NCBI GenBank assembly: GCA_026398615.1
Contig: JAPLSN010000021.1
Location: 1 to 64,000 of the forward strand
Source of the DNA: Spirochaetota bacterium
GTDB lineage: Bacteria; Spirochaetota; Spirochaetia; Treponematales; UBA12059
Length of the DNA: 64,000 nucleotides
Direction of reading: 5' to 3'
The notes beneath the pieces were generated by a model that saw nothing but the letters and a program-made list of their open reading frames with translations, was not told where the DNA came from and ran no database searches. The stretch's first letter is position 1; every line of letters starts with the position of its first letter. The position numbers and the translations under genes are program-made. This document shows positions 1 through 64,000 of the stretch, piece after piece.

Positions 1-1702
1 GGCCGACCACGAGAGCAAGACGAGCCTCAGGCTCACCATCGACAGCCTGGCGAAGGAACTGGAAGCCACCGGAACGCGCGTGGTCGCTTGTTACAACTTC
101 ACCGGTACGCCCTATGTCGACAACCACCTTATGCCCGAAGTCGTCTACGCTTATTCATTGAAGGATGCCATAGCCAACCGCTACCTAAAAACCGCTAAAG
201 TGACTCAAGTGAAGAACGCCCGCTCCCTCGAGTTCCTGCGCAATTCCTTGAAGACTTTCATAGAGGAGCATGGAGGCGCTGGCGACGATGCCATACGTTA
301 CGAGGGGATGCTACCCAAGATGGCTATCTTCTCATCTACCATCGAAGAACTTACCCAGACTTTAAAACCCCAGGTCGAAAAAGTGATCTTGGAGCTGGGA
401 CTTCCCGCCTCGTGCCTCCTTGTGAATGTCGGGGATGAAAAGCTCACGGGACCGGATGAAATACGGGAGTTCCGATCCCTCGATTCCCGCGAATCGAATA
501 AACGATTTATCCTCCTCGTCGGAAAGGGCAAGGAAGGCTGGAATTGCCGCTCTCTCTTTGCCGTCGCCCTTTTCCGGGAACCCAAGTCCAAGATCTTCGT
601 CCTCCAAGCTACCATGCGCTGCCTCAGGTCCATCACGCCGCTTCAACAACAAGGCCACGTTTTCCTCTCGGTAGAGAATTTCGAGATCCTGAAAGCCGAG
701 CTGGAAGCCAACTTCCGGCTCTCGATTGACGAGTTTCAGAGCAAGAACGATGACGGCAAGATTACCGTCACGCTTACGACCCGCAAGCCGCCGGTCTTTA
801 TCGAGGTCATCGAGCGGAAGACCATGTTCAACCTTGCGGCCAAGACGCCGAATGCGGGATTTTCGCTTGAGCTTGAGTGTCTGGATGCGAGCGACTATCG
901 GATAACCTCATCCAAATCAGATCTGCGAAATATCAGTTCAGCCGAGGGAGGAGTGAGCGACCTCAGTGCCCTGCGGGAAGATATACAATTTTCGCCATTG
1001 ATGCTCGTGGCAGAGATCGCCCGATACCTCAATAAAAGCCCGCTTCAGGTCGAGGAACTTCTCGACAACTCGAAGGAAGGCATCAAAGGTATTCTCGTTT
1101 GGGTAAATCAAGCCAACAGGATCCTCTACGAGATCGTCATCCCGCGGTTGTTCCGCGCGCTGTACACGATCAGCGAATTCCACGGCGAGCCTGAGAAGGT
1201 GCGAAAACTCCTGGTGAAAGAGCCGCCCGAAGGCGAAAGCGGCTACACAATACGGGTAGACCCCAAACTGTTCGTCTCCGAGAGCGAGCCTGAGTACCAC
1301 GCGTATTCCGAGCGTTCGTTCCACGTATCCGGCTATAGCTTCGACTCCGGTCCGGAACTTGATTTTTTCAAGCTGAACCTTCCGAATGCCGCGATAAAGA
1401 AAATCTGGTTCACCGGCATGCTCACCCATGGCCAGACCGAATTCATGGTTCACTACATCGATCCCGACTCGAGCGCCTTGCGCGCTTACTACCCGGACTT
1501 CCTGATCGAGCTCGAGGACGGGCACTTCCTCATCGTCGAGGTCAAAGGCGACCATATGCTGGATGATCCGGTAACCCAAGCCAAGAAGGAGTACGCGACG
1601 AAAATGGCCGACGAGAGCCGGATGCGGTATGTTCTCCTGCCAAGCAGCAAGGCTGGGCAGAGAATCGAGCACTACCTTGCCACCCAAGGAAACGCGCGGT
1701 GA
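1..1702 (+). CDS. ResIII-type helicase/nuclease subunit, 5' truncated by window
   Basis: C-terminal part of a large superfamily-2 helicase fused to a nuclease, of the kind found in type III-like restriction systems. The reading frame is open to the window's first bases, so the N-terminal Walker motifs lie outside. Visible parts are an NFTGTPY motif (helicase motif III-like), a motif V/VI region with KEGWNC and QATMRCLR, and near the C-terminus a PD-(D/E)XK nuclease core (YYPDF, then EVKGDH about 20 residues on). Its stop overlaps the start of the adenine methylase by 4 nt, so the two are translationally coupled. Composition is nearer the host than the three genes after it. Family assignment is firm; the role in defence is inferred from the neighbours. 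Confidence 0.85.
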   Translation, partial: ADHESKTSLRLTIDSLAKELEATGTRVVACYNFTGTPYVDNHLMPEVVYAYSLKDAIANRYLKTAKVTQVKNARSLEFLRNSLKTFIEEHGGAGDDAIRYEGMLPKMAIFSSTIEELTQTLKPQVEKVILELGLPASCLLVNVGDEKLTGPDEIREFRSLDSRESNKRFILLVGKGKEGWNCRSLFAVALFREPKSKIFVLQATMRCLRSITPLQQQGHVFLSVENFEILKAELEANFRLSIDEFQSKNDDGKITVTLTTRKPPVFIEVIERKTMFNLAAKTPNAGFSLELECLDASDYRITSSKSDLRNISSAEGGVSDLSALREDIQFSPLMLVAEIARYLNKSPLQVEELLDNSKEGIKGILVWVNQANRILYEIVIPRLFRALYTISEFHGEPEKVRKLLVKEPPEGESGYTIRVDPKLFVSESEPEYHAYSERSFHVSGYSFDSGPELDFFKLNLPNAAIKKIWFTGMLTHGQTEFMVHYIDPDSSALRAYYPDFLIELEDGHFLIVEVKGDHMLDDPVTQAKKEYATKMADESRMRYVLLPSSKAGQRIEHYLATQGNAR

Positions 1703-2553
1703 GCGGTTCCGTTTCAACACCCGGACAACCGGATACTCAGGCTCTTGTTCCCTTCCTGAAGTGGGCTGGAGGAAAAAGATGGCTTATTCGGAATCACCGA
1801 GATTTTTTTCCTTCAAGCCTCAAAGGTACTTACTTCGAGCCTTTCTTAGGGGGTGGATCGGTTTTCAGCTCGTTAAGACCCCCCCAAAGCGTCTTATCCG
1901 ATAGTAATGGGGAATTGATCAATACATATCTTCAAATAAAGAGACATTGGAAGCACATCGATGAAGGACTCGCACTACTTCAAATCCATCATTCCTCGGA
2001 ATTCTATTACAAGATTCGAAATAGAAAAAATACTAATCCGTTGAAACGGGCACTACGTTTTCTCTATCTGAACAGAACCTGCTATAATGGTCTATATCGG
2101 GTGAATAAAAATGGTGATTTCAATGTACCGATCGGCACAAGGTCGACGATTGTTCGGCCGGAAGACGATTACCAAGGATGGTCAAAAGCTTTAAGAAGTA
2201 CGGAACTCGTGGTGTCGGATTTCGAACCGATGATACAACACGCAGGCAAAGGGGATCTCATATTCGCGGATCCCCCTTATACCATTCTCCATAACCAAAA
2301 TTGTTTTTTAAAGTACAATGAAGTTCTTTTTTCCTGGAACGACCAACTCAGGCTTGCGGAAACACTCTGGAAAGCGGCTAAAAGAGGAGCAAAAATTATT
2401 GCCACGAACGCGAATTGTCAATCAGTTCGTGATCTATACGAGGGGCGATTCAAGATTGATGTTATATGCCGTGCCAGCACAATCGCAGCATCCTCAGGAA
2501 AGCGCGGATTGTTCGAAGAAATAGTAATCAGTTCGAAAGGAGAATCACGATGA
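1699..2553 (+). CDS. D12-class DNA adenine N6-methyltransferase (Dam-like)
   Basis: Predicted 284-residue DNA adenine methylase. It has the D12-class N-terminal SAM motif (FLKWAGGKRW, about residue 22), an F-LGGGSVF segment, and the catalytic DPPY tetrad in FADPPYTI at about residue 194. GTG start overlapping the previous TGA (GTGA). It lacks the beta-class layout of a normal type III Mod subunit and shows no separate target-recognition domain, so pairing with a ResIII-type partner is unusual. It probably protects host DNA from the helicase/nuclease and perhaps from the HerA/NurA pair. Base composition is clearly AT-richer than the rest of the window, a sign of transfer. Confidence 0.88.
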   Translation: MSGSVSTPGQPDTQALVPFLKWAGGKRWLIRNHRDFFPSSLKGTYFEPFLGGGSVFSSLRPPQSVLSDSNGELINTYLQIKRHWKHIDEGLALLQIHHSSEFYYKIRNRKNTNPLKRALRFLYLNRTCYNGLYRVNKNGDFNVPIGTRSTIVRPEDDYQGWSKALRSTELVVSDFEPMIQHAGKGDLIFADPPYTILHNQNCFLKYNEVLFSWNDQLRLAETLWKAAKRGAKIIATNANCQSVRDLYEGRFKIDVICRASTIAASSGKRGLFEEIVISSKGESR

Positions 2554-4523
2554 AACAATTCCTTGAGAAAGCGTCCTATCAAGAAAACCCGCTCAGATAC
2601 GTATATGATTTCATGGAAAATGAAAAACGGATCGAGTCTGCGGAACAATACGATGATATGCGGTTCGTTGGCTACGTGATGGACATTGGATACGACTCGG
2701 CGAGGATAATCACCTCTGATCCCTATAAGCGAGCCGTAGGTGGAATACCCAAAGGTTCGTTCTTGATTATGGTTCCCGAATCCTTGGACAATCTGGCTCC
2801 GCACTTCTCCCTCCTTCGCGTCGAGGATGTAGCTCCCACGCCATTGACGCCTCAGGTCCAGCAAACCTATTTTGAGCTCCACAAAAAATCCATGCCTAAT
2901 CTAGACGTTTGGACCCAGCAGGAACTTCAGTGGGGTGCCTTGAATACAAAGGTCCTTGGCATGTTCTATCCAGATCCAGCGGATAGCTCGAAACTATCCT
3001 TCTCTGGGGATGTGAATACCATTGTAAGCGCCCATAGATATCGGATCTTTGCTCCTGATAAAAAGCTCCTTGAACTGATCGTAAACGGGATAGTCCGAAC
3101 AGAACGGCAAGTTGAAATCGGCATGCTTCGAATGACGGAATGTCGTCTTCCATTTGCTGGATTCACAGCATATGAAGTGCCCGTCAAGATTTCCGTGCGA
3201 GATTTTCAGGGATTCAGGACTGCTATGTTCGGCAAGACTCGTTTGGGTAAGTCAAATGTCGTTAAACTAATTGCGCAAGCCGCTATCGAGGCCACGCAGG
3301 ATCATCGAAATATTGGCCAGCTTATCTTTGATATTAATGGAGAGTATGCCAACGATAATCCTCAGGATGGGAATAAATCGATTCGCAGCAAGCATGCAAG
3401 TAGATGCAAGGTATACGCCCTGAATCCGAGAGAGGGTGCTGATTATGCAAAACAACTGATGCTGAATTTCTATGAGCAGCCAGAGTCGTGCATTGAGGTC
3501 CTCGCGTCACTCCTCGCTCTAGATAAACGGAATTCCATCTATATCAAGAGTTTTTCCAGCGTTAAGTTACCTACAATTCAAGAAATCCTTACCCTCCCCG
3601 CAGGAGAAAAAACACGGCCAATAAGAAAAATACAGCTATACTGGGCGATCTTAAGAGCTGCAGGATTTGATGCGGATGAAAAAAGGCTCCGCGAACTAGG
3701 GTTAAGAGGCCCGCATACTCATGATTTTGATCCACATTTCAACGATACACTTAGGAATGCGGCATATAGCAACAATTCTGGCGGTGTTCCTCCCGCACCG
3801 AACAGCCTCTCTCAGCTAGTCCAAGAGCTAATAGCTATCGACAACTACAGAAAAACGAATCTCAATAATGCCTTATTGTTTTCCAAATCATCTGGCGATC
3901 CTATATTCGACTCAGACGATATTGCATTACTGGGTTTCCTAAATCCTGATTCGGGCGCCGGCCCAGCGGTTTTACGAGCTTTTTTAAAGTACCATTCTTC
4001 GCAGGCAGGAGATTTCATCAAAGAGATAATCGATTCGCTTGATAGTGGTGAAACAGTAATACTAGATCTTGGCAATGCTACCGATGAAATTCGACGTTAT
4101 TTCTCTGACATGTTATCAAAAGCGGTTTTCTCAAGGCAGGAAGAAAAATTCGTTTCCAACCAACTTAGTGATAATTTTGTTCAACTCTACTTCGAAGAGG
4201 CTCACAATCTTTTTCCACGCGATAATAAGGATTTGACGGATGTCTATTCCAGATTCGCCAAGGAAGGCGCAAAATTCCATATCGGAATGGTCTATTCAAC
4301 CCAATCGCCATCGACTATTTCACAAGAACTACTGGCGCAAACAGAAAATTTCTTTGTCGGCCATCTCTCTTCCCAAGACGAAGTAAATGCATTAAGCAGG
4401 GTACAAATAGCCTATGAAGGTATTGGAGAAGAGATAATGAAATCAAAAACGCCTGGTTACATGAGAATGCTGACATTCTCCCATAGGTTTGTCGTACCCG
4501 TGCAAGCCTTCAAGTTCGAGTAA
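2550..4523 (+). CDS. HerA-like hexameric ATPase/translocase (DUF87)
   Basis: Predicted DNA-pumping ATPase of the HerA/FtsK superfamily, 657 residues. Walker A is FGKTRLGKSN (Gly at about residue 228); Walker B is LYFEEAHN with acidic pair at about 549-550; the STQSPS sensor-like segment follows, as in HerA proteins. An N-terminal beta-barrel (HAS-like) region precedes the ATPase. The open frame extends 84 nt further upstream, but the ATG chosen overlaps the methylase stop (ATGA) and has AAAGGAG about 8 nt before it. The next gene encodes a NurA-like nuclease, the usual HerA partner. In archaea the pair resects DNA ends; in bacteria it occurs in defence loci. AT-rich relative to the chromosome. 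Confidence 0.87.
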   Translation: MKQFLEKASYQENPLRYVYDFMENEKRIESAEQYDDMRFVGYVMDIGYDSARIITSDPYKRAVGGIPKGSFLIMVPESLDNLAPHFSLLRVEDVAPTPLTPQVQQTYFELHKKSMPNLDVWTQQELQWGALNTKVLGMFYPDPADSSKLSFSGDVNTIVSAHRYRIFAPDKKLLELIVNGIVRTERQVEIGMLRMTECRLPFAGFTAYEVPVKISVRDFQGFRTAMFGKTRLGKSNVVKLIAQAAIEATQDHRNIGQLIFDINGEYANDNPQDGNKSIRSKHASRCKVYALNPREGADYAKQLMLNFYEQPESCIEVLASLLALDKRNSIYIKSFSSVKLPTIQEILTLPAGEKTRPIRKIQLYWAILRAAGFDADEKRLRELGLRGPHTHDFDPHFNDTLRNAAYSNNSGGVPPAPNSLSQLVQELIAIDNYRKTNLNNALLFSKSSGDPIFDSDDIALLGFLNPDSGAGPAVLRAFLKYHSSQAGDFIKEIIDSLDSGETVILDLGNATDEIRRYFSDMLSKAVFSRQEEKFVSNQLSDNFVQLYFEEAHNLFPRDNKDLTDVYSRFAKEGAKFHIGMVYSTQSPSTISQELLAQTENFFVGHLSSQDEVNALSRVQIAYEGIGEEIMKSKTPGYMRMLTFSHRFVVPVQAFKFE

Positions 4524-4535
4524 GGGGAGAGTGTT

Positions 4536-5873
4536 ATGCCATATCAAGCAGGTCAGCGCCTTGGAGCTGAGCAGGCATCGAAACTCGGGCATCTCGATGT
4601 GTTACAAAGCAAGTTTGTCCAGGATGTTATTGCATCATTCGAACAACCCGAACTTGAACCCGGGGATACATCATCAACTCCATGGATACCTTTCACCGGA
4701 GAGCATAAACCGCTTCGATATATTTTCGCCGTTGATGGTTCGCTTCAGGTACTCAAGTCGGAAGGAGTTATATGTAGAGAAGTTGCCTTTGTTAAAACCG
4801 CACTTCTTCATCTAGACCCGAATGAAATTGCGAGTCTAGATCCAGAGTATCCACATCCTAACGCTCTTCGAAAAATCATGACGAACTCCGCACTTTTCCA
4901 TGCAACTGTTTTTCCACTAAAAAATATTCGTATCGAGAGGGTACCATGGATGGAGGGTGTTCGCAATCTTATTTTTGAATCATTACGAGATCCAACGCTT
5001 GAGGGTGAACCCTATAAAACATTGAAATGGCTCTTGTACCAGAAATGGGACTCAGACCTTCACTCCTCATCGCCGAGCTTTGAGTGCCCAGTTTGTCATA
5101 AAGAGCAAACAGGGTTACCCTACGATTCCGACCATATGGTTTGTGCAAATTGCAATTCGAAATTGTTTGTATCCGATGTCCTAGGTCTTCACATGGAGAT
5201 GGCAGACGATGGTGCCGCCGAGTCGCTGGCAAATGCCTATATGCTAATCCATGAAAATCTAATGCTTTTCACAGCGATACGCTATTTTTGGGAGCAGGGT
5301 AACACGAAAGTTCTCAAGGATACTTTGTTTATTAAAGATGGCCCGCTTACTCTCCGGGCGCAGTATTCCAAGATGATTCCGAATATACGATCTTTCCTTG
5401 CTTTTGCAAATTCTCGCGATTGCCCAATACACATTTGCGGGCAGGAAAAGACCGGTAAGTTTGTGGATCATCTGGCAAGCATTGTCCGATATGCCGCACC
5501 TCAAAAGAATGGAGACAAGGCGAATCTGGCAATATTATCACATCGCTTCATTCGCGACGAAGTTCAACGAGTGCAGGCGGGTGTCTATCCATACGGATGC
5601 AAGACAAATTACGGAGAAAAGGTTTATATAAAACTTAATCCTCATCATGCACTCGTCTTGAGCATACCAACCGGAGAGTACTTGAATCATGAGGACTCTC
5701 CGTCAGAAGTTCCTGATTTTATCGGCTTGGAGCGGATAATCGCAACTTTACCTGGACTCGTCAGTTACCGCCATGAATGTGCCCTGGTACCGATCGAGCT
5801 CGTAAATGGAATAGCGTCTCTTTCAAACTATCCATCGGCGAAGGTATTAAAGCTTTTTGCGAGATTAGTTTGA
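4536..5873 (+). CDS. NurA-domain nuclease with internal zinc ribbon
   Basis: Predicted 445-residue nuclease partner of the HerA ATPase. The N-terminal half carries the NurA signature AVDGS (Asp at about residue 67), expected to bind the catalytic manganese. A four-cysteine zinc ribbon (CPVC at 184-187, CANC at 203-206) sits in the middle, and the C-terminal region (LVPIELVNGIASLS) matches the closing NurA helix. It follows herA by 12 nt with a GGGGAG ribosome-binding site. The zinc ribbon is not part of the minimal archaeal NurA and may bind DNA or a partner. Identification rests on motif and context; the family diverges strongly, so DNase activity is likely but not certain. Confidence 0.72.
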   Translation: MPYQAGQRLGAEQASKLGHLDVLQSKFVQDVIASFEQPELEPGDTSSTPWIPFTGEHKPLRYIFAVDGSLQVLKSEGVICREVAFVKTALLHLDPNEIASLDPEYPHPNALRKIMTNSALFHATVFPLKNIRIERVPWMEGVRNLIFESLRDPTLEGEPYKTLKWLLYQKWDSDLHSSSPSFECPVCHKEQTGLPYDSDHMVCANCNSKLFVSDVLGLHMEMADDGAAESLANAYMLIHENLMLFTAIRYFWEQGNTKVLKDTLFIKDGPLTLRAQYSKMIPNIRSFLAFANSRDCPIHICGQEKTGKFVDHLASIVRYAAPQKNGDKANLAILSHRFIRDEVQRVQAGVYPYGCKTNYGEKVYIKLNPHHALVLSIPTGEYLNHEDSPSEVPDFIGLERIIATLPGLVSYRHECALVPIELVNGIASLSNYPSAKVLKLFARLV

Positions 5874-5927
5874 TCGCTGGTCAATACTCCAAACGCCGCC
5901 CTCGATCGTCCCTTCCAAGGAGGTACC

Positions 5928-6417
5928 GTGGCCAGAGTGTTGATGGTGGTTGCACCCGAACGGTTTCGGGACTCAGGCGGTCCTCGAGGCAAGCGGGCAC
6001 TCCGTTGTCATGGCGAGCACGCGCATCGGTGAGTGTTCGGGGTCACGCGGCGGGACCGTGTATGCCGAAGTGACCTTGGTTTCCCAGCGAGCCGCGGACT
6101 ACGACGCACTCGTTTTCGTGGGTGGTGGAGGGTCGAAACTGCTGTGGCAGGACGATGACGCACTGCATCTGGCTCGTGAAGCGGCGGCGAGCGCTAGGGT
6201 TCTCGCCGCGATTTGCCTGGCACCGGTGATCCTGGCCAATGCCGGCGTGCTCCAAGGCCGCAGGGCGACGGTGGCAGGAACGGAAGCGCGTACCATTGAG
6301 GCCGGCGGAGCCACCTACACCGGTCCGGGAGTGACTGTCGACGGGAACATCGTCACTGCCAATGGTCCCAGGAGTTCAACGTTGTTCGGACAGCGCATCG
6401 ACGAGTTGTTGGCATGA
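5928..6417 (+). pseudogene. DJ-1/PfpI-family protein with N-terminal frameshift
   Basis: A DJ-1/PfpI-like glutamine-amidotransferase-fold protein. A strong AAGGAGG lies 3 nt before a GTG whose frame reads VARVLMVVAPERFRD, the expected first strand; the rest (AVLEASGHSVVMAST onward, nucleophile elbow AAICLAP) is in the +1 frame from about position 5970. Compared with the family, several residues between the two parts are also missing. The downstream frame has an in-frame ATG at 5950, but that start would lose the first beta strand. Either the gene is decaying at the edge of the AT-rich island, or the assembly has an error here. Confidence 0.65.
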
Positions 6418-6497
6418 AACGCCTGCAGCGGAGGCAGATCGCGCGGGCTCAGCCCTCGCGGGAGAACGCACAGGCGCGCGGAAGTCCGGAGGAATGG

Positions 6498-6755
6498 ATG
6501 TCGTCGACGGAATGGCGGGAGCGCAAATACGAGGAAATCTACGAATCCGTCCTGCGCGGCCTGCGGCGCAGGACGGAGGCGGATTCCTCGTTCACGGCGG
6601 AAGAAGCCGAAGGCGTGCTCAGGCACCTCTACGTCCAGGAGGGGAACGATCAGGGCGGCCGGGGCGAGCTCCAGGACATCATGCTCGCGGCTTCGATAGC
6701 CGCGCACGAACACTTCATCGGGGAATCGACGGGGAAACGTGGCGCGGACGCGTAG
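6498..6755 (+). CDS. Conserved small hypothetical protein (85 aa)
   Basis: Small acidic, helical protein starting MSSTEWRERKYEEIYESV. No known domain recognised; no signal peptide or membrane segment. I chose the ATG preceded by CCGGAGGA with 4-5 nt spacing. An upstream in-frame ATG at 6414, overlapping the PfpI stop (ATGA), would add 28 residues of low-complexity arginine-rich sequence with no ribosome-binding site. The gene faces the HD-GYP gene, whose end lies 5 nt away. Function unknown. Confidence 0.55.
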   Translation: MSSTEWRERKYEEIYESVLRGLRRRTEADSSFTAEEAEGVLRHLYVQEGNDQGGRGELQDIMLAASIAAHEHFIGESTGKRGADA

Positions 6756-6760
6756 CCGAA

Positions 6761-7888
6761 TCAGGCTGATGCGGACTGCAGGCGGGGTTGCTCCTCGAAT
6801 TTGTCGAAGATGGCCTGGAAGTCCTCGTGCATCGAGACGAACACCGCGACGATATCCGGATCGAAATGCTGGCCTGCATCCGCGACGATGATCTTCATCG
6901 CGTTCTCGTGGGGGAGGGCGGCCTTGTAGCGCCGCTTCATGCGGAGGGCGTCGTAGACGTCGGCCACGGTGACGATCCGCGCCGGCAGCGGTATCATCCG
7001 TCCGAGGAAGCCGTAAGGGTAGCCGCTGCCGTTCCATTTTTCGTGGTGGGAGATCGCGATCTGGCTGGCCATCGGGTTCGGGTACTTGGCGAGGATGAGG
7101 CCGCCGTTGATCGTGTGTTCCCGCATGATCCTGTGCTCCTCCTCGTCCAGGGGACCTTCCTTGTCCAGGATGGAATCCGGCGTGCCGATCTTGCCCAGGT
7201 CGTGCATCGCGGCGAGGAACCCGATCTCGTCGATGAAGTCGCGGTCGATCTCGGGCCATCTCGGATCCCTGAACATGGCTTCCGCCAGGCGTTTCGAGTA
7301 GAGGTTGATTCGCTTGATGTGGGCTTCGAGATCCTTCCCCTCCGTCGCCTTGTCCTTGACCAGCGAGGTCTTGAGCAGCCCGCTGAAAATGCTCTGGACG
7401 AAATCCTTGTTTTCCCTCGTCACGTCGTCGAGGATGACGATGTACCCGTCGGGTATCACCGACGACGGGTTCGGCGAATGGATCGGGTAGACGCTGACCC
7501 TGGTGATGAAGCGCGCGGCGTCCCTGGTCTTGTGCTCGAAGGATCCTTTCCAGATGTAGCCGGTCTTGGGATTCCGGAGGCTTTCCACGATTTCCCTGCG
7601 CGTCGCGGAACTGGTGATCTTTTCGAAGGTTTTGAGAAAGTCGGGAGAATTGGGGTAGCTGAACACTTCGAGGATGCCCTCGAACCTGGCGTTGCGATAG
7701 ACGTACCTGAGGCTGTCATCGAGCACGGCGATGGGTTCGGGCGAACGGTTGTAACGGGATGCGTACCCGCTGAGCAGCTGTCCCGGGCAGGGGAAGGCCG
7801 CGCGATCGGCGCATTCGTCGTCCGGTACGGATTCGGCGTCTTCCACCGCTTCCCCGTCGTCCGTCCGCACGTCAGTGGGCGATTCCAT
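6761..7888 (-). CDS. PAS/HD-GYP domain phosphodiesterase
   Basis: Probable cyclic-di-GMP phosphodiesterase of 375 residues. A PAS-like sensor occupies roughly residues 45-165, followed by a helical linker and an HD-GYP domain: HDLGKIGTPD, then HTINGG, HHEKWNGSGYP and VADVYDAL. The metal-binding HD and the GYP signature are intact. ATG start, with the first 16 nt overlapping the end of tsaB, so it is the last gene of the tsaE-tsaB-HD-GYP operon. A PilZ (c-di-GMP receptor) gene lies in the same block, consistent with c-di-GMP control of motility. No transmembrane segment, so it is a cytoplasmic sensor. Confidence 0.85.
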   Translation of the reverse strand: MESPTDVRTDDGEAVEDAESVPDDECADRAAFPCPGQLLSGYASRYNRSPEPIAVLDDSLRYVYRNARFEGILEVFSYPNSPDFLKTFEKITSSATRREIVESLRNPKTGYIWKGSFEHKTRDAARFITRVSVYPIHSPNPSSVIPDGYIVILDDVTRENKDFVQSIFSGLLKTSLVKDKATEGKDLEAHIKRINLYSKRLAEAMFRDPRWPEIDRDFIDEIGFLAAMHDLGKIGTPDSILDKEGPLDEEEHRIMREHTINGGLILAKYPNPMASQIAISHHEKWNGSGYPYGFLGRMIPLPARIVTVADVYDALRMKRRYKAALPHENAMKIIVADAGQHFDPDIVAVFVSMHEDFQAIFDKFEEQPRLQSASA

Positions 7889-8681
7889 GACCGCTCGCTT
7901 TCGGGTTCCTTTCCAGATCCGCCTCCTCTGCATCGCTTGGCCTGACATACAGCGGTCCCGCATCGGCAGCCGAGGGGCCCGATGATTGAAACAGTTCCAT
8001 GCCCGCCTCGACGAGCGATCTCGCGGGCGCGCGCCGGTGGTGTCGCGCGATCCTGAAACCGGTTCGTTCCGCTGCCGCGGACTCGAAGTAATCTGCGTCA
8101 GGGCCGGTAAAAAGCACGTCAGGGTAAGTATCGGCCAGCGCGACGATGCTTGCAAGGGACGCGTCGAGCCAATCCGACACGCGCGTCCCATTTTCATACA
8201 CCGCGGAGAAGAATCGGCCCCTGCGCGCGTCGATGACGGGGATGATTACCTGGCAGTCGCGGAACCGTTCGCGGGCGAGGCAGTCCAGCGTGGGCACCAT
8301 CACGAAGGGGATCCCGAGCGCGTCCGAGAGGCCTTTCGTCGTCGCGCACGCGATACGGAGCCCGGTGAACGACCCTGGACCGGACGCGCAGGCGAGCAGT
8401 CCCAGATCGCCCTTGCACAGGCCCGATTCGCCCAGCGCGAAATCGATGGCGCCGATGAGGCGCTCCGCGTGCCGCAGGCCCACGTCGAGTTCGAGGACGA
8501 CGGAACCGATTCCCGGTGGCCAACCGTGGCCGTCAGGTTCGCGAAAGGGATGTTTGGCCCTGCGCCGGGCAGAAAAGGCTCCATTGGCGTCGAGGGGGTT
8601 GACGGGAGCGCCTTCCGCGGATTCCCTGCGGACGACCACGCAGAGCACGTCGGTCGAGCAGTCGATGCCCAGCACGTTCAC
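7872..8681 (-). CDS. tsaB: tRNA t6A threonylcarbamoyltransferase accessory subunit TsaB
   Basis: TsaB, 269 residues, partner of TsaD and TsaE in forming N6-threonylcarbamoyladenosine at position 37 of ANN-decoding tRNAs. The ASKHA-fold start LGIDCSTDVL and the GPGSFTGLRI motif are clear. GTG start overlapping the tsaE stop (GTGA). The N-terminal half carries a serine/arginine/proline-rich insertion around residues 25-50 that normal TsaB lacks. tsaE and tsaB are adjacent, as is common in bacteria; tsaD is not in the window. Confidence 0.9.
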   Translation of the reverse strand: MNVLGIDCSTDVLCVVVRRESAEGAPVNPLDANGAFSARRRAKHPFREPDGHGWPPGIGSVVLELDVGLRHAERLIGAIDFALGESGLCKGDLGLLACASGPGSFTGLRIACATTKGLSDALGIPFVMVPTLDCLARERFRDCQVIIPVIDARRGRFFSAVYENGTRVSDWLDASLASIVALADTYPDVLFTGPDADYFESAAAERTGFRIARHHRRAPARSLVEAGMELFQSSGPSAADAGPLYVRPSDAEEADLERNPKASGHGIAH

Positions 8682-9115
8682 GCGAGCGCCTCCTCGATGG
8701 CTGCGCCCTCGATGGTGATGATCCGGCTGTTGCCCGGCCCGACGGCCAGCTCCACCACGATCACGTCGGGCGGGAGTGCGTCTGCGATCCGCTCGCTCCA
8801 TTCGATGACGCACAGGCCGTCCGAATCGACGATATCCCGGCCGCCCACGGTTTCGAACTCCTCGCCTGAAGACAGGCGGTACGCGTCCACGTGCAGCAGC
8901 GGCATCCGTCCCGGGTATTCGGAAACGATGGTGTAGGTGGGACTCGTCACGTCTTCCGTCACGCCGAGGCCGAGCGCGATCCCCTTGGTCATCGTGGTCT
9001 TGCCCGCGCCGAGCCCGCCCCTGAATGCGATGATCGTGCCGGGGAGAGCGGCGTTTCCGATGCGTTCCCCGATCCTCATCGTCTCTTCCGGGGAATCGGA
9101 GAGGAACCTGGTCAG
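8678..9115 (-). CDS. tsaE: tRNA t6A biosynthesis ATPase TsaE, probable CTG start
   Basis: TsaE P-loop ATPase required for t6A tRNA modification. Walker A is GGLGAGKTT; the family motif TSPTYT follows, then HVDAYRL and a Walker B-like VIEWSER. The first good ATG (9079) would remove RFLSDSPEET, which aligns with the conserved TsaE N-terminus. The only codon that keeps it is a CTG overlapping the upstream stop as CTGA, the same 4-nt coupling used by many genes here. I therefore annotate CTG as start and regard ATG 9079 as the fallback. Confidence 0.88.
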   Translation of the reverse strand: MTRFLSDSPEETMRIGERIGNAALPGTIIAFRGGLGAGKTTMTKGIALGLGVTEDVTSPTYTIVSEYPGRMPLLHVDAYRLSSGEEFETVGGRDIVDSDGLCVIEWSERIADALPPDVIVVELAVGPGNSRIITIEGAAIEEALA

Positions 9116-9372
9116 GGAAGCGCTCCCAGCTTGTCGAGCTCCAGGATGTACAGCTTGAGCGTGCTCACGAAGGGGACGAGGGGATATTCGAGATCCTCGA
9201 GCATGCTGACGTGGACGGCGCAACCGCCGACCGCACGGTGTTCGATCACGAATTCGATGGGCTTGGAACTGGGACGGCTCATGAACTCGACGATGGCGTC
9301 GGCCTTGTACTCCCTGCGGTAGTACAGCGGTCCTTCCTTCCTGTTGATGTTCCTGAGTTCCACGACCTTCAT
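9112..9372 (-). CDS. Conserved spirochaetal small protein (86 aa)
   Basis: Small soluble protein with NRKEGPLYYRREYKA near the N-terminus and a leucine-rich C-terminus. I recall similar proteins before tsaE in Treponema, without assigned function. It heads the operon with tsaE, tsaB and the HD-GYP gene and is coupled to tsaE by a 4-nt overlap. There is no Shine-Dalgarno sequence: a promoter with -10 TAGAAT ends 6 nt before the ATG, so the mRNA is probably leaderless. Confidence 0.7.
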   Translation of the reverse strand: MKVVELRNINRKEGPLYYRREYKADAIVEFMSRPSSKPIEFVIEHRAVGGCAVHVSMLEDLEYPLVPFVSTLKLYILELDKLGALP

Positions 9373-9378
9373 TCGGCT

Positions 9379-9408
9379 ATTCTAAGCGCCGGGGGCGAGC
9401 GCCGTCAA
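9379..9408 (-). promoter_or_regulatory. Promoter of the tsaE/tsaB/HD-GYP operon (leaderless geometry)
   Basis: On the minus strand: -35 TTGACG, 18-nt spacer, -10 TAGAAT, then 6 nt to the ATG. The expected transcription start coincides with the start codon. Confidence 0.6.
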
Positions 9409-9451
9409 TAACGGCAGCGGTCGGGATAGCACGGAGGGGCGGTTCGCGGTT

Positions 9452-10540
9452 TCAATCGGTGTAGCCGTAGACCCAGGACAGCACGGCATTGACCGCTTTC
9501 TTGCTGATCCGCGCGAACCGGATGTGCATGATACCGCCGGACTGCATGGACGAGATGCGCACGACCGAGCCGATCGCCGCCTGGATTCCGTCAGCCGCCT
9601 CGAAGGTGATCTTGACCAGGGTGCCGGAGCCGAAGAGCGTGGCGGTCTTGATCGCGCAGCCGCCGGCGGAGATGTCGACGATGGTTCCGTGAATTTCCAG
9701 CTTGTCGACGACGAGACCCTTGCCGGTCTTCCCGCGTTCCTTGGCCGGCACCTGGTGAACCTGGCTGAAGCGGCAGGGCGCGTCGATTTCCCTCCGCAGG
9801 TTGCTCCGGGCGGGCAGGGCCGAGACCGCGTCGCTGTGCTTGAGCACGAGGAGATTGCTGCCGCCCGCGTCCTGGTATCCCGCCGCCCTCGTCGTGAAGG
9901 TATAGCCCTGGTGCGCCTTCCGGTAGAAGAATACGGTCAGCCTGGTTCCCCTCGGGATGCGGACGCCCTCGCCGAATTCGTCGAGGGGCCGTTCCACGCC
10001 CAGGCCTCCCGGCTCGACGATCCTGACCACGGACGGCCGGATGGATTCGTCCGGCGACACGATGGAGAGCGTCGTGTTGCGGTCGAGTTCCCGCGTCGAG
10101 GAGATCGGGCTGCCCTGGATGGCCCGCTGGGTGATACCCTCGCGGATGGAAAAGAGCCGCGCCTTCTCTTCATCGGCGACCGTTTCCGATTCGGAGTGCT
10201 TCTCGATGTACTTGAACGCGTCCCTGAAGAACGAATCGAGCTTCTGCGTGTTCTGGAAGACGAACTCGGGATTCACCGTCCCGATCGCCCGGGCTATGTC
10301 GTTGAGGAATGACACGTCGGCGTCCGGTATACCCCTGCGCCGCGCGGATCGCAGGAAGGAGGTCCTGGACGCGACGGGAGCGCCGGAAAGGGCGTTTCCG
10401 CCCTTTCCCCTGAACGACTTGACCATGTTGAAGAGGATGAGGATGGCGAGGAGTATCCCGACCACGATCATGAATGCCGAGGCGGAACCCGGGTCTCCCC
10501 GGCTCCAGCCCGACTGCGCGGAGAAGACGACGACGTTCAT
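9452..10540 (-). CDS. Membrane-anchored PilZ-domain protein
   Basis: Protein of 362 residues with one N-terminal membrane segment (AFMIVVGILLAILILFNMV, about residues 22-40), a helical region, a YcgR-N-like middle domain and a C-terminal PilZ domain. The PilZ domain has both c-di-GMP-binding elements: the RxxxR-type SNLRRE and the DISAGG motif. It probably links c-di-GMP to flagellar function, since the fliD-flaG-flaB genes lie just upstream in the same direction. ATG overlaps the stop of the preceding 289-residue gene (ATGA). Confidence 0.82.
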   Translation of the reverse strand: MNVVVFSAQSGWSRGDPGSASAFMIVVGILLAILILFNMVKSFRGKGGNALSGAPVASRTSFLRSARRRGIPDADVSFLNDIARAIGTVNPEFVFQNTQKLDSFFRDAFKYIEKHSESETVADEEKARLFSIREGITQRAIQGSPISSTRELDRNTTLSIVSPDESIRPSVVRIVEPGGLGVERPLDEFGEGVRIPRGTRLTVFFYRKAHQGYTFTTRAAGYQDAGGSNLLVLKHSDAVSALPARSNLRREIDAPCRFSQVHQVPAKERGKTGKGLVVDKLEIHGTIVDISAGGCAIKTATLFGSGTLVKITFEAADGIQAAIGSVVRISSMQSGGIMHIRFARISKKAVNAVLSWVYGYTD

Positions 10541-11406
10541 GCGGCCTCCATGGCCAGGGTGACGGCCTTGTAGAACGCGGACATCCGCGGGATAATCTCG
10601 TACTCGACCAAGTCTCCCAGGAGCACGGTGTCCTTGCGTTCGAAGGCGCCCATCATCTCCTTCAGGACCCCGTTGATGGAATCGTAGAAGTCCTTGAGTC
10701 CTCCGCCCGAAGGCCTGATCGACTCGGGGCTGAAACCGCTCCAGGCGAGCGTCGGCAGTATCCGGTTGGTCTTGTTGAACAGCTCGATGAACGCGAGCAC
10801 GTTCCGGACGGCTTCGCCGTCATGGCCCGTCTGCAGCTTGAGCGGTACTTCCGCGAGGAGGGTTTTCTGCAGCTCGAAGGCGGACGCCGCGCCGCGCATC
10901 GCGCGGACGGGGTCGGTCAGTTCGGAGAGACGCTCGTTGAACAGCACTGAAAGCGGCTCGACGGAAGCCCTCGCGCGGGCGCGGGCTTCCGGGGCGGCGG
11001 CGGCTTCGTAGCCGGCCTCGAGTTCGACAAGGTACGACAATTCGTCCGCTTCCACGAGTTCGCCGAAAACGTCCCGGTAGGAGCGCATGGTCGATACGGT
11101 CACTTCGTCGGTCGGGGCCGACCTGGGATCGCCGAGCAGCTTCAGGAATTCGAGTATCGTGGCATAGGATTTGAGCTTGAGTTCCCTCGCGGAAACGCTC
11201 TCCAGTTCGAGCAACCCGGGCCTGTCCGCGCTCCCGTCCCTGAGGGCGGCGATGGCATCGGGGTCGAGTTCCTTGCCGTCGAGCGCAACCCTGATGACGA
11301 TCTCGCCGGAGCGGTCGGCCGTCTCGTCCGCGGCGGCGAGGAGGTCGCCGAGGGTGGCGCACGCCGTTTCCGGGTCATGCGGGGTTCCGTTCAGGGTCAC
11401 GTTCAT
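10537..11406 (-). CDS. Conserved hypothetical protein between fliD and pilZ (289 aa)
   Basis: Acidic, largely helical cytoplasmic protein without a recognised domain. It has an N-terminal ubiquitin-like or beta-rich stretch (about residues 1-60), then a long helical body with conserved aromatic/leucine positions. GGAGG about 7 nt before the ATG supports the start. The position between fliD and pilZ and the coupling to pilZ suggest a flagellar role (chaperone or assembly factor for filament export), but this is inference only. I recall an uncharacterised gene at this place in Treponema. Confidence 0.65.
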   Translation of the reverse strand: MNVTLNGTPHDPETACATLGDLLAAADETADRSGEIVIRVALDGKELDPDAIAALRDGSADRPGLLELESVSARELKLKSYATILEFLKLLGDPRSAPTDEVTVSTMRSYRDVFGELVEADELSYLVELEAGYEAAAAPEARARARASVEPLSVLFNERLSELTDPVRAMRGAASAFELQKTLLAEVPLKLQTGHDGEAVRNVLAFIELFNKTNRILPTLAWSGFSPESIRPSGGGLKDFYDSINGVLKEMMGAFERKDTVLLGDLVEYEIIPRMSAFYKAVTLAMEAA

Positions 11407-11540
11407 GAATGTACCTCCGAAGGCGGTAGTCCGGAATCTATCACAAGGAGCGAAAAAAGGCTACGGAGCCATTTCCGGCGATACCCTGATCATGGATGCG
11501 GGTTTGGCGGAAACGTCCCGCGGGCGGAGGGCGCAGGGAC

Positions 11541-13550
11541 TCACTTGGAATTCTGGTTGCCGAAATTCTCGATGGCGGTCGACGCGCTCTCCATCTGGTT
11601 GAGGGCGCCTTCCATGAGCCCGTACTTGCGCTTGAGCTCGTCCTCCTTGCGGGCGAGCTGCTTGTCCATGTCCTCGATGCGCCGCTTCTGCTCGGTCATC
11701 CGGGAATCGAGAGTCCTGGTTTTCGCCGAGATGATCCCGCCGGTTTCGACGTAGGGCTTGATCGTGGCGTCCAGCCTGAAAGCGACGCCGGCGTCCGAGA
11801 TGAGGTCGCCGTCCGTATCGAACGCGAACAGCTCGCGCACCCTGACGAAATCGTTGAGGAGCGCGGCTTCGAGGGCTTTTTCGTCGATCTCCAGGTAGCC
11901 GCGCAGCTTCGAGGGTTCGTACCCGCCGCCCTGGTTGGACGCATTGGTGGAAATGCCGGTCTGCGCGAGCAGCGCCTGCCCCGATCCCGTGGGGTATGCG
12001 TCCATCATGGTCTTCTGGAGCGAAGAGCGGAGCTGGGAGAGGGTCAGGTCGCCCTGGAACATGCCCTGGCGGTCCTTGTACTTCGTCTTCTCGTCGTCGG
12101 TAAGGTAGGCGATCTCCTCCAGGACCTTGGGATCGTCGCGGGTCAGGACGTTGATCTCGGCCATGATCCTGTTGTAGTTGCCGATCATCTCGATGATGGA
12201 CGTCTTGACCGTCTCCCGGTCCGGTTCGATCCTGAGCTTGACCGGCTTGTCGGCCTGCTCGTGGAGATGGATCGTCACCCCGGGAATGAGGTCGGGGATG
12301 TCGTTCCCTTCGCGGACGACCTCGATGCCGTCCATGACGACGATCGCGTCCCTGGCCGTCCCGATGGGGTTTTTCGGCTTGAAACCGCCCGATTCGTTCG
12401 GGTCGAAGACGCGGATGTCGCGGACTTCGACCTCGCGGTGGGTATTCCGGTTCCTCGCCGCGATGCCGGAGAAATCCCGCGCGTAGTCGGCAAGCCTGAC
12501 GGTCACGGTGACAAAGGATTCGGAATCGGAAACCGGGGGAAGCGGCACGGAGCGCCCGGAGCCGTCCATGAGCGAAAAGACATTGGGATCGTCGACGCGC
12601 GGCGGTATCTCGGGCGGCTTCCATTCCGGGAGATCGGCCGCGCTCGGCGAGCTCTGGATGGTGACGCCCTTGTACGTGACGCTCCCCGTCGGCGGGATGT
12701 CGGGTCCGGCGGGCGCTTGGGGGATGCCCCCGTCATCGGGCCGGCTTTTCGCACGGACCCTGTATTCGAGCACAAGTCCCGCTGACTGGACGGGCGGCTG
12801 GAGCGGCAGCCTGGCTTCGCCACCCGGAGCGACGACGAGGGTTCCGTCCCTGACGGTCACCAGGGTCCGGTCGAGCGGTTTTTCCAGGGGCTTGATCGAG
12901 GATTCCGAGACGGGAATTTCCCGCCTCGAGGAAGAGGTTTTTTCGATGAGACCGACGCTCACGGCCCAGGGTTCCGCGTCCGCCCTGAACGACAGGCGGT
13001 TCTTCGAGCCGGTCTTGAGGGATTCCACGACGATGGTGAGGGTGTCCGAGGTGACGGGTATCACCTGCGCCCTGACGACATCCTTTCCCTTCCGGGTAAG
13101 GGCATCGGAAAAATCGGCGAGCGATCCGCCGCCGTATTTCAGGGAAACCGTCTTGTCGCCCACGGCGAACGCGTAGTCGCCTGCTGGCACTTTCGTGTCC
13201 TTGGGAAGGCGGTCGGACAAGAATCGATCCGCGTCGGCGGTCTGCTTGACGAGGATCGACTTGGTCTGTTCCACGGCTTCACGGGTGGCCGTGCCGGTCA
13301 GCGCGTCCTCGTTCGAGGATTTGGCCACGCGTTCGGAGAAGGGATTCCTGAAGGAAAACAGGATCCTGGCCGATTCGCGGACCGCGGAAAGCCGCATGTT
13401 GACGTCGAGCCAGACGGTTTTCGAAACCTCGTAGGCCTTGAGCTCTTCCGCCGCCTTGTCGCGGGGGATCCGCTCGACCTTCATGAGGTCCTCGATCATC
13501 TTCTCGGTATCGTACTTGCTCTTGACGCCGGGAATGCTCATGTCCGACAT
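11541..13550 (-). CDS. fliD: Flagellar filament capping protein FliD (HAP2)
   Basis: FliD, 669 residues, caps the filament and promotes flagellin polymerisation. The N-terminal D0 helix (MSIPGVKSKYDTEKMIEDLM) and the C-terminal coiled region (LARKEDELKRKYGLMEGALN) match FliD. It is longer than the enterobacterial protein, as spirochaete FliD proteins are, because of an enlarged central domain. The open frame extends 28 residues upstream, but the chosen ATG begins the conserved helix and has GAGG about 10 nt before it. It follows flaG by 89 nt in the same direction. Confidence 0.92.
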   Translation of the reverse strand: MSDMSIPGVKSKYDTEKMIEDLMKVERIPRDKAAEELKAYEVSKTVWLDVNMRLSAVRESARILFSFRNPFSERVAKSSNEDALTGTATREAVEQTKSILVKQTADADRFLSDRLPKDTKVPAGDYAFAVGDKTVSLKYGGGSLADFSDALTRKGKDVVRAQVIPVTSDTLTIVVESLKTGSKNRLSFRADAEPWAVSVGLIEKTSSSRREIPVSESSIKPLEKPLDRTLVTVRDGTLVVAPGGEARLPLQPPVQSAGLVLEYRVRAKSRPDDGGIPQAPAGPDIPPTGSVTYKGVTIQSSPSAADLPEWKPPEIPPRVDDPNVFSLMDGSGRSVPLPPVSDSESFVTVTVRLADYARDFSGIAARNRNTHREVEVRDIRVFDPNESGGFKPKNPIGTARDAIVVMDGIEVVREGNDIPDLIPGVTIHLHEQADKPVKLRIEPDRETVKTSIIEMIGNYNRIMAEINVLTRDDPKVLEEIAYLTDDEKTKYKDRQGMFQGDLTLSQLRSSLQKTMMDAYPTGSGQALLAQTGISTNASNQGGGYEPSKLRGYLEIDEKALEAALLNDFVRVRELFAFDTDGDLISDAGVAFRLDATIKPYVETGGIISAKTRTLDSRMTEQKRRIEDMDKQLARKEDELKRKYGLMEGALNQMESASTAIENFGNQNSK

Positions 13551-13639
13551 GGCGGCAACATACCTCGCTTTACGCGTCTCGGCCCTTGGGAACGCCGGAT
13601 CGCGGTCGTCGCGGCGACGGACGCGCCGCCGCAAGGAGG

Positions 13640-13966
13640 CTAGACCCGCTGGTCGAAGAGGATGCCGAGGACTTCCCGGATCCGTTCGTGAACGTGCTGG
13701 AGCTCTTCGGGCGGGATCTCCTTGATCACCTTATCGGTTTGTGTGTCGATGACTTTGACGACAACCTCTCCGAGTTTTTCGTTGATGCTGAAGGAGAGTC
13801 TCCGGCTGAATGCCGCGCTCACCTGTTCCAGTTCGGAGATGATCGACGCGATCGCGACCGCCTGGTCAGGCTGGGGGCGGGCTTGGGTTTGGGTTTCGGG
13901 CTTTACGAGCTCGAACCTGGGATCAGGTTGCGTCTTGACCGAATTGACGACGGCAGAAACGTCCAT
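13640..13966 (-). CDS. flaG: FlaG family flagellar protein
   Basis: FlaG-family protein of 108 residues. A short disordered N-terminus is followed by the conserved core (LSFSINEKLGEVVVKVID, then KVIKEIPPEEL). FlaG affects filament length in other bacteria. A strong AGGAGG lies a few nt before the ATG, and fliD follows immediately, the usual flaG-fliD order. A terminator lies between it and the upstream flaB gene, so flaG-fliD probably has its own promoter, which I could not identify. Confidence 0.88.
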   Translation of the reverse strand: MDVSAVVNSVKTQPDPRFELVKPETQTQARPQPDQAVAIASIISELEQVSAAFSRRLSFSINEKLGEVVVKVIDTQTDKVIKEIPPEELQHVHERIREVLGILFDQRV

Positions 13967-14147
13967 AACGTTCCTCCTCGATCCTGTCGCCGCCCCGCTT
14001 GCGCGTGGATGCCGGCATGGATCGCGCGAACCGGCGTTCCGGCGTGCGGGCCGTCGGGGTCGCGATATGAATGCTTCCCGAGGCCGATCCGTCGGCTGGG
14101 GAAGGGGGTATCAAGAAGGCGAAAACGGGGCGCGTTCCGCTTCCGCC

Positions 14148-14184
14148 AAAAAAGGATCCGTCGCCGCGGGAAATCCCGCGACGG
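14148..14184 (-). terminator. Rho-independent terminator after flaB
   Basis: On the minus strand a GC-rich hairpin (CCGTCGCGGGA, loop TTT, then TCCCGCG..CGACGG with a small bulge) is followed by six Ts. It lies about 140 nt past the stop of the flaB gene at 14326 and should separate it from flaG-fliD. The remaining sequence between flaB and flaG shows no gene. Confidence 0.6.
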
Positions 14185-14325
14185 CCCGGTACGTGGATTA
14201 GAAAAGATGACGTCCAGAAATCTCTTCTCGTCCGCGCTCGAAACGGGCGGCCGGCACTCTTGCCGGTCCGTTTCCCGGATGCCGATCCGCAAAGGCCGGG
14301 ACGGCATGGGCATGAAAGGAACGGT

Positions 14326-15177
14326 TCAACCGAGGATCTGCATTACCGACTGCGAGCGGGTGTTGGCCTGGGCGAGCATCGCTCCGCCGGCCTGGCTCAG
14401 GATCTGGTTCTTCACGTACTGAACCATCTCGCTGGCCATATCGGTGTCGCGGATGCGGCTTTCGGCAGCCTGCAGGTTTTCGGAAGCCACGGCAACGCCC
14501 TTGGCAGCGGTTTCAAAACGGTTCTGGTAGGCGCCGAGATCGGCGCGCTGCTTGCTGACCGTCCTGAGGGCCGTGTCGAGTCCTCCGATCCACGTGTTCG
14601 CCGTGCCGGTGTTCTCCATGTTGATGCTCTCACCGGATCCCTGGGCGCCCTGGAGCCCGAGGGCCTGGGCACTCATGTTGCCGATGTAGATCTGTTCGGA
14701 CTGGTCCATGTTGGCGCCGACCTGGAACTGCATCGTTTCAACGCCGCCTTCGCGGGCAAACCTGCCCGTGAGCAGGTTCATGCCATTGAACTGGGCGTGG
14801 CTGGCGATCCGGTTGATCTCGTCGACGAGCTGGCTCACCTCGACCTGGATCTGCATCCGGTCTTCGGACGTATACACGCCGTTGGCGCTTTGCACCGCGA
14901 GTTCCCGCATCCTGTGGAGGATGTCCTGCGATTCCTGCAGATACCCTTCCGTGGTCTGGATGAAGGACACGCCATTCTCGATGTTGCGCGTGGCCTGGTT
15001 CAGGCCGCGTACCTGCGAGCGGAGCTTTTCGGAAACGGCGAGGCCGGAGGCATCGTCGCCCGCCCGGTTGATCCTCATGCCCGAGCTCAGTTTTTCCATG
15101 TTCTTGGTGAGCTCTGCCTGGGTGACGTTGAGCGTGCGGCTGGCATACGCCGCGCTCATGTTGTGGTTGATGATCAT
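14326..15177 (-). CDS. flaB: Flagellin FlaB (core filament), copy 1
   Basis: Spirochaete FlaB core flagellin, 283 residues. The D0/D1 N-terminus ([16 protein letters not shown], then [20 protein letters not shown]) and the C-terminal helix ([28 protein letters not shown]) are typical, with the short spirochaete central region. There is no signal peptide; export is by the flagellar type III system. AAGGAGG precedes the ATG by 5 nt. It closely resembles the second flaB upstream, but the variable centre differs, fitting the two or three non-identical FlaB proteins of spirochaete filaments. Confidence 0.95.
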
Positions 15178-15374
15178 ATGACCCTCCTTGAAGGACTTGC
15201 AGACGGCAATCCATTGCCGCCAGTCCCGCGCGCACGAATACGGGGTCGGGAACAAATTCCGCGCCGTTCCCGTCCGTTCGTACCCCGCGCGGCGGGGAGC
15301 GCTTCCGACCGTCTTCAGGTTCGGATGCCCTCTCCGCCCATGCGCGCCGAAGGGTGTTTTTCAAAGATCTCCAA

Positions 15375-15448
15375 CAGGTTGCTGGAAAACATGACGCTTT
15401 TCATCAACCTGCCAAATGCGGACGGCGGGACGTCAGAAACGCCCCGCC
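15375..15448. other. Two inverted repeats between the flaB genes
   Basis: The first dyad (15375-15411) has 7-nt outer arms CAGGTTG/CAACCTG and inner arms GAAAA/TTTTC. The second (15424-15448) pairs GGCGGGACGT with ACGCCCCGCC around a 5-nt loop. The second lies just past the stop of the upstream flaB gene and could act in 3'-end formation or stability, but no T-run follows on the minus strand. Otherwise I see no gene in this ~300-nt gap. Confidence 0.4.
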
Positions 15449-15476
15449 TCGGTTCCGCCGTTTTTACTATACTACC

Positions 15477-16337
15477 TTACTGGAGCAGCTGCAAGACCGT
15501 CTGGGACTTCTGGTTCGCCTGGGCCAGCATGGCGCTCGATGCCTGGACGAGTATCCGGTTCTTCGTGTACTCGACCATTTCGTTGGCCATGTCGGCGTCG
15601 CGGATGCGGCTTTCGGCGGCCTGGAGGTTTTCCGCGCCGACGTCGATCCCCTTGATCGCGTATTCGAGGCGGTTCTGGTAGGCGCCGAGGTCGGCGCGCT
15701 GCTTGCTGACCGACTTGAGGGCGCTGTCCACGATGCCGATGGACAGGTTCGCGTTGTCGGGGCTGTCGAGGGTCATGACGACGTTGTCGCCGATGTTCCT
15801 CACGCCCAGGGCTTTCGCGGTCATGGTGCCGATGAAGACTCGCTCGCGCTGGTCCATGTTGGCGCCGATCTGGAACCACATGGAGCCGGTCACGGCGTTG
15901 GTGCCGGTTTCCCTGGCGAAGCGGCCGGTGAGCAGGTTCATGCCGTTGAACTGGGCGTGACTGGAGATGCGGTCGATCTCGTCGACGAGCTGGCTGACTT
16001 CCACCTGGATCTGCATCCTGTCTTCGGAGGTGTACACGCCGTTGGCGGACTGGACGGAAAGCTCGCGGATGCGCTGCAGGATGTCCTGCGTTTCCTGGAG
16101 ATAGCCTTCGGTCGTCTGGATGAAGGAGATGCCGTCGAGGGCGTTCTTGGACGCGCGATTGAGGCCGCGGATCTGCGAACGCATCTTCTCGGACACCGCG
16201 AGGCCGGAAGCGTCGTCGCCGGCGCGGTTGATGCGCATGCCGGACGCGAGCTTTTCCATGTTCTTGTCGACGTTGATGCCGTTGATGCGCAACTGGCGGT
16301 CGGCGAACATGGCGCTGAGATTGTGATTGATGATCAT
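15477..16337 (-). CDS. flaB: Flagellin FlaB (core filament), copy 2
   Basis: Second FlaB core flagellin, 286 residues, starting [16 protein letters not shown] and ending with the conserved C-terminal helix ([27 protein letters not shown]). AAGGAGG lies about 8 nt before the ATG. A different 5' region and a structured intergenic sequence separate it from the downstream flaB, so the two may be controlled separately. I searched the minus strand upstream for a sigma-28-type promoter (TAAA...CCGATA) and saw no convincing one. Confidence 0.95.
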
Positions 16338-16781
16338 GGGTATTCCTCCTTGGAATCTTCTGCGCGGGGCGTCCTTGCTCCGCGGTATTCACGCTTCTTG
16401 CCGGGTCGATCCGGTAATCCGGCCGATCCCCCGCTCTGGTCGTTTCGCCCTGAAACCCCTCCTTCCCCGCACCCGCGGGACCATCGACCGGACTCTATCC
16501 GCGCCCGGGCATCGAAAAACCCTTCAAGAACCCGTCGGGAAAATCCGAAACTGATCATGGGACGGGATATCCGTACGCCTGCGGAAAGATCGTTTTCGCC
16601 CGAACCGGATACCGGCTTCCGCTCTCATTTTCGGACGATTGCACCGCAGACTTGATGGAAAAAACGGGAACCGCCGACTTTCCCGTGCGATTCTTTTCCT
16701 CGATTCCGGAACCGTGGCGTGGTATACTCGCCGTTCCGGTCCCGCCGGCCCCTGTTCCGCCGGAATCCGGGAGGGTGAATC
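16338..16781. other. Divergent intergenic region, flaB / hydrolase
   Basis: No gene seen. It should hold the flaB promoter on the minus strand and the hydrolase promoter on the plus strand. A -10-like TATACT is present at 16723-16728 on the plus strand with only a weak -35. Confidence 0.5.
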
Positions 16782-17699
16782 ATGAAAACAGAGATTTTCC
16801 AGTTTGAAGCCTCCGACGGCGTCGAGCTTTTCGTGCGCGCATGGCTGCCCGAAGGCGCTCCGAAGGCGTGCGTGCTCGTCGCGCACGGCGTGGCCGATCA
16901 CGGGGCCAGGTATGAACGCTTTGCCAAGGTCCTCGTCGGTTCGGGATACGCGGTCTACGCGCCCGACCACCGGGGTCACGGTCAGACCGCGAAGACGGCC
17001 GCTGACCGGGGATATTTCTCCGATGGCGACGGTTTCAGGCGCGTCGTGGACGACTTGCGGGAACTGGCCAGGTCGATCAAGTCGAAAAGCGGGGGCGCCA
17101 AGCTCTTCCTTTTCGGTCATTCCCTCGGCTCCATCCTGGCGCGGTATTTCATCGCGCTCGACTCGGGCGACCTCGCCGGTTGCATCCTCTCCGGTCCGGC
17201 CGACGGCGGCGGCGGGCTCCTCGTGGCCATCGGCGGCTTCCTGGCGGGTATAGGCTGCCTTTTCAGGGGGCGGCGCGCTCCGGCTCCCTTCCTCGACAAG
17301 ATGGTGCTCGGTTCCAACCTGAAACCCTTCGAACCGGCCAGGACGAAACTCGACTGGCTGTCGCGCGACACCGCGGAAGTCGACAAGTACATCGCCGATC
17401 CGCTGTGCGGGTTCGTCTGTTCCTGCGGATTCTTCGCCGACGGCGCGAAGGGCACCCGTTTCGCGAACCGCAGCGCCGCGTCCATATCCCGGACCCTTCC
17501 CATCTACCTGTTCGCGGGTTCGAAGGACTCGCTGGGAGCAGCGAGGGGCTTCGTCGACAGACTTGTCGCGGAGTACAGGGCCGCGGGGATCGCCGATGTC
17601 GAGTCGAAGCTCTACCCGGACGGTCGCCACGAGATGCTCAACGAAACCAACCGGGACGAGGTGATGCGGGACATCGTCGCCTGGCTCGGGCGTCACTGA
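16782..17699 (+). CDS. Alpha/beta hydrolase, monoacylglycerol lipase-like
   Basis: Serine hydrolase of the Hydrolase_4 (S33-like) family, 305 residues. It has the oxyanion-hole HGVADHG motif (about 34-40), YAPDHRGHG, and the nucleophile elbow GHSLGS (Ser about 112); the catalytic His is in YPDGRHEMLNE near the C-terminus. Likely substrates are monoacylglycerols or lysophospholipids, judging by family. No signal peptide. GGGAGGG precedes the ATG by about 6 nt. It stands alone between divergent flaB and pcnB. Confidence 0.85.
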   Translation: MKTEIFQFEASDGVELFVRAWLPEGAPKACVLVAHGVADHGARYERFAKVLVGSGYAVYAPDHRGHGQTAKTAADRGYFSDGDGFRRVVDDLRELARSIKSKSGGAKLFLFGHSLGSILARYFIALDSGDLAGCILSGPADGGGGLLVAIGGFLAGIGCLFRGRRAPAPFLDKMVLGSNLKPFEPARTKLDWLSRDTAEVDKYIADPLCGFVCSCGFFADGAKGTRFANRSAASISRTLPIYLFAGSKDSLGAARGFVDRLVAEYRAAGIADVESKLYPDGRHEMLNETNRDEVMRDIVAWLGRH

Positions 17700-17758
17700 G
17701 CCGCACGCTACCCACCCCCGGCTCCCCTGCCGACGCCGACTGGCCGGGAGCCGCATCC

Positions 17759-17788
17759 TTTACATCGGGGCGGAGGCTCGGATATACT
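17759..17788 (+). promoter_or_regulatory. Promoter of pcnB
   Basis: -35 TTTACA, 18-nt spacer, -10 TATACT. Predicted leader of about 40 nt with AGAGG shortly before the GTG start. Confidence 0.5.
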
Positions 17789-17835
17789 CGGCGGACTCGT
17801 TCCGGTATGTACGCTTCGAAACAATAGAGGTTCCA

Positions 17836-18975
17836 GTGCTGATCAGATATTCGCGCGGCCCTGACGGCAAACCCGTCAAGAAAGCGGTCGTCTATACTTC
17901 AAAGGAACACTCCATCGACCGCAAATCCCTCGACCCCGAGGCGGTGCATATCGTGGAGCGCCTCGCTTCCCACGGTCACGACGCATACATCGTCGGGGGC
18001 GCCGTCCGCGACCTCCTCGTCGGCAGGAAGCCCAAGGATTTCGACATCGTCACGGACGCGCAGCCTCCCCGGATCCGGCACATTTTCCGGTCGAGCCGCA
18101 TCATCGGGCGCAGGTTCCGGCTCGTCCACGTCTATTCCGGGTCGAAAATCTACGAAGTCTGCACCTTCCGATCCCTTTCTCAGGGAACCGTCGGGAATGT
18201 CTATGGAACCATCGACGAGGATTCGAAGCGGCGCGATTTCACCTTCAACGCCCTGTACTACGACCCGATCCGCGACCAGATCGTGGATTACGTCGGCGGC
18301 ATCAAGGATATCCGCGCCCGCGTCATCAAGCCGGTCATACCCCTCAAGACGATCTTCGACGAGGACCCGGTCCGCATGCTCCGCGCAGCCAAGTATGCGG
18401 CGATGACGAATTTCCGGCTCCCCTGGGGCCTCAAGCGGGCCATCAAGGCCAAGTCGGCCCTGCTCGCGGGAGTCTCCCACTCGAGGCTTTCCGAGGAACT
18501 CATCAAGATCCTCGGCTCGGGCTCCGCGCTCGCCATCGTGGACGCGCTCGAATCCCTCGGGTTGTTCCGGCATTTCATGCCGAACGCGGCACGCGTCTTC
18601 GAGGACGCCGCGCGGCATGATTCCTTCCGGAACGGCCTCAGGGAACTGGACGACTACGTGGCCGGCGGAGGGGAACGCGCGCTGTCTGCCCTCCTGTCCC
18701 GCCTCGTCAAGGACGAAGTGAACTCGGCCGTGGACGAATTCAAGGCGAGGATACCCCCGACGCGGGATCCGCACGAGGCTTTCCGTTCGGCGCTGAATGC
18801 CGCGAGGTCGTTCCTGGAGCCGCTCTGCCTTCCCAGGGCGGATCTCGAGGCGGCGGTCGGCGGCGTTTTCTCGTTCGAGGATCTCGTGCCGTCCCCCGGG
18901 CGGAAGCGGCGGGGAAGCCGCCGGCGCTCGGGACGCCCCCGGGAAGACCAGCCGCCGGCTCCCGGCCCGGCTTGA
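17836..18975 (+). CDS. pcnB: Poly(A) polymerase / tRNA nucleotidyltransferase family (PcnB)
   Basis: Class II nucleotidyltransferase, 379 residues. The catalytic head shows GGAVRDLL and the DFD metal-binding motif in KPKDFDIVTDA, then RRDFTFNAL and the EDPVRMLRAAKYAA segment. The N-terminus (MLIRYSRGPDGKPVKKAVVY) and the arginine-rich C-terminal tail (about 355-379) fit poly(A) polymerase rather than CCA-adding enzyme, though the two are hard to separate by sequence. GTG start with AGAGG 5 nt before it. It would add 3' A-tails that mark RNA for decay. Confidence 0.82.
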   Translation: MLIRYSRGPDGKPVKKAVVYTSKEHSIDRKSLDPEAVHIVERLASHGHDAYIVGGAVRDLLVGRKPKDFDIVTDAQPPRIRHIFRSSRIIGRRFRLVHVYSGSKIYEVCTFRSLSQGTVGNVYGTIDEDSKRRDFTFNALYYDPIRDQIVDYVGGIKDIRARVIKPVIPLKTIFDEDPVRMLRAAKYAAMTNFRLPWGLKRAIKAKSALLAGVSHSRLSEELIKILGSGSALAIVDALESLGLFRHFMPNAARVFEDAARHDSFRNGLRELDDYVAGGGERALSALLSRLVKDEVNSAVDEFKARIPPTRDPHEAFRSALNAARSFLEPLCLPRADLEAAVGGVFSFEDLVPSPGRKRRGSRRRSGRPREDQPPAPGPA

Positions 18976-19001
18976 CACTTGCCACGGCTTTCCGGTTTAG
19001 T
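18972..19001 (+). promoter_or_regulatory. Promoter of the DUF4912-GH57 operon (leaderless geometry)
   Basis: Perfect -35 TTGACA overlapping the pcnB stop, 18-nt spacer, -10 TTTAGT, then 6 nt to the GTG start. No Shine-Dalgarno sequence. Confidence 0.55.
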
Positions 19002-19007
19002 TGACCC

Positions 19008-19721
19008 GTGAACTTCGAAAAGCTGGACGCGCTGTCGGATGACGCCCTGCGAACCTTCGCCGAAAAGGTCGGCATTGACGTTCCCCCGGAACTCGAACGT
19101 CCGTTTGTCATCGAAGAGCTCCTTGAAGCCATCAAGGAAGATTCCGAGGATCGCTGCGCCGCGAAGGACGCCCCGGTCCACGTGGTCGAGAAGATCTTCA
19201 GCGGTTCGGAGCTCGACGAGTTCGACGCTTCGCTCAGCGCCGCTCCTTTCATCGAACCGCGCTACAACGAGACGATGATCCGCCTTCTCGTGCGCGACAC
19301 TGCCTGGGCTTTCGCGTTCTGGGACGTCAACGATGACGAGATGGACGCCATCGGCGCGGAGAGCGACGATCCCGGATTCCTGCTCAGGCTCATGGAGGAG
19401 TCCGCGGATTATAGCATCCAGGGAGAGCACTTCGACATCCCGGTGGGGCAGACCGACATGCAGTGGTACATCAACCTGCCCAACGAGGGTACCCGGTACC
19501 GCGTCGACCTCTGCTGCAGGACCAGGGGCAAGAACCGCATCCTGGCCAGGTCCAACGTCGTGACGACGCCCCGTTCGTCGCCCTGCGCGCCGAAATCCGG
19601 CCCTTCAGCCGAGGAAACCATGCAATCCCTCTTCTTTCTTTCCGGCGCGGACGACCTTGACATCCGGATCCGGGAGGAGCACCACCCGTCCAGGATACTC
19701 TCCTGCGACGACGGGGAATGA
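19008..19721 (+). CDS. DUF4912 domain protein
   Basis: Protein of 237 residues with a DUF4912 domain (roughly residues 75-185: RYNETMIRLLVRDTAWAFAF, then a beta-rich immunoglobulin-like stretch, YRVDLCCR). DUF4912 genes are commonly found beside GH57 glycan-modifying enzymes, as here; a carbohydrate-binding or regulatory role has been proposed but not shown. The N-terminal ~70 residues are acidic and helical. GTG start positioned 6 nt after a -10 box. The GH57 gene follows after 6 nt, so they form one operon. Confidence 0.8.
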   Translation: MNFEKLDALSDDALRTFAEKVGIDVPPELERPFVIEELLEAIKEDSEDRCAAKDAPVHVVEKIFSGSELDEFDASLSAAPFIEPRYNETMIRLLVRDTAWAFAFWDVNDDEMDAIGAESDDPGFLLRLMEESADYSIQGEHFDIPVGQTDMQWYINLPNEGTRYRVDLCCRTRGKNRILARSNVVTTPRSSPCAPKSGPSAEETMQSLFFLSGADDLDIRIREEHHPSRILSCDDGE

Positions 19722-19727
19722 CGGACA

Positions 19728-21314
19728 ATGGCGAAAGGTTACCTGTCTCTCGTGCTCAATGCCCATCTTCCCTTCGTCAGGCAGCCTGATTTTCCCCGCT
19801 TCCTCGAGGAACGCTGGCTGTTCGAAGCCATTTCCGAAACCTACCTTCCCTTGCTCAGGCTCATGAGGCGGCTCGATCGGGACAGGGTTCCCTTCCGCTT
19901 CACGCTCGTGATGTCGCCGACCCTCACCGCCATGCTCGGCGACGAGCTGCTCAAGCGCCGCTACGTCGCCCACCTCGACATGCAGCTCGAGCTCGCGGGA
20001 AAGGAGATCGCCAGGACCGCGGACGATCCCGCTTTCGCGCCCCTCGCCGCGATGTACGCCGAGCTTTACCGCGCTGCCTACGAGGATTTCACGGTCCTTT
20101 ACCATCGCGATGTCCTGGCCGCCTTCGACGTGTTCTACAAGAAGGGCCGGATCGAGATCATCACGACCTGCGCCACGCACTCCTTCCTGCCGCTCTTCCG
20201 GGACAGCCCGGTCTCGATCGCGGCGCAGGTGGAGACCGCGGTGGTCTCGCACCGGGAGTTCTTCGCCAAGCAGCCGACCGGGTTCTGGCTTCCCCAGCTG
20301 GGTTGGTATCCCGGCATCGAGTCGATCCTGGAGTCCTACGGCATCGACTACACCGTCGTGACCACGAGGGGCGCGCTGCTCGGCAGGCCGGCGCCCGGTT
20401 TCGGGTCGTACGCTCCCGTCCGCTGTCCGAACGGGCTTTCCGTGTTCGTGCGCGACGCGGATTCCACCAACGCGGTCTGGTCCGAGGAGAGCGGCTATCC
20501 CGTCGATCCCGATTACCGGGATTTCTACCGGGACATCGGCTTCGACCTTCCCATCGGGTACATCGGTCCGTACGTGGAAGAAAACGCCACGCGCATCTTC
20601 ACGGGGTTCAAGTACTGGTCGGTGACCGGCCGCACCGAGTACAAGCGCCCTTACGATCCCGGGGCTGGCTCACGGAAAGCGATCGAGCACGCCGCGCATT
20701 TCGTCCGCAGCCGGGAAGCGCGGGCGATCGAAGCGTCGCGCTACATGGAAAGGCCGCCCCTCATGGTATGCCCGTACGACGCGGAACTGTTCGGTCATTG
20801 GTGGTTCGAGGGGCCCCAGTGGCTCGAAGCCCTCTTCCGCGCGGTGCATGACTCCGCCGCGCTCACCTTCGTCACGATGCCCGATTACCTGGAAGCCCAT
20901 CCCGACAACCAGATTTCCATCCCCGAGTTTTCCTCCTGGGGCGATGGCGGTTACGCTGACGTGTGGCTGGATGGGGCCAACGACTGGATCTACCGGCACG
21001 TCTTCAAGCTGATCGACCGCATGAGCGAACTTGCCGAGAGGTTTCCCGATGAGTCAGGCCTCAAGGAACGCGTGCTCAACCAGGCGGCGAGGGAAGTCCT
21101 CCTCGCCATGTGCTCTGACTGGGCGCTCCTCATGAGGTCGGGCAAGTCCAATTCCTTCGCCAGGAAGCAGATCGAAGATTCGGTCACCAATTTCACGCGC
21201 ATCTACGAGATGCTGTGCTCGAATACCGTGGGAACGGAATGGCTCACGCGGCTCGAAAAGCGGAACAATGTCTTCCCCAAGATCAACTACCGCATGTTCC
21301 GGAAGAAACGGTGA
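19728..21314 (+). CDS. GH57 1,4-alpha-glucan branching enzyme-like protein (DUF1957), Gln at nucleophile site
   Basis: GH57-family protein of 528 residues resembling 1,4-alpha-glucan branching enzymes. The N-terminus has LVLNAHLPFVR (motif 1), and YDAELFGHWWFEGP carries the acid/base Asp (residue 351). The motif that normally reads WLPE, with Glu as nucleophile, reads FWLPQLGWYPG here (CAG, Gln190). The spacing of 190 and 351 matches the catalytic pair in characterised GH57 branching enzymes. So the enzyme may be inactive, a glycan-binding protein, or a variant catalyst. The rest, including the C-terminal helical domain, looks intact. Operon with the DUF4912 gene. Confidence 0.85.
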   Translation: MAKGYLSLVLNAHLPFVRQPDFPRFLEERWLFEAISETYLPLLRLMRRLDRDRVPFRFTLVMSPTLTAMLGDELLKRRYVAHLDMQLELAGKEIARTADDPAFAPLAAMYAELYRAAYEDFTVLYHRDVLAAFDVFYKKGRIEIITTCATHSFLPLFRDSPVSIAAQVETAVVSHREFFAKQPTGFWLPQLGWYPGIESILESYGIDYTVVTTRGALLGRPAPGFGSYAPVRCPNGLSVFVRDADSTNAVWSEESGYPVDPDYRDFYRDIGFDLPIGYIGPYVEENATRIFTGFKYWSVTGRTEYKRPYDPGAGSRKAIEHAAHFVRSREARAIEASRYMERPPLMVCPYDAELFGHWWFEGPQWLEALFRAVHDSAALTFVTMPDYLEAHPDNQISIPEFSSWGDGGYADVWLDGANDWIYRHVFKLIDRMSELAERFPDESGLKERVLNQAAREVLLAMCSDWALLMRSGKSNSFARKQIEDSVTNFTRIYEMLCSNTVGTEWLTRLEKRNNVFPKINYRMFRKKR

Positions 21315-21414
21315 GCGTCCGCTGACTACAGCTGCCGGTGGCACATGAGGGCCTCGCCCGGGCGATTCTCGGATTTCATCTGATCCTTCCCCGGCGCAGG
21401 GGTGAGCCGATCGC

Positions 21415-22521
21415 CTATTGAATCACGATTTCCCACGCGGCGTCGCGCAGCAGTTCGGATACCGTCGGGTGGGGGAAGATCATGCCGCGGAGCTCGCCGA
21501 CGGCAGCGCCCGCGGCGACGAGCGGCTGGGCGCCCCAGATCTGCTCGCCCGCGTACGGATCGACCGCATGGACGCCGAGCAGCCGGCCCGAACCCTTTTC
21601 CGCGAGCAGCTTCACGCAGCCGTTCCCCGCGATGCCGTTTTCCGCGACGAAACGGCCGTTCGAGCGCGCCGGGACGGTGACCTTTGCGTAGTCGATCTTC
21701 CGCAGCGTCGCGTCTTCCTCGGTGAGTCCCACGCCCGCGGCTTCGGGATTCCCGTAGACGACCCAGGGGATCGCGTTCCACGCGATGGGGCGGGGATTCC
21801 CGAGTATGCCGTCGACGGCGGCTTCGCCCATGGCGCTTGCGGAATGCGCGAGGAGGGAACGACCCGTCGCGTCGCCGACCGCCCAGATGCCCGGCACGCT
21901 GGTGCGCAGGCAGTCGTCGACGTCGATACCCTTGGGGGAAAACGCGACGCCGGCGGTTTCGAGGCCGAGCCCGGCGAATTCCGGCTTCCTGCCCGTGGCG
22001 ATGAGGATGAGGTCGCCCGAGGCGGTCTTGGCCTGGCCGTCCTTCGAGTAGTGGACCGTGCCGTCCTCGATGGCTTCGACGCGGGCGCCGGTCTCGATGG
22101 CCATGCCCCGGCGCGATCGCCTGAGGTGGGGCGATTCGAAGCTCCTGTCCTCGCCGTCGACGACGATCCTGCCCGGGCCATCGAAGCGCGCGCTGCCCCT
22201 GATGACGTCCACCGCGTGTTTTTTCATCCGGAACTCGATGCCCTGGCGCAGCTTTTCCACGGTCTGGTCCTTCCAGGCCATGGCTTCCGCGAGTTCGAAA
22301 CGCACGGATTCCGCGTGGACGCCCAGCGCCGCGGAATCCGTCGCGTGCTTGAGGTGCTTGGCCGCGTTGAGAAGGCTCTTCGTCGGTATGCAGCCCCTGT
22401 TGAGGCAGGTGCCTCCGAGAGAATCCCTTTCGACGAGCAGGACCTTCTTGCCGCGTGCTCCCGCGCGCTCGGCGGCGACGTAGCCGCCGGGCCCTCCCCC
22501 GATGATGATGATGTCGTACAT
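21415..22521 (-). pseudogene. lpdA: Dihydrolipoamide dehydrogenase with internal deletion
   Basis: Flavoprotein disulfide reductase related to dihydrolipoamide dehydrogenase. The FAD-binding GGGPGGYVAAERA, the redox-active GGTCLNRGCIP and the C-terminal dimer interface (PHPTVSELLRDA) are present. Normal Lpd has about 460 residues; this has 368. Roughly 90 residues are missing between FESPHL and RRGMAIETGARVEAI, including the second Gly-rich NAD-binding motif. The frame stays open across the junction. Without the NAD site it could not carry out the usual reaction, so it is probably a deletion allele or a collapsed assembly. A leaderless-type promoter precedes the ATG. Confidence 0.7.
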
Positions 22522-22528
22522 GCGGAAG

Positions 22529-22558
22529 AGCCTATGGTCCGGACGAGAGCGCCGTCAA
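22529..22558 (-). promoter_or_regulatory. Promoter of lpdA (leaderless geometry)
   Basis: Minus strand: -35 TTGACG, 18-nt spacer, -10 TAGGCT, then 7 nt to the ATG with no Shine-Dalgarno sequence. Confidence 0.5.
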
Positions 22559-22620
22559 GTGGATGGCCCCGGCGCTGATTCCGCGGTGTACGAGCTGTTC
22601 GAGCCATGGTAGAACGGCGC

Positions 22621-23886
22621 ATGTTTTTTCGAGCGCTCTTTCTCGCATGTTCACTGTGGACCCTCATGCCCCCCCGGCTTCCTGCGCCGGGCTGCCGGGT
22701 TCGATCGATCTTGCCGGGCACGATCCCGCATCCGCACCGGTCGTGCTGAAGGAAGGCTGGTACTTCGTTCCCGGCCGCTTCGTTGAACCCTCGGTCGGGG
22801 AACTTCCCTCCGACGCGTTGCCTGTGGGCATTCCCGGGGGGGGCTTGGCAGGGACGCGCCTGCCTCCGCCGGAAAGGCCAGGTTCGGCAGCTACCTGGCG
22901 TTCGTGACCCTGCCGGACGCCGAGGCGGACTGGGCCGTCAAGGTCGAGCAATTCGCCGTCGCCCTTCGGCCTCATCGTCCTCATCACCGTCATGTCGGCG
23001 GTCATCACGCGCAACTACGCGCTGGCGCTCGCAAACGCGGAGCGGCTCTCCCTCGATCTCGGGTCCATGAACGCGGCCCTCCGGCGCTTCGTCCCACGGG
23101 AATTCCTTTCGAGGTTCGGGAACGGCCGGCTCGACGACATCCGCCTCGGCGAGCATGTCGAGGCAGCCATGGGCGTCCTCTTCACGGATATCCGCTCCTT
23201 CACGCGCATTTCTGAAAAGCTCGGGTCTGAGGACAAATTCCGGTTCCTGACCGCTTCCTCTCCCGCATGGCCTCGATCGTGCGGGAGAGGGGAGGCTTCA
23301 TCGACAAGTACCCGGGGGACGGCTTCCTTGCGCTCTTTCCCGGCGGCGGCGTCCCCACCCTCGATTGCGCCGTGGAGATGCGCCGGGCGCTCGCCCTCCT
23401 CAACGCGGAATCCGGGGACGAGGGCTTTCCGGCCATGGGGATCGGCATCGGCGTCCACCAGGGTACGCTGATGCTCGGTACGATCGGCGAGGCGGAGCGC
23501 ATGGAACCCACGTCATCGCGGATATCGTGAACGTGACAAGCCGCCTCGAGAGCCTCACGAAGGAATTCGGCATCCGCATCGCGGCGAGCCTCGACGCGAT
23601 CGAGGAATGGTCGGTGACAGGGGAACACCGGACCCGCGGGCTCGGCACCGTCTCCGTCAAGGGGAAATGGGCTCCCGTCGAAGTGTGCGAAATCTACGAC
23701 AACGAGGACGAGGACCGCATCGGCAGGAAGGATTCGATCCTGGGCGTTTTCGCCGAAGGGATCGAGGCATTCTCGCTCCGGGAATTCGACGAGGCGACCG
23801 CGAAATTCGTCGCCGTGCTCGAAGTCCTTCCGGACGACGAACCCTCCCGGCATTACATCCGCCTGGCCCGCAAGCTCTCGTCCTGA
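22621..23886 (+). pseudogene. Adenylate/guanylate cyclase with lost sensor region, several frameshifts
   Basis: Broken gene for a membrane class III nucleotidyl cyclase. A signal-like start (MFFRALFLACSLWTL), a 7TMR-DISM-type extracellular fragment (VVLKEGWYFVPGRF), a membrane stretch (LIVLITVMSAVI) and the cyclase domain (GVLFTDIRSFTRISEKL, GGFIDKYPGDGFLALF, ADIVNVTSRLESLTK) lie in different frames. I count at least five frame changes, two next to runs of seven C (about 22669) and eight G (about 22837). Most of the expected seven-helix region is absent. The metal-binding Asp residues remain in the cyclase pieces, so the ancestor was a functional cyclase. Confidence 0.75.
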
Positions 23887-23922
23887 AAGCGGGCCCGTGC
23901 GGGTCGGCCGGCTGCCCGCGTC

Positions 23923-23951
23923 TTGTCCCCGGTCCGGAAATCGGATAGAGT
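23923..23951 (+). promoter_or_regulatory. Promoter of purA-guaA
   Basis: -35 TTGTCC, 17-nt spacer, -10 TAGAGT; leader of about 48 nt with GGAGG before purA. Confidence 0.45.
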
Positions 23952-24005
23952 GCCACGTCGGCGGAAACGGCGGCAAGCCGATGCGCGCCGGCGCGGAGGT
24001 AGCTC

Positions 24006-25235
24006 ATGAACGTGGTCGTCATCGGGGCTCAGTGGGGGGACGAGGGCAAGGGCAAGATCGTCGACTACCTTGCGTGCGACGCCCAGATCATCGTGCGTTT
24101 TTCAGGCGGCGCCAACGCCGGACATACGATCGTCCACGGGACGGAGCAGTACGCGCTCCACCTCGTGCCTTCGGGAATCCTGTATCCCGGGAAGACCGTC
24201 GTGCTCGGGAGCGGCATGGTCATCGATCCCTCGTCGCTCTTCGACGAGCTGGCCATGCTCGAAGCCCGCGGCGTCGACTGGAAGGGCAGGGTCCTCATCA
24301 GCGACCGCGCCCATCTCGTGCTCCCGCGCTACCGGTCCGTCGACAAGGACCTGGAAGCCAGGCGGCGGAAACCCATCGGGACCACCGGGCGCGGCATCGG
24401 CGTGGCCTATGCCATGAAAGCTTCCCGCGACGGCGTCCGGCTCGCCGACATCGACGATCCCGCCCGGCTAGAAAACCTCGAACCCGAAGACCGCTCCTAC
24501 CTCGACGGAATCCGAGACCGGCTCATCGAGATGCGCGTCGACCTCGTGCCCTTCCTCGCGCGCCACCGCAACAAGTACGTCCTCTTCGAAGGAGCCCAGG
24601 GCGCCCTCCTCGACATCGATACGGGAACCTATCCCTACGTATCGAGCGGCATGTCCTGCGCCGCCGGGGCTTCGGCCCAGGGCGGCATCGGACCCCGCGA
24701 CATAGACCGCGTCCTGGGCGTCTTCAAGGCGTACACGACGCGGGTGGGCAACGGCCCCTTCCCCACGGAATTCAACCCGGACGAGCAGGGCGCGCTCTGC
24801 TCGTTCATCCGCGATACGGGCAGGGAATACGGGGTGACGACCGGTCGGCCGAGGCGCTGCGGCTACCTCGACCTCGTCGCCCTACGCTATGCCTGCGCGG
24901 CCAACTCCATCGATGGCCTGGTACTGACCCACCTCGACGTCTACGACACCCTCGACGAATTCCAGGCCTGCGTCGCCTACAGGATCCGCGGCAGGCTCGT
25001 CGACGACTTTCCCGGTTCCGTTCGCGACCTCGAGGAGGCCGAACCCGTCCTGCACGCCTTCCGCGGCTGGAAGAAGACCCTCGGCGCCGTCCGCACCTAC
25101 GACGAACTTCCGCTCGAGGCGAGGGATTACGTTTCCTTCATCGAGGAATTCACGCAGACTCAGGTCACCATCGTCTCCGTCGGCTACGAACGCAACCAGA
25201 CCATGCTCAGGGAGGGGCCTTGGATACGATCCTGA
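24006..25235 (+). CDS. purA: Adenylosuccinate synthetase PurA
   Basis: PurA, 409 residues, makes adenylosuccinate from IMP, aspartate and GTP, the first committed step to AMP. Signature GAQWGDEGKGKIVD at the N-terminus, GANAGHT, the IMP/GTP loop GTTGRGIG and the C-terminal TTGRPRRCGYLD motif are intact. It is a little shorter than the ~430-residue norm. GGAGG lies about 7 nt before the ATG. guaA begins inside its 3' end, so the two enzymes that split IMP towards AMP and GMP are coupled in one operon. Confidence 0.95.
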   Translation: MNVVVIGAQWGDEGKGKIVDYLACDAQIIVRFSGGANAGHTIVHGTEQYALHLVPSGILYPGKTVVLGSGMVIDPSSLFDELAMLEARGVDWKGRVLISDRAHLVLPRYRSVDKDLEARRRKPIGTTGRGIGVAYAMKASRDGVRLADIDDPARLENLEPEDRSYLDGIRDRLIEMRVDLVPFLARHRNKYVLFEGAQGALLDIDTGTYPYVSSGMSCAAGASAQGGIGPRDIDRVLGVFKAYTTRVGNGPFPTEFNPDEQGALCSFIRDTGREYGVTTGRPRRCGYLDLVALRYACAANSIDGLVLTHLDVYDTLDEFQACVAYRIRGRLVDDFPGSVRDLEEAEPVLHAFRGWKKTLGAVRTYDELPLEARDYVSFIEEFTQTQVTIVSVGYERNQTMLREGPWIRS

Positions 25236-26770
25236 TACTCGATTTCGGGAGCCAGTACACCCAGCTGCTCGGTCGCCGCATCCGGGAAACAGGCGTGTAC
25301 ACGGAGATCCTGCCAGGCGACGCGCCCGTCGACGCCGGCACGTTGCGCGACGTCAAAGGCATCGTGCTGTCGGGGTCGCCGTGGTCCGTGTACGAGGACG
25401 GGGCGCCGGCTCCCGACGCGACCGTATACACCTGCGGCCTCCCCGTGCTCGGGGTGTGCTACGGCATCCAGCGGATGACGCAGGATTTCGGCGGGAGCGT
25501 CCGGACCCTCCGCGAGCGCGAGTACGGCCGGAAGGTCGTCGAGCTCATCGCGCGCGATCCGCTCTTCGAGGGTTTCGGTTCCTCCTTCACGAGCTGGATG
25601 AGCCACGGCGATTCCATCGAGCGCCCGGCTGAAGGCTTCGAGGTCATCGGGCTGTCCGACGGCGGCATCCCGGCCGCGCTCCGGAATCGGGAGAAGAGAT
25701 TCTGGGGCGTTCAATTCCATCCCGAGGTCACGCATTGCGAACGCGGCATCGACATCCTGCGCAATTTCGCCATCGGCATCTGCCGCGCCAGGCCCGAGTG
25801 GACCATGGCCCGTTACGTCGACGAGGCGAAGGCGCGGATGCGCGAACGGGTCGGCGCTTCGCCGGTGCTCATGCTCATTTCTGGCGGCGTCGATTCGACC
25901 GTCGCCGCGGCACTCACGCTGAGCGCCCTCCCGAGGGAAAACGTCAACCTCATGTACGTGGACACCGGGCTCATGCGCAAGGACGAGACCGTCGAAGTCA
26001 TGCGGACGCTCCATTCCCTCGGGGCCGAACACGTCCGTCGCGTCGACGCGGAAGCGGAATTCCTCGCCAGTCTGGCCGGCGTCTCCGAGCCGGAGGAAAA
26101 AAGGCGGATCATCGGCGACGCCTTCATCCGGGTCCAGCAGCGGGAAGTGGAGAGGCTCGGCATACCTGACGCATTCCTCGTCCAGGGCACCCTGTACACC
26201 GACCTCGTGGAATCCGGGAAGGGCGTGGGCAAGAAAGCCCACGTCATCAAGAGCCACCACAACGTGCGCTCGCCCCTCATCGAGGAAAAGCGGGCGAAGG
26301 GACTCGTCGTCGAGCCGCTGGACCGCCTTTACAAGGACGAAGTGCGCGTCCTCGGCCGCCTCCTCGGCCTGCCCGAATCCGTGGTGGCCCGTCATCCATT
26401 CCCGGGGCCGGGACTCGGCGTCCGCGTGCTCGGCGAGGTGACGAGGGAGAAGTGCGACATACTGCGCGACGCGGACGCCGTCTACATTTCCGAGCTCAGG
26501 AGCCGCGGGCTGTACGACCTCATTTGGCAGGCCTTCTGCGTGCTCCTGCCGGTCAGGTCGGTCGGCGTCGCCGGCGACGTGCGGAAATACGGCTGGGTGG
26601 CCGCGCTGCGCGCCGTCGCATCCTCGGACGGCATGACCGCCGACGTGTACCCGTTCGAGACGCGCGACCTGCTCGGGATTTCCGCCGCCATCACGAACCG
26701 GGTTCCCGCCATCGGCCGCGTCGTCTACGACATCTCGTCGAAACCGCCTGCCACGATCGAATGGGAATGA
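25220..26770 (+). CDS. guaA: GMP synthase (glutamine-hydrolysing) GuaA
   Basis: GuaA, 516 residues, converts XMP to GMP using glutamine and ATP. The class I amidotransferase domain has the catalytic Cys in GVCYGIQ and the His/Glu in FHPEVTH; the ATP pyrophosphatase domain has the P-loop SGGVDST and the C-terminal dimerisation domain ends in PATIEWE. The open frame runs far upstream through purA in another frame; the real start is a TTG preceded by GGAGGGG and beginning LDTILILDFGSQYT. It overlaps purA by 16 nt. Confidence 0.93.
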   Translation: MDTILILDFGSQYTQLLGRRIRETGVYTEILPGDAPVDAGTLRDVKGIVLSGSPWSVYEDGAPAPDATVYTCGLPVLGVCYGIQRMTQDFGGSVRTLREREYGRKVVELIARDPLFEGFGSSFTSWMSHGDSIERPAEGFEVIGLSDGGIPAALRNREKRFWGVQFHPEVTHCERGIDILRNFAIGICRARPEWTMARYVDEAKARMRERVGASPVLMLISGGVDSTVAAALTLSALPRENVNLMYVDTGLMRKDETVEVMRTLHSLGAEHVRRVDAEAEFLASLAGVSEPEEKRRIIGDAFIRVQQREVERLGIPDAFLVQGTLYTDLVESGKGVGKKAHVIKSHHNVRSPLIEEKRAKGLVVEPLDRLYKDEVRVLGRLLGLPESVVARHPFPGPGLGVRVLGEVTREKCDILRDADAVYISELRSRGLYDLIWQAFCVLLPVRSVGVAGDVRKYGWVAALRAVASSDGMTADVYPFETRDLLGISAAITNRVPAIGRVVYDISSKPPATIEWE

Positions 26771-26800
26771 GGGAATAGGCTCCGGCTGCGAGGTGGGGAA

Positions 26801-27130
26801 TCAGGGGAATTTGTCCGGAAATGCGCGGTGCCCGGCGTCAAGTCTCCCTGGAACAGGCAGAAGGGCTTCGCTTCCGCGAGGAGGCCGACCGGCGAGCTCG
26901 GAAGCCGAAGGAAGGATCTGCCGCAGGATGGGGTCCGCGCTTTCGTCGCGCGCGAGGGAAAGGTAGAAGGGCGTCGTCCTGAAGGGGAGGGAAACCGCGG
27001 CCTCGACGGTCGCGGCGTCGTCGAGGATCGGGCCGGGGGACGGGAAGCGTCCGCGGAGTTCAGCCGCCGACCGCAACCCGTCGGAGAGCTGCGGCTTGAT
27101 ACAAGCTAGCCCTTTCGGAATACTTTCCAT
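26801..27130 (-). pseudogene. N-terminal remnant of a KamA/EpmB-family radical SAM protein
   Basis: The stretch SLPFRTTPFYLSL, then DPILRQILPSASEL and LLPVPG, resembles the start of lysine 2,3-aminomutase/EpmB-family proteins (P-RxTPYYLSL, DPIRRQ-PS-EEL). The frame stops about 110 residues in, before the radical SAM CxxxCxxC core, and nothing of the core follows. It therefore looks like the stump of a deleted gene. It runs divergent from argR, and its start lies inside the argR leader. The remaining ~30 nt towards guaA show nothing. Confidence 0.45.
27096..27124 (+). promoter_or_regulatory. Promoter of argR
   Basis: -35 TTGATA, 17-nt spacer, -10 AATACT; leader about 20 nt with GGGGGG before the ATG. 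Confidence 0.5.
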
Positions 27131-27150
27131 GATCGCCGATCGGGGGGAAC

Positions 27151-27633
27151 ATGCAGCTCAAGTCACGCGAAGATCGCCTGCGGATGATCCGCCGCCTCAT
27201 TCGCCACAACAGGATCGGATCCCAGGAAGACCTTCTCGGGCTCCTCGAGGACGAAGGGGTGGTCGTCGCGCAGGGAACCCTTTCCCGCGACCTCAAGTAC
27301 CTCAAGGTGAGCAAGGTCGCTGACGGGACGGTCGGCTACTATTACACCCTTCCTTCAGAAAAGGAACGGATGGAAAACGAGCAACTGTTCATCGACGAGT
27401 TCCTGCGCGGCTACGTCTCCATCGACTGGAATTCGTCCATGGTCGTCGTGAAAGCCTTTTCGGGACACGCCACGACCGTGGCGCTCGCCATCGACAACAT
27501 GAACCTGGAGAACGTGCTCGGCACCATCGCCGGCCAGGACAACGTCGTCTTCGTGGCCTTGCGGGACGGGTATTCGGGAGCGGAATTCGTTTCCGACCTC
27601 AAGAAGAAGATACCGGACCTCGATTTCGACTGA
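27151..27633 (+). CDS. argR: Arginine repressor-family regulator ArgR
   Basis: ArgR/AhrC-type regulator, 160 residues. An N-terminal winged helix (residues 1-70) contains GTLSRDLKYLKVSKV, the recognition helix with the family's SRD motif. The C-terminal hexamerisation and arginine-binding domain has GHATTVALAIDN and the acidic pair GTIAGQDNVV, which matches the GTIAGDDT consensus with Gln for the first Asp. That change lies in the ligand pocket and may alter arginine sensing. No arginine genes are in the window, so the targets are elsewhere. Confidence 0.88.
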   Translation: MQLKSREDRLRMIRRLIRHNRIGSQEDLLGLLEDEGVVVAQGTLSRDLKYLKVSKVADGTVGYYYTLPSEKERMENEQLFIDEFLRGYVSIDWNSSMVVVKAFSGHATTVALAIDNMNLENVLGTIAGQDNVVFVALRDGYSGAEFVSDLKKKIPDLDFD

Positions 27634-27711
27634 AGGCGCCCCGGCGGCCGCATGCGGGGCAGGTTGTTGTCGCGGGCGTGCTCGCGCAGCCTCGGGTTTT
27701 TCAACAACCCG

Positions 27712-27915
27712 CTAAGGGCGCTTCGACGCGAGGAATGCGGCATGTTCCTCCGAAACGTGTTCGACGAGGTCGGCGACCTTCCAGTCCATGTTCGACGCGG
27801 TCGTCGCGGCAAAGGCGATGCCGTCCGGTTCCGTCACCGCCGTTTTCACCACCCGCATCACCGCGAGCGCCTCGTCCTTCGAAAATCCGTGCAGCAGCAC
27901 GAGCCTGGTTTCCAT
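27712..27915 (-). CDS. DUF3783 domain protein (67 aa)
   Basis: Small DUF3783-like protein: METRLVLLHGFSKDEAL at the start, an SNMDWKVADLVEHV segment and a C-terminal EEHAAFLASKRP. Function unknown; the family is common in spirochaetes and firmicutes. The ATG lies 6 nt after a -10 box. The preceding GGGCGG is too close to the ATG to be a good ribosome-binding site. The frame upstream of the ATG is low-complexity and unlikely to be coding. Confidence 0.72.
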   Translation of the reverse strand: METRLVLLHGFSKDEALAVMRVVKTAVTEPDGIAFAATTASNMDWKVADLVEHVSEEHAAFLASKRP

Positions 27916-27921
27916 CCGCCC

Positions 27922-27950
27922 ATCGTAGCCGGAGTCGGCCGGATCATCAA
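27922..27950 (-). promoter_or_regulatory. Promoter of the DUF3783 gene (leaderless geometry)
   Basis: Minus strand: -35 TTGATG, 17-nt spacer, -10 TACGAT, then 6 nt to the ATG. Confidence 0.5.
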
Positions 27951-28106
27951 TCCCGGACCGGGAAGGACACGAAGGGAAGAGGACGACGAGGGCAAAAGAA
28001 CACGATCCCCGAGCGCCAGGCCCCGTCCTGCCCGGTCCATGGGCCCGCCCCGTCGCCGCTCTCCCGTCACCCACGGTAATCCGGGGTTCCCTTGACACCT
28101 TCCAGG

Positions 28107-28136
28107 TTGCCTGCGTCCGCTTCGCGTGAGTACACT
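28107..28136 (+). promoter_or_regulatory. Promoter of clpB
   Basis: -35 TTGCCT, 18-nt spacer, -10 TACACT; short leader of about 16 nt containing GGAG. No heat-shock sigma-32 or CIRCE-type inverted repeat was seen. Confidence 0.4.
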
Positions 28137-28158
28137 ATACCGCGACAACGGAGAAACC

Positions 28159-30750
28159 ATGGATTACGACAGATTCACGACCAAGGCCCAGGAAGCCGTC
28201 CAGGAAGCCAGTGCGATGGCCAGCCGCAGGGACCAGTCCCAGGTGGACACCGATCACCTGCTGGCAGCCCTCCTGGAACAGGAGGACGGCGTCGTCCCGC
28301 CCCTCCTCGACCGCATCGAAGCCCCGAGGGAGCTGATCGCAAAAGAGCTGGAAGCACTCATCGCCGGGAAGCCGAAGGTCTTCGGGGAAGCCTCCCAGCT
28401 CTACCTGTCGGGCAACGCGTCCAAGGTTCTCGCAAAGGCGGAGTCCGAGGCGGCCGCCCTCAGGGACGAGTACGTCGCGTCGGAGCACATCCTGCTCGCC
28501 CTCATAGGCGACGAGGGGAAGGTCGGCGACCTCCTGCGCCGCCACGGGGTCGTCAAGACGGCTGTCCTGGAAGCCCTCAAGGCCGTGCGCGGCAACAAGC
28601 GGGTCACCGACCAGGGCGCAGACGCCAACTACCAGGCCCTCGACCGCTACTGCCGCGACCTGACCGCGCTCGCCCGCGCGGAGAAGCTCGATCCCGTGAT
28701 CGGCCGCGACGAGGAGATCAGGCGCGTGATGCAGGTCCTGTCCCGGAGGACCAAGAACAACCCCGTGCTCATCGGCGAACCGGGCGTCGGGAAGACCGCG
28801 GTCGTCGAGGGGCTGGCTCGCCGCATCGTCGCGGGAGACGTCCCCGACAGCCTCAGGAACCGCAAACTCCTCGCGCTCGACCTCGGTTCGCTCGTCGCTG
28901 GCTCCAAGTTCAGGGGTGAATTCGAGGAGCGGCTCAAGGCCGTCATCACGGAAATCGAGCGGAGCGAGGGGCGGATCATCCTCTTCATCGACGAGCTCCA
29001 TACCCTCGTGGGCGCCGGGGCCGCCGAAGGCGCCATGGACGCATCGAACCTCCTCAAGCCGGCGCTGGCCCGGGGCGAGCTCCGCGCGGTGGGCGCCACT
29101 ACCCTCGACGAATACCGCAAGCACATCGAGAAGGACGCAGCCCTCGAGCGCAGGTTCCAGCCGGTCTTCTGCAAGGAGCCGTCCGTCGAGGATGCGGTGG
29201 CCATCCTGCGCGGCCTCAAGGAACGCTACGAGGTGCACCACGGCGTCCGGATCAAGGACGAGGCGCTCATAGCGGCGGTCACGCTCTCCGACCGCTATAT
29301 CACCAGCCGCTTCCTGCCCGACAAGGCCATCGACCTCATGGACGAGGCCGCGAGCCGCATAAAGATGGAGATCGAAAGCCAGCCGACCGAGCTGGACCAG
29401 CTGGAACGGCGGATACTCCAGCAGACGATCGAAAAACAGGCCCTTTCGAAAGAGACCGATCCCGCCTCGCTCGAGCGGCTCGACAAGCTCGACAGGGAAC
29501 TCTCGGAGACGACCACCGTCCGTGATGCGATGCGGCTGCGCTGGGCCAACGAGAAGGAGCGCATCGGAGAAATACGGAAGCTCAAGCAGGAACTCGAGGA
29601 GCTCAAGCTCGAGGAACAGCGTTTCGAGCGCGAGGGGAACCTCGCCAGGGCGGCGGAAATCAAGTACGGGAAGATCCTCGAGACGCAGCGGAAGATCGAC
29701 GAAGTGGGCGCCGCGATCGGCAAGGAGGACGGCGGCGCCCGCCTCCTGCGCGAGGAAGTGTCCGAGGAGGATATCGCGCGCATCGTATCGAGCTGGACCG
29801 GGATCCCGGTGTCCAAGATGCTCGCGAGCGAAGTCCAGAAGTATGTCGAACTCGAATCCGTGCTCGGCAAGCGCGTGTACGGCCAGGAGCGCGCCATCCG
29901 CGCGGTGGCCGACGCCATCAGGCGCAACCGGACCGGGCTCTCGGATCCGAATCGCCCCCTCGGCAGCTTCCTGTTCGTGGGACCCACGGGCGTCGGGAAG
30001 ACGGAGCTGGCCAAGACCCTCGCGGAATTCCTGTTCAGCGACGAACGCAGCCTGACCCGGATCGACATGAGCGAGTACATGGAAAAGCATTCCGTGTCCC
30101 GTCTCATCGGCGCACCTCCGGGATATGTCGGCTACGACGAGGGCGGCCAGCTCACCGAGGCCGTCAGGCGCAGGCCCTACGGCGTCATCCTCTTCGACGA
30201 GATCGAAAAGGCGCATCCCGACGTCTTCAACGTGCTCCTCCAGCTCCTGGACGACGGACGGCTCACGGACGGACAGGGCCGCGTCGTCGATTTCAAGAAC
30301 GCCGTCGTCATCATGACCAGCAACCTGGGGAGCGAGTTCATCCTGAACGCGAAGGACATGGACGAAGTCCGCGGCAAGATCGGGATGCTCCTCAAGTCGA
30401 CCTTCAAGCCCGAGTTCCTCAACCGCATCGACGAGACCGTGACCTTCGACCGCCTCGGCGAAAAGGAGATCGCCGGCATCGTCGATCTCCAGCTCGACCT
30501 CCTGCGCAAACGGCTCGAAGCCAGGAAGATCGCCCTTGTCGTCACCGACGCGGCCAAGGCGCAGGTCGCCAAGGAAGGCTTCGACCCCAACTACGGCGCG
30601 CGGCCGCTCAAGCGCGTGATCCAGTCCTCCATCCAGAACCCGCTGGCCAGGGAGCTGCTTGCGGGAAAAATCCTGGACGGAGATACCGTCAGGGTCGATG
30701 CCGGGAAGGGTGGGGGGCTAGCCTTTTCGGTCAAGAGGGCGAAGGAGTGA
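28159..30750 (+). CDS. clpB: Protein disaggregase ClpB
   Basis: ClpB, 863 residues, an AAA+ hexamer that works with DnaK to rescue aggregated proteins. Order: two Clp-N repeats (1-145), NBD1 with Walker [10 protein letters not shown] (about 206) and Walker B FIDELH, the coiled-coil middle domain (about 410-525), NBD2 with Walker [10 protein letters not shown] (about 608) and [11 protein letters not shown], and the C-terminal domain. The M domain separates it from ClpA/ClpC. ATG with GGAG 5-8 nt upstream; 11 codons of open frame before it are not conserved. tatD overlaps its stop. Confidence 0.96.
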
Positions 30751-31553
30751 ACGGACTGGATCAGCGCGCGCTGACCGACACGCATGCCCATCTTTCCCTC
30801 GTCCGCGAGCGTCTCGGCGCGGAGATTCTCGTCCGGATGTTCGCGGCCTACGAAGCGGCCGCGGACGGCGGCGATGCACCCTTCATCGTGGATCCCGGCG
30901 TCGACCCGGGCGATTTTCCCGCGCGAAAACGCGATTTCGGGGGCTTGCGCTTCGTGAAGCTCGCCGCGGGAATCTGGCCCGCCAGGGAACCCCTCGGGAA
31001 TCCGTTGCCCGTCCTTCGTGAGCTCGCCGCCGACGTCGCGGACCCCGCCTGCGTCGCGGTGGGGGAATGCGGGCTCGACTACCGCTGGATGAACGGCGAT
31101 GTCGGGGCGCAGCGCATCCTCTTCGAAGGCCAGCTGTCGCTGGCGTCACGCGAAAGGAAGCCGGTCATCGTGCATTCCCGGGAAGCCCGCGAGGACACCC
31201 TCGCCATCCTGCGCTCGGCGGATCCCGGCATTCCCGTCATCATCCACTGCTTCGGCTACGACCTGGCGGCAGCGAGGGATTTCCTCGAACTGGGGTGCTT
31301 CATCTCGTTCGCGGGAAACGCGACCTACGCTTCCGCACGCGGCGTCAGGGAGGCTGCGGCCTTCGTGCCTGCGGACCATCTGCTCCTCGAAACGGACGCG
31401 CCCTACATGGGCCCGGCTCCCGCCCGCGGAATGCCCTGCACCCCGCTCGACGTATCGCGAACCTACGCTGAAATCGCCAGGCTGCGGGGCATGGATCCCG
31501 ACGAGCTCGCGCGATCCGTCCTGGCCAACGCGAGGATCGTCTTCGGCGGATGA
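30747..31553 (+). CDS. tatD: TatD-family metal-dependent hydrolase/DNase
   Basis: TatD-type amidohydrolase-fold enzyme, 268 residues. Metal ligands are visible in order: THAHL (two His), GECGLDY (Glu), PVIVHSREA (His), IHCFG (His) and LETDAPY (Asp). TatD proteins act as 3'-5' exonucleases in DNA repair and RNA quality control. GTG start overlapping the clpB stop (GTGA) with GAAGGAG before it. The helical loop after motif 1 is longer than usual. Confidence 0.88.
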
Positions 31554-31773
31554 TACGACTTGATCGGCAGGCGACCGGTCCGATAAAACGGGAACAGGCA
31601 TGATTGCCAAAGAGAAATCCCGAGGGAATGGAATAATGTCTCCAATTCCCCGAACGGGGTGGCAAGGCTGGAAGAGCGTGCTGCCATGCCTCTTGTTTCC
31701 TCTATTTCTTCCCGGTGACTCCACTCCTGGTCTCATCCGCTCCGTGGCAAATTACCCATTTTACCCCTGTGCG
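31554..31773. other. Intergenic region tatD / histidine kinase (convergent)
   Basis: No gene, RNA or clear terminator seen; short open frames here lack family resemblance and ribosome-binding sites. Confidence 0.4.
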
Positions 31774-32943
31774 TCAGCCCTGGTGCGGGATCGAGATGAT
31801 GACCTGGGTGCCTTCGCCCGGCTTCGAGTCTATCCGAATGGCGCCGCCGTGGCTTTCGATGATGTTCCGGACGATCATGAGCCCCAACCCCGTTCCGCCG
31901 CGCTTCGACATCGAGAAGAAGGGCTCGAAGAGCCTGTCCCGGGTCTTCTCGTTCATTCCCTCGCCTGCGTCCTCGAGTTCGAAGACGAGCCGCCCGTTTT
32001 CCAGATAGCTTCGCATCGTGAAACTGTCGCCGGGTGAGCTTGCCTTGCGGGCGTTGTCCGCGATGTTGATGAGGACGCGCATGATGCGGTCCTTGTCGAG
32101 GATGGCGTGTTCATCGGTCGTGCATTCCACGACGATGGCGATGCCGTCGCGGTCGAAAGCCGGCTTGATGGCGTCGACGACCCGGTCGAGGAGTTCGCAG
32201 GGGCGGACGACGGACATGTTGAGCCTGATATCCCCGCGCGTGAAGTCGAGGAATTCTCCCGCGAGCCGCTCCATCCGGTCGACTTCGCCCGAAGCGTTTT
32301 TCATGTAGTGACGGAGCCTGTCCGGATCGTTGATGGCCGTTTCCATGAGTTGGAGCTGCCCCTTCAGCATCGAAAGCGGGTTGCGGATGTCATGCAGGAT
32401 GATGGACGAGAATTTGCCGAGTGTCGAAAGCCGCTCGCTCAGGAGCCGGTCGCTGTGGGCTTTTTCCAGTTCCCGATAGGCGGCTTCGAGTTCGTCCTTG
32501 CGTTTTCGCAGGCCTTCGACGTAGAGTTCGTTCGAACTCCGCACCAGGAACGAGATGGAAGTCATGATGGACAGCGCGATCGAAAGGTTTTCGCGCACGA
32601 TGGTCCGGAAGTCTTCGCGGTAGACGGATGCCACCCGGGTCTCCTCCCTGGCGACGACCGTCGCGCTTCTCGGCAGGTCGTCCACGAGAGCCATTTCCCC
32701 GAAGAAATGGCCGGGGCCGTGCACGGCAAGGAGGTCGGCCTTGGCGTCGTAGAAATTCTTCCAGACTTCGACTTTTCCTTCCGTCACGATGAAAAACCGG
32801 TCCGCCTGGGTCCCCTCCACGAAGAGGATATCTCCGGCGGAATATCGTTCCTCGTGGCAGAACGATTCGACGAGCCGGATCTCGTCATCGGAAAGGTTCC
32901 GGAAGAAGTAAACCCGTCTCAGGAATTCGAAATATTCGCCCAC
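31774..32943 (-). CDS. Cyclic-nucleotide-binding domain sensor histidine kinase
   Basis: Soluble histidine kinase. An N-terminal cNMP-binding domain (about residues 5-125, GHFFGEMALVDDLPRSATVVA being the phosphate-binding cassette) is joined by a coiled coil to a HisKA domain (phospho-acceptor in IILHDIRNP) and a HATPase domain (N box NIADNARKA, G boxes EDAGEGM and GGTGLGLMI). I prefer the GTG with GGAGGG 4 nt before it. The ATG at 32979 lies only 2 nt after a -10 box and would probably not be in the transcript. No response regulator is adjacent. It may sense cAMP or c-di-GMP. Confidence 0.82.
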   Translation of the reverse strand: MGEYFEFLRRVYFFRNLSDDEIRLVESFCHEERYSAGDILFVEGTQADRFFIVTEGKVEVWKNFYDAKADLLAVHGPGHFFGEMALVDDLPRSATVVAREETRVASVYREDFRTIVRENLSIALSIMTSISFLVRSSNELYVEGLRKRKDELEAAYRELEKAHSDRLLSERLSTLGKFSSIILHDIRNPLSMLKGQLQLMETAINDPDRLRHYMKNASGEVDRMERLAGEFLDFTRGDIRLNMSVVRPCELLDRVVDAIKPAFDRDGIAIVVECTTDEHAILDKDRIMRVLINIADNARKASSPGDSFTMRSYLENGRLVFELEDAGEGMNEKTRDRLFEPFFSMSKRGGTGLGLMIVRNIIESHGGAIRIDSKPGEGTQVIISIPHQG

Positions 32944-32981
32944 GTCGCCCTCCGCGCCCTCTCTCGGCTGCCTCTCCATGC

Positions 32982-33010
32982 AGTCTAGCCGAAAACGGCC
33001 CCGCGTACAA
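32982..33010 (-). promoter_or_regulatory. Promoter of the histidine kinase
   Basis: Minus strand: -35 TTGTAC, 17-nt spacer, -10 TAGACT. The -10 ends 2 nt before the ATG at 32979, so initiation more likely uses the GTG at 32943. Confidence 0.4.
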
Positions 33011-33019
33011 AAAGACATG

Positions 33020-33044
33020 AAAAAAGGCCCGGGATACCCGGGCC
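33020..33044 (-). terminator. Rho-independent terminator of the flaA operon
   Basis: Minus strand: perfect stem AAGGCCCGGG / CCCGGGCCTT with loop TAT, followed directly by a run of Ts. It lies about 22 nt past the second flaA stop. Confidence 0.9.
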
Positions 33045-33066
33045 TTCCTGTTGTAGTGCGAAAGAA

Positions 33067-33813
33067 TCACCAGGAATCGTCCATGTCGTCGGGATCGCGA
33101 TTGTCCTCGGCGAAGAGATCGGTCACGGCCCGGAGATTGTCGAAATACACATAGTAGGCGCCGAAGGATTCCATGGGATCGCATTCGATCTTGAATCCCA
33201 TGATCTTGAGGCCCATCTTGCTGGTGTAGTGGTAATTCCGCTGGATGATGCCCGTGAGCCCGTCGGGATTCTGCGGCGGCACGGCGACGGACATCTCCTT
33301 CCAGCCCTGGAAGTTGACCTTGCCCATCGTCAGCTCGAACTCGTTGCGGAAGAAATCCTGGACGATGATCTTGAGCGTGTGGTTGTTGTTCCTGCCGATG
33401 ACCCATACCGAGATGGTCTTCGTGATCCCCTCGACGGGGATCGGGCGCTTGGCCATGACGGTGATGGTATTGAATCCGCGGTGGTAGAAATCGGTGCGGA
33501 CGCCGAGCACGTACTGGTCGGCGACTTTCGGGTCGATGCCGGAATAGCGCTCGTCGGGGATCGGCATGTCGGCCAGGGCTTTCGGTCCGCCCTTGAAGAG
33601 GCGGTACTGGGAAATGCCCTGGTCGGAAGAGATGGAAGCCGTCCAGAATCCTTCGGCTTCGAACTTGTCGATCGAGACGAGCTTGAGGTTCTGCTGGGCC
33701 GTATCGATGCCGACCTTGTTGGGATCAGGCTGGCCGGGAGAGCTCTGCGCGCCCGCGAAAGAAAAGGAGAGGGTCAACGCGACTGTCGCGATAAAAAGTT
33801 TCTTCATGGCCAT
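33067..33813 (-). CDS. flaA: FlaA flagellar sheath protein, second gene
   Basis: FlaA-family periplasmic flagellum sheath protein, 248 residues, with a Sec signal peptide (MAMKKLFIATVALTLSFSFA, cleavage after GA-Q). The FlaA fold is shown by SIDKFEAEGFW, GWKEMSVAVPP and FYVYF-like YYVYFDNLRAVTDLF, with an Asp-rich tail. It follows the first flaA gene by 6 nt in one operon ended by a strong terminator. In spirochaetes FlaA proteins coat the FlaB core in the periplasm and affect filament shape. Confidence 0.92.
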   Translation of the reverse strand: MAMKKLFIATVALTLSFSFAGAQSSPGQPDPNKVGIDTAQQNLKLVSIDKFEAEGFWTASISSDQGISQYRLFKGGPKALADMPIPDERYSGIDPKVADQYVLGVRTDFYHRGFNTITVMAKRPIPVEGITKTISVWVIGRNNNHTLKIIVQDFFRNEFELTMGKVNFQGWKEMSVAVPPQNPDGLTGIIQRNYHYTSKMGLKIMGFKIECDPMESFGAYYVYFDNLRAVTDLFAEDNRDPDDMDDSW

Positions 33814-33819
33814 TCCCCC

Positions 33820-34614
33820 TTATTTCCCGCCCTGGGAGCCTGTGTCCCAGTTCTGCTTGAGTACGTCGTCGCGGACCAGCTCGTCGCCGTCGTACAGCGT
33901 ATCGTAGGTGTCGGTGAGGACCTTGAGGTTGTCGAAGTAGAAGTAGATGGCTTTCTGGTACGCCGGTGCCTCGAAGGGGACAGGCATCGCCACCCGCTCC
34001 GTGGGGCGCGTCCAGATCCTGAACTTGACGAGGGTCAGGTTCTCGGTCGCCGGAATGTACTTTTTGGCCTGCTGGATGTTCGTGGGAACGTTCGCCCGGA
34101 TGTTCTTCCAGCCGACGAAGCTGAGGTTCCCGAAGGGGATCGTGTGGACGATTCCCTTGTAGTCGCGGACGAATACTTCCATGTAGTACTCGAAGTTGGC
34201 CGACCAGACCCACATGTCCAGCATGGCGACACGGCCGGGGAGGGGGAGCTCGATGGGTTCGTACTTGACGTCCGCCCCGTTGCCCGTCTTCTTGCCGGGG
34301 ATCACGTCCACCCAGTTGTATTCCATCCTGTCGAACAGCATGGAAACGCCCAGAACCTTCAGGGTGTCCTTGTCCTTGGGGTTGGATCCGTGGAGGGAAA
34401 CCGGCCAGGTGTTCACGAACGCGATTTTGGGGAATTCCGCGGTGGCGAACTTGCTCCCGAGGACGAACCAGGGTTGTTCGTCGGGCGTATCGAAGTTCTG
34501 CACGACGACCGATTCAAGGTTAACCGTATTCTCATCCGCGAAAACCTGACCCGAAGCGAACAGAACCAGGATCGCGATGGAAAGGATTATCGCGCGGGAC
34601 GCATGCTGTTTCAT
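33820..34614 (-). CDS. flaA: FlaA flagellar sheath protein, first gene
   Basis: Second FlaA paralogue, 264 residues, exported by a signal peptide (MKQHASRAIILSIAILVLFA, cleavage about VFA-D). Core segments VVQNFDTPDEQPWFVLGS, GWKNIRANVP and YFYFDNLKVLTDTYD are FlaA-like. AAAGGAG precedes the ATG by about 7 nt; 22 more codons upstream are open, but the promoter lies there. It begins the flaA operon and is transcribed from a consensus-quality promoter, as expected for an abundant structural protein. Confidence 0.92.
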   Translation of the reverse strand: MKQHASRAIILSIAILVLFASGQVFADENTVNLESVVVQNFDTPDEQPWFVLGSKFATAEFPKIAFVNTWPVSLHGSNPKDKDTLKVLGVSMLFDRMEYNWVDVIPGKKTGNGADVKYEPIELPLPGRVAMLDMWVWSANFEYYMEVFVRDYKGIVHTIPFGNLSFVGWKNIRANVPTNIQQAKKYIPATENLTLVKFRIWTRPTERVAMPVPFEAPAYQKAIYFYFDNLKVLTDTYDTLYDGDELVRDDVLKQNWDTGSQGGK

Positions 34615-34664
34615 GCTGGTGACTCCTTTTGCCTTTATGGTGCGACCATACATGGTTGACAGGA

Positions 34665-34693
34665 AGTATATTTTTCCCAAATGCCTTTGTCAA
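34665..34693 (-). promoter_or_regulatory. Strong promoter of the flaA operon
   Basis: Minus strand: perfect -35 TTGACA, 17-nt spacer, -10 TATACT. Leader of about 44 nt. It is the best sigma-70-type promoter in the window; flaA is therefore likely housekeeping-sigma driven. Confidence 0.85.
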
Positions 34694-34822
34694 ACCATTT
34701 CGGGGTAGTATCCGCCCCATCCCGCGCGATAACGATGCCACGGAAGGAAACCCGAAAGCTTTTCCAACATCGGCTGGTCGGGGGCCAATCTTGAGCACAA
34801 TCCCCGAATGGCCTTTTCCCGG

Positions 34823-35854
34823 TCACGGGGGGGAGCCGCAGGCTTCGCGGAAGAGCTCCTCGACGGGTTTTCCCTCCACGAGATACCGGATTCCGCCCTT
34901 TTCGCGCCGCAGGGAGACCGGAACGGGTACCAGGCCGCGTTCCCCGCGCCCCAGGGCGCGCTCCAGGGCGCGGACGGCAAGCCTCGGGTCGCGGACGAGC
35001 ACCAGCGCGGCGGCCGGGGAAGCCGGTTCGGGCGCGGGCGGGTAGTAGAAATCGCCGGGGTCCTCGATGAAGAGCACGTTCGGGAAACGTTGGCGGTAGC
35101 GTCCGAACGATCCCGGGGGAGAAACGAGGAGGGCCGCCAGGTTGTAGGTTTCCAGGTCGGATATGGCCCGTTCGTACGCCTCCGGGGGGGACCCGGCGGG
35201 CAGGATCCGGAGCGCAAGGGAATCCGCAGGCCCTTCCCTGGAAAAACCTTCCTGGAAGGCGGCAAGCCATGATTCGGGCCGGTTCGGGTTTCCTGCGAAC
35301 AGGATGCCGCAGTACGAGCGATCGGGGTGCGTCTTGTTGTATTCGCCGACGACCCGGCCGAACGTCCGCCCGAGCGCCCGGTAGGCAAGCGCCGAATCGA
35401 AGACTGCCGTGATCATCTCTCCCGGATCGTCGGGAGGGCTGGACGAGAGCGAAGCGGGAAGTATCCCGCCGATCGCCGCTGCGGCCTGGCGGAGGTCAGC
35501 TTCGAGCAGGGGGGTGGCCATGACGATGTCGGGACGGATGCGTTCGAGCGCCTCGCGTACGAAGGCGTCGGAGCCCGCCGCGGGGACGCGGAGCACTTCG
35601 CGGGAACAGCCGGGCGGGCTGAAGGACGCGTAGGCGCCGGCCGTTTCCCGCGACAGGGATTCCAGGACGGGGTCGATTAGGACGAGAGCCGTCCTGGCGC
35701 GGCAGCCCTGGAGGAGCGCGGCCGCCACCAGCGCGGCGGCGAGCTGGAGCAGGCTCCTGCCGCAATGCCGGAAGCCGCGGGGACGGCGGCATGTCGTTTC
35801 ACGTCGTCCGGGGCCGCCCCGACGGGACGTTCGGTACTTGACCGGCATCTTCAT
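34823..35854 (-). CDS. Lipoprotein, periplasmic-binding-like
   Basis: Predicted lipoprotein of 343 residues. A long basic N-terminus precedes a hydrophobic segment and a lipobox LLQGC (Cys about 51). The mature part has an alternating alpha/beta pattern (TALVLIDPVL, IRPDIVMATPLLE, CGILFAGNP, LAALLVSPPG) reminiscent of type I periplasmic binding proteins. I do not recognise a specific family. It is divergent from fba, and its promoter overlaps that of fba. The ATG lies 7 nt after the -10 box with no ribosome-binding site. Lipoproteins next to flaA and fba are recalled from Treponema. Confidence 0.68.
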   Translation of the reverse strand: MKMPVKYRTSRRGGPGRRETTCRRPRGFRHCGRSLLQLAAALVAAALLQGCRARTALVLIDPVLESLSRETAGAYASFSPPGCSREVLRVPAAGSDAFVREALERIRPDIVMATPLLEADLRQAAAAIGGILPASLSSSPPDDPGEMITAVFDSALAYRALGRTFGRVVGEYNKTHPDRSYCGILFAGNPNRPESWLAAFQEGFSREGPADSLALRILPAGSPPEAYERAISDLETYNLAALLVSPPGSFGRYRQRFPNVLFIEDPGDFYYPPAPEPASPAAALVLVRDPRLAVRALERALGRGERGLVPVPVSLRREKGGIRYLVEGKPVEELFREACGSPP

Positions 35855-35866
35855 CGATCCTAGACT
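35838..35866 (+). promoter_or_regulatory. Promoter of fba
   Basis: -35 TTGACC, 17-nt spacer, -10 TAGACT. Its -10 overlaps the divergent lipoprotein -10 by 5 nt. Confidence 0.6.
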
Positions 35867-35890
35867 ATCCGCTGGAATCCTTCTGTTCAA
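35862..35890 (-). promoter_or_regulatory. Promoter of the divergent lipoprotein gene (leaderless geometry)
   Basis: Minus strand: -35 TTGAAC, 17-nt spacer, -10 TAGTCT, then 7 nt to the ATG. The two -10 boxes share CTAGACTA, so only one polymerase can occupy the site. Confidence 0.6.
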
Positions 35891-35899
35891 GGAGCGAAC

Positions 35900-36898
35900 A
35901 TGACAAGCTACAGGGAACTCGGCCTCTGCAATACCCTTGAGCTCTTCAAGAAAGCCGTCTCCGGAGGATATGCCCTTCCGGCGTACAACTTCAACAATAT
36001 GGAACAGCTCCAGGCCATCGTCCAGGCGTGCGTCGAGACGAAGAGCCCGGTCATCCTCCAGGTTTCCTCCGGCGCCCGGAAGTACGCCAATTCCACCATG
36101 CTCCGTTTCATGGCCCGCGGAGCCGTCGAATACGCGAAGGAACTCGGCTACCCGGTCCCCATCGTCCTGCACCTCGACCACGGCGACAGCTACGAACTCT
36201 GCGTGGACTGCATCGAAAACGGGTTTTCGAGCGTCATGATCGACGGATCGCACCTGCCCTATCCGGAGAACGTCGCCCTCACGAAGAAAGTATGCGAGTT
36301 CGCGCATTCGCGGAGGGATTACGTGTCCGTCGAAGGCGAGCTCGGGGTCCTGTCGGGCGTGGAGGACGAAGTTTCGGCTGAACACAGCCACTACACCCAG
36401 CCCGGCGAAGTCGAGGATTTCGTGAAGAAGACCGGCGTCGACAGCCTGGCCATCTCCATCGGCACGAGCCACGGGCGCGCCAAGTTCAAGCCCGGGCAAT
36501 GCACCCGCGACGCGAACGGTATCCTCATCCCGCCCCCCTTGCGCTTCGACATCCTCGAGGAAATCGAGCGGCGCATCCCCGGCTTCCCCATCGTGCTCCA
36601 CGGTTCGTCCAGCGTACCGCCCGAGTACATCAGGATGATCGAAAAGTTCGGCGGCAAGCTCGAGGATTCGGTCGGAATCCCCGAGGAGCAGCTCCGCCGC
36701 GCAGCGGCGAGCGCCGTCTGCAAGATCAACATCGATTCGGACGGCCGACTCGCCATGACGGCGATGATCCGCAAGGTCTTCTTCGAGAAGCCGGACGAAT
36801 TCGACCCGCGCAAGTACCTCGGGCCCGCCCGCGACGAGCTCAAGAAGCTCTACATGCACAAGAACGAGAGTGTCCTCGGTTCCGCCGGCAAAGCGTGA
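35900..36898 (+). CDS. fba: Class II fructose-1,6-bisphosphate aldolase
   Basis: Class II (zinc) aldolase, 332 residues, cleaving fructose-1,6-bisphosphate in glycolysis or making it in gluconeogenesis. Zinc ligands and catalytic residues are seen in VLHLDHGDSYE, VSVEGELGVLSGVEDE, GTSHG and VLHGSSSVP; the phosphate-binding KINIDSDGR is intact. AAGGAG lies 7 nt before the ATG. An outer-membrane-like gene follows closely. Confidence 0.95.
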   Translation: MTSYRELGLCNTLELFKKAVSGGYALPAYNFNNMEQLQAIVQACVETKSPVILQVSSGARKYANSTMLRFMARGAVEYAKELGYPVPIVLHLDHGDSYELCVDCIENGFSSVMIDGSHLPYPENVALTKKVCEFAHSRRDYVSVEGELGVLSGVEDEVSAEHSHYTQPGEVEDFVKKTGVDSLAISIGTSHGRAKFKPGQCTRDANGILIPPPLRFDILEEIERRIPGFPIVLHGSSSVPPEYIRMIEKFGGKLEDSVGIPEEQLRRAAASAVCKINIDSDGRLAMTAMIRKVFFEKPDEFDPRKYLGPARDELKKLYMHKNESVLGSAGKA

Positions 36899-36909
36899 GC
36901 GGGGGAGTC

Positions 36910-38022
36910 TTGACGAGACGACGAACCCTCGCAGCCTGCGCGATCCTCGCCTTCGCCGGAGCCGCTTTCGCCCAGAACCTCGGTCCCAGGCCCGACGACA
37001 GGGACTGGTCGTTCGGCCTGGCGGGTTTGCGCGTCTGGAAGGGGTTCGTGCCCTCCGGCCTCGACCTGGAGGCCGGTTGGTACGGTTTCGAGCTGCTCGA
37101 AGGGACGAATACGGTACTGTACTCCAGGATCGGCGGAGGCTACCAGAACAAGGCCCTGACCCGCGACCCGCTATCAGGCGACCCCATCCTTTACGAAGAC
37201 GCGGAGTTCTTCGACTCCCCCAATTTCCAGTGGGAACTCGGCATCGCGCAGGGTCTCGTCGGGCGGGATGACGGCTCCAACCTGGTCGAAGCCTTCCTGT
37301 ATTACCGCGGACGCTGCGATATCTACCTGAACGACCTGCCGACGGACGTGTTCGCCGATGCAGGCGGGATTTTCGGGACGTCCTTCCTCGCCGGCATCGG
37401 GTACGACTCGACGGGCAAGGACGCCCATGGCCTGATAAGCGGCCTTCTGGCGGAAGGTTCCTTTGAATACGGACCGGGCGCCCTCAACGCGGAGTTGAGC
37501 GATTTCTGGCGCGCGAACGCGAAAGCGGCCGGTTTCCTGCCCCTTTTCGACCTGGACCCAGGGGCGGCCAGGAACCTCCTCAACGCCTACCTGGCGGGTT
37601 TTGCGTCCGCGGATCGTGCGGGCGGGAACTCCGTCCCGATGTACGTCAACCAGTCCTTCGGAGGCCGTGACCTCCGCGACAGCCTCGGCGACTGTGTCAG
37701 GGGTTATCGCTGGACGAGCTACGACGCCGAAATCAAGGTCGTGGGCAATCTCGAGGCCAGGTTCGTCGGACCGGCCCTCGGGCTTCCGGCCATTCTCCCG
37801 GTTCTCTACGGCTTCTTCGACGCAGGCTGGTATTCCGGCTTCGCCGATGCCGACGCATCGGTCGATGACTCGGGTTCGCTTGCGTCCGCGGGCGGCGGCG
37901 CGGCCATCGACCTCCTCGGCGTGGCCCAGGTCGGCGCGTGGGCGTCGTATCGCCTGGTCGAGGACGATTACGAGCCCGGCAAGCGTTTCAACTGGGGCAT
38001 GGAACTGTTCCTGCATTTCTGA
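36910..38022 (+). CDS. Predicted outer-membrane beta-barrel protein
   Basis: Exported protein of 370 residues with a signal peptide (RRRTLAACAILAFAGAAFA, cleavage before QN). The mature part has alternating aromatic/hydrophobic strands and ends in FLHF, the terminal phenylalanine typical of barrel proteins. I do not recognise the family. A TTG with GGGGGAG 4 nt before it gives a proper signal peptide; a GTG overlapping the fba stop (36895) is the alternative. Probably cotranscribed with fba. Confidence 0.65.
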   Translation: MTRRRTLAACAILAFAGAAFAQNLGPRPDDRDWSFGLAGLRVWKGFVPSGLDLEAGWYGFELLEGTNTVLYSRIGGGYQNKALTRDPLSGDPILYEDAEFFDSPNFQWELGIAQGLVGRDDGSNLVEAFLYYRGRCDIYLNDLPTDVFADAGGIFGTSFLAGIGYDSTGKDAHGLISGLLAEGSFEYGPGALNAELSDFWRANAKAAGFLPLFDLDPGAARNLLNAYLAGFASADRAGGNSVPMYVNQSFGGRDLRDSLGDCVRGYRWTSYDAEIKVVGNLEARFVGPALGLPAILPVLYGFFDAGWYSGFADADASVDDSGSLASAGGGAAIDLLGVAQVGAWASYRLVEDDYEPGKRFNWGMELFLHF

Positions 38023-38073
38023 TCATGCAGCGAGCGGGGAACGGGATTGTCTGACGGGAACCTATGAAAAATT

Positions 38074-38102
38074 TACCACGAGGGCACGGAAAACACGGAG
38101 GA
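38074..38102 (+). repeat. CCACG(A/G)GGCACGGA-type intergenic repeat, single arm
   Basis: ACCACGAGGGCACGGAAAACACGG resembles the left arm of the inverted-repeat element at 61857. Only one arm is clear here. The rest of this ~280-nt gap shows no gene. Confidence 0.45.
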
Positions 38103-38165
38103 AATGCCGGCGAGCGGAGGGAAAGCTGATATTGGGGAAGCAGCAGAAGGAGAAAACAGGGAGAG

Positions 38166-38208
38166 GAGGCTTTTAAGGTCGTCTGACTTTTAAGAGGCCT
38201 CTTTTTTC
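38166..38208 (+). terminator. Possible terminator after the fba operon
   Basis: GAGGC and GCCTC arms flank an AT-rich loop containing two copies of CTTTTAA, followed by TCTTTTTT. The stem is short and the loop long. Confidence 0.35.
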
Positions 38209-38301
38209 TTGTCTGCCCTTTTTTGTCCCATCAGTGTCGCAGTGTGGTGGTTTTTTCGGACAGCCCCTTTTGCATGTTGCCTGTCATGAGGAGGCGAAGT
38301 A

Positions 38302-39873
38302 ATGCCTGGAGACACCCATGCCGCTCCGCACGGCATGATCCGTATGGGAATGGCCGTCGCGCCGGCCGTTTTCGCGGCGATCTTCCTGGCCGCCTGCGTG
38401 ACGGGAGGCCGCGAACCGGCGGCTCGCGGGCCGGTACCGGTTCCGCGCCGGGAATTCCGCGGGCTGTGGGTGGCCACCGTGAACGGCATCGACTGGCCGG
38501 GGGCGGCGGGGCTGTCCCCGGAGGAACTGGCCGCCAGGGCCGATGCGATCCTGGACGCGGCCGCAAGGACGGGATTCAACGCGGTGATGTTCCAGGCGAG
38601 GCCCGCTTCCGACGCGATGTACGATTCTGCGATCGAGCCCTGGTCGTCGTTCCTCACGGGCGTCCAGGGCGCGGCCCCGGGAAACGGCTTCGATCCGCTC
38701 GCGTACTGGGTGGATGCCGCGCACGGGAGGGGCCTCGAACTGCACGCGTGGATCAATCCGTTCAGGGCGGGCACGCCCTCGGTCACGTCCTACGATCCGG
38801 CGTCCCCCGTCGTCGCGCGGCCCGAGCTTGTCAGGGATCTGGGCGGCACCGGATACAAGTGGATCGATCCCGGTGCATCGGGAGCCGTCGGGTACGTCGT
38901 GGACGTCGTCCGGGACATCATGGCCAGGTACGACGTGGACGGGATCGTCGTCGACGACTACTTCTATCCCTACCGCGAGTTCCTGGCGCCCGGAGCTTCG
39001 TTTCCCGACGACGGGCCGTACTCCGCATGGCTCCGATCGCATCCGAGGGCGGAAGGGGATCCGGACTCCCGCGGGGCTTTCAGGCGTTCCCGGACCGAGT
39101 TGTTCATGCGCGGCCTGGCTGCCGCCGCGAATGCGGCTAAACCGTGGCTCCGCTTCGGCGCGAGCCCCTTCGGCATCTGGCGTCCCGGCTACCCGGAAGG
39201 CACCGTCGGGAAGGATTCGTGGGCGGAGACCCATGCGGACGCCCGGGCCTGGCTCCGCGCCGGTTTCCTGGATTACCTGGCGCCGCAGCTGTACTGGCCG
39301 GCGGCCAGGACAGCGCAGAGCTATCCGCTCCTCCTCGGCTGGTGGCAGCGCGAAGCGGTCGTGACTACGGCGGTGTGGCCCTCGCTCAGGCGGAACTTCC
39401 CGGTCCCGGCCGACGCGCCGGAAAGCGATGCGTCGACGTTCGACGCCCTCGCCAAGAACGAGGCCGTGTCGCAGTTGATGATCGAACGGGCGTTTTCCCC
39501 GGAATCCCCGGGCATGCTGTTCTACGGAGCGACCGCGATCCTGCGCGACGAAGCCGGCATCGCGACGGGTTTGCGCGAAGGGCCGTTCGTCGAACGGGCG
39601 CTGCCCCCGGAGCTCGCGCGGGCGGCAGGGCCGCTCCCGTCCGTCCCGGCCGTAACGAGCTCCAGGACGGAGGACGGATCGATCGAGCTGCGCTTCGAGC
39701 CGGCCGTCGGGATACGCGGCTGGGCGCTGTTCGGCGAGGACCTGGCGAAGCTCGCCGCCTTCGTGCCGGTTTCGGAACCGACGACGTCATTCACCACGGG
39801 CGCGCCCGTGTGGGCATCGGCAATGGACCGTTTCGGGAGGCTGGGGCCGGCGGCGAGGATTAAGCTGCCCTGA
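38302..39873 (+). CDS. GHL10-family (DUF187) glycoside-hydrolase-like lipoprotein
   Basis: Lipoprotein of 523 residues in the glycosyl-hydrolase-like 10 family. A lipobox FLAAC (Cys about 33) is followed by the TIM-barrel start REFRGLWVATVNGIDWP, FNAVMFQARP, ELHAWINPFR, the probable catalytic acidic cluster VDGIVVDDYFYP, RFGASPFGIW and DYLAPQLYW. A fibronectin-like domain closes the protein. Relatives are thought to act on cell-wall or other glycans, but the substrate is unknown. GAGGAGG lies 8 nt before the ATG. It stands alone. Confidence 0.85.
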   Translation: MPGDTHAAPHGMIRMGMAVAPAVFAAIFLAACVTGGREPAARGPVPVPRREFRGLWVATVNGIDWPGAAGLSPEELAARADAILDAAARTGFNAVMFQARPASDAMYDSAIEPWSSFLTGVQGAAPGNGFDPLAYWVDAAHGRGLELHAWINPFRAGTPSVTSYDPASPVVARPELVRDLGGTGYKWIDPGASGAVGYVVDVVRDIMARYDVDGIVVDDYFYPYREFLAPGASFPDDGPYSAWLRSHPRAEGDPDSRGAFRRSRTELFMRGLAAAANAAKPWLRFGASPFGIWRPGYPEGTVGKDSWAETHADARAWLRAGFLDYLAPQLYWPAARTAQSYPLLLGWWQREAVVTTAVWPSLRRNFPVPADAPESDASTFDALAKNEAVSQLMIERAFSPESPGMLFYGATAILRDEAGIATGLREGPFVERALPPELARAAGPLPSVPAVTSSRTEDGSIELRFEPAVGIRGWALFGEDLAKLAAFVPVSEPTTSFTTGAPVWASAMDRFGRLGPAARIKLP

Positions 39874-39921
39874 GCCGGATCGGCGGGCCGTCCGAAGAAA
39901 ACGCACATGGCAGACGGGCGT

Positions 39922-40359
39922 TCAGGCGCGCAGCTTCGCGATTTCCGCCCGCGCCAGTTCGTCGCAGCGTTCGTTGTATTCCTCGCCGGCGTGGCCTTCC
40001 ACCCAGGTGAGGCGGGCTTTCGTCCGTTCGGCTAGGGCATCGAGTTCGATCCAGAGTTCCCGGTTCTTGACGGGCTCCTTCGAAGCCGTTTTCCACCCGT
40101 TCCGTTTCCAGTTCCCGATCCAGGCCGTGATCCCGTTCTTCACGTACTGGGAGTCGGTGCGGACTTCGACGGGCGCGCCCGAACCGCACGCGTACTCGAG
40201 CGCCCTGATGACCGCGATGAGTTCCATCCTGTTGTTGGTGGTGTTTTTTTCCCCGCCGGACGCCGAAGGTCCGGCGTCCCCGGCCACGACGTATGCCCAG
40301 CCGCCCGGGCCGGGGTTCCCCGAGCATGCCCCGTCCGTGTAGACGATGAGTGTTTCCAT
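39922..40359 (-). CDS. rnhA: Ribonuclease HI
   Basis: RNase HI, 145 residues, degrades the RNA of RNA-DNA hybrids. The four catalytic carboxylates are in [15 protein letters not shown] (Asp8), NNRMELIAV (Glu), RTDSQYV (Asp) and, near the end, CDELAR (Asp). The basic protrusion [15 protein letters not shown] is present as in E. coli RNase HI. AAGGCGG lies 5 nt before the ATG. It follows the TRAP permease gene by 33 nt, in the same direction. Confidence 0.94.
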
Positions 40360-40392
40360 GAGTCCGCCTTGAACCGGCCGTGACGCCGACGC

Positions 40393-42291
40393 TCACCTGC
40401 CGGCGAACGCGGTTGACAGCCAGGGAATATAGGTGATCGCGAAGACCACCGCCACCTGGATGAGGAAATACGGCACCACGCTCTTCCAGATCGATGTCAG
40501 CGGTTTCCCGAAAGCGTAGCTTCCGAGGAATAGGTTCATGCCGACGGGGGGCGTCAGGAATCCCACCGTCAGGTTCGCCACGAAGATGACCCCGAAGTGG
40601 ATCGGGTGGATGCCGAAAGCGTCGGACATGGGGATGAGTATGGGAACCAGGACGAGGATGGCCGCGAACACGTCCATGAGGCAGCCCGCGACGAAGAGTA
40701 TGAGATTGACCAGGAGCAGGAAAACGATTCTGGAATGGACGCGCTCTATGACGAAGGCCGTGAGGATGCCGGGCATGCCCGAATCGACGATGAAATAGGA
40801 AAGTCCCCGGGCCGTGGCGAGGAGCACGAGGGTGCCGCCGATCACCAGGGAAGCTTCGAGGACGGACTTGAGCGAGGCCCGCCACTTCGTGTCCCCGCGG
40901 ACGATCCCCAGGGCGACGGTATACGCGGCGGTGATCGCGCCGGTTTCGAGGATCGACGCCAGGCTGGAGAAAAAAAGGAAGGCCACGACGAAGGGCACCG
41001 CCAGTTCGGGCGCTGCCGCGATCAACGCTTTCCCGAGCTTGTCGGGCGGTCTTGCGTCGGGTTCGGCGCCCGCGGGAATGGAGCGGAAGGCGAATGCGGC
41101 ATAGAAGGCGGTGGATCCGCACAGGAGCAGGCCGGGCAGGATCCCTCCCCTGAAAAGGCCGAGCAGGTCGAAGGGGCGCTCGGGGCCGTACGCGTACTGC
41201 GCGGTGACCCCGTACAGGATGACCGCGAGGCTCGGCGGAAAGAGGAGCCCGAGGGCGCCACTCGAGGTGAGCAGGCCGTGGGCCCTCGATTCCGACATCT
41301 GTCCCGATCCGACGAGGGCGACGGCCAGTATCGGGCCCAGCGCCAGGATGGCGACTCCCGAGGAACCGGTGAACGTGGAAAAGAATACGCAGACGAGGAC
41401 GGCCGCCACGGCGGATCCCCCGGGCACTTTCCCGAAGGCGGCCTTGAACAGGCGGATGAGGCGTTCGCCGGACTTCGAGGCCGCCATGACGAAGCCCGCG
41501 ATGGTGAACAGGGGAACCGCCGCGATCTGGGGACTGCCCAGCATCGCGTAGAATTCCGTCACCGCCAGCTCCACGACCGATCCGCCGAGGATGAAGAAGA
41601 ACGCCGCGGTGCCGCCGAGGACGGCGTACAGCGGCAGCCCGAAGAAGGCGAGGACGACGAGGAGGGCGAAACCCGGCCACGCGACGAATCCGCCCATTCC
41701 GGAAGCGAAGGCGGCCAATGCTCCGGCCGGGGCCGCCGCCGAGGGAAGGAAGATGCCGAGAAGGTTGGCGATCGAACCGCCCGCGAGGATGGAACCGGCG
41801 GCGAGAGCCGCCATCGCGACCAGCGGCTTGAGGATGCCGCGGACCTTCGAGCGGGCGATGTCGGCGACCGTCATGCCGAGGAAGCCGACGGGGATGGCGA
41901 GGGCGAACAGCCTGACGGGAACGAACCACGCGCGTTCGCCGGGATCGAACCCGAGGAACACGAGGGAGAACGACGCCCAGAAGTAGACGCACTGGACGAC
42001 GATGGTGAGGAAAAAGACGAGCACGGCGATCGAGCGCATGAGGGACGTATCCCTGCGCGGCGTCACGATGGCCAGGTGCTTGCCCGAGCGGGACGCTGCG
42101 ATCGCCCCGGCGAAGGTGAGCACGATGGTCATGTGCTGTGCCAGCACGTCGGGTCCCACGAGGTTGGCGCCGAAAACGCGCGCGGCGAAGAAATCGGCGA
42201 TGGGCAGGACGACGAGGAAGAAGGCAGCCGCGGCTGACGCGACCGCGATACCCAGGTCGAGCGCCCCGGCGACGGTCGGCTTGGCCTTCAT
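40393..42291 (-). CDS. TRAP transporter fused DctQM permease
   Basis: Fused small and large membrane subunits of a tripartite (TRAP) transporter, 632 residues and about 16 membrane segments. The N-terminal ~180 residues are DctQ-like. The rest is DctM-like, with the family motifs around GSSGVAILALGPI, SSGALGLLFPPS and NLTVGFLTPPVGMNLFL. It uses ion gradients to import the ligand held by the binding protein. ATG overlaps the dctP stop (ATGA). With TatT and DctP it matches the spirochaete TatT-P-QM arrangement I recall from T. pallidum. Confidence 0.92.
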   Translation of the reverse strand: MKAKPTVAGALDLGIAVASAAAAFFLVVLPIADFFAARVFGANLVGPDVLAQHMTIVLTFAGAIAASRSGKHLAIVTPRRDTSLMRSIAVLVFFLTIVVQCVYFWASFSLVFLGFDPGERAWFVPVRLFALAIPVGFLGMTVADIARSKVRGILKPLVAMAALAAGSILAGGSIANLLGIFLPSAAAPAGALAAFASGMGGFVAWPGFALLVVLAFFGLPLYAVLGGTAAFFFILGGSVVELAVTEFYAMLGSPQIAAVPLFTIAGFVMAASKSGERLIRLFKAAFGKVPGGSAVAAVLVCVFFSTFTGSSGVAILALGPILAVALVGSGQMSESRAHGLLTSSGALGLLFPPSLAVILYGVTAQYAYGPERPFDLLGLFRGGILPGLLLCGSTAFYAAFAFRSIPAGAEPDARPPDKLGKALIAAAPELAVPFVVAFLFFSSLASILETGAITAAYTVALGIVRGDTKWRASLKSVLEASLVIGGTLVLLATARGLSYFIVDSGMPGILTAFVIERVHSRIVFLLLVNLILFVAGCLMDVFAAILVLVPILIPMSDAFGIHPIHFGVIFVANLTVGFLTPPVGMNLFLGSYAFGKPLTSIWKSVVPYFLIQVAVVFAITYIPWLSTAFAGR

Positions 42292-43277
42292 TTCCGCATG
42301 CCCGCCACGGCTTCGTCGATGAGGCCGAGTATCTCCTTCGAGAAGAGGCCCTTGATGAAACGATCGCGGTTGGTGACGAATTCCGCGTTCCAAGCCTTCC
42401 GGTCAGCCTCGCCGACCGGGACCACCGTGAGCCCGTCCTTCCTGAGGGTTTCGATGGCGATGGTCTCGCTCCGTTCGAAATCCGCGCCGATGTCCATGCT
42501 CATGCGTTCGGCCGCGGCGACGAGGGCGGGGCGCAGCGCGGCAGGGACGCGTTCCCAGCCCTTCGTGGTGGCCACGATCCCCCCGATGAAGGGCGCGATG
42601 CGCAGGTCGATCATGTAGACCTTCGCGGTCCGCAAGAATGACCACTGGGCGGCGACGAGGAGCGGGCTCATGATGAACGCGTCGATCCCGCCCGTCGTGA
42701 ACTGGCCCATCATGTCGTTGGCCATGACGGGCACCGTGATCATGCCCGCGGCGCCGAGCATCCTGGAAGTCTTCGCGTCGTCGGGCGCGATGGCGACCTT
42801 GAGTCCGACGAGATCGGAAGGTTTGGAGACGGGTTTTCTCGAGAAGAAGTAGAGCCATCCGCCTTTCGACCACGAAATGACCGTGTAGCCGCGCGCCTCG
42901 ATCCCGGCCCGGAAGCTGCGGTCCAGTTTCGAGAGCACCTGGGTGAGCTCCGAATCGGTCTGGACGATCGAGGGCAGGCTCAGGATGAGAACGTCGTCGA
43001 AAAGCCGGGCAAGGCCCTGGGTCGTGAAGACGCCGATGTCAAGGCCGCCCACCTTCATCTTCTTGAGGATGTTCATCTCGTCGCCGAGGGTGCCGTAGAA
43101 ATTCCGGAGTTCGACGGATCCGCCGGAGACGCGCTTCCATTCCGCAGCGAGCCGCTTGAGCCCATTGCCCCAGGGGCTGTTCTCCGGCGCGATGGTGCCG
43201 AGTTTCAGGGTCTGCGCCCGGGCGGGGATCGCGCAGACGGCGAGCGCCAGCGCGATGACGGTCATGCATCTTTTCAC
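42288..43277 (-). CDS. TRAP transporter substrate-binding protein (DctP/TatP-like)
   Basis: Periplasmic DctP-family protein of 329 residues. Signal peptide MTVIALALAVCAIPARA is followed by TLKLGTIAPENSPWG, the domain-typical VGLKVAIAP and the ligand-clamp region FTTGGIDAFIMSP. The arginine that usually binds a carboxylate ligand in DctP proteins is not obvious in its usual place, so the ligand may not be a simple organic acid; TatP homologues are thought to bind hydrophobic ligands. GTG start with GGAGGA 5 nt before it. It follows tatT by 76 nt. Confidence 0.9.
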   Translation of the reverse strand: MKRCMTVIALALAVCAIPARAQTLKLGTIAPENSPWGNGLKRLAAEWKRVSGGSVELRNFYGTLGDEMNILKKMKVGGLDIGVFTTQGLARLFDDVLILSLPSIVQTDSELTQVLSKLDRSFRAGIEARGYTVISWSKGGWLYFFSRKPVSKPSDLVGLKVAIAPDDAKTSRMLGAAGMITVPVMANDMMGQFTTGGIDAFIMSPLLVAAQWSFLRTAKVYMIDLRIAPFIGGIVATTKGWERVPAALRPALVAAAERMSMDIGADFERSETIAIETLRKDGLTVVPVGEADRKAWNAEFVTNRDRFIKGLFSKEILGLIDEAVAGMRK

Positions 43278-43353
43278 GATTCCTCCGGAAATATCATGCT
43301 GCATTGCGGGCGATGCCGCCGGACCCGGGGTCCGGTCCGCGATCCCTCGCGGT

Positions 43354-44268
43354 TCATTCCGCCGGCGAACCGGCCAAGGGGTCGAGGAAATAGCGATCCA
43401 TTTCGCCCAGGAGCCGCCTGGCCTTGCGTTGCGCGAGCAGGTTGAGGAGCCGCAGGTCGGTATCCGCGTCGGTGTCCACGGAAAGCGCCGCCCCGAGCGC
43501 GTTGCGGAACGCTTGCGGATCGTCTCCCGGGACGGCCACGGACAGCGCCCATCCGACATGGATCGATGCGCGTTTTCCTCCCGAAGCCGCCAAAGCCTCG
43601 CGGTAGAGTCGTTCGGCCTTTTCCGCAGGGTCGCCGGGGCACGGTACGGCGAAGGCGATCGACATGAGGAGCTCCTCGGCGCTGCCGTCGTTCCACCCGG
43701 GGACGATCGCCCGGATCCGTTCAAGGCAGAGGATCGCCGACTGGACGTACTTGGCGTGCGAAGCGTCGAAGGGATCCATGGAATATGCCCCGAGGGTCGC
43801 GGCCGCGGCATAGTAGAGTAGGGGTGCGTCGACGGCTCGGCGACGCTGCAATGCTTCGACGTCCCCGGCGGCCAGCTTGTCGAAGAATCCGGGCTCCCGC
43901 AGCTCGAGGGTTGCCCGCGCCCGCGCGAACGCCCGTCTGTAGAGGCCCTTGATTCGGGCGGCGAGGGCTTCGCGTCCGGTAAAATCGTCCGGCGGCAGGC
44001 GCTCGACGCGTTCGGACAGGAAGGCGCCCGCGTACAGGAGCTGGAGGGCAGCCGCGGCTTCGGCGCAGCCCCGATCGGCAGGCCAGGTGTCGGCGGCGGT
44101 TTCGGCGGCCTTGATGAGGGTGGGGATCGCCTCTTCCACCAGGTCCGGGTCGTCGTCGCGAAGCACGGATTCCGCCGCGTGCCGTCCGAGCTGCAGGGTG
44201 GAGCACGCTGTCGAGAGGAAGGCGGCCGCGAGGATCGCCGAGGCGAGGGGAAGCTTCGGACTTTTCAC
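43354..44268 (-). CDS. tatT: TRAP-associated TPR lipoprotein TatT
   Basis: Lipoprotein of 304 residues: lipobox LSTAC (Cys about 22), then a helical tetratricopeptide-like body, for example AAALQLLYAGAFL, AERLYREALAASGG. In T. pallidum the TatT trimer binds the TRAP substrate protein and has a hydrophobic pore; by position and form this is the same component. GTG start, 6 nt after a -10 box and without a ribosome-binding site. First gene of tatT-dctP-dctQM. Confidence 0.85.
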   Translation of the reverse strand: MKSPKLPLASAILAAAFLSTACSTLQLGRHAAESVLRDDDPDLVEEAIPTLIKAAETAADTWPADRGCAEAAAALQLLYAGAFLSERVERLPPDDFTGREALAARIKGLYRRAFARARATLELREPGFFDKLAAGDVEALQRRRAVDAPLLYYAAAATLGAYSMDPFDASHAKYVQSAILCLERIRAIVPGWNDGSAEELLMSIAFAVPCPGDPAEKAERLYREALAASGGKRASIHVGWALSVAVPGDDPQAFRNALGAALSVDTDADTDLRLLNLLAQRKARRLLGEMDRYFLDPLAGSPAE

Positions 44269-44274
44269 GGTTTC

Positions 44275-44303
44275 ATAGTAGCGGCGGCTGTAATCCGCGT
44301 CAA
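44275..44303 (-). promoter_or_regulatory. Promoter of the tatT-dctP-dctQM operon (leaderless geometry)
   Basis: Minus strand: -35 TTGACG, 17-nt spacer, -10 TACTAT, then 6 nt to the GTG. Confidence 0.6.
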
Positions 44304-44340
44304 TCGAAGCGGTACCGTTCCCCCGGGTGCGCGCCTCCGC

Positions 44341-44369
44341 TTGCCTAAGGTCCGGTTCGCGGGTACGAT
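44341..44369 (+). promoter_or_regulatory. Promoter of the ABC exporter operon (leaderless geometry)
   Basis: -35 TTGCCT, 17-nt spacer, -10 TACGAT, then 7 nt to the ATG with no ribosome-binding site. Confidence 0.5.
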
Positions 44370-44376
44370 TGCCGTC

Positions 44377-46176
44377 ATGTTGAAGGAATTCCGCACCCTA
44401 GCTCCTTATCTGAAGCGACACCGATCCAAGTACCTCGCGGGCCTCGCCTGTCTCGTCGCGGTCGATGCCGCCCAGATCTCGGTACCGCAGTTCGTGAAGC
44501 ACGCCGTGGATTCCCTCTCCACCGGGATCTTCGACCGGGGCGTGATCCTCGCTTCCGCGCTCTCGATCGTCGGGGTGGCGGTCATCGTCAGCTCCGGCCG
44601 CTTCCTCTGGCGCTACTTCATCCACGGCTCGTCGCGCAGGATCGAGGCCGCGCTCCGCGACGCGCTGTTCTCGCGGCTCCTGCTCCTGCCGCCCTCCTTC
44701 TTCCAGCGCAACAAGACCGGCGACCTCATGGCCAGGGCGACGAACGACATGCAAGCCGTCAGGATGGCCACGGGAATGGGCCTGGTCTCCTTCGTGGACG
44801 GCGCATTCATGTCGGTGGCGATCCTGGTCATCATGTTCGCGGGCAACCCGCGGATCGCGCTCCTGACGATCGCGCCGCTTCCCGTCGTGACCGTCCTCAT
44901 CATCATTTTCGGGCGCTTGGTCGGCCAACGTTTCAAGCGCGCGCAGGAACTGTACTCCCGCCTGAGCGACATAGCCCAGGAAACCCTCCAGGGCATACGC
45001 GTCGTGAAGTCATTCGTGAAGGAAGACCACTTCGCGGCGAAATTCGCGGAGGCGAACGACAGGTACTCCGATTCGTCCATGTCGCTGGTCAAGATTTTCG
45101 GGTTCTTCTTCCCGTTCATCGCCTTCCTGGCCGGGATCACCAACCTTATCCTCATCGGGGCCGGCGGGATGGCCGTCCTCGAAAACCGCATGACCCCCGG
45201 CGACATCGTCGCGATGCTCGCCTACCTGGAAATGCTCATCTGGCCGATGCTCGGCGCGGGCTTCACCGTCAACATGCTCCAGCGCGGCGCCGCGTCCCTC
45301 AAGCGGATCAACGAGATCCTCGACGAGCCGCCCGAGGCGTACGCGCCGGCGGCTCATGCCTCCGGGGACGGAACGGCCTCGAGTTCCGGGCCGATAGCGA
45401 GATCGCCGGGCCCCGGGATAGAGACGAAGGACCTGTCCTACACGTACCCGGGGGCCGCGGAGCCCTCCCTGCGCGGCGTCAGCCTGGCGATTCCGCCGGG
45501 CTCCACGGTGGGAGTGCTCGGGCGCGTCGGATCCGGGAAATCCACCCTGCTCAGGATACTCGCGCGGATCGCCGAACCGCCCGAGGGCACGGTCTTCGTG
45601 GACGGCTGCGACGCGCTGGACATGCCGCTCGAAGCGCTCAGGTCGATCTTCGGCTTCGTCCCCCAGGACACCTTCCTCTTTTCCGATACGGTCCGCGCCA
45701 ACGTGCTGTTCGGGAAGCCGGGGGCCGGGCAGGAAGCCTTCGCGGAAGCCGTCCGGATCAGCGCGCTCGAACGCGACGCCGCCGGTTTCAGGGACGGCTG
45801 GGACACCGTGGTCGGTGAAAAGGGCCTCACGCTTTCCGGAGGGCAGAAACAGCGGATAGCCATCGCCCGTGCCCTGGTCGTCGACCCGGAGGTCCTCGTG
45901 CTCGACGACGCCCTCTCGGCGGTGGACGTGGAAACCGAGGAAGCCATCCTGGAAGCCCTTCTCGCGAAGCGGAAGGGGAGGACCAACCTCATCGTGTCGA
46001 ACAGGGTCTCGACCCTCAGGAACGCCGATTTCGTCGTCGTCTTCGAGGACGGGTCCATTTCGGAATCGGGAACCCACGACGAACTCGTCCGGCGCGACGG
46101 GTTCTACGCCGAGATCGCCCGCCTGCAGGCCCTGTCCGCGGGAGGCATCGCGGCCGCAAGGGCACCGGGAGCCTGA
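44377..46176 (+). CDS. ABC exporter half-transporter, degenerate-site subunit
   Basis: Type IV ABC exporter half, 599 residues: six membrane helices (to about 320) and a nucleotide-binding domain with Walker A GRVGSGKST, signature LSGGQKQR and Walker B VLVLDDALS. The catalytic Glu after Walker B is replaced by Asp (LDDALS), while the signature is canonical. This is the pattern of the TM287/BmrC-type subunit in heterodimeric exporters. An alanine/serine-rich linker of about 25 residues joins the domains. The partner follows after 2 nt. Substrate unknown; lipids or drugs are usual. Confidence 0.93.
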   Translation: MLKEFRTLAPYLKRHRSKYLAGLACLVAVDAAQISVPQFVKHAVDSLSTGIFDRGVILASALSIVGVAVIVSSGRFLWRYFIHGSSRRIEAALRDALFSRLLLLPPSFFQRNKTGDLMARATNDMQAVRMATGMGLVSFVDGAFMSVAILVIMFAGNPRIALLTIAPLPVVTVLIIIFGRLVGQRFKRAQELYSRLSDIAQETLQGIRVVKSFVKEDHFAAKFAEANDRYSDSSMSLVKIFGFFFPFIAFLAGITNLILIGAGGMAVLENRMTPGDIVAMLAYLEMLIWPMLGAGFTVNMLQRGAASLKRINEILDEPPEAYAPAAHASGDGTASSSGPIARSPGPGIETKDLSYTYPGAAEPSLRGVSLAIPPGSTVGVLGRVGSGKSTLLRILARIAEPPEGTVFVDGCDALDMPLEALRSIFGFVPQDTFLFSDTVRANVLFGKPGAGQEAFAEAVRISALERDAAGFRDGWDTVVGEKGLTLSGGQKQRIAIARALVVDPEVLVLDDALSAVDVETEEAILEALLAKRKGRTNLIVSNRVSTLRNADFVVVFEDGSISESGTHDELVRRDGFYAEIARLQALSAGGIAAARAPGA

Positions 46177-46178
46177 TC

Positions 46179-48332
46179 ATGGCCGAATATTTCGAAACCG
46201 ACGAGATCACGAAGGGATACGATCCCGAGATTTTTTCGCGCATCATGCGCTATGCCGGCCGCTACACCGGCCTCGTGGCCGCCGCCTTTTTCGCGCTCGC
46301 CCTGGCGACCGCGGGCGAACTTTTCCTGCCGGTGCTGGTGCGCGGCACCATCGACGACGCGATCATGGCCTCGTACGCATCCGCAGGCGACGTGGAACCG
46401 ATGGTCGCTAGGGCTCTCGGCATCGGGGAACGGACGCCTCGGGCCAACGGAAGATCCTACGTCCAGCGGGGAAGGCTCGAACGGCTCACCGCCGTCCAGC
46501 GGGCCGATCTCACGGCGCGGGGTCTCCTTTCGGAAGAGCGGCTCTACGTCTTCAGGCTCGATCCGGGGGAGGTCCGCGACGCCGCCGTTCGATCCGGCGC
46601 CAGCTTCCTTCCGGGCGATTCGTGGGCCGTCCTGCCGCAGGCGGTCCTCGCCGGCCTGCCTGCCGCCGAAGCGAGGATCATCCGCGCCCGCGACGCACGG
46701 GCGATCCTCGAGAACCTGGCCATGTTCCTCGCGGCCCTCGTCGTCGTGCTCGCCGCGACCTTCGCCCAGACCTGGCTGTCGAGCCTCGTCGGCCAGCGCG
46801 TCATGAAGGACATGAGGCTCGAACTGTTCCGGCACGTCACGGGCCAGTCGCTTTCGTACCTGTCCAGGCAGCCTGTCGGGAGGCTCGTGACGAGAATGAC
46901 GAGCGACGTGGAGACGATCAACGAGTTCTTCACGAGCGTCGTCGTCTCGTTCGCGAAAGACCTGTCGCTCATGGTCGGCGTCCTCGTGGTCCTCGTCTCG
47001 CTCGACATCGCCCTCGGGTTCGCCGTCCTCTGCACGCTCCCGCCCGTCCTCGTCCTCACCATGCTCGCGCGGACGAAGGCGCGCGACGCGTTCCGCCGCC
47101 AGCGTACCTGGCTTTCGAGGGTGAACGCGTACATCTCCGAACACCTCTCGGGTTTTTCGGTCGTGAAGCTCTTCGCCGCGGAGCGGCGCTGCGCCGCCGA
47201 GTTCGAGGACCGCGACCGGGAGCTCATGAAAGCCAACCTGGGCGAGATGTACGTCTTCGCCACCTTCCGGCCGCTCGTGGATTTTTTCTCGTCGCTGTCC
47301 CTTGCAGTCATCATCTGGCTCGGTTCGTCGTTCTTCGCCTCCGGCCACCTGACCCTCGGCACCCTCATCGCGTTCGTGAACCTCATCCGCATGTTCTACT
47401 CGCCGGTGCAGGACATCGCCGAGAAATACACGATCCTCCAGAGCGCGATGGCGGGCGGCGAGCGGGTATTCAAGCTGCTGGACGATTCCGACCGGATCCC
47501 CGACGAGCCGAAGCGATCCCTCCCCGTCCCGGTGCGCGGATCCATCGAATTCGACCGCGTCTGGTTCGCGTACAAGAAGGGCGAGTGGGTCCTCAGGGAC
47601 GTGAGCTTCGAGGTGGCGCCCGGCGAGATGGTCGCCATCGTCGGCTACACGGGCGCGGGCAAGACCACGATCGCCAACCTGCTTTCGAGGATGTGGGACG
47701 CTGATTCCGGCGAGATACGGCTCGACGGCGTTCCCGTCAGGGACCTGCCCGTCGCCGACCTGCGCCGGGCGGTAAGGCCCGTCCTCCAGGACGTGTTCCT
47801 GTTTTCCGGCGACATCGGCGAGAACATCCGGCTCGGCGCGCCGATCGACGATGCGGCCGTGCAACGCGCCGCCATCGCGGTGGGTGCGGATTCCTTCGTC
47901 GAATCACTGCCCGGCGGATACCGGACCGACCTTTCGGAAGGTGGAGGCAACATCTCGACGGGCCAGCGCCAGCTCCTTTCCTTCGCGCGGGTCGTCGCCC
48001 ACGACCCGGCGGTGATCGTCCTCGACGAGGCGACGAGCTCGGTGGACACCGAGACGGAAAAGCTCGTGCAGCGAGGCCTTTCGGAGATGCTCAAGGGCAG
48101 GACAAGCCTGGTCATCGCGCACCGGCTTTCGACGATACGGCACGCCGACAGGATACTCGTGCTCGCGGGGGGCGGGATCGTCGAGCAGGGTGGGCACGAT
48201 GAACTCATGGCCGCGCGGGGAGCGTACTTCGACCTCTACCGGCTCCAGTACGAGAAGGCGACGCGGGCGTCGGCTCGCGGGGAGGCGTCGGGACACGGCG
48301 ACGCCCCGGGAGGCGACGCGGCATGGCACTGA
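46179..48332 (+). CDS. ABC exporter half-transporter, catalytic-site subunit with periplasmic insertion
   Basis: Partner ABC exporter half, 717 residues. The NBD has Walker A GYTGAGKTT and an intact Walker B IVLDEATSS, but a degenerate signature ISTGQRQ in place of LSGGQ; together with the preceding subunit this gives one competent and one degenerate ATP site. About 110 extra residues lie between membrane helices 1 and 2 (roughly 65-180), placing a soluble domain on the outer face of the membrane. The last 25 residues are Gly/Ala-rich. The next gene overlaps its end by 10 nt. Confidence 0.93.
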   Translation: MAEYFETDEITKGYDPEIFSRIMRYAGRYTGLVAAAFFALALATAGELFLPVLVRGTIDDAIMASYASAGDVEPMVARALGIGERTPRANGRSYVQRGRLERLTAVQRADLTARGLLSEERLYVFRLDPGEVRDAAVRSGASFLPGDSWAVLPQAVLAGLPAAEARIIRARDARAILENLAMFLAALVVVLAATFAQTWLSSLVGQRVMKDMRLELFRHVTGQSLSYLSRQPVGRLVTRMTSDVETINEFFTSVVVSFAKDLSLMVGVLVVLVSLDIALGFAVLCTLPPVLVLTMLARTKARDAFRRQRTWLSRVNAYISEHLSGFSVVKLFAAERRCAAEFEDRDRELMKANLGEMYVFATFRPLVDFFSSLSLAVIIWLGSSFFASGHLTLGTLIAFVNLIRMFYSPVQDIAEKYTILQSAMAGGERVFKLLDDSDRIPDEPKRSLPVPVRGSIEFDRVWFAYKKGEWVLRDVSFEVAPGEMVAIVGYTGAGKTTIANLLSRMWDADSGEIRLDGVPVRDLPVADLRRAVRPVLQDVFLFSGDIGENIRLGAPIDDAAVQRAAIAVGADSFVESLPGGYRTDLSEGGGNISTGQRQLLSFARVVAHDPAVIVLDEATSSVDTETEKLVQRGLSEMLKGRTSLVIAHRLSTIRHADRILVLAGGGIVEQGGHDELMAARGAYFDLYRLQYEKATRASARGEASGHGDAPGGDAAWH

Positions 48333-49819
48333 AGGTTGCGGCCGTCGCGGTGCCGAAAACGCTCGAAGAACTCGAGCGGAGTTTTGCCGAGGCTTCGAAG
48401 GGGACATGTTCGTTCAGCGGCTACGTCGACCTCTCGGCGGCCCTCGAGGGAATCGCCGCGCACCGGCCCGATCTGGTCGTCATCGACGAATCGTACCGGA
48501 AGCGGGACGGGATCGACCCGGTGGAGCACATCCGCCTGACCTGCCCCGACTGCGCCATCGTCCTGGCAGTCTCCCGCGGCGGTCTGACCGCGGACGTCGA
48601 GATGATGAAGGCCGGCGCCTACGATTACCTCCAGCTCCCGCTCTGGGACGGGAGGGTCCGCAAGCTCATCGACGAGATTTCCGAGAGATCCGCGACCGCC
48701 AGCGAGAACCGCGAACTCATCGAGGCGATGGCCGGCAGGTCGCAGCACATCGTGTCCCACAGCCCCGAGATGGAGCGCGTGCTCTCGCTGGCTGCCCGCG
48801 CCGCCGCGAGCGACGCGACGATCCTCATCAAGGGCGAGAGCGGCACGGGGAAGGAGCTCGTCGCGCGCGCCATCCACCTACTTGGCCCGCGCAGGCACAA
48901 GCCTTTCGTCATCGTCAACATCGCCGCCCTGAGCGAGAACCTCATCGAAAGCGAGCTCTTCGGGCACGTCAAGGGCTCCTTCACCGGCGCCATGAACGAC
49001 AGGCAGGGACGCTTCGAGCTCGCGGACGGTGGAACGCTCTTCATCGACGAGATCGGCGAGGTGCCGGAGGGCATCCAGGTCAAGCTTCTGCGCGTACTGC
49101 AGTTCGGAACCTACGAGCGCGTCGGCGACAACGTCACCAGGAATGCCGACGTACGCATCATCGCCGCGACCAACAGGCGGCTCGACGATGCCGTGATCTC
49201 GGGGAAATTCCGGGCCGACCTGTACTACCGGATCAACGTCGTCCCCGTCGCGATCCCGCCGCTTCGCGACCATCGCGCCGACATCCCCTTCCTCATCGAG
49301 CACTTCATGAAGAAGCATGCCGAGAAGAACGGGAAGGTCGTGCGCGGGATCACCGCGGAAGCCGTGGCGAGGATCATGAAGTACTTTTTCCCGGGAAACG
49401 TGCGGGAGCTCGAGAACTTCATCGAGCGCGGCGTGGTGCTCGCCCGGGGGGACCTCCTGTCGGAGACCGAGGTATTCCCGCCCGATATCGAGGGGCCGTT
49501 CGCGGAAGCCGAGAGGGTCGGGAACGCTCCGGCCGACCAGGCGGGGAACCGCTTCGGTCCGGAGGGGAATCGTCCGGAAATGCCGTCGGCCAGGGGGGTC
49601 GCATCGCGCCGGGGCTACGGGGACGCGATGCACGATTTCGAGCGGATCCTGCTCGCGGAAGCCCTCTCGAAGACCTCAGGCAACGTGAGCGCCGCGGCCC
49701 GTGCCCTGGGGGTCGGCGAGCGCAGACTTCGGTACCGGATGCGTCTGCTCGGGATCGACGGCAGGAACGGGCCGGGCGACGGGGGGGCGGCGGCGGAGGA
49801 AATTCCCGAGGATCTGTGA
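48323..49819 (+). CDS. Sigma-54-type AAA+ transcriptional regulator with degenerate receiver
   Basis: NtrC-like regulator of 498 residues: receiver-like domain (1-120), AAA+ domain (about 140-370; Walker A GESGTGKE, Walker B GGTLFIDEIGE) and a Fis-type helix-turn-helix at the end (SGNVSAAARALGVGERRLRYRM). The receiver keeps an Asp in VVIDES but lacks the N-terminal acidic pair and the conserved Lys, so classical phosphorylation is doubtful. The sigma-54 contact loop reads GSFTGA instead of GAFTGA. Overlap with the ABC gene suggests it is expressed with, and may control, the exporter. Confidence 0.88.
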   Translation: MALKVAAVAVPKTLEELERSFAEASKGTCSFSGYVDLSAALEGIAAHRPDLVVIDESYRKRDGIDPVEHIRLTCPDCAIVLAVSRGGLTADVEMMKAGAYDYLQLPLWDGRVRKLIDEISERSATASENRELIEAMAGRSQHIVSHSPEMERVLSLAARAAASDATILIKGESGTGKELVARAIHLLGPRRHKPFVIVNIAALSENLIESELFGHVKGSFTGAMNDRQGRFELADGGTLFIDEIGEVPEGIQVKLLRVLQFGTYERVGDNVTRNADVRIIAATNRRLDDAVISGKFRADLYYRINVVPVAIPPLRDHRADIPFLIEHFMKKHAEKNGKVVRGITAEAVARIMKYFFPGNVRELENFIERGVVLARGDLLSETEVFPPDIEGPFAEAERVGNAPADQAGNRFGPEGNRPEMPSARGVASRRGYGDAMHDFERILLAEALSKTSGNVSAAARALGVGERRLRYRMRLLGIDGRNGPGDGGAAAEEIPEDL

Positions 49820-49838
49820 AAATGCCGCTTTTCGGACC

Positions 49839-50417
49839 TCAGAAGCCGCCCAGGAATTCCTGGCGGCGGATCTCTTCGGCGGATTCCAGCGACGAACTTT
49901 CCGCGGCGAGGGCGTTGAGGGTTTCGAGGGCGATGTACTTGACGGAGAGCGGGCGTTCGATCGAGAGCCGTACGCTCCCGTCCGTCCACACGGTTTCCGA
50001 GGGCGAAAGGCCCGCGGGCTTGCCGTATTTCCCGGCGAGTTCCGTGAACACCGAGTAATGGTCGACGAATGACCTGTTCAGCTCGAAGATCATCACGAAT
50101 AGTTTCCCGTCGTAGAACTGGAAGAAAGCCCTCCGCACGTAGGAGAGGCCCGAAACCTCGATGATGGACTCGTTCGGCCGCCTGAGGAGCGAGACGTCGG
50201 GCTCGCCGCGGTATTCGAAGAGCGGATCGCCCTTGAGAGCGGACTCGACTGCCGCAAAATCCATGCCGAGCTCGAACCCGCGGAAGCCTTGCGGAAGCGC
50301 TTTTGCCTCCCCGGTCGCGGCTGCCGTTCCTGCGGCGCCGGCCTGGCCGAATGACGGCGCCACGGCCGTCGAGACGAGGATGGCGAACGCGATGGCGGCG
50401 ATCATGCTGGCGCGCAT
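49839..50417 (-). CDS. Exported protein of unknown function (192 aa)
   Basis: Signal peptide (MIAAIAFAILVSTAVAPSFG) followed by a compact domain with GFRGFELGMDFAAVESAL at its start and FQFYDGKLFVMIF; that first motif is frequent in small bacterial periplasmic proteins whose family I cannot name. Third gene of the potassium channel operon, 12 nt after the cNMP-domain gene. It may be a periplasmic accessory of the channel, but nothing in the sequence proves this. Confidence 0.7.
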   Translation of the reverse strand: MRASMIAAIAFAILVSTAVAPSFGQAGAAGTAAATGEAKALPQGFRGFELGMDFAAVESALKGDPLFEYRGEPDVSLLRRPNESIIEVSGLSYVRRAFFQFYDGKLFVMIFELNRSFVDHYSVFTELAGKYGKPAGLSPSETVWTDGSVRLSIERPLSVKYIALETLNALAAESSSLESAEEIRRQEFLGGF

Positions 50418-50429
50418 CTTCCCGGCCGC

Positions 50430-50945
50430 CTATTTCGAGAGCGCTATGCTGAGCGCCGTGGAAAGCTTGAGGACGTCCTCGTTGCCCTTTCGGACGCGCG
50501 AGCTCAGGACGGCGGCGATGCGCCTGAGTACCTTGACGCCGAGAGTCGGCCTAGCCGCGCAGAGCGAGGCGAAATCCTCGCGGCTGATCTCGTAGAGGAC
50601 GCATTGCGAAGCGGCCGTGATCGTCGCGCTCCGCGGCTCGGCGCCGAACATGGCCATCTCGCCGAACACCGAGACGTGCTCTGCCTTGAGCTTGTTCATG
50701 GATTTCTCGGCCTGGCCGAAGCCTTTCCTGCCTATCTTGAGGGTAAGGTTCTTGGTGACGTCCACTTCGCCCTCGACGAAAAGATACATCGTCTCGCCGT
50801 TCTCCCCTTCGTGCATGATCGTCTCGCCGGTGTCGAAGGAGACGCGCCTGGCTATGTCGGCGACGGCTTCCAGCCCGGCGTCGTCGAGCTCGGACAGTAT
50901 GCCGATCTTCCTGAACCGTTCAAGCAGCGATGCGTGGTGGGCCAT
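50430..50945 (-). CDS. Stand-alone cyclic-nucleotide-binding domain protein
   Basis: Protein of 171 residues consisting of one cNMP-binding (CRP-like) domain: GETIMHEGENGETMYLFVEGEVDV and the phosphate-binding cassette FGEMAMFGAEPRSATITA with the key Glu and Arg. It lacks the DNA-binding helix-turn-helix of CRP. A 15-nt gap separates it from the potassium channel gene upstream, so it may be a separate cAMP-binding regulatory subunit of the channel. GGGAGGG lies about 8 nt before the ATG. Confidence 0.82.
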   Translation of the reverse strand: MAHHASLLERFRKIGILSELDDAGLEAVADIARRVSFDTGETIMHEGENGETMYLFVEGEVDVTKNLTLKIGRKGFGQAEKSMNKLKAEHVSVFGEMAMFGAEPRSATITAASQCVLYEISREDFASLCAARPTLGVKVLRRIAAVLSSRVRKGNEDVLKLSTALSIALSK

Positions 50946-50960
50946 GCTTTCGTCCCTCCC

Positions 50961-52181
50961 TCAACCGACCACGAACGCCACGTCGGAGTCCTTGATGACG
51001 TAGTCGGGGCCCGGGTTGATCTTCACGTCGCTCTGTCCCTTCATCTCGCCGGCGAGGTCGAACTCGGCTTCCTGGAACTTGCGCTTGATGAATGCGTCGA
51101 TGGCGCTCGCGTCGTCGGAGAGGAGGTCGTCGAGCGACATCTGCTTTTCGTGCGAGATGACGCCGATGAGCACGCCCTTGCCGTTCCGCAGGTACCATTC
51201 GGACGCCTCGACGAAGGGCTTGCCGACCAGCGGCTGGGGAATCTGCGATCGCCGCAGGCGCGACGGCAGGGACGGCGAGAGGATGGAGCGCGCGGCCTGC
51301 GGGATGCCGACGGACACGGCCGCGGAAGAGAGGAGGAAGCCCGAGAATTCCCCGTTCACGATGATGTCGTCGATGCCGGCCCGCTTGAGGTGCTGCTCGT
51401 TTTCCGGCTTGAGTATTTCCGCGCACACCTCGGTCTCGGAGTTGATCGACTTTATCGCGAAGCACGCGAGCACGGTGCGCTCGTCGGCATTGGTGAGGCT
51501 GTTCTCTCCCGAGGAGTCCGGAAGGAAGATGCAGGCCCTGGCGGACTGGGCCGACGCGCGCTTGAGCGCGGCTTCCTGCGTATGGTCGCCCCTGACAAAG
51601 CGAACGTCCAGCGCGGGATGCCTGGCCCTGAGCGCGTCGAACTGCTCGGGCTCCATCATGTTCAAGAGGACGATCGACGAATTCCTCGCGTCGCCCGCGG
51701 CGCCGATCGCGGACAGCACGTCGCTCCCGTGTTCGTTCCACCCGCCGATGATGATGTGGTTCTTGCCCTTCACGCTCTGCAAGCCTTTACCCTCCCGGAT
51801 CCTGCGCTCGACGAAGATGGACGCCACGGTTCCCGAAATGAGCGACGTGAGCACGACGCCCGCCAGGATGAGCACGATGCCGACGGCCTTTCCCATGTCC
51901 GACACGGGAACCTTGTCCCCGTACCCGACGGTGCCGATGGTGACGAAAGCCCACCAGATCCCATCGAACACCTTCCTGAACATCCCGTCGCCCGGCGTCC
52001 GCTCGATGAGGAACACCGCGGTGCCGAGGACGAAGGTGACGACGAAGAAAACCAGTACTAGCTTCGGGAGGCTGGAGCGGGTTATATCGCCGAGGAGTAT
52101 CGAAAAACGGCGATGGTTCCGCTGGAACCAGTCCGCGATACCCCCGCGCTCGTCGTTCGCCTGATGTTTCATGGGGTTCAT
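50961..52181 (-). CDS. Two-helix potassium channel with RCK/TrkA-N domain
   Basis: Ion channel of 406 residues. Two membrane helices (about 40-60 and 98-122) flank the pore helix and selectivity filter TVGYGD (residues 84-89), as in MthK. A TrkA-N/RCK Rossmann domain follows (HIIIGGWNEHG, with a Gly-rich loop), then a second RCK-like half to the end. K+ flux is probably gated by ligand binding to the RCK ring. It heads an operon with a cNMP-domain protein and an exported protein. The ATG is followed by a second in-frame Met at residue 4. Confidence 0.9.
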   Translation of the reverse strand: MNPMKHQANDERGGIADWFQRNHRRFSILLGDITRSSLPKLVLVFFVVTFVLGTAVFLIERTPGDGMFRKVFDGIWWAFVTIGTVGYGDKVPVSDMGKAVGIVLILAGVVLTSLISGTVASIFVERRIREGKGLQSVKGKNHIIIGGWNEHGSDVLSAIGAAGDARNSSIVLLNMMEPEQFDALRARHPALDVRFVRGDHTQEAALKRASAQSARACIFLPDSSGENSLTNADERTVLACFAIKSINSETEVCAEILKPENEQHLKRAGIDDIIVNGEFSGFLLSSAAVSVGIPQAARSILSPSLPSRLRRSQIPQPLVGKPFVEASEWYLRNGKGVLIGVISHEKQMSLDDLLSDDASAIDAFIKRKFQEAEFDLAGEMKGQSDVKINPGPDYVIKDSDVAFVVG

Positions 52182-52255
52182 GATCCTTCCCGTCGGCGGG
52201 ACCGCTTCCGGCGCGGACTCCGTCGCATAGAATATCGGCGCGGCCGCCGCGCTTA

Positions 52256-52284
52256 TTGACCGTAAATGGCTGCACGGGGAGAAT
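52256..52284 (+). promoter_or_regulatory. Promoter of the RluA-family gene (leaderless geometry)
   Basis: -35 TTGACC, 17-nt spacer, -10 GAGAAT, then 6 nt to the ATG. GGGGAG in this stretch could instead act as a Shine-Dalgarno sequence. Confidence 0.4.
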
Positions 52285-52290
52285 GTATCC

Positions 52291-53100
52291 ATGTTCGAGC
52301 TCCTTCCGCCCGATCCCGTGATCGTCTTCGAGAACGACGACGCGCTCGTCGCGTACAAGCCCTCGGGAATGCATACCTGCGGGTCCGGGATTTCCGGCGA
52401 TCCCACGCTCCTCGACTGGATCGTCTCCCTGCGGCCGGGGATCGGCGCGCTGGAGGGCCGGGGGGGACGGGAAGGAGGCCTCCTCCACCGGCTGGACCGG
52501 GACGCGTCCGGTCTCGTGGCCTTCGCGAAGAATGATCGGGCTTTCGCCTTCCTCGCCACGGCGGCGGGCGAAGGGCTTTTTTCCAAGTCCTACGATTTCC
52601 GTGCATGCCCGTCGGGCGCCGGGTTGCGGGGCTCGGCGCCTCAGCTCGCGTCGCCCGGCGGGATCGAGGCCGCGGCCTGGGCGGCGGCATCGACCGGCAT
52701 TGACGGGAGTACGCTCGCCTCCCTGGCCGCACTCGCGGTTTCCGGCGGCGGCTGCCTCGTGTCGTCGGTTTTCAGGGCATACGGTCCGCGGGGAGCGAAA
52801 GTCGCCTGCGCCGCGCCCGAGGGCATTCCCGCCAAGGGAGGGTGGGGAACCGTAGAATACTCGACGAGGATTCTGTCCGCGTCGTTCGACAGAAATGAAA
52901 AGGTCCTCGCCGGATCGGCTCGCCTGGCGCGGGGGTTCCGCCACCAGGTCCGCGCCCACCTCACATGGGTCGGACTGCCGCTCGATGGCGACCTGGTCTA
53001 CGGGGGACGGCGGGCCGACCGGCTCATGCTGCACGCCCGCGCCCTGGAATTCCCGGACCCGACCGGGTCCGGGACCGTATCCGTGCGTTTCCCGGAATAA
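52291..53100 (+). CDS. RluA-family RNA pseudouridine synthase
   Basis: Pseudouridine synthase of 269 residues. The catalytic Asp is in LHRLDRDASG (about residue 69), preceded by AYKPSGMHT and followed by the C-terminal RHQVRAHLTWVGLPLDGD block typical of RluA/RluC/RluD. It lacks an S4 domain. A low-complexity, alanine/glycine-rich stretch (about 108-145) lies between the two conserved halves. The target uridine in rRNA or tRNA cannot be read from the sequence. Divergent from the potassium channel operon. Confidence 0.85.
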   Translation: MFELLPPDPVIVFENDDALVAYKPSGMHTCGSGISGDPTLLDWIVSLRPGIGALEGRGGREGGLLHRLDRDASGLVAFAKNDRAFAFLATAAGEGLFSKSYDFRACPSGAGLRGSAPQLASPGGIEAAAWAAASTGIDGSTLASLAALAVSGGGCLVSSVFRAYGPRGAKVACAAPEGIPAKGGWGTVEYSTRILSASFDRNEKVLAGSARLARGFRHQVRAHLTWVGLPLDGDLVYGGRRADRLMLHARALEFPDPTGSGTVSVRFPE

Positions 53101-53273
53101 AAGCCGTCCGCGACGGGACTGATCTTGTAAACGGCCCCGTCCGGGGACGGAATGATGGCGCGAAAGCGCGGACGTCGATATACTTGATCCAGCGGATGAA
53201 AAAACCGGGAGGTCGACCGGGGGGAAAGCCTTCTCCTTCCGGAGCGATAGGGACGATGATCGACGGAGCGTGC

Positions 53274-54989
53274 ATGAACGACAATACCGTTTTCGAAAAC
53301 CTTGTTTCCGAACTCACGTGCGCGGAGCGCAGCGGGCTGCTGGGCAGGATCCGCAGCCAGGCGATGGTTTCGGCGGAAGCGCTCTTCGAGGGCCAGGATC
53401 AGCCTGAAGACGCTCACGCCGATTACGATGCGCACTTCAGGACCCTGACGCTATTCCAGAAGATCGTCATCATGCTGCGGTCGTTTTTTTCGGGACGGCC
53501 CCGGGAGGACATATTCCGCGACGACGCCGTATCGGAGATCGTGAGATTTCTCGTCCTCGCGGCGCCCGGAATCGTCGACCACAAGCGCCGCAGGCTCACC
53601 GGCAGCTTCCGGCGGGAACTTGCGGCGCTTCGCGACGCGTCGAAATACTTCCGCAGCCTCATCGACAGGACAGCCGACAAGGATCGCGGCGATTTCGTCG
53701 CTTTCCTGGCCTCGGTGGAAATACCGGAGGTGAACGAGATCATCCTAGCGGACACCGATCCCTTCGCGTTCGAGGAACGCGAGCCCGGCATCGGCGAAAA
53801 CGCGGTGTTCGATAGCGTACGCGCCGCCCTCGATTCTGCCCTCGCGGGGATTACCGACAGCCAGCGCCAGAGCATGGCTTACGACCTCCGCTGGGTGCGC
53901 GAGATGCGCAAGCTCTCCTCCTTCATTTTCGAACACTTCCTCTCGGCCTTCGTCGAACTTCCCACAGGACGATGGGAATGCCCGTATCCCGCTGCCGCCG
54001 ACCTTCTTTCCGATCTCGTCGACCAGCTCGTGTCCCTGTCGGAACCGCCTTCTGCCGGCCTCGTCGAGGCCATGATCCTCTACCTGCGCGGCGGGGAATC
54101 AGGTTCGTTCGGCACCGAAGCGGAGGATGAAGCCCGACTCCGCATGGCTGAGGTGGAAACCCGGCTCGGCGTCATCCGGGACTTCAACCGGTCCATTCCC
54201 CTCGTGAAGCTCGTCCGGGTCGTGCGCAACGATCCCCTCTGGAACCCGAAGCATCCCGGCCCGATGGATGATTGGCTTTCGACATACCGGGATTTCTGGA
54301 AGGCGCGCGTGGACGCGTCCCTGCGCAGGTTCAAGGCCGTGCGCTCCCGCATCGCCCTCGAGCGCGAGATCGCGAACTTCCTCGGCAGGGAGCCGCGCTC
54401 CGAATACCAGGCACTGGGTTCCAGGGCCGAGAGCGTGCCGCCGGTCTCCCGCGCCGCCACCCTCGCCTTCCTCGACGCCTTCTACCGCGATGTGTTCGTG
54501 CCGGTCATCAACCGGCCGCTCAAGATCATCCTCGTGGACGGGGAATTCTACAAGCGCGACAACCGCGTCGAATTCGCCGACGCATACTCCGAATTGCTCA
54601 AGATCGACGAGGCCGTGAGGATCTTCGACGCGCGGTTGTCGCCGATCGGGGACCTTTCGCAGGCCTACGTGGAAGCCAGGAAAGAGATGATCGCCATACC
54701 GCTCAAGAAAAGGAAGATCGAGACCGCGGTCATGGGCGCGGAAACGGAAGCGGAGCGCATCGAGAACGGGATCGTGGGTGCGCTCGAAAAGATGCTCGTC
54801 ATCCTGCGCGGCATCGTGAGCGGGGGACCCGGCGGCCGCTACGACTCGCTGTCCAACCTGGGCGCCCTGGACGGCAAGAACAACAACGAATTCGTCAAGT
54901 CCCTGGAGAAGGCCAAGGGCAGCACGGAAAAGGCCCTGGCCCTGTACACCGCGCTCGCCGGCACCGCCGACGCGGATGCCTCCCCGTGA
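53274..54989 (+). CDS. DUF5312-like conserved spirochaetal protein
   Basis: Large helical cytoplasmic protein of 571 residues, resembling the DUF5312 proteins of spirochaetes. Recognisable stretches include ELTCAERSGLLGRI at the start, RRELAALRDASKYFRSLID, and LVDGEFYKRDNRVEFADAYSELL. No catalytic motif recognised. I chose the ATG with GGAG 5 nt before it; an in-frame ATG at 53196, 11 nt after a TATACT, would add 26 basic residues. pgeF overlaps its stop. The preceding ~170 nt show no other gene. Confidence 0.75.
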   Translation: MNDNTVFENLVSELTCAERSGLLGRIRSQAMVSAEALFEGQDQPEDAHADYDAHFRTLTLFQKIVIMLRSFFSGRPREDIFRDDAVSEIVRFLVLAAPGIVDHKRRRLTGSFRRELAALRDASKYFRSLIDRTADKDRGDFVAFLASVEIPEVNEIILADTDPFAFEEREPGIGENAVFDSVRAALDSALAGITDSQRQSMAYDLRWVREMRKLSSFIFEHFLSAFVELPTGRWECPYPAAADLLSDLVDQLVSLSEPPSAGLVEAMILYLRGGESGSFGTEAEDEARLRMAEVETRLGVIRDFNRSIPLVKLVRVVRNDPLWNPKHPGPMDDWLSTYRDFWKARVDASLRRFKAVRSRIALEREIANFLGREPRSEYQALGSRAESVPPVSRAATLAFLDAFYRDVFVPVINRPLKIILVDGEFYKRDNRVEFADAYSELLKIDEAVRIFDARLSPIGDLSQAYVEARKEMIAIPLKKRKIETAVMGAETEAERIENGIVGALEKMLVILRGIVSGGPGGRYDSLSNLGALDGKNNNEFVKSLEKAKGSTEKALALYTALAGTADADASP

Positions 54990-55759
54990 ACGCGCCGATG
55001 CCGGGAACCCTGGTTCCGACGCGTTATGCGTTCGATGCCGCGGAATCGAACGCGCGGCTCGAACTACGCTTCCCGGGCGCAGGCAAGGATGCCCCGCTCG
55101 CATTCCTCTCCCTGCGCGCCGCGGGAACGATGACCTTCTCGTGGGAGCTGCCCAACCCCGCGCGGGCGGCGTTCTTCGGATCGATGGAAATCGCCCCCGG
55201 AAGCGTGCTCGCGATCGAGCTCCTCCACTCCCGGGACATGGTATTCGCCGAGTCTCCGGCCGACATCGTCGCCGGGACGGGATCCGACGGAGTGATCACG
55301 AGGAACCGGCGCCTCGTGCCGGCCATCACTGTGGCGGATTGCATGCCGATCTGGATCCATGACCCGGTCTCGGGAGCCTTTGGCGTGCTGCATTCTGGCT
55401 GGAAGGGCACCGGGATCCTCGGATCGGCCGCCGCGCTCCTGCGCGAACGCTTCGGGACAAATCCCGAGTCGCTGTACGTCATCTTCGGGCCTTGCATCGG
55501 GAGCTGCTGTTACCGCGTGGACTGGGAGCGCGCCGATTTCTTCCGGAATGCCTTCGGGAACCGGGCCGTCGTCGAGAGTGCGCAAGGCCCCAAACTCGAC
55601 CTCCTCGGAGCCAACCTCGGCATCGCGGAAAGGCTCGGCATCGAGCGCCTCGCGTACGTGGACGCGTGCACCTCCTGCGATCCGAGGTTCGGTTCGTACA
55701 GAAGGGAAGGGCCTGACGATTTCACGCGCATGGTCGCGGGGGCGAGGTGCCCGGGATGA
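54986..55759 (+). CDS. pgeF: Laccase-domain purine nucleosidase/peptidoglycan editing factor
   Basis: YfiH/PgeF-family copper/zinc protein, 257 residues. The metal ligands are in ELLHSRDMVF (His), TVADCMPIWI (Cys) and LHSGWKGT (His), and GPCIGSCCYRV follows. Family members act on purine nucleosides and, in E. coli, prevent mis-incorporation of serine into peptidoglycan. GTG start overlapping the upstream stop (GTGA); the OmpA-family gene overlaps its own stop (ATGA). Confidence 0.88.
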   Translation: MNAPMPGTLVPTRYAFDAAESNARLELRFPGAGKDAPLAFLSLRAAGTMTFSWELPNPARAAFFGSMEIAPGSVLAIELLHSRDMVFAESPADIVAGTGSDGVITRNRRLVPAITVADCMPIWIHDPVSGAFGVLHSGWKGTGILGSAAALLRERFGTNPESLYVIFGPCIGSCCYRVDWERADFFRNAFGNRAVVESAQGPKLDLLGANLGIAERLGIERLAYVDACTSCDPRFGSYRREGPDDFTRMVAGARCPG

Positions 55760-57141
55760 AACCGAAATCCGTCGCCGTCGCGCTGTGCTTCGCCGCGCTT
55801 GCCGCCGCGTCCGCGCAGGATGCCGCGCTCGTCTTCACGGGAACGGGGCGCTACAAGCTCGTGGAGCGTTCCGACCTGTCCAAGTACGCGGACGGTGCGT
55901 ACGTCGGCCACGTGTACCGGGAAACCAGGGCCCTGATCGAAGGGAAGCCCGCGCCCGGCGGCGTCAGGTTCGAAGGCGGATTCCTCGTGTTCGAGGAAAC
56001 CCTCCGCGATATGAGCCTCGCGTCCAGGAGGATCGAGGCCGAAGTGGCGGCCGATTTCACCATCGGGACGAACGGATGGATAACCCTCGCGGTCGACAAC
56101 GGCTACCCCAGCCTTCGCGGTTTTCCCGCCTTTCCGGCGGACAGGGTGGCTCCCGGCGCCAGGTGGCAGGCGGAATCCGTCCGCGCGGTGGATCCGCTCA
56201 ATTCCGGCGTCATGACCAGGATGCCCGTCGTCGCGGAGTACGAGTACCGCGGCATCCAGGACTATCGCGGCGTTTCCGTGCACGCGGTTCGCGCGAAGTA
56301 CGCCACGCGGTACCGGCAGGGCCAGGACCGCTCGGGCGATCCTGGTTTGACCCAGGCGAGCGGCACGCACGAAGTCGACATCCTCATCATCGCGGAAACC
56401 GGCGCGCCGGTGCTGTCCCGCGACCGGCTCGACGAAACCTTCACCTACGCTTCCGGGAAGACCGTGCGCTTCAAGGGTTTCACGCTTTCCTTTTTCGAGA
56501 CGGTCGCCCCGCTCGACGACGGCGGGATGATCCACGACTTCCGGCGCGCGTTCGCCGACCCGAATCCGGCCGCGCCGGCCGGACCGGCAGTGGCCTCCGC
56601 CTCCGGTTTGCCCGGCAATGGCTCGACTCCTCCGGCAGACGCCGGGCCCGCGGCCGCGCGGCCGACGGGCGCTCCGCCCGTTGACGCCAAGCCCGAAGAC
56701 GACCTCCGCGCTGCCGGAGCCGAAGGCTACCTCGGCGACGAAAGCGCTCCCGAGCTCGAGCTCGGGAGCGGCGTGAGCGCCCGCCGTACCGAGGAAGGCG
56801 TCATGCTCACGATCAACGACGTCCGCTTCGTGCCCGACCAGGACGCCGTCTTGCCCGAGGAAACGTGGAGGCTCGACGCCCTGGCAGCGGTCCTCGGGAA
56901 GATTCCCGATCGCGGCTTCCTGGTCGCCGGCCACACCGCGAGCGTCGGCCTCCCGGAGCACGAGATGGACCTTTCGATCCGGCGCGCGAAGCGCATCGTG
57001 GACGAACTCGTCAAGCGCGGAATTCCCGCTTCGAGATTCGTCTACCGGGGTTACGGTTCCGCCAAACCCGTGGCTCCGAACGACACGGAAACGAACAAGG
57101 CCAGGAACCGCCGCGTGGAGATCACCATCCTCGAGGATTGA
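55756..57141 (+). CDS. OmpA-family outer-membrane/peptidoglycan-binding protein
   Basis: Exported protein of 461 residues. Signal peptide (KSVAVALCFAALAAASA), a ~250-residue N-terminal domain of unknown fold, a Pro/Ala-rich linker (about 270-325), and a C-terminal OmpA domain with VRFVPDQDAVLPE, GFLVAGHTASVG, RAKRIVDELV and NKARNRRVEI, where the Asp/Arg pair would bind peptidoglycan. No barrel is evident at the N-terminus. It ends the DUF5312-pgeF-ompA operon; the next gene has its own promoter. Confidence 0.87.
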   Translation: MKPKSVAVALCFAALAAASAQDAALVFTGTGRYKLVERSDLSKYADGAYVGHVYRETRALIEGKPAPGGVRFEGGFLVFEETLRDMSLASRRIEAEVAADFTIGTNGWITLAVDNGYPSLRGFPAFPADRVAPGARWQAESVRAVDPLNSGVMTRMPVVAEYEYRGIQDYRGVSVHAVRAKYATRYRQGQDRSGDPGLTQASGTHEVDILIIAETGAPVLSRDRLDETFTYASGKTVRFKGFTLSFFETVAPLDDGGMIHDFRRAFADPNPAAPAGPAVASASGLPGNGSTPPADAGPAAARPTGAPPVDAKPEDDLRAAGAEGYLGDESAPELELGSGVSARRTEEGVMLTINDVRFVPDQDAVLPEETWRLDALAAVLGKIPDRGFLVAGHTASVGLPEHEMDLSIRRAKRIVDELVKRGIPASRFVYRGYGSAKPVAPNDTETNKARNRRVEITILED

Positions 57142-57197
57142 AGCCCGCCAGGGTGCACGATCAAGGGCGGTCGTGCCCGTTCATGGCGAAAACGCGC

Positions 57198-57226
57198 TTG
57201 CGTTGCCGGTTCCCGCGGTCTACACT
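57198..57226 (+). promoter_or_regulatory. Promoter of the ACHX-repeat / radical SAM operon (leaderless geometry)
   Basis: -35 TTGCGT, 17-nt spacer, -10 TACACT, then 6 nt to the ATG. No ribosome-binding site. Confidence 0.5.
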
Positions 57227-57232
57227 TTTCGC

Positions 57233-57853
57233 ATGTCGATCAAGGAATTCCTTTCATCTTTCATCCGCTCCCCGCTGGGAACCGGATCGGCGGTCGCCGC
57301 GGTCGCCGTCGCGGTCGGCGCCATGGCTTTCGGCTTGCCGGTCGCCGCGGCCGTAGCCGCCGCCGCAGGCGGCTGGGTCGTCTTCCTGGCCGCCGCTTTC
57401 GTCGCGGGAGCCGCGCCGCGCGCCGCCGTCCGCGAACGCGACCGGTCATTTTCGGCAAAGGCGGCCACCAGCATAACCGAGTCGGAGGCGCGGAAAAAGG
57501 CCCTGGCTGCCCTGCGCGTCGCGGACCCCGGCGTCGCCCAGGCGGTCCAGTACGTCGTCATGGAAGCGGGGGAGTACCTGGAATCGTGCAGGCGGAACGA
57601 CTCCCATGATCCGGCCGGGGACCTGGCGCTCGCGGAAGCCGTCGAGATCGTCAACCTCTTCCTGCACGAACTCGACGACGATTCCAAGGAACGGCGTTTC
57701 GGCGCGACGGATTCCGATCCCTTCGCTGACGCGAAGGGACGCGCGGCGGCGGCGCTCAAGGACAAGGCGCTGGCGCTCAAGAAGGCGAGGACCGGCCTCG
57801 ACGGCGGTCTTTCGGGCAACGATCGCATGTCCATAGACGAGGAGCTCAGATGA
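57233..57853 (+). CDS. Membrane-hairpin protein, first gene of the ACHX operon
   Basis: Protein of 206 residues. Two adjacent Ala/Val-rich membrane segments (about 18-40 and 41-63) form a hairpin, followed by a soluble helical domain (VAQAVQYVVMEAGEYLESC, then VNLFLHELDDDSKE). No family recognised. The ATG stands 6 nt after a -10 box; the open frame upstream of it is not used under this model. Its stop overlaps the ATG of the ACHX-repeat membrane protein (ATGA), so the two should be made together. Confidence 0.72.
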   Translation: MSIKEFLSSFIRSPLGTGSAVAAVAVAVGAMAFGLPVAAAVAAAAGGWVVFLAAAFVAGAAPRAAVRERDRSFSAKAATSITESEARKKALAALRVADPGVAQAVQYVVMEAGEYLESCRRNDSHDPAGDLALAEAVEIVNLFLHELDDDSKERRFGATDSDPFADAKGRAAAALKDKALALKKARTGLDGGLSGNDRMSIDEELR

Positions 57854-59499
57854 ACGGCAAACGATTTTTCAAGGCCGCACTGCTGGTCCTGCTCACGACG
57901 GCATCCGTCGTCCAGACGGCCGCGCTCAGCGCGCGGCTCGTTTCCACCGAAATCGTCGTGACCCTGAGACCCGACGGCATGGCCGACATCTACTACACCC
58001 TCGACTGGAAGGCTTCCGGCGGCCAGATGCACGGCTTCTACTTCGAGGGCGAAGCCTTCGACCCGGTATGGGACATGGAGCGTTGCTACGCGGACCTGCC
58101 GAACGGCAAGCGCGTTCCGCTCTCCATCGAGGATCTCGGCGGAGGGAAGTTCGACGTGGTCCTGGCGAACGCACTCGGGTTCTCGGGCGAAGCCTTCTAC
58201 ACGCTCCACTACGCGGGGGATTTCGGCGGGGCGGGCCTCATCGGCTCCACCACCAGCCCGGAGAAGGGCGAGCTCCTATACTTCGACTGGGGCCCCGTCG
58301 AGTGGGACACCGAGATGGACTACCGGGCGGTTCGGCTCATACTTCCCGTCAAGGTGGTCGGGGAAAAGCTCACGCAGGAAGAGCGCGACGCGATCCCCAT
58401 GCTCACGGAGCCGCACGTCAATACCGAGAACAAGATCGATTACTACGGTTCGAAGGGCGAGGATGGCTGGTATCTCACGATCCTCTTCTACCAGGAAAAC
58501 GTCTCGGCCTACGCTTCCCAGCTCCTGGAACTCTACTTCCCGAAGGACTTCGTCCCGATGGGCGTGGCGCTCGCTCCGAAGGCGGCGCCTGCCGAAGCCG
58601 AGAGCGAAACGGAATCGTACGAACCTTCATACCATGCTCCGGACCCGACCTGGAAGGATTCCCCGTTCAAGGCCCTCGCCGTGTTCGGCTTCATCCTCGC
58701 GGGCACGGGCTTCTTCTTTTTCCGGCGCGTCCGCAGCTTCTCGGGCGACGTGACGCTCGTGAAGGGCATCGCGTGGGCGGGGGACTCCTGGACGCCTCCC
58801 AAGCTCCTCCAGGGCGGATACCGCGTTCCCGGGAAGATCGCCGAAGACCTGCATCCGGTGGAAGTCGCCCTGCTCATGGAACTGGCGCTCCCGCGCGTCG
58901 CCGCGATCATGGTCGAAGGTCTTTCGTCCCAGGGGCTCGTGGAAACCCTCGAACTCGATCCGCTCCACATCCGCATCCTGAGCGGGAAGAAGGCCGAAAA
59001 CGAGTACGAGGAGCTCTTCCTCGCGGCGTTCGACGCCGACGGCTTCGTGCTGTCGGGGCTCATGGCCGATTTCTTCGAAACCGCCATCAAGAAGCTCCAG
59101 GAAAAAACCTGGGATTGCGACATCGAAGCCACCAAGGCTTTCTACCGCAAGAAGATTGCCGATGAAGCCGCGCTCGGTGACGAACCCGCGACGCCTTCGC
59201 GCGCCGCCCGTCCATACTGCCACTACTGGCATTCCTACTGGATCGTCGATACCCACCCCGGGAACTACGGGCGGATGTCGCTGCCCGGCGCGCTCAACGC
59301 CAATTACGAAAGCTTCATGCGGAGTTCCGGCTGCTTCGAAGGCTGCTTCGCGCCGGCGAACGTCGGGACCGTGAACGCGTGCTACAGCGCCTGCCACAAC
59401 GCGTGCCACGATGCCTGCCATTCGGCCTGCCACGATGCCTGCCATTCGGCCTGCCATTCGGCCTGCCACTCGGCCTGCGTATCGGGAGGCGCCCACTGA
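57850..59499 (+). CDS. DUF2207-like membrane protein with C-terminal Ala-Cys-His-X repeats
   Basis: Protein of 549 residues. Signal peptide (1-28); a beta-rich outer domain like DUF2207 (about 30-240); one membrane segment (ALAVFGFILAGTGFFFF, about 278-294); a cytoplasmic winged-helix-like domain (HPVEVALLMELALPRVAAIM); a Cys/His/Trp patch (YCHYWHSYW); a GCFEGCF motif; and nine Ala-Cys-X-X units at residues 510-545, seven of them exactly Ala-Cys-His-(Ser/Asp/Asn). By topology the repeat tail is in the cytoplasm, where the next gene's radical SAM enzyme could act. The tail resembles a repeat-type peptide substrate rather than a folded domain. Metal binding by the unmodified Cys/His tail is an alternative. 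Confidence 0.82.
   Translation: MNGKRFFKAALLVLLTTASVVQTAALSARLVSTEIVVTLRPDGMADIYYTLDWKASGGQMHGFYFEGEAFDPVWDMERCYADLPNGKRVPLSIEDLGGGKFDVVLANALGFSGEAFYTLHYAGDFGGAGLIGSTTSPEKGELLYFDWGPVEWDTEMDYRAVRLILPVKVVGEKLTQEERDAIPMLTEPHVNTENKIDYYGSKGEDGWYLTILFYQENVSAYASQLLELYFPKDFVPMGVALAPKAAPAEAESETESYEPSYHAPDPTWKDSPFKALAVFGFILAGTGFFFFRRVRSFSGDVTLVKGIAWAGDSWTPPKLLQGGYRVPGKIAEDLHPVEVALLMELALPRVAAIMVEGLSSQGLVETLELDPLHIRILSGKKAENEYEELFLAAFDADGFVLSGLMADFFETAIKKLQEKTWDCDIEATKAFYRKKIADEAALGDEPATPSRAARPYCHYWHSYWIVDTHPGNYGRMSLPGALNANYESFMRSSGCFEGCFAPANVGTVNACYSACHNACHDACHSACHDACHSACHSACHSACVSGGAH
59377..59484 (+). repeat. Twelve-bp tandem repeat encoding the ACHX units
   Basis: Nine 12-bp units, consensus GCCTGCCAYTCG or GCCTGCCACGAT. 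Two copies of a 24-bp pair are followed by three near-identical 12-bp units. First (Ala-Cys-Tyr-Ser) and last (Ala-Cys-Val-Ser) units are degenerate. Copy number can change in frame by slippage. Confidence 0.9.
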
Positions 59500-60917
59500 T
59501 GCGTTCAGACGGCAGTCCCGCCGCGCGCGCCGCGCCCCGGACGGGAAACCCCGACCTCTCGTGGATCTACGCGTTCTGGAAGACCGTCTCGCCCTGGATC
59601 TTCGTCAGGGACGAGGACGACGTGATCATCGTGCCGCCGAACCGCGTCTACAAGGCCAACCGCACCGCGATGGGCCTTCTGCGGCACCTTGACCGCGGCG
59701 GCCGACTCGAGGACATTCCCTCCTTCGCGGAACGGGCGCCCGAGATCGAAGCGTTCTTCGGCGACCTGGAGACGGCGGCCTCGGGCGGGGATCCGAAGCT
59801 CGAGAGCGTCGCCTACGATTTCAGCTTCACCAGGCTCCCCGTCCTCGGGGAGATAGCCGTCACGTATCGCTGCGGCAACCGCTGCCGTTTCTGCTACGCC
59901 GGCTGCGGACCGACCGGCAGTCACTCGCGGGTACCCCCGCAGGGTTCGCGCGCATCCGCGCCCGGGCGCTCGGCCACGGACGGTCCGGAACTGAGCGCCT
60001 CGAAGATCGAGCGGATCATCGACATCTTCCGGGACGAGGCCAAGATTCCCTTTTTTTCGTTCACTGGCGGGGAACCGCTTCTGAGGAAGGACATCGAGCG
60101 GCTCGTCCGCCACGCCGTCCGCAGGAGACTGCGCGTCAACCTCGTCACGAACGGCACGCTCGCGACCCCGCGACGCGCCAGGTCGCTCGCCGCGGCAGGG
60201 CTCGGATCGGTCCAGGTGAGCATCGAGAGCCCCGACCCGGCCGTTCACGATTCCCTCTGCGGAACTCCCGGCTCCTGGGAACGGACCGTGGCGGGGATCC
60301 ATGCGTTCCTGGACGCGGGCGTGCCGGTCCAGACCAATTCCACCGTCACGCGCGAAAACCGGGAATCGCTTCTCCTTCTGCCGGCCTTTCTCGCCTCCCT
60401 GGGCGTCAGGCGCTTCGCCATGAATCTCTTCATCCCCACCGTGGCGGGACCCGACGCGGCGGCGCTCTTCGTGCCCTACTCTGAAATCGGTCCCTTCGTC
60501 GAACGGACGAGGAAGACAGCGTTGGGGCTGGGCATGACCTTCCTCTGGTACTCTCCGACGCCGATGTGCATTTTCAACCCGGTGGCGGCCGGGCTCGGCA
60601 ACAAGAGCTGCGCGGCGTGCGACGGGCTCGTGAGCGTCGATCCGCTCGGCAACATCCTGCCCTGCTCCTCGTACGCCGAGCCGGTGGGCAACCTGTTCGA
60701 ATCGAGCTTCCGCGAAATCTGGTTCTCGGTCCGCGCGAAGCATTTCAAGGACAAGCGCTACGCCGCGGAGCGCTGCCGCTCCTGCGACGCGTTCACAGCC
60801 TGCCAGGGAGCCTGTCCCCTGTACTGGGACTACGCCGGCTGCGGCGAACTCGACGCAGCCTGGCAGCGGGGCAAGGCAAGGGAAACCGCGACGACCGCGA
60901 CCGGAGGGAACGAATGA
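59499..60917 (+). CDS. Radical SAM/SPASM peptide-modifying enzyme with N-terminal PqqD-like domain
   Basis: Enzyme of 472 residues. Residues about 25-92 look like a PqqD-type RiPP recognition element (WIFVRDEDDVIIVPPNRVY, then AMGLLRHLDRGG). The radical SAM core has CGNRCRFC (Cys125, 129, 132), FTGGEPLLR and LVTNGTLAT. A SPASM region with at least eight Cys (PMCIF, KSCAAC, ILPCSSY, ERCRSC, ACQGAC, GCGEL) would hold two auxiliary 4Fe-4S clusters. A basic Ser/Pro-rich insertion (about 138-160) follows the core motif. ATG overlaps the previous stop by 1 nt. It probably modifies the ACHX tail; the chemistry (thioether or other crosslink) is inference. Confidence 0.9.
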   Translation: MRSDGSPAARAAPRTGNPDLSWIYAFWKTVSPWIFVRDEDDVIIVPPNRVYKANRTAMGLLRHLDRGGRLEDIPSFAERAPEIEAFFGDLETAASGGDPKLESVAYDFSFTRLPVLGEIAVTYRCGNRCRFCYAGCGPTGSHSRVPPQGSRASAPGRSATDGPELSASKIERIIDIFRDEAKIPFFSFTGGEPLLRKDIERLVRHAVRRRLRVNLVTNGTLATPRRARSLAAAGLGSVQVSIESPDPAVHDSLCGTPGSWERTVAGIHAFLDAGVPVQTNSTVTRENRESLLLLPAFLASLGVRRFAMNLFIPTVAGPDAAALFVPYSEIGPFVERTRKTALGLGMTFLWYSPTPMCIFNPVAAGLGNKSCAACDGLVSVDPLGNILPCSSYAEPVGNLFESSFREIWFSVRAKHFKDKRYAAERCRSCDAFTACQGACPLYWDYAGCGELDAAWQRGKARETATTATGGNE

Positions 60918-61834
60918 ACGATCTCGAACGCTTCCGCTATTTCAAGCTGCCGCTGCCCCTGCGGCTCATCCTCACGCTCGGGCTGTACGTCTGCGGCGTG
61001 CTTGTGCAGATCGGCTGGGAAGGCGGTTTCCTGCCGGGCTGCGTCCTCATCGTGCTCGGGTGGTTCCCGATCAAGCTCAAGCGGATCACGAACAAGCCCA
61101 AGGACCAGGGCAGGGAAGATTGGCGGGCGGTCGGGAGCGTCGAAGTCGACAAGCTTCTCGATACGATGAAGGAATCCAAGCTCCTGCGAAAGAAGCTCGG
61201 GCGGCGGACCGGCGTCAGGGTCCTGTTCGTCGTCGCCGTGTGCGCGGCCATGATCGCCTGCGTCATGGCGGAATCCGTGCGGGGCATGCTCGCGGCCTTC
61301 GACCTCTTCCTCATGGCGTTCCCGGCGGTATTCCTCGGCGGCGTGACCGTCTTCGTGCCCGGCGAGCTCGATATGAAGCTCCAGGCGTTCCTGCCCATCC
61401 TGGGCGCGGAGCCCAGGCCGGACGGCGTCATCGGCGTGCCCTACCTGCGATTCGACCAGGACGAGAACGGGCTCGACATACCCGAGGACGTACGCTGCAT
61501 GCTCGAGCTGAGGCGCCCGCCCGCCGATTTCGTCGGCATCCAGTTCCAGGCCGCCATCAACAACGGCGAGAACGGCGCCGTGCCCTACATCTACGCGGTC
61601 GTGCTGACCCGGGGCAAGGAAGGACCCGCCTGGAACGCCATTTCACGCATGAAAGCGAGCGGTTTCGTGGTGGAGAAGGGCGGCGACGACAAGTACGGCA
61701 GCCTCGTGGTCCGGCAGAACACGGAGGGCGGCGGCTACCACACCACGGCGGACGACGTCGGCAAGCTCTACGATGTGATGCTGGCGGTGCTGGGGCGGAT
61801 CAAGGCCGCCGCCCCGCAGGAAGCCACGGCGTAG
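60914..61834 (+). CDS. Membrane protein of unknown function, last gene of the ACHX operon
   Basis: Protein of 306 residues with about four membrane segments (LRLILTLGLYVCGVLVQIGW, CVLIVLGWFPI, VLFVVAVCAAMIACVMA, LFLMAFPAVFLGGVTVFV) in the first 150 residues and a soluble C-terminal domain (about 160-300) with GVPYLRFDQDENGLDIP. No family recognised. Its ATG overlaps the radical SAM stop (ATGA), so it belongs to the same system, perhaps as a membrane partner of the DUF2207-like protein. Confidence 0.75.
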   Translation: MNDLERFRYFKLPLPLRLILTLGLYVCGVLVQIGWEGGFLPGCVLIVLGWFPIKLKRITNKPKDQGREDWRAVGSVEVDKLLDTMKESKLLRKKLGRRTGVRVLFVVAVCAAMIACVMAESVRGMLAAFDLFLMAFPAVFLGGVTVFVPGELDMKLQAFLPILGAEPRPDGVIGVPYLRFDQDENGLDIPEDVRCMLELRRPPADFVGIQFQAAINNGENGAVPYIYAVVLTRGKEGPAWNAISRMKASGFVVEKGGDDKYGSLVVRQNTEGGGYHTTADDVGKLYDVMLAVLGRIKAAAPQEATA

Positions 61835-61856
61835 GCGATGGCAGATAGTGTTTTTT

Positions 61857-61989
61857 CACCACGGTGGCACGGAGGCACGGAATGGAGAGGGAGGACCGAG
61901 GCAAAGGCAAGGAAGATATCCCCTCCCACTCCCTCCGTGATTCCCTGCCTTTCAGGTCTTCCTCCGTGTCTCCGTGCCGCCGCGGTTGG
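61857..61989. repeat. Inverted-repeat intergenic element (CCACGG...GGCACGGAGGCACGG)
   Basis: Left arm CACCACGGTGGCACGGAGGC; right arm, as its reverse complement, ACCGCGGCGGCACGGAGACA. Arms of about 28 nt pair imperfectly around ~75 nt. Such elements are widespread in environmental genomes and give spurious translations like SVPPCLRG. It lies between convergent genes. No gene in this ~170-nt gap. Confidence 0.6.
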
Positions 61990-62008
61990 CCTTCGTGCGT
62001 AATCGATC

Positions 62009-62671
62009 TCAGAAATAGAACGACAGGATGAGGCCGAACGAACCGGTGGAGATGGTCGTCTCGACGGTGTCATCCGCCGGAGCCGCGTCGGGTTCCCAGT
62101 GGCCCGACATCCGGTTCCACCCGAGCCTGTATTCCGCCGATACGGAAAGTCCCTCTTTGAGGAAGCACTCCGCTCCCGCGAACGCCCTCGGGGCGAAAGT
62201 CATGCCGCTATAGTCACCGCCGGCGGCGATCTGCGAGAAGGTCATGCCGAAGCAGAGTTCGCCGCCCCAGTAGATGTCGACGGGGGCTCTCCGCGTCAGG
62301 TAGAACTGGAGCCCCGGGAGGATTCCGAAGCTCGTCGCCCCGCCGTTCTCCCAACCGAACATGCCGAGCGCCCTGATGAACATCGCGTCCGACAGGCCGT
62401 ACTTGCCGCCGATCCAAGCCCTGTCGTATGTCAGCGGATTGATCGTCCCGATGGCGCCGCTCGCCGGGATCGCGAAGCCGTCCAGGCCTCCGGCGTCGAA
62501 ATTACCCAGCGAGAATATCAAGGCCATCGATTTCTTGATGGTTTCCGCGGCCTGTACCGCCGGCTTTGGTTCGGTTTTCTTCACAGGTGGGGGCGCCGGT
62601 GCAGGTGTCGCCTGGGCGAACGCGGATGACGCGATGATGGCGGACGCGGCGAATGCCAGGATACCTCTCAT
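62009..62671 (-). CDS. Predicted outer-membrane beta-barrel protein (220 aa)
   Basis: Signal peptide (MRGILAFAASAIIASSAFA, cleavage before QA), a Pro/Lys linker, then alternating strands and turns (GGKYGLSDAMFIRALGMFGW, LPGLQFYLTRR, LSVSAEYRLGWNRM) ending in SFGLILSFYF, a terminal aromatic pattern of small outer-membrane barrels. No specific family recognised. GGAGG lies about 6 nt before the ATG. Confidence 0.75.
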   Translation of the reverse strand: MRGILAFAASAIIASSAFAQATPAPAPPPVKKTEPKPAVQAAETIKKSMALIFSLGNFDAGGLDGFAIPASGAIGTINPLTYDRAWIGGKYGLSDAMFIRALGMFGWENGGATSFGILPGLQFYLTRRAPVDIYWGGELCFGMTFSQIAAGGDYSGMTFAPRAFAGAECFLKEGLSVSAEYRLGWNRMSGHWEPDAAPADDTVETTISTGSFGLILSFYF

Positions 62672-62726
62672 TGTTTTCCTCCAGACCTGAATTGCCGTTG
62701 ATGGATTCGCTTGTATCTGTCCGTAA

Positions 62727-62755
62727 AGCATAGCACGGTCCCCGCTGTTTGGAAA
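62727..62755 (-). promoter_or_regulatory. Promoter of the small outer-membrane protein gene
   Basis: Minus strand: -35 TTTCCA, 17-nt spacer, -10 TATGCT; leader of about 50 nt with a ribosome-binding site. Confidence 0.35.
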
Positions 62756-62777
62756 ATCAGTCCGTTCGGCGATGCGC

Positions 62778-64000
62778 CTATCCCCGTTCGCCGAGCAGGG
62801 TTTTCAGTTCCGAGATATCCTTGACGAGTTTCGTGCGGTCGAGGTTCTGGAAGCGCTTGGGGACCATCTCCTTGGACGTGCATTCGAGCACGGCCACGAG
62901 GTTCTGGAGCTCGATCTCGTGCGGGTAGGCCGGCGGGATGAAATCCGAGAGGGTTTCCTCCAGGTCTTCCCCCGTGACGAAGGAGCGCCCATCCATGGCG
63001 GCGCGGAACTTGGCGCGGATGAGGGCGGATTCCAGGTCGGCCCCCGAGAATTCGTGCTTGAAGCGCCTGAGGAGTTCGGAGACCGGGAACTTCCGGATGG
63101 AGAGGTCGAGCTTTTTCACGAGGGTGTCGAAGAGCGCTTCCTTTTCGGCGTCCGATTCCGGGTAGAACAGCGCGAGGTGCTCCTCGGCGCGGCCCTGCCG
63201 TTTCAGGTCGATGGGGAGCAAATCCGGCCGGCAGGTGATGAGGAACCAGATGATCTTCCCGCGGTACTCGGTGTTCCCCATGAAGTTGGAGATCTGCGCG
63301 AAGATGCGGTTGGACGTGCCCGAGTCCCCGTCCTGGTTGCGGTCGCCGAGGAATGCGTCCGCTTCGTCGATCATCACCCCGACCGGGGACATGGCCTTGA
63401 GGATGTTGAGGATGCGCTCCAGGTTGGACTCGGTGACCCCCTGCCACTTGGACCTGAAGTTGCGGAACTTCACCATGGGGATGCCGATCTCGCCCGCGAA
63501 GGCGGTCACCATGAAGCTCTTGCCCGTGCCCACGGGGCCAGCGATGAGGTAGCCCATGGGAAGGACGTCGAGGCGGCCCTGCTTGAGCGCCCGCGCCGCG
63601 TGCTTGAAGCGCTTTTTCACGAAGTCGTGGCCTGACACGAAGGAAAGGTCGTGCTCGGTGTCCAGGAACTCGACGAGTCCCGAGGCCTCGCTCTCGATGA
63701 TCTCCCGTTTCCTTTCCTTGAGATAGTCCATCGAGATAGGACGGTCTTCCTGCCAGCTCTCGGCCGCGAGCCGGTTCAGGTTCGTCAGGTTGAGGCCGCT
63801 GGATACTGCGCCGAGCTCGTCGGGACCGAGTCCCCGTTCGAGGAGGAGGGTGCCCCGTTTTTCCAGGAAGCGGAGGAAGCTCGTGCGTATCGCCTCGTCG
63901 GGTATGGGGATTTCCACCTTCACGGTGCTCGGGCTCGCGATGATGCGCGGGTTGAGGTCGGACAGGTTCTCCGCGAGGAGGATGATCGAAACGTCGCCGC
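62778..64000 (-). CDS. AAA-family ATPase, 5' end beyond the window
   Basis: AAA+ ATPase; the frame stays open to the window edge and its upstream codons are conserved in style (SIILLAENLSDLNPRIIASP), so the gene is partial here. It has Walker A GPVGTGKSF, Walker B GVMIDEADAFLGDR, a sensor-1 like ITCRPDLLP and the C-terminal helical lid (EFSGADLESALIRAK). It resembles classical AAA ATPases of the FtsH/spastin shape but has no protease motif in view. The in-frame GTG at 63923 is not likely the real start. Role unknown. Confidence 0.82.
   Translation of the reverse strand, partial: GDVSIILLAENLSDLNPRIIASPSTVKVEIPIPDEAIRTSFLRFLEKRGTLLLERGLGPDELGAVSSGLNLTNLNRLAAESWQEDRPISMDYLKERKREIIESEASGLVEFLDTEHDLSFVSGHDFVKKRFKHAARALKQGRLDVLPMGYLIAGPVGTGKSFMVTAFAGEIGIPMVKFRNFRSKWQGVTESNLERILNILKAMSPVGVMIDEADAFLGDRNQDGDSGTSNRIFAQISNFMGNTEYRGKIIWFLITCRPDLLPIDLKRQGRAEEHLALFYPESDAEKEALFDTLVKKLDLSIRKFPVSELLRRFKHEFSGADLESALIRAKFRAAMDGRSFVTGEDLEETLSDFIPPAYPHEIELQNLVAVLECTSKEMVPKRFQNLDRTKLVKDISELKTLLGERG

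Follow-up and report, generated by a model that had tools for sequence, protein, structure and literature searches.

A conserved operon of a D12 adenine methylase, a HerA-type translocase and a NurA-family nuclease, with a probable role in restriction-modification

Four genes crowd the beginning of this stretch of spirochaete DNA, and they raise the question of whether a Res-type nuclease, an adenine methylase, a HerA-type translocase and a NurA-family nuclease make up one defence system or more than one. The window (the whole stretch of 64,000 nucleotides that was analysed) begins at the left end of its contig, C1. All four open reading frames are present with intact motifs (Table 1) and they overlap or nearly touch, as an earlier note on this DNA had described; Res and D12 share 4 nt. 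The HerA start was set at 2550, where it forms an ATGA overlap with the D12 stop, and a start at 2466 was not adopted. The last three genes are also, as had been claimed, richer in A+T than the chromosome: their GC contents are 0.440 (D12), 0.446 (HerA) and 0.450 (NurA) against 0.646, with 0.546 for Res and 0.511 for the Mod gene upstream, so that the composition breaks at the Res/D12 border.

Table 1. Features at the left end of the window.
Feature	Position	Strand	Basis or remark
C-terminal part of type III Res	2..1702	+	open frame from base 2; N-terminal part G000:C5:41476-42688
D12-class N6-adenine DNA methyltransferase (DpnM/Dam-like), 284 aa	1699..2553	+	MethyltransfD12, GTG start
HerA-type hexameric DNA translocase, TdpA-like, 657 aa	2550..4523	+	DUF87, TdpA match
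NurA-family nuclease, TdpB-like, 445 aa	4536..5873	+	AF2 model, Foldseek/VIA fold match
Zinc-ribbon insertion in NurA	5085..5153	+	C184, C187, C203, C206

The first gene is a type III Res without its N-terminal third, truncated at the contig end to 566 of an expected 882 or so amino acids. The genes to its left, which the earlier note had proposed to retrieve, were found on another contig, C5, whose end overlaps window positions 1-266 in the same frame (266 bp, 15 mismatches, 94% identity). Joined across the two contigs, Res is about 882 aa long and its relatives measure 866-911 aa. C5 supplies the missing Res part, a Mod methylase (N6_N4_Mtase, 5e-53), an AddA-like helicase-nuclease and an AbiL pair. 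The ResIII domain (7.3e-8) sits in the part on C5; the piece in the window is the nuclease end (PADLOC REase_III, 1.7e-5), in which the sole Pfam domain found is a TnsA-like nuclease at 2.5e-5, just below the cut-off. Given that join, a ResIII-domain Res stands beside Mod, and the first window gene and its upstream neighbours on C5 are a type III restriction-modification (R-M) system with an AddA-like partner, a system distinct from D12-HerA-NurA. The methylase partner of Res is Mod rather than D12, with which the earlier note had grouped it; the partner of D12 is HerA-NurA. Gabija was considered for the upstream UvrD protein and rejected: the GajB match covers the helicase domain only, and the AddA-like PD-(D/E)XK end argues otherwise.

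The three remaining genes belong to recognisable families, as the earlier note had proposed for each. D12 matches Pfam MethyltransfD12 (1.3e-49) and TIGR00571 Dam (4e-67), and its best PDB match is DpnM (2dpm, 2.5e-46). It carries the D12 domain and the GGK motif, and its DPPY motif is invariant in 74 sequences. Four of its residues line up with both DpnM and E. coli Dam: K21 (in LKWAGGK), L132 and R134 (in NGLYRVN) and P144 (in FNVP), positions that we take to have a role in GATC reading; its GRY segment has no alignment with those two enzymes.

HerA contains a DUF87 domain (Pfam, 1.4e-11) with intact Walker A (GKTRLGKS) and Walker B (YFEEAH) motifs. Its best PDB match is TdpA (8wet_A; phmmer 2e-26, profile 1.2e-38), with a profile-profile comparison at 1.7e-40, and its AF2 model (pLDDT 84.4) matches TdpA in Foldseek at 3.3e-29. 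The model scores VIA Z 31 to TdpA with the plain HerA 8xau close behind at Z 29.8, and the sequence match to 8xau (phmmer 2.7e-11) is weaker. By sequence and predicted structure, then, TdpA is its nearest solved relative. Neither Pfam nor NCBIfam has a family that matches NurA, and its profile found only chance matches to zinc ribbons among PDB sequences, so that a predicted structure was needed to place it. A PADLOC match to Cas10 (E 0.0058) was also taken as chance; it is confined to residues 172-217, where the zinc ribbon lies. The AF2 model (pLDDT 88.1) has a NurA/RNase H-like fold matching TdpB and the Sso, Tko, Pfu and Dra NurAs. Foldseek places it on TdpB (8wfd_G) at 2.9e-9, and VIA gives Z 20.7 over 317 residues against Z 14.8 for the next best, Sso NurA. 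In predicted structure it is therefore nearest to TdpB, although the sequence comparison between the two is weak (E 0.02). The acidic active-site residues D67, E240 and D268 are invariant in 72 sequences. The zinc ribbon, which the earlier note had singled out as a novelty, is real but family-wide: C184, C203 and C206 are invariant across 72 sequences, 65 of which (90%) also have C187.

We compared 80 HerA loci from about 18 bacterial and archaeal phyla. Immediately upstream of HerA stands D12, in 76 of the 78 intact cases; NurA follows HerA directly in 75 of 75, and the genes nearly touch. The three thus form one conserved operon, and the recurrence in unrelated genomes, among defence genes, that the earlier note had suggested looking for was found for this trio. 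Pairwise identities of the proteins are correlated (0.82 for HerA-NurA, 0.70 for HerA-D12 and 0.68 for NurA-D12). The trio is patchy, occurring in about 0.6% of species and in none of 397 other sampled Pseudomonadota genomes. Relatives numbered 503 in a collection of cellular genomes and 8 in 2.9 million viral contigs, which indicates that the function serves hosts and not phages. Farther off in the family, HerA-NurA pairs likewise adjoin DNA methyltransferases, some of other classes, and two inspected pairs on cyanobacterial plasmids had no adjoining methylase. At the present locus, the stretches compared from the two ends of the island had no direct repeat of more than 8 bp in common; in a search for an empty site, neighbouring genes in sampled genomes of the same family and order were only about 41-51% identical, and E. 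coli genomes held no DNA similar to the locus.

The surroundings of the trio are rich in defence genes. At E<=1e-20 its flanks matched 131 PADLOC models, against 4 in control stretches of the same contigs, in a tally of models, not proteins (one methylase can match many), over 20 loci of which two are near-identical Xanthomonas copies. The matches include components of type III R-M, Kwa, Shosta, PsyrTA, PARIS, DISARM and Druantia. That AddA, AbiL, Mod, Res, D12, HerA and NurA constitute one composite machine might be argued from the present island, where all neighbours overlap or nearly touch, and from four further unrelated loci in which AddA-Mod-Res lies directly beside the trio, one of them a Treponema locus in which Res and D12 again share 4 nt. 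In the remaining 76 of 80 loci, however, Mod-Res does not accompany the trio, Mod comes without the trio wherever it occurs in other sampled spirochaete genomes, the GC content steps down between Res and D12, and the five unions, counting this one, are spread over five different branches of the HerA tree. A single machine of this kind seems quite unlikely to us, and the single four-gene system of the earlier note is rejected in favour of two. That note had held that its reading would fail if the two halves were not neighbours in relatives, which is so in most of them; yet the union stands in five separate places of the HerA tree, so it is a way of arranging defence islands that recurs and not mere chance, though it is not the rule.

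We think it probable that D12-HerA-NurA (1699-5873) is a self-contained mobile R-M system, the base-methylation counterpart of Tdp. D12 would methylate adenine on host DNA, probably at GATC or a related site. The hexameric HerA ring would translocate along duplex DNA, and NurA docked on the ring would degrade it, methylated host DNA being spared and unmethylated phage or plasmid DNA destroyed. D12 sitting on an unmodified site might read the mark, or the ring might read it directly; the absence of a recognised specificity element in HerA-NurA counts against a restriction role. The trio would have been added directly behind the AddA-AbiL-Mod-Res island, and all these genes may therefore be transcribed together, as a single unit with three independent defence systems. 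The defence function proposed in the earlier note draws good support from the gene families, the neighbourhood and the homology to TdpAB.

The closest comparison is Tdp of thermophiles (TdpA-TdpB-TdpC; 8wet, 8wfd, 8y1k), the best solved match for both HerA and NurA, which likewise has, within a compact operon of three genes, a HerA-type ring, a NurA-fold nuclease and an enzyme that modifies DNA. TdpAB reportedly degrades unmodified phage DNA. Thermus tdp loci follow the same plan with the PP-loop phosphorothioate enzyme TdpC in place of the adenine methylase, and no TdpC match was found in this genome or the 80 loci. The two also differ in gene order (D12-HerA-NurA against TdpC-TdpB-TdpA), in the zinc ribbon (Thermus TdpB proteins have no CxxC), in the trio's much wider host range and in sequence, identity being about 20% for HerA-TdpA and 11-13% for NurA-TdpB. 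The SIR2-HerA (Nezha) and HerA-DUF4297 anti-phage systems share a HerA ring with an effector partner, but that partner is SIR2 or DUF4297 rather than a NurA fold, there is no methylase and their HerA (8xau) is more distant.

Two other roles have been published for related proteins. HerA and NurA of archaea and Deinococcus (7f6d, 9x1m, 3taz, 2ygk) belong to the same two families and have a published part in end resection (PMC9960219, PMC4641729), and by analogy the trio could serve DNA end processing or repair, its Dam-like methylase being regulatory. Those systems have no methylase, their NurAs score lower (Z 10 to 15 against 20.7 for TdpB), and the published linkage of the archaeal genes to mre11-rad50 has no parallel here: no Mre11/Rad50 (SbcC/SbcD) homologue lay near the trio in 80 loci (blastp E 1e-5). 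The patchy presence, transfer across phyla, defence-island context and tight link to a methylase also speak against repair, and work on the archaeal complex published in 2026 argues for antiviral degradation and against resection (PMC12977600); we regard a repair role as improbable. A part in the DNA transfer machinery of a mobile element, moving DNA out of the cell, is suggested by the tdtA operon of Thermus ICEth1, in which Tth111II, a NurA-like nuclease, the HerA-family TdtA and an N4/N6 methylase are encoded together and which cells need in order to donate DNA to one another (PMC5365140), and by a HerA-N4 methylase pair in one Thermaceae genome. The ICEth1 methylase is of another class (PF01555) and the operon, unlike the trio, includes a type IIG enzyme (PMC5365140). 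The trio lies mostly among defence genes, its HerA is closest to TdpA, and transfer genes were absent from the locus and from the trio's recurrent neighbours in a Pfam tally. A transfer role is accordingly very improbable.

The literature and libraries searched contained no account of D12-HerA-NurA as a defence system; an earlier mention elsewhere is possible. We are evenly divided on the broader proposal that it represents an uncharacterised cross-domain R-M class in which a processive HerA-NurA ring, not a site-specific endonuclease, destroys DNA that lacks adenine methylation. It would then join Tdp and other HerA-NurA-methylase sets in a family of 'ring-shredder' restriction systems, whose self-marks (phosphorothioate, 6mA and perhaps further base modifications) would be interchangeable. 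If true, this would add a widespread R-M type that current defence finders miss, since NurA lacks a family model in Pfam and NCBIfam and is at chance level in PADLOC while HerA gives weak matches, only to models of other systems. It would also make it possible to test directly how such a ring, moving along DNA, tells marked from unmarked molecules, because TdpAB and HerA-NurA are related machines with chemically different marks. A minor observation concerns two near-identical distant trios in Treponema, of which one (L013) adjoins sbcDC and the other (L014) does not.

The D12 methylase, HerA and NurA genes near the start of contig C1 are a real and conserved unit. They probably form a Tdp-like HerA-NurA restriction system whose modification enzyme is a D12 methylase, and in this genome they adjoin an ordinary type III island. 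Searching 84,980 species genomes with the HerA protein gave 503 relatives, of which the best 80 (50-70% identity) were retained. Among these 80, D12 lies directly upstream of HerA in 76 of the 78 loci with intact upstream sequence (74 from ORF calls, L094 and L095 from tblastn), the exceptions being L042, where it is two genes away, and L093, which has none; NurA lies directly downstream in all 75 loci whose downstream side is intact (L096 from tblastn). The D12 stop and HerA start overlap by exactly 4 nt in 21 of 74 loci, and most HerA and NurA genes are separated by 0-20 nt; in the window, Res/D12 and D12/HerA each overlap by 4 nt and HerA and NurA are 12 nt apart. Walker A (GKTRLGKS) and YFEEAH of HerA, DPPY of D12 and the acidic residues of NurA are all intact there. 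Pairwise identities correlate at 0.82 for HerA and NurA and at 0.68-0.70 for D12 with either. The trio's hosts are Pseudomonadota, Bacillota, Bacteroidota, Actinomycetota, Chloroflexota, Acidobacteriota, Nitrospirota, Cyanobacteriota, Deinococcota, Planctomycetota, Myxococcota, Thermodesulfobacteriota, Campylobacterota, Saccharimonadota, Atribacterota, Spirochaetota and several archaeal lineages. One of the two genes between D12 and HerA in L042 (4664-11301, Halomonas stenophila) encodes 394 aa and looks DndB/DGQHR-like by eye.

Genes at the contig junction (positions are those of the window)
Gene	Contig	Position	Remark
AddA-like UvrD helicase with PD-(D/E)XK nuclease	C5		970 aa
Type III Mod	C5		N6_N4_Mtase 5e-53
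Res, N-terminal part	C5		404 aa, carries ResIII domain
Res, C-terminal part	C1	2-1702	ORF
D12 methylase	C1	1699-2553	ORF
HerA	C1	2550-4523	ORF
NurA	C1	4536-5873	ORF

The host genome (3.38 Mb) is in 43 contigs and the window begins at the left end of one of them. Window 1-266 matches the final 266 bases of contig C5 with 15 mismatches and the reading frame kept, and has no second match elsewhere in the genome. We infer that C5 joins C1, giving a Res of about 882 aa (relatives, 866-911 aa); the 6% difference in the overlap suggests a strain mixture at the break. On one strand, C5 carries in this order the AddA-like helicase, an AbiLi-like AAA ATPase, AbiLii/RloB, Mod and the Res N-terminus. This gene content and the overlap make the first window gene part of an AddA-Mod-Res type III module, with Mod upstream on C5, and not the partner of the D12 methylase that the earlier note took it to be. 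The AbiL pair (L003:4744-6670, C5 37743-39669; AbiLi 3e-88, AbiLii/RloB 5.8e-24) sits between AddA and Mod, with the AbiLi start inside the 3' end of AddA; L071 has an AAA-RloB pair downstream of its trio. Immediately 3' of NurA, a DJ-1/PfpI-like gene (window 5923-6420) seems broken, its start and remainder lying in different frames; an assembly error or a disruption where the island ends on the right may be the cause.

AddA-Mod-Res homologues adjoin the trio in four other loci (Res 42-54% identical), upstream in the window's order in L046, L054 and L059 and downstream in L057; L054 shares the 4-nt Res/D12 overlap. These four and the window occupy five separate places on the HerA tree. Of 392 other sampled spirochaete genomes only 5 carry Mod, and no genome with a NurA match is among those five. 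The two modules thus join repeatedly, in the manner of defence-island neighbours, and are not obligate partners.

HerA-NurA complexes have mainly been studied as end-resection enzymes (PMC9960219, PMC4641729), although a 2026 paper argues instead for antiviral DNA degradation (PMC12977600). Pairings of HerA with SIR2 or DUF4297 are established as anti-phage systems (PMC11291478; references cited in PMC12977600). PMC10853773 and PMC12839542 deal with HerA/FtsK 'capture' systems and make no mention of NurA, and a NurA-HerA-methylase operon of Thermus ICEth1 has been presented as machinery for DNA donation (PMC5365140). The literature searched contained no description of D12-HerA-NurA as a defence system. 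No Mre11/Rad50 homologues were found in the 80 HerA-relative loci. In 20 genomes, 138 flank proteins matched 131 PADLOC models at E<=1e-20, against 4 models for 136 control proteins from distant parts of the contigs concerned (models counted, not proteins); flank matches include type III and II methylases, KwaA, ShosA, PsyrA, AriA, DrmD and DruM2, and one control model, mad3, matched 8 proteins, which probably reflects generic similarity among ATPases. Integrase cores, N6_N4_Mtase, RadC and PD-(D/E)XK are among the commonest Pfam families of the flanks; in the controls ABC transporters and hydrolases are commonest. The trio is probably defensive.

The closest solved structure to HerA by sequence is TdpA, the HerA-type ring of the thermophile phosphorothioate system (2e-26; next 2.7e-11), and its predicted model is also nearest TdpA (Foldseek 3.3e-29; VIA Z 31, though plain HerA reaches Z 29.8). 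NurA has no sequence-family match; its predicted model (pLDDT 88) is nearest the nuclease TdpB (Z 20.7; next NurA, 14.8). The Thermus tdp loci found here differ in their order, TdpC-TdpB-TdpA, in having a PP-loop protein as TdpC and in a TdpB without the zinc ribbon. TdpAB reportedly degrades phage DNA that lacks phosphorothioate, a modification that inhibits the pair. On the simplest reading, D12-HerA-NurA follows the Tdp plan but uses another self-mark. Either the HerA-NurA ring itself would sense 6mA, or the methylase would direct the ring to unmodified sites; direction by the methylase fits slightly better with two observations, a methylase exchange in L033 and the existence of two main D12 subtypes. 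L033 is the one clear case of such an exchange: compared with close relatives its HerA is 75% and its NurA 70-71% identical, but its D12 only 33-34%. The subtypes, KWAGGK...NG[IL]YRVN...FNVP and RYPGGK...KGMWRHN...FNVG, suggest different target sites. The window's D12 aligns full-length to DpnM (2.5e-46) and retains most residues at the Dam-aligned positions, which we take to be those Dam uses for GATC.

The system is rare: none was found in 397 other sampled Pseudomonadota genomes, and 2.9 million viral contigs gave 8 matches, in five of which HerA is directly preceded by D12 and followed by NurA. In Vibrio temperate phage 10N.286.54.E5_PE002 (L018:1-5751), HerA (annotated as two ORFs) and NurA lie with a convergent methylase next to the phage integrase; in 10N.286.55.C4_PE001 the HerA match is in one piece. 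On the Deferribacter megaplasmid pDF308 (L017:5126-8924), an IS200/IS605 element with TnpB splits the HerA of a methylase-HerA-NurA set. A distant Treponema D12-HerA-NurA set (L013:2758-12018) adjoins sbcDC and the near-identical L014 set has different neighbours, which suggests recent mobility.
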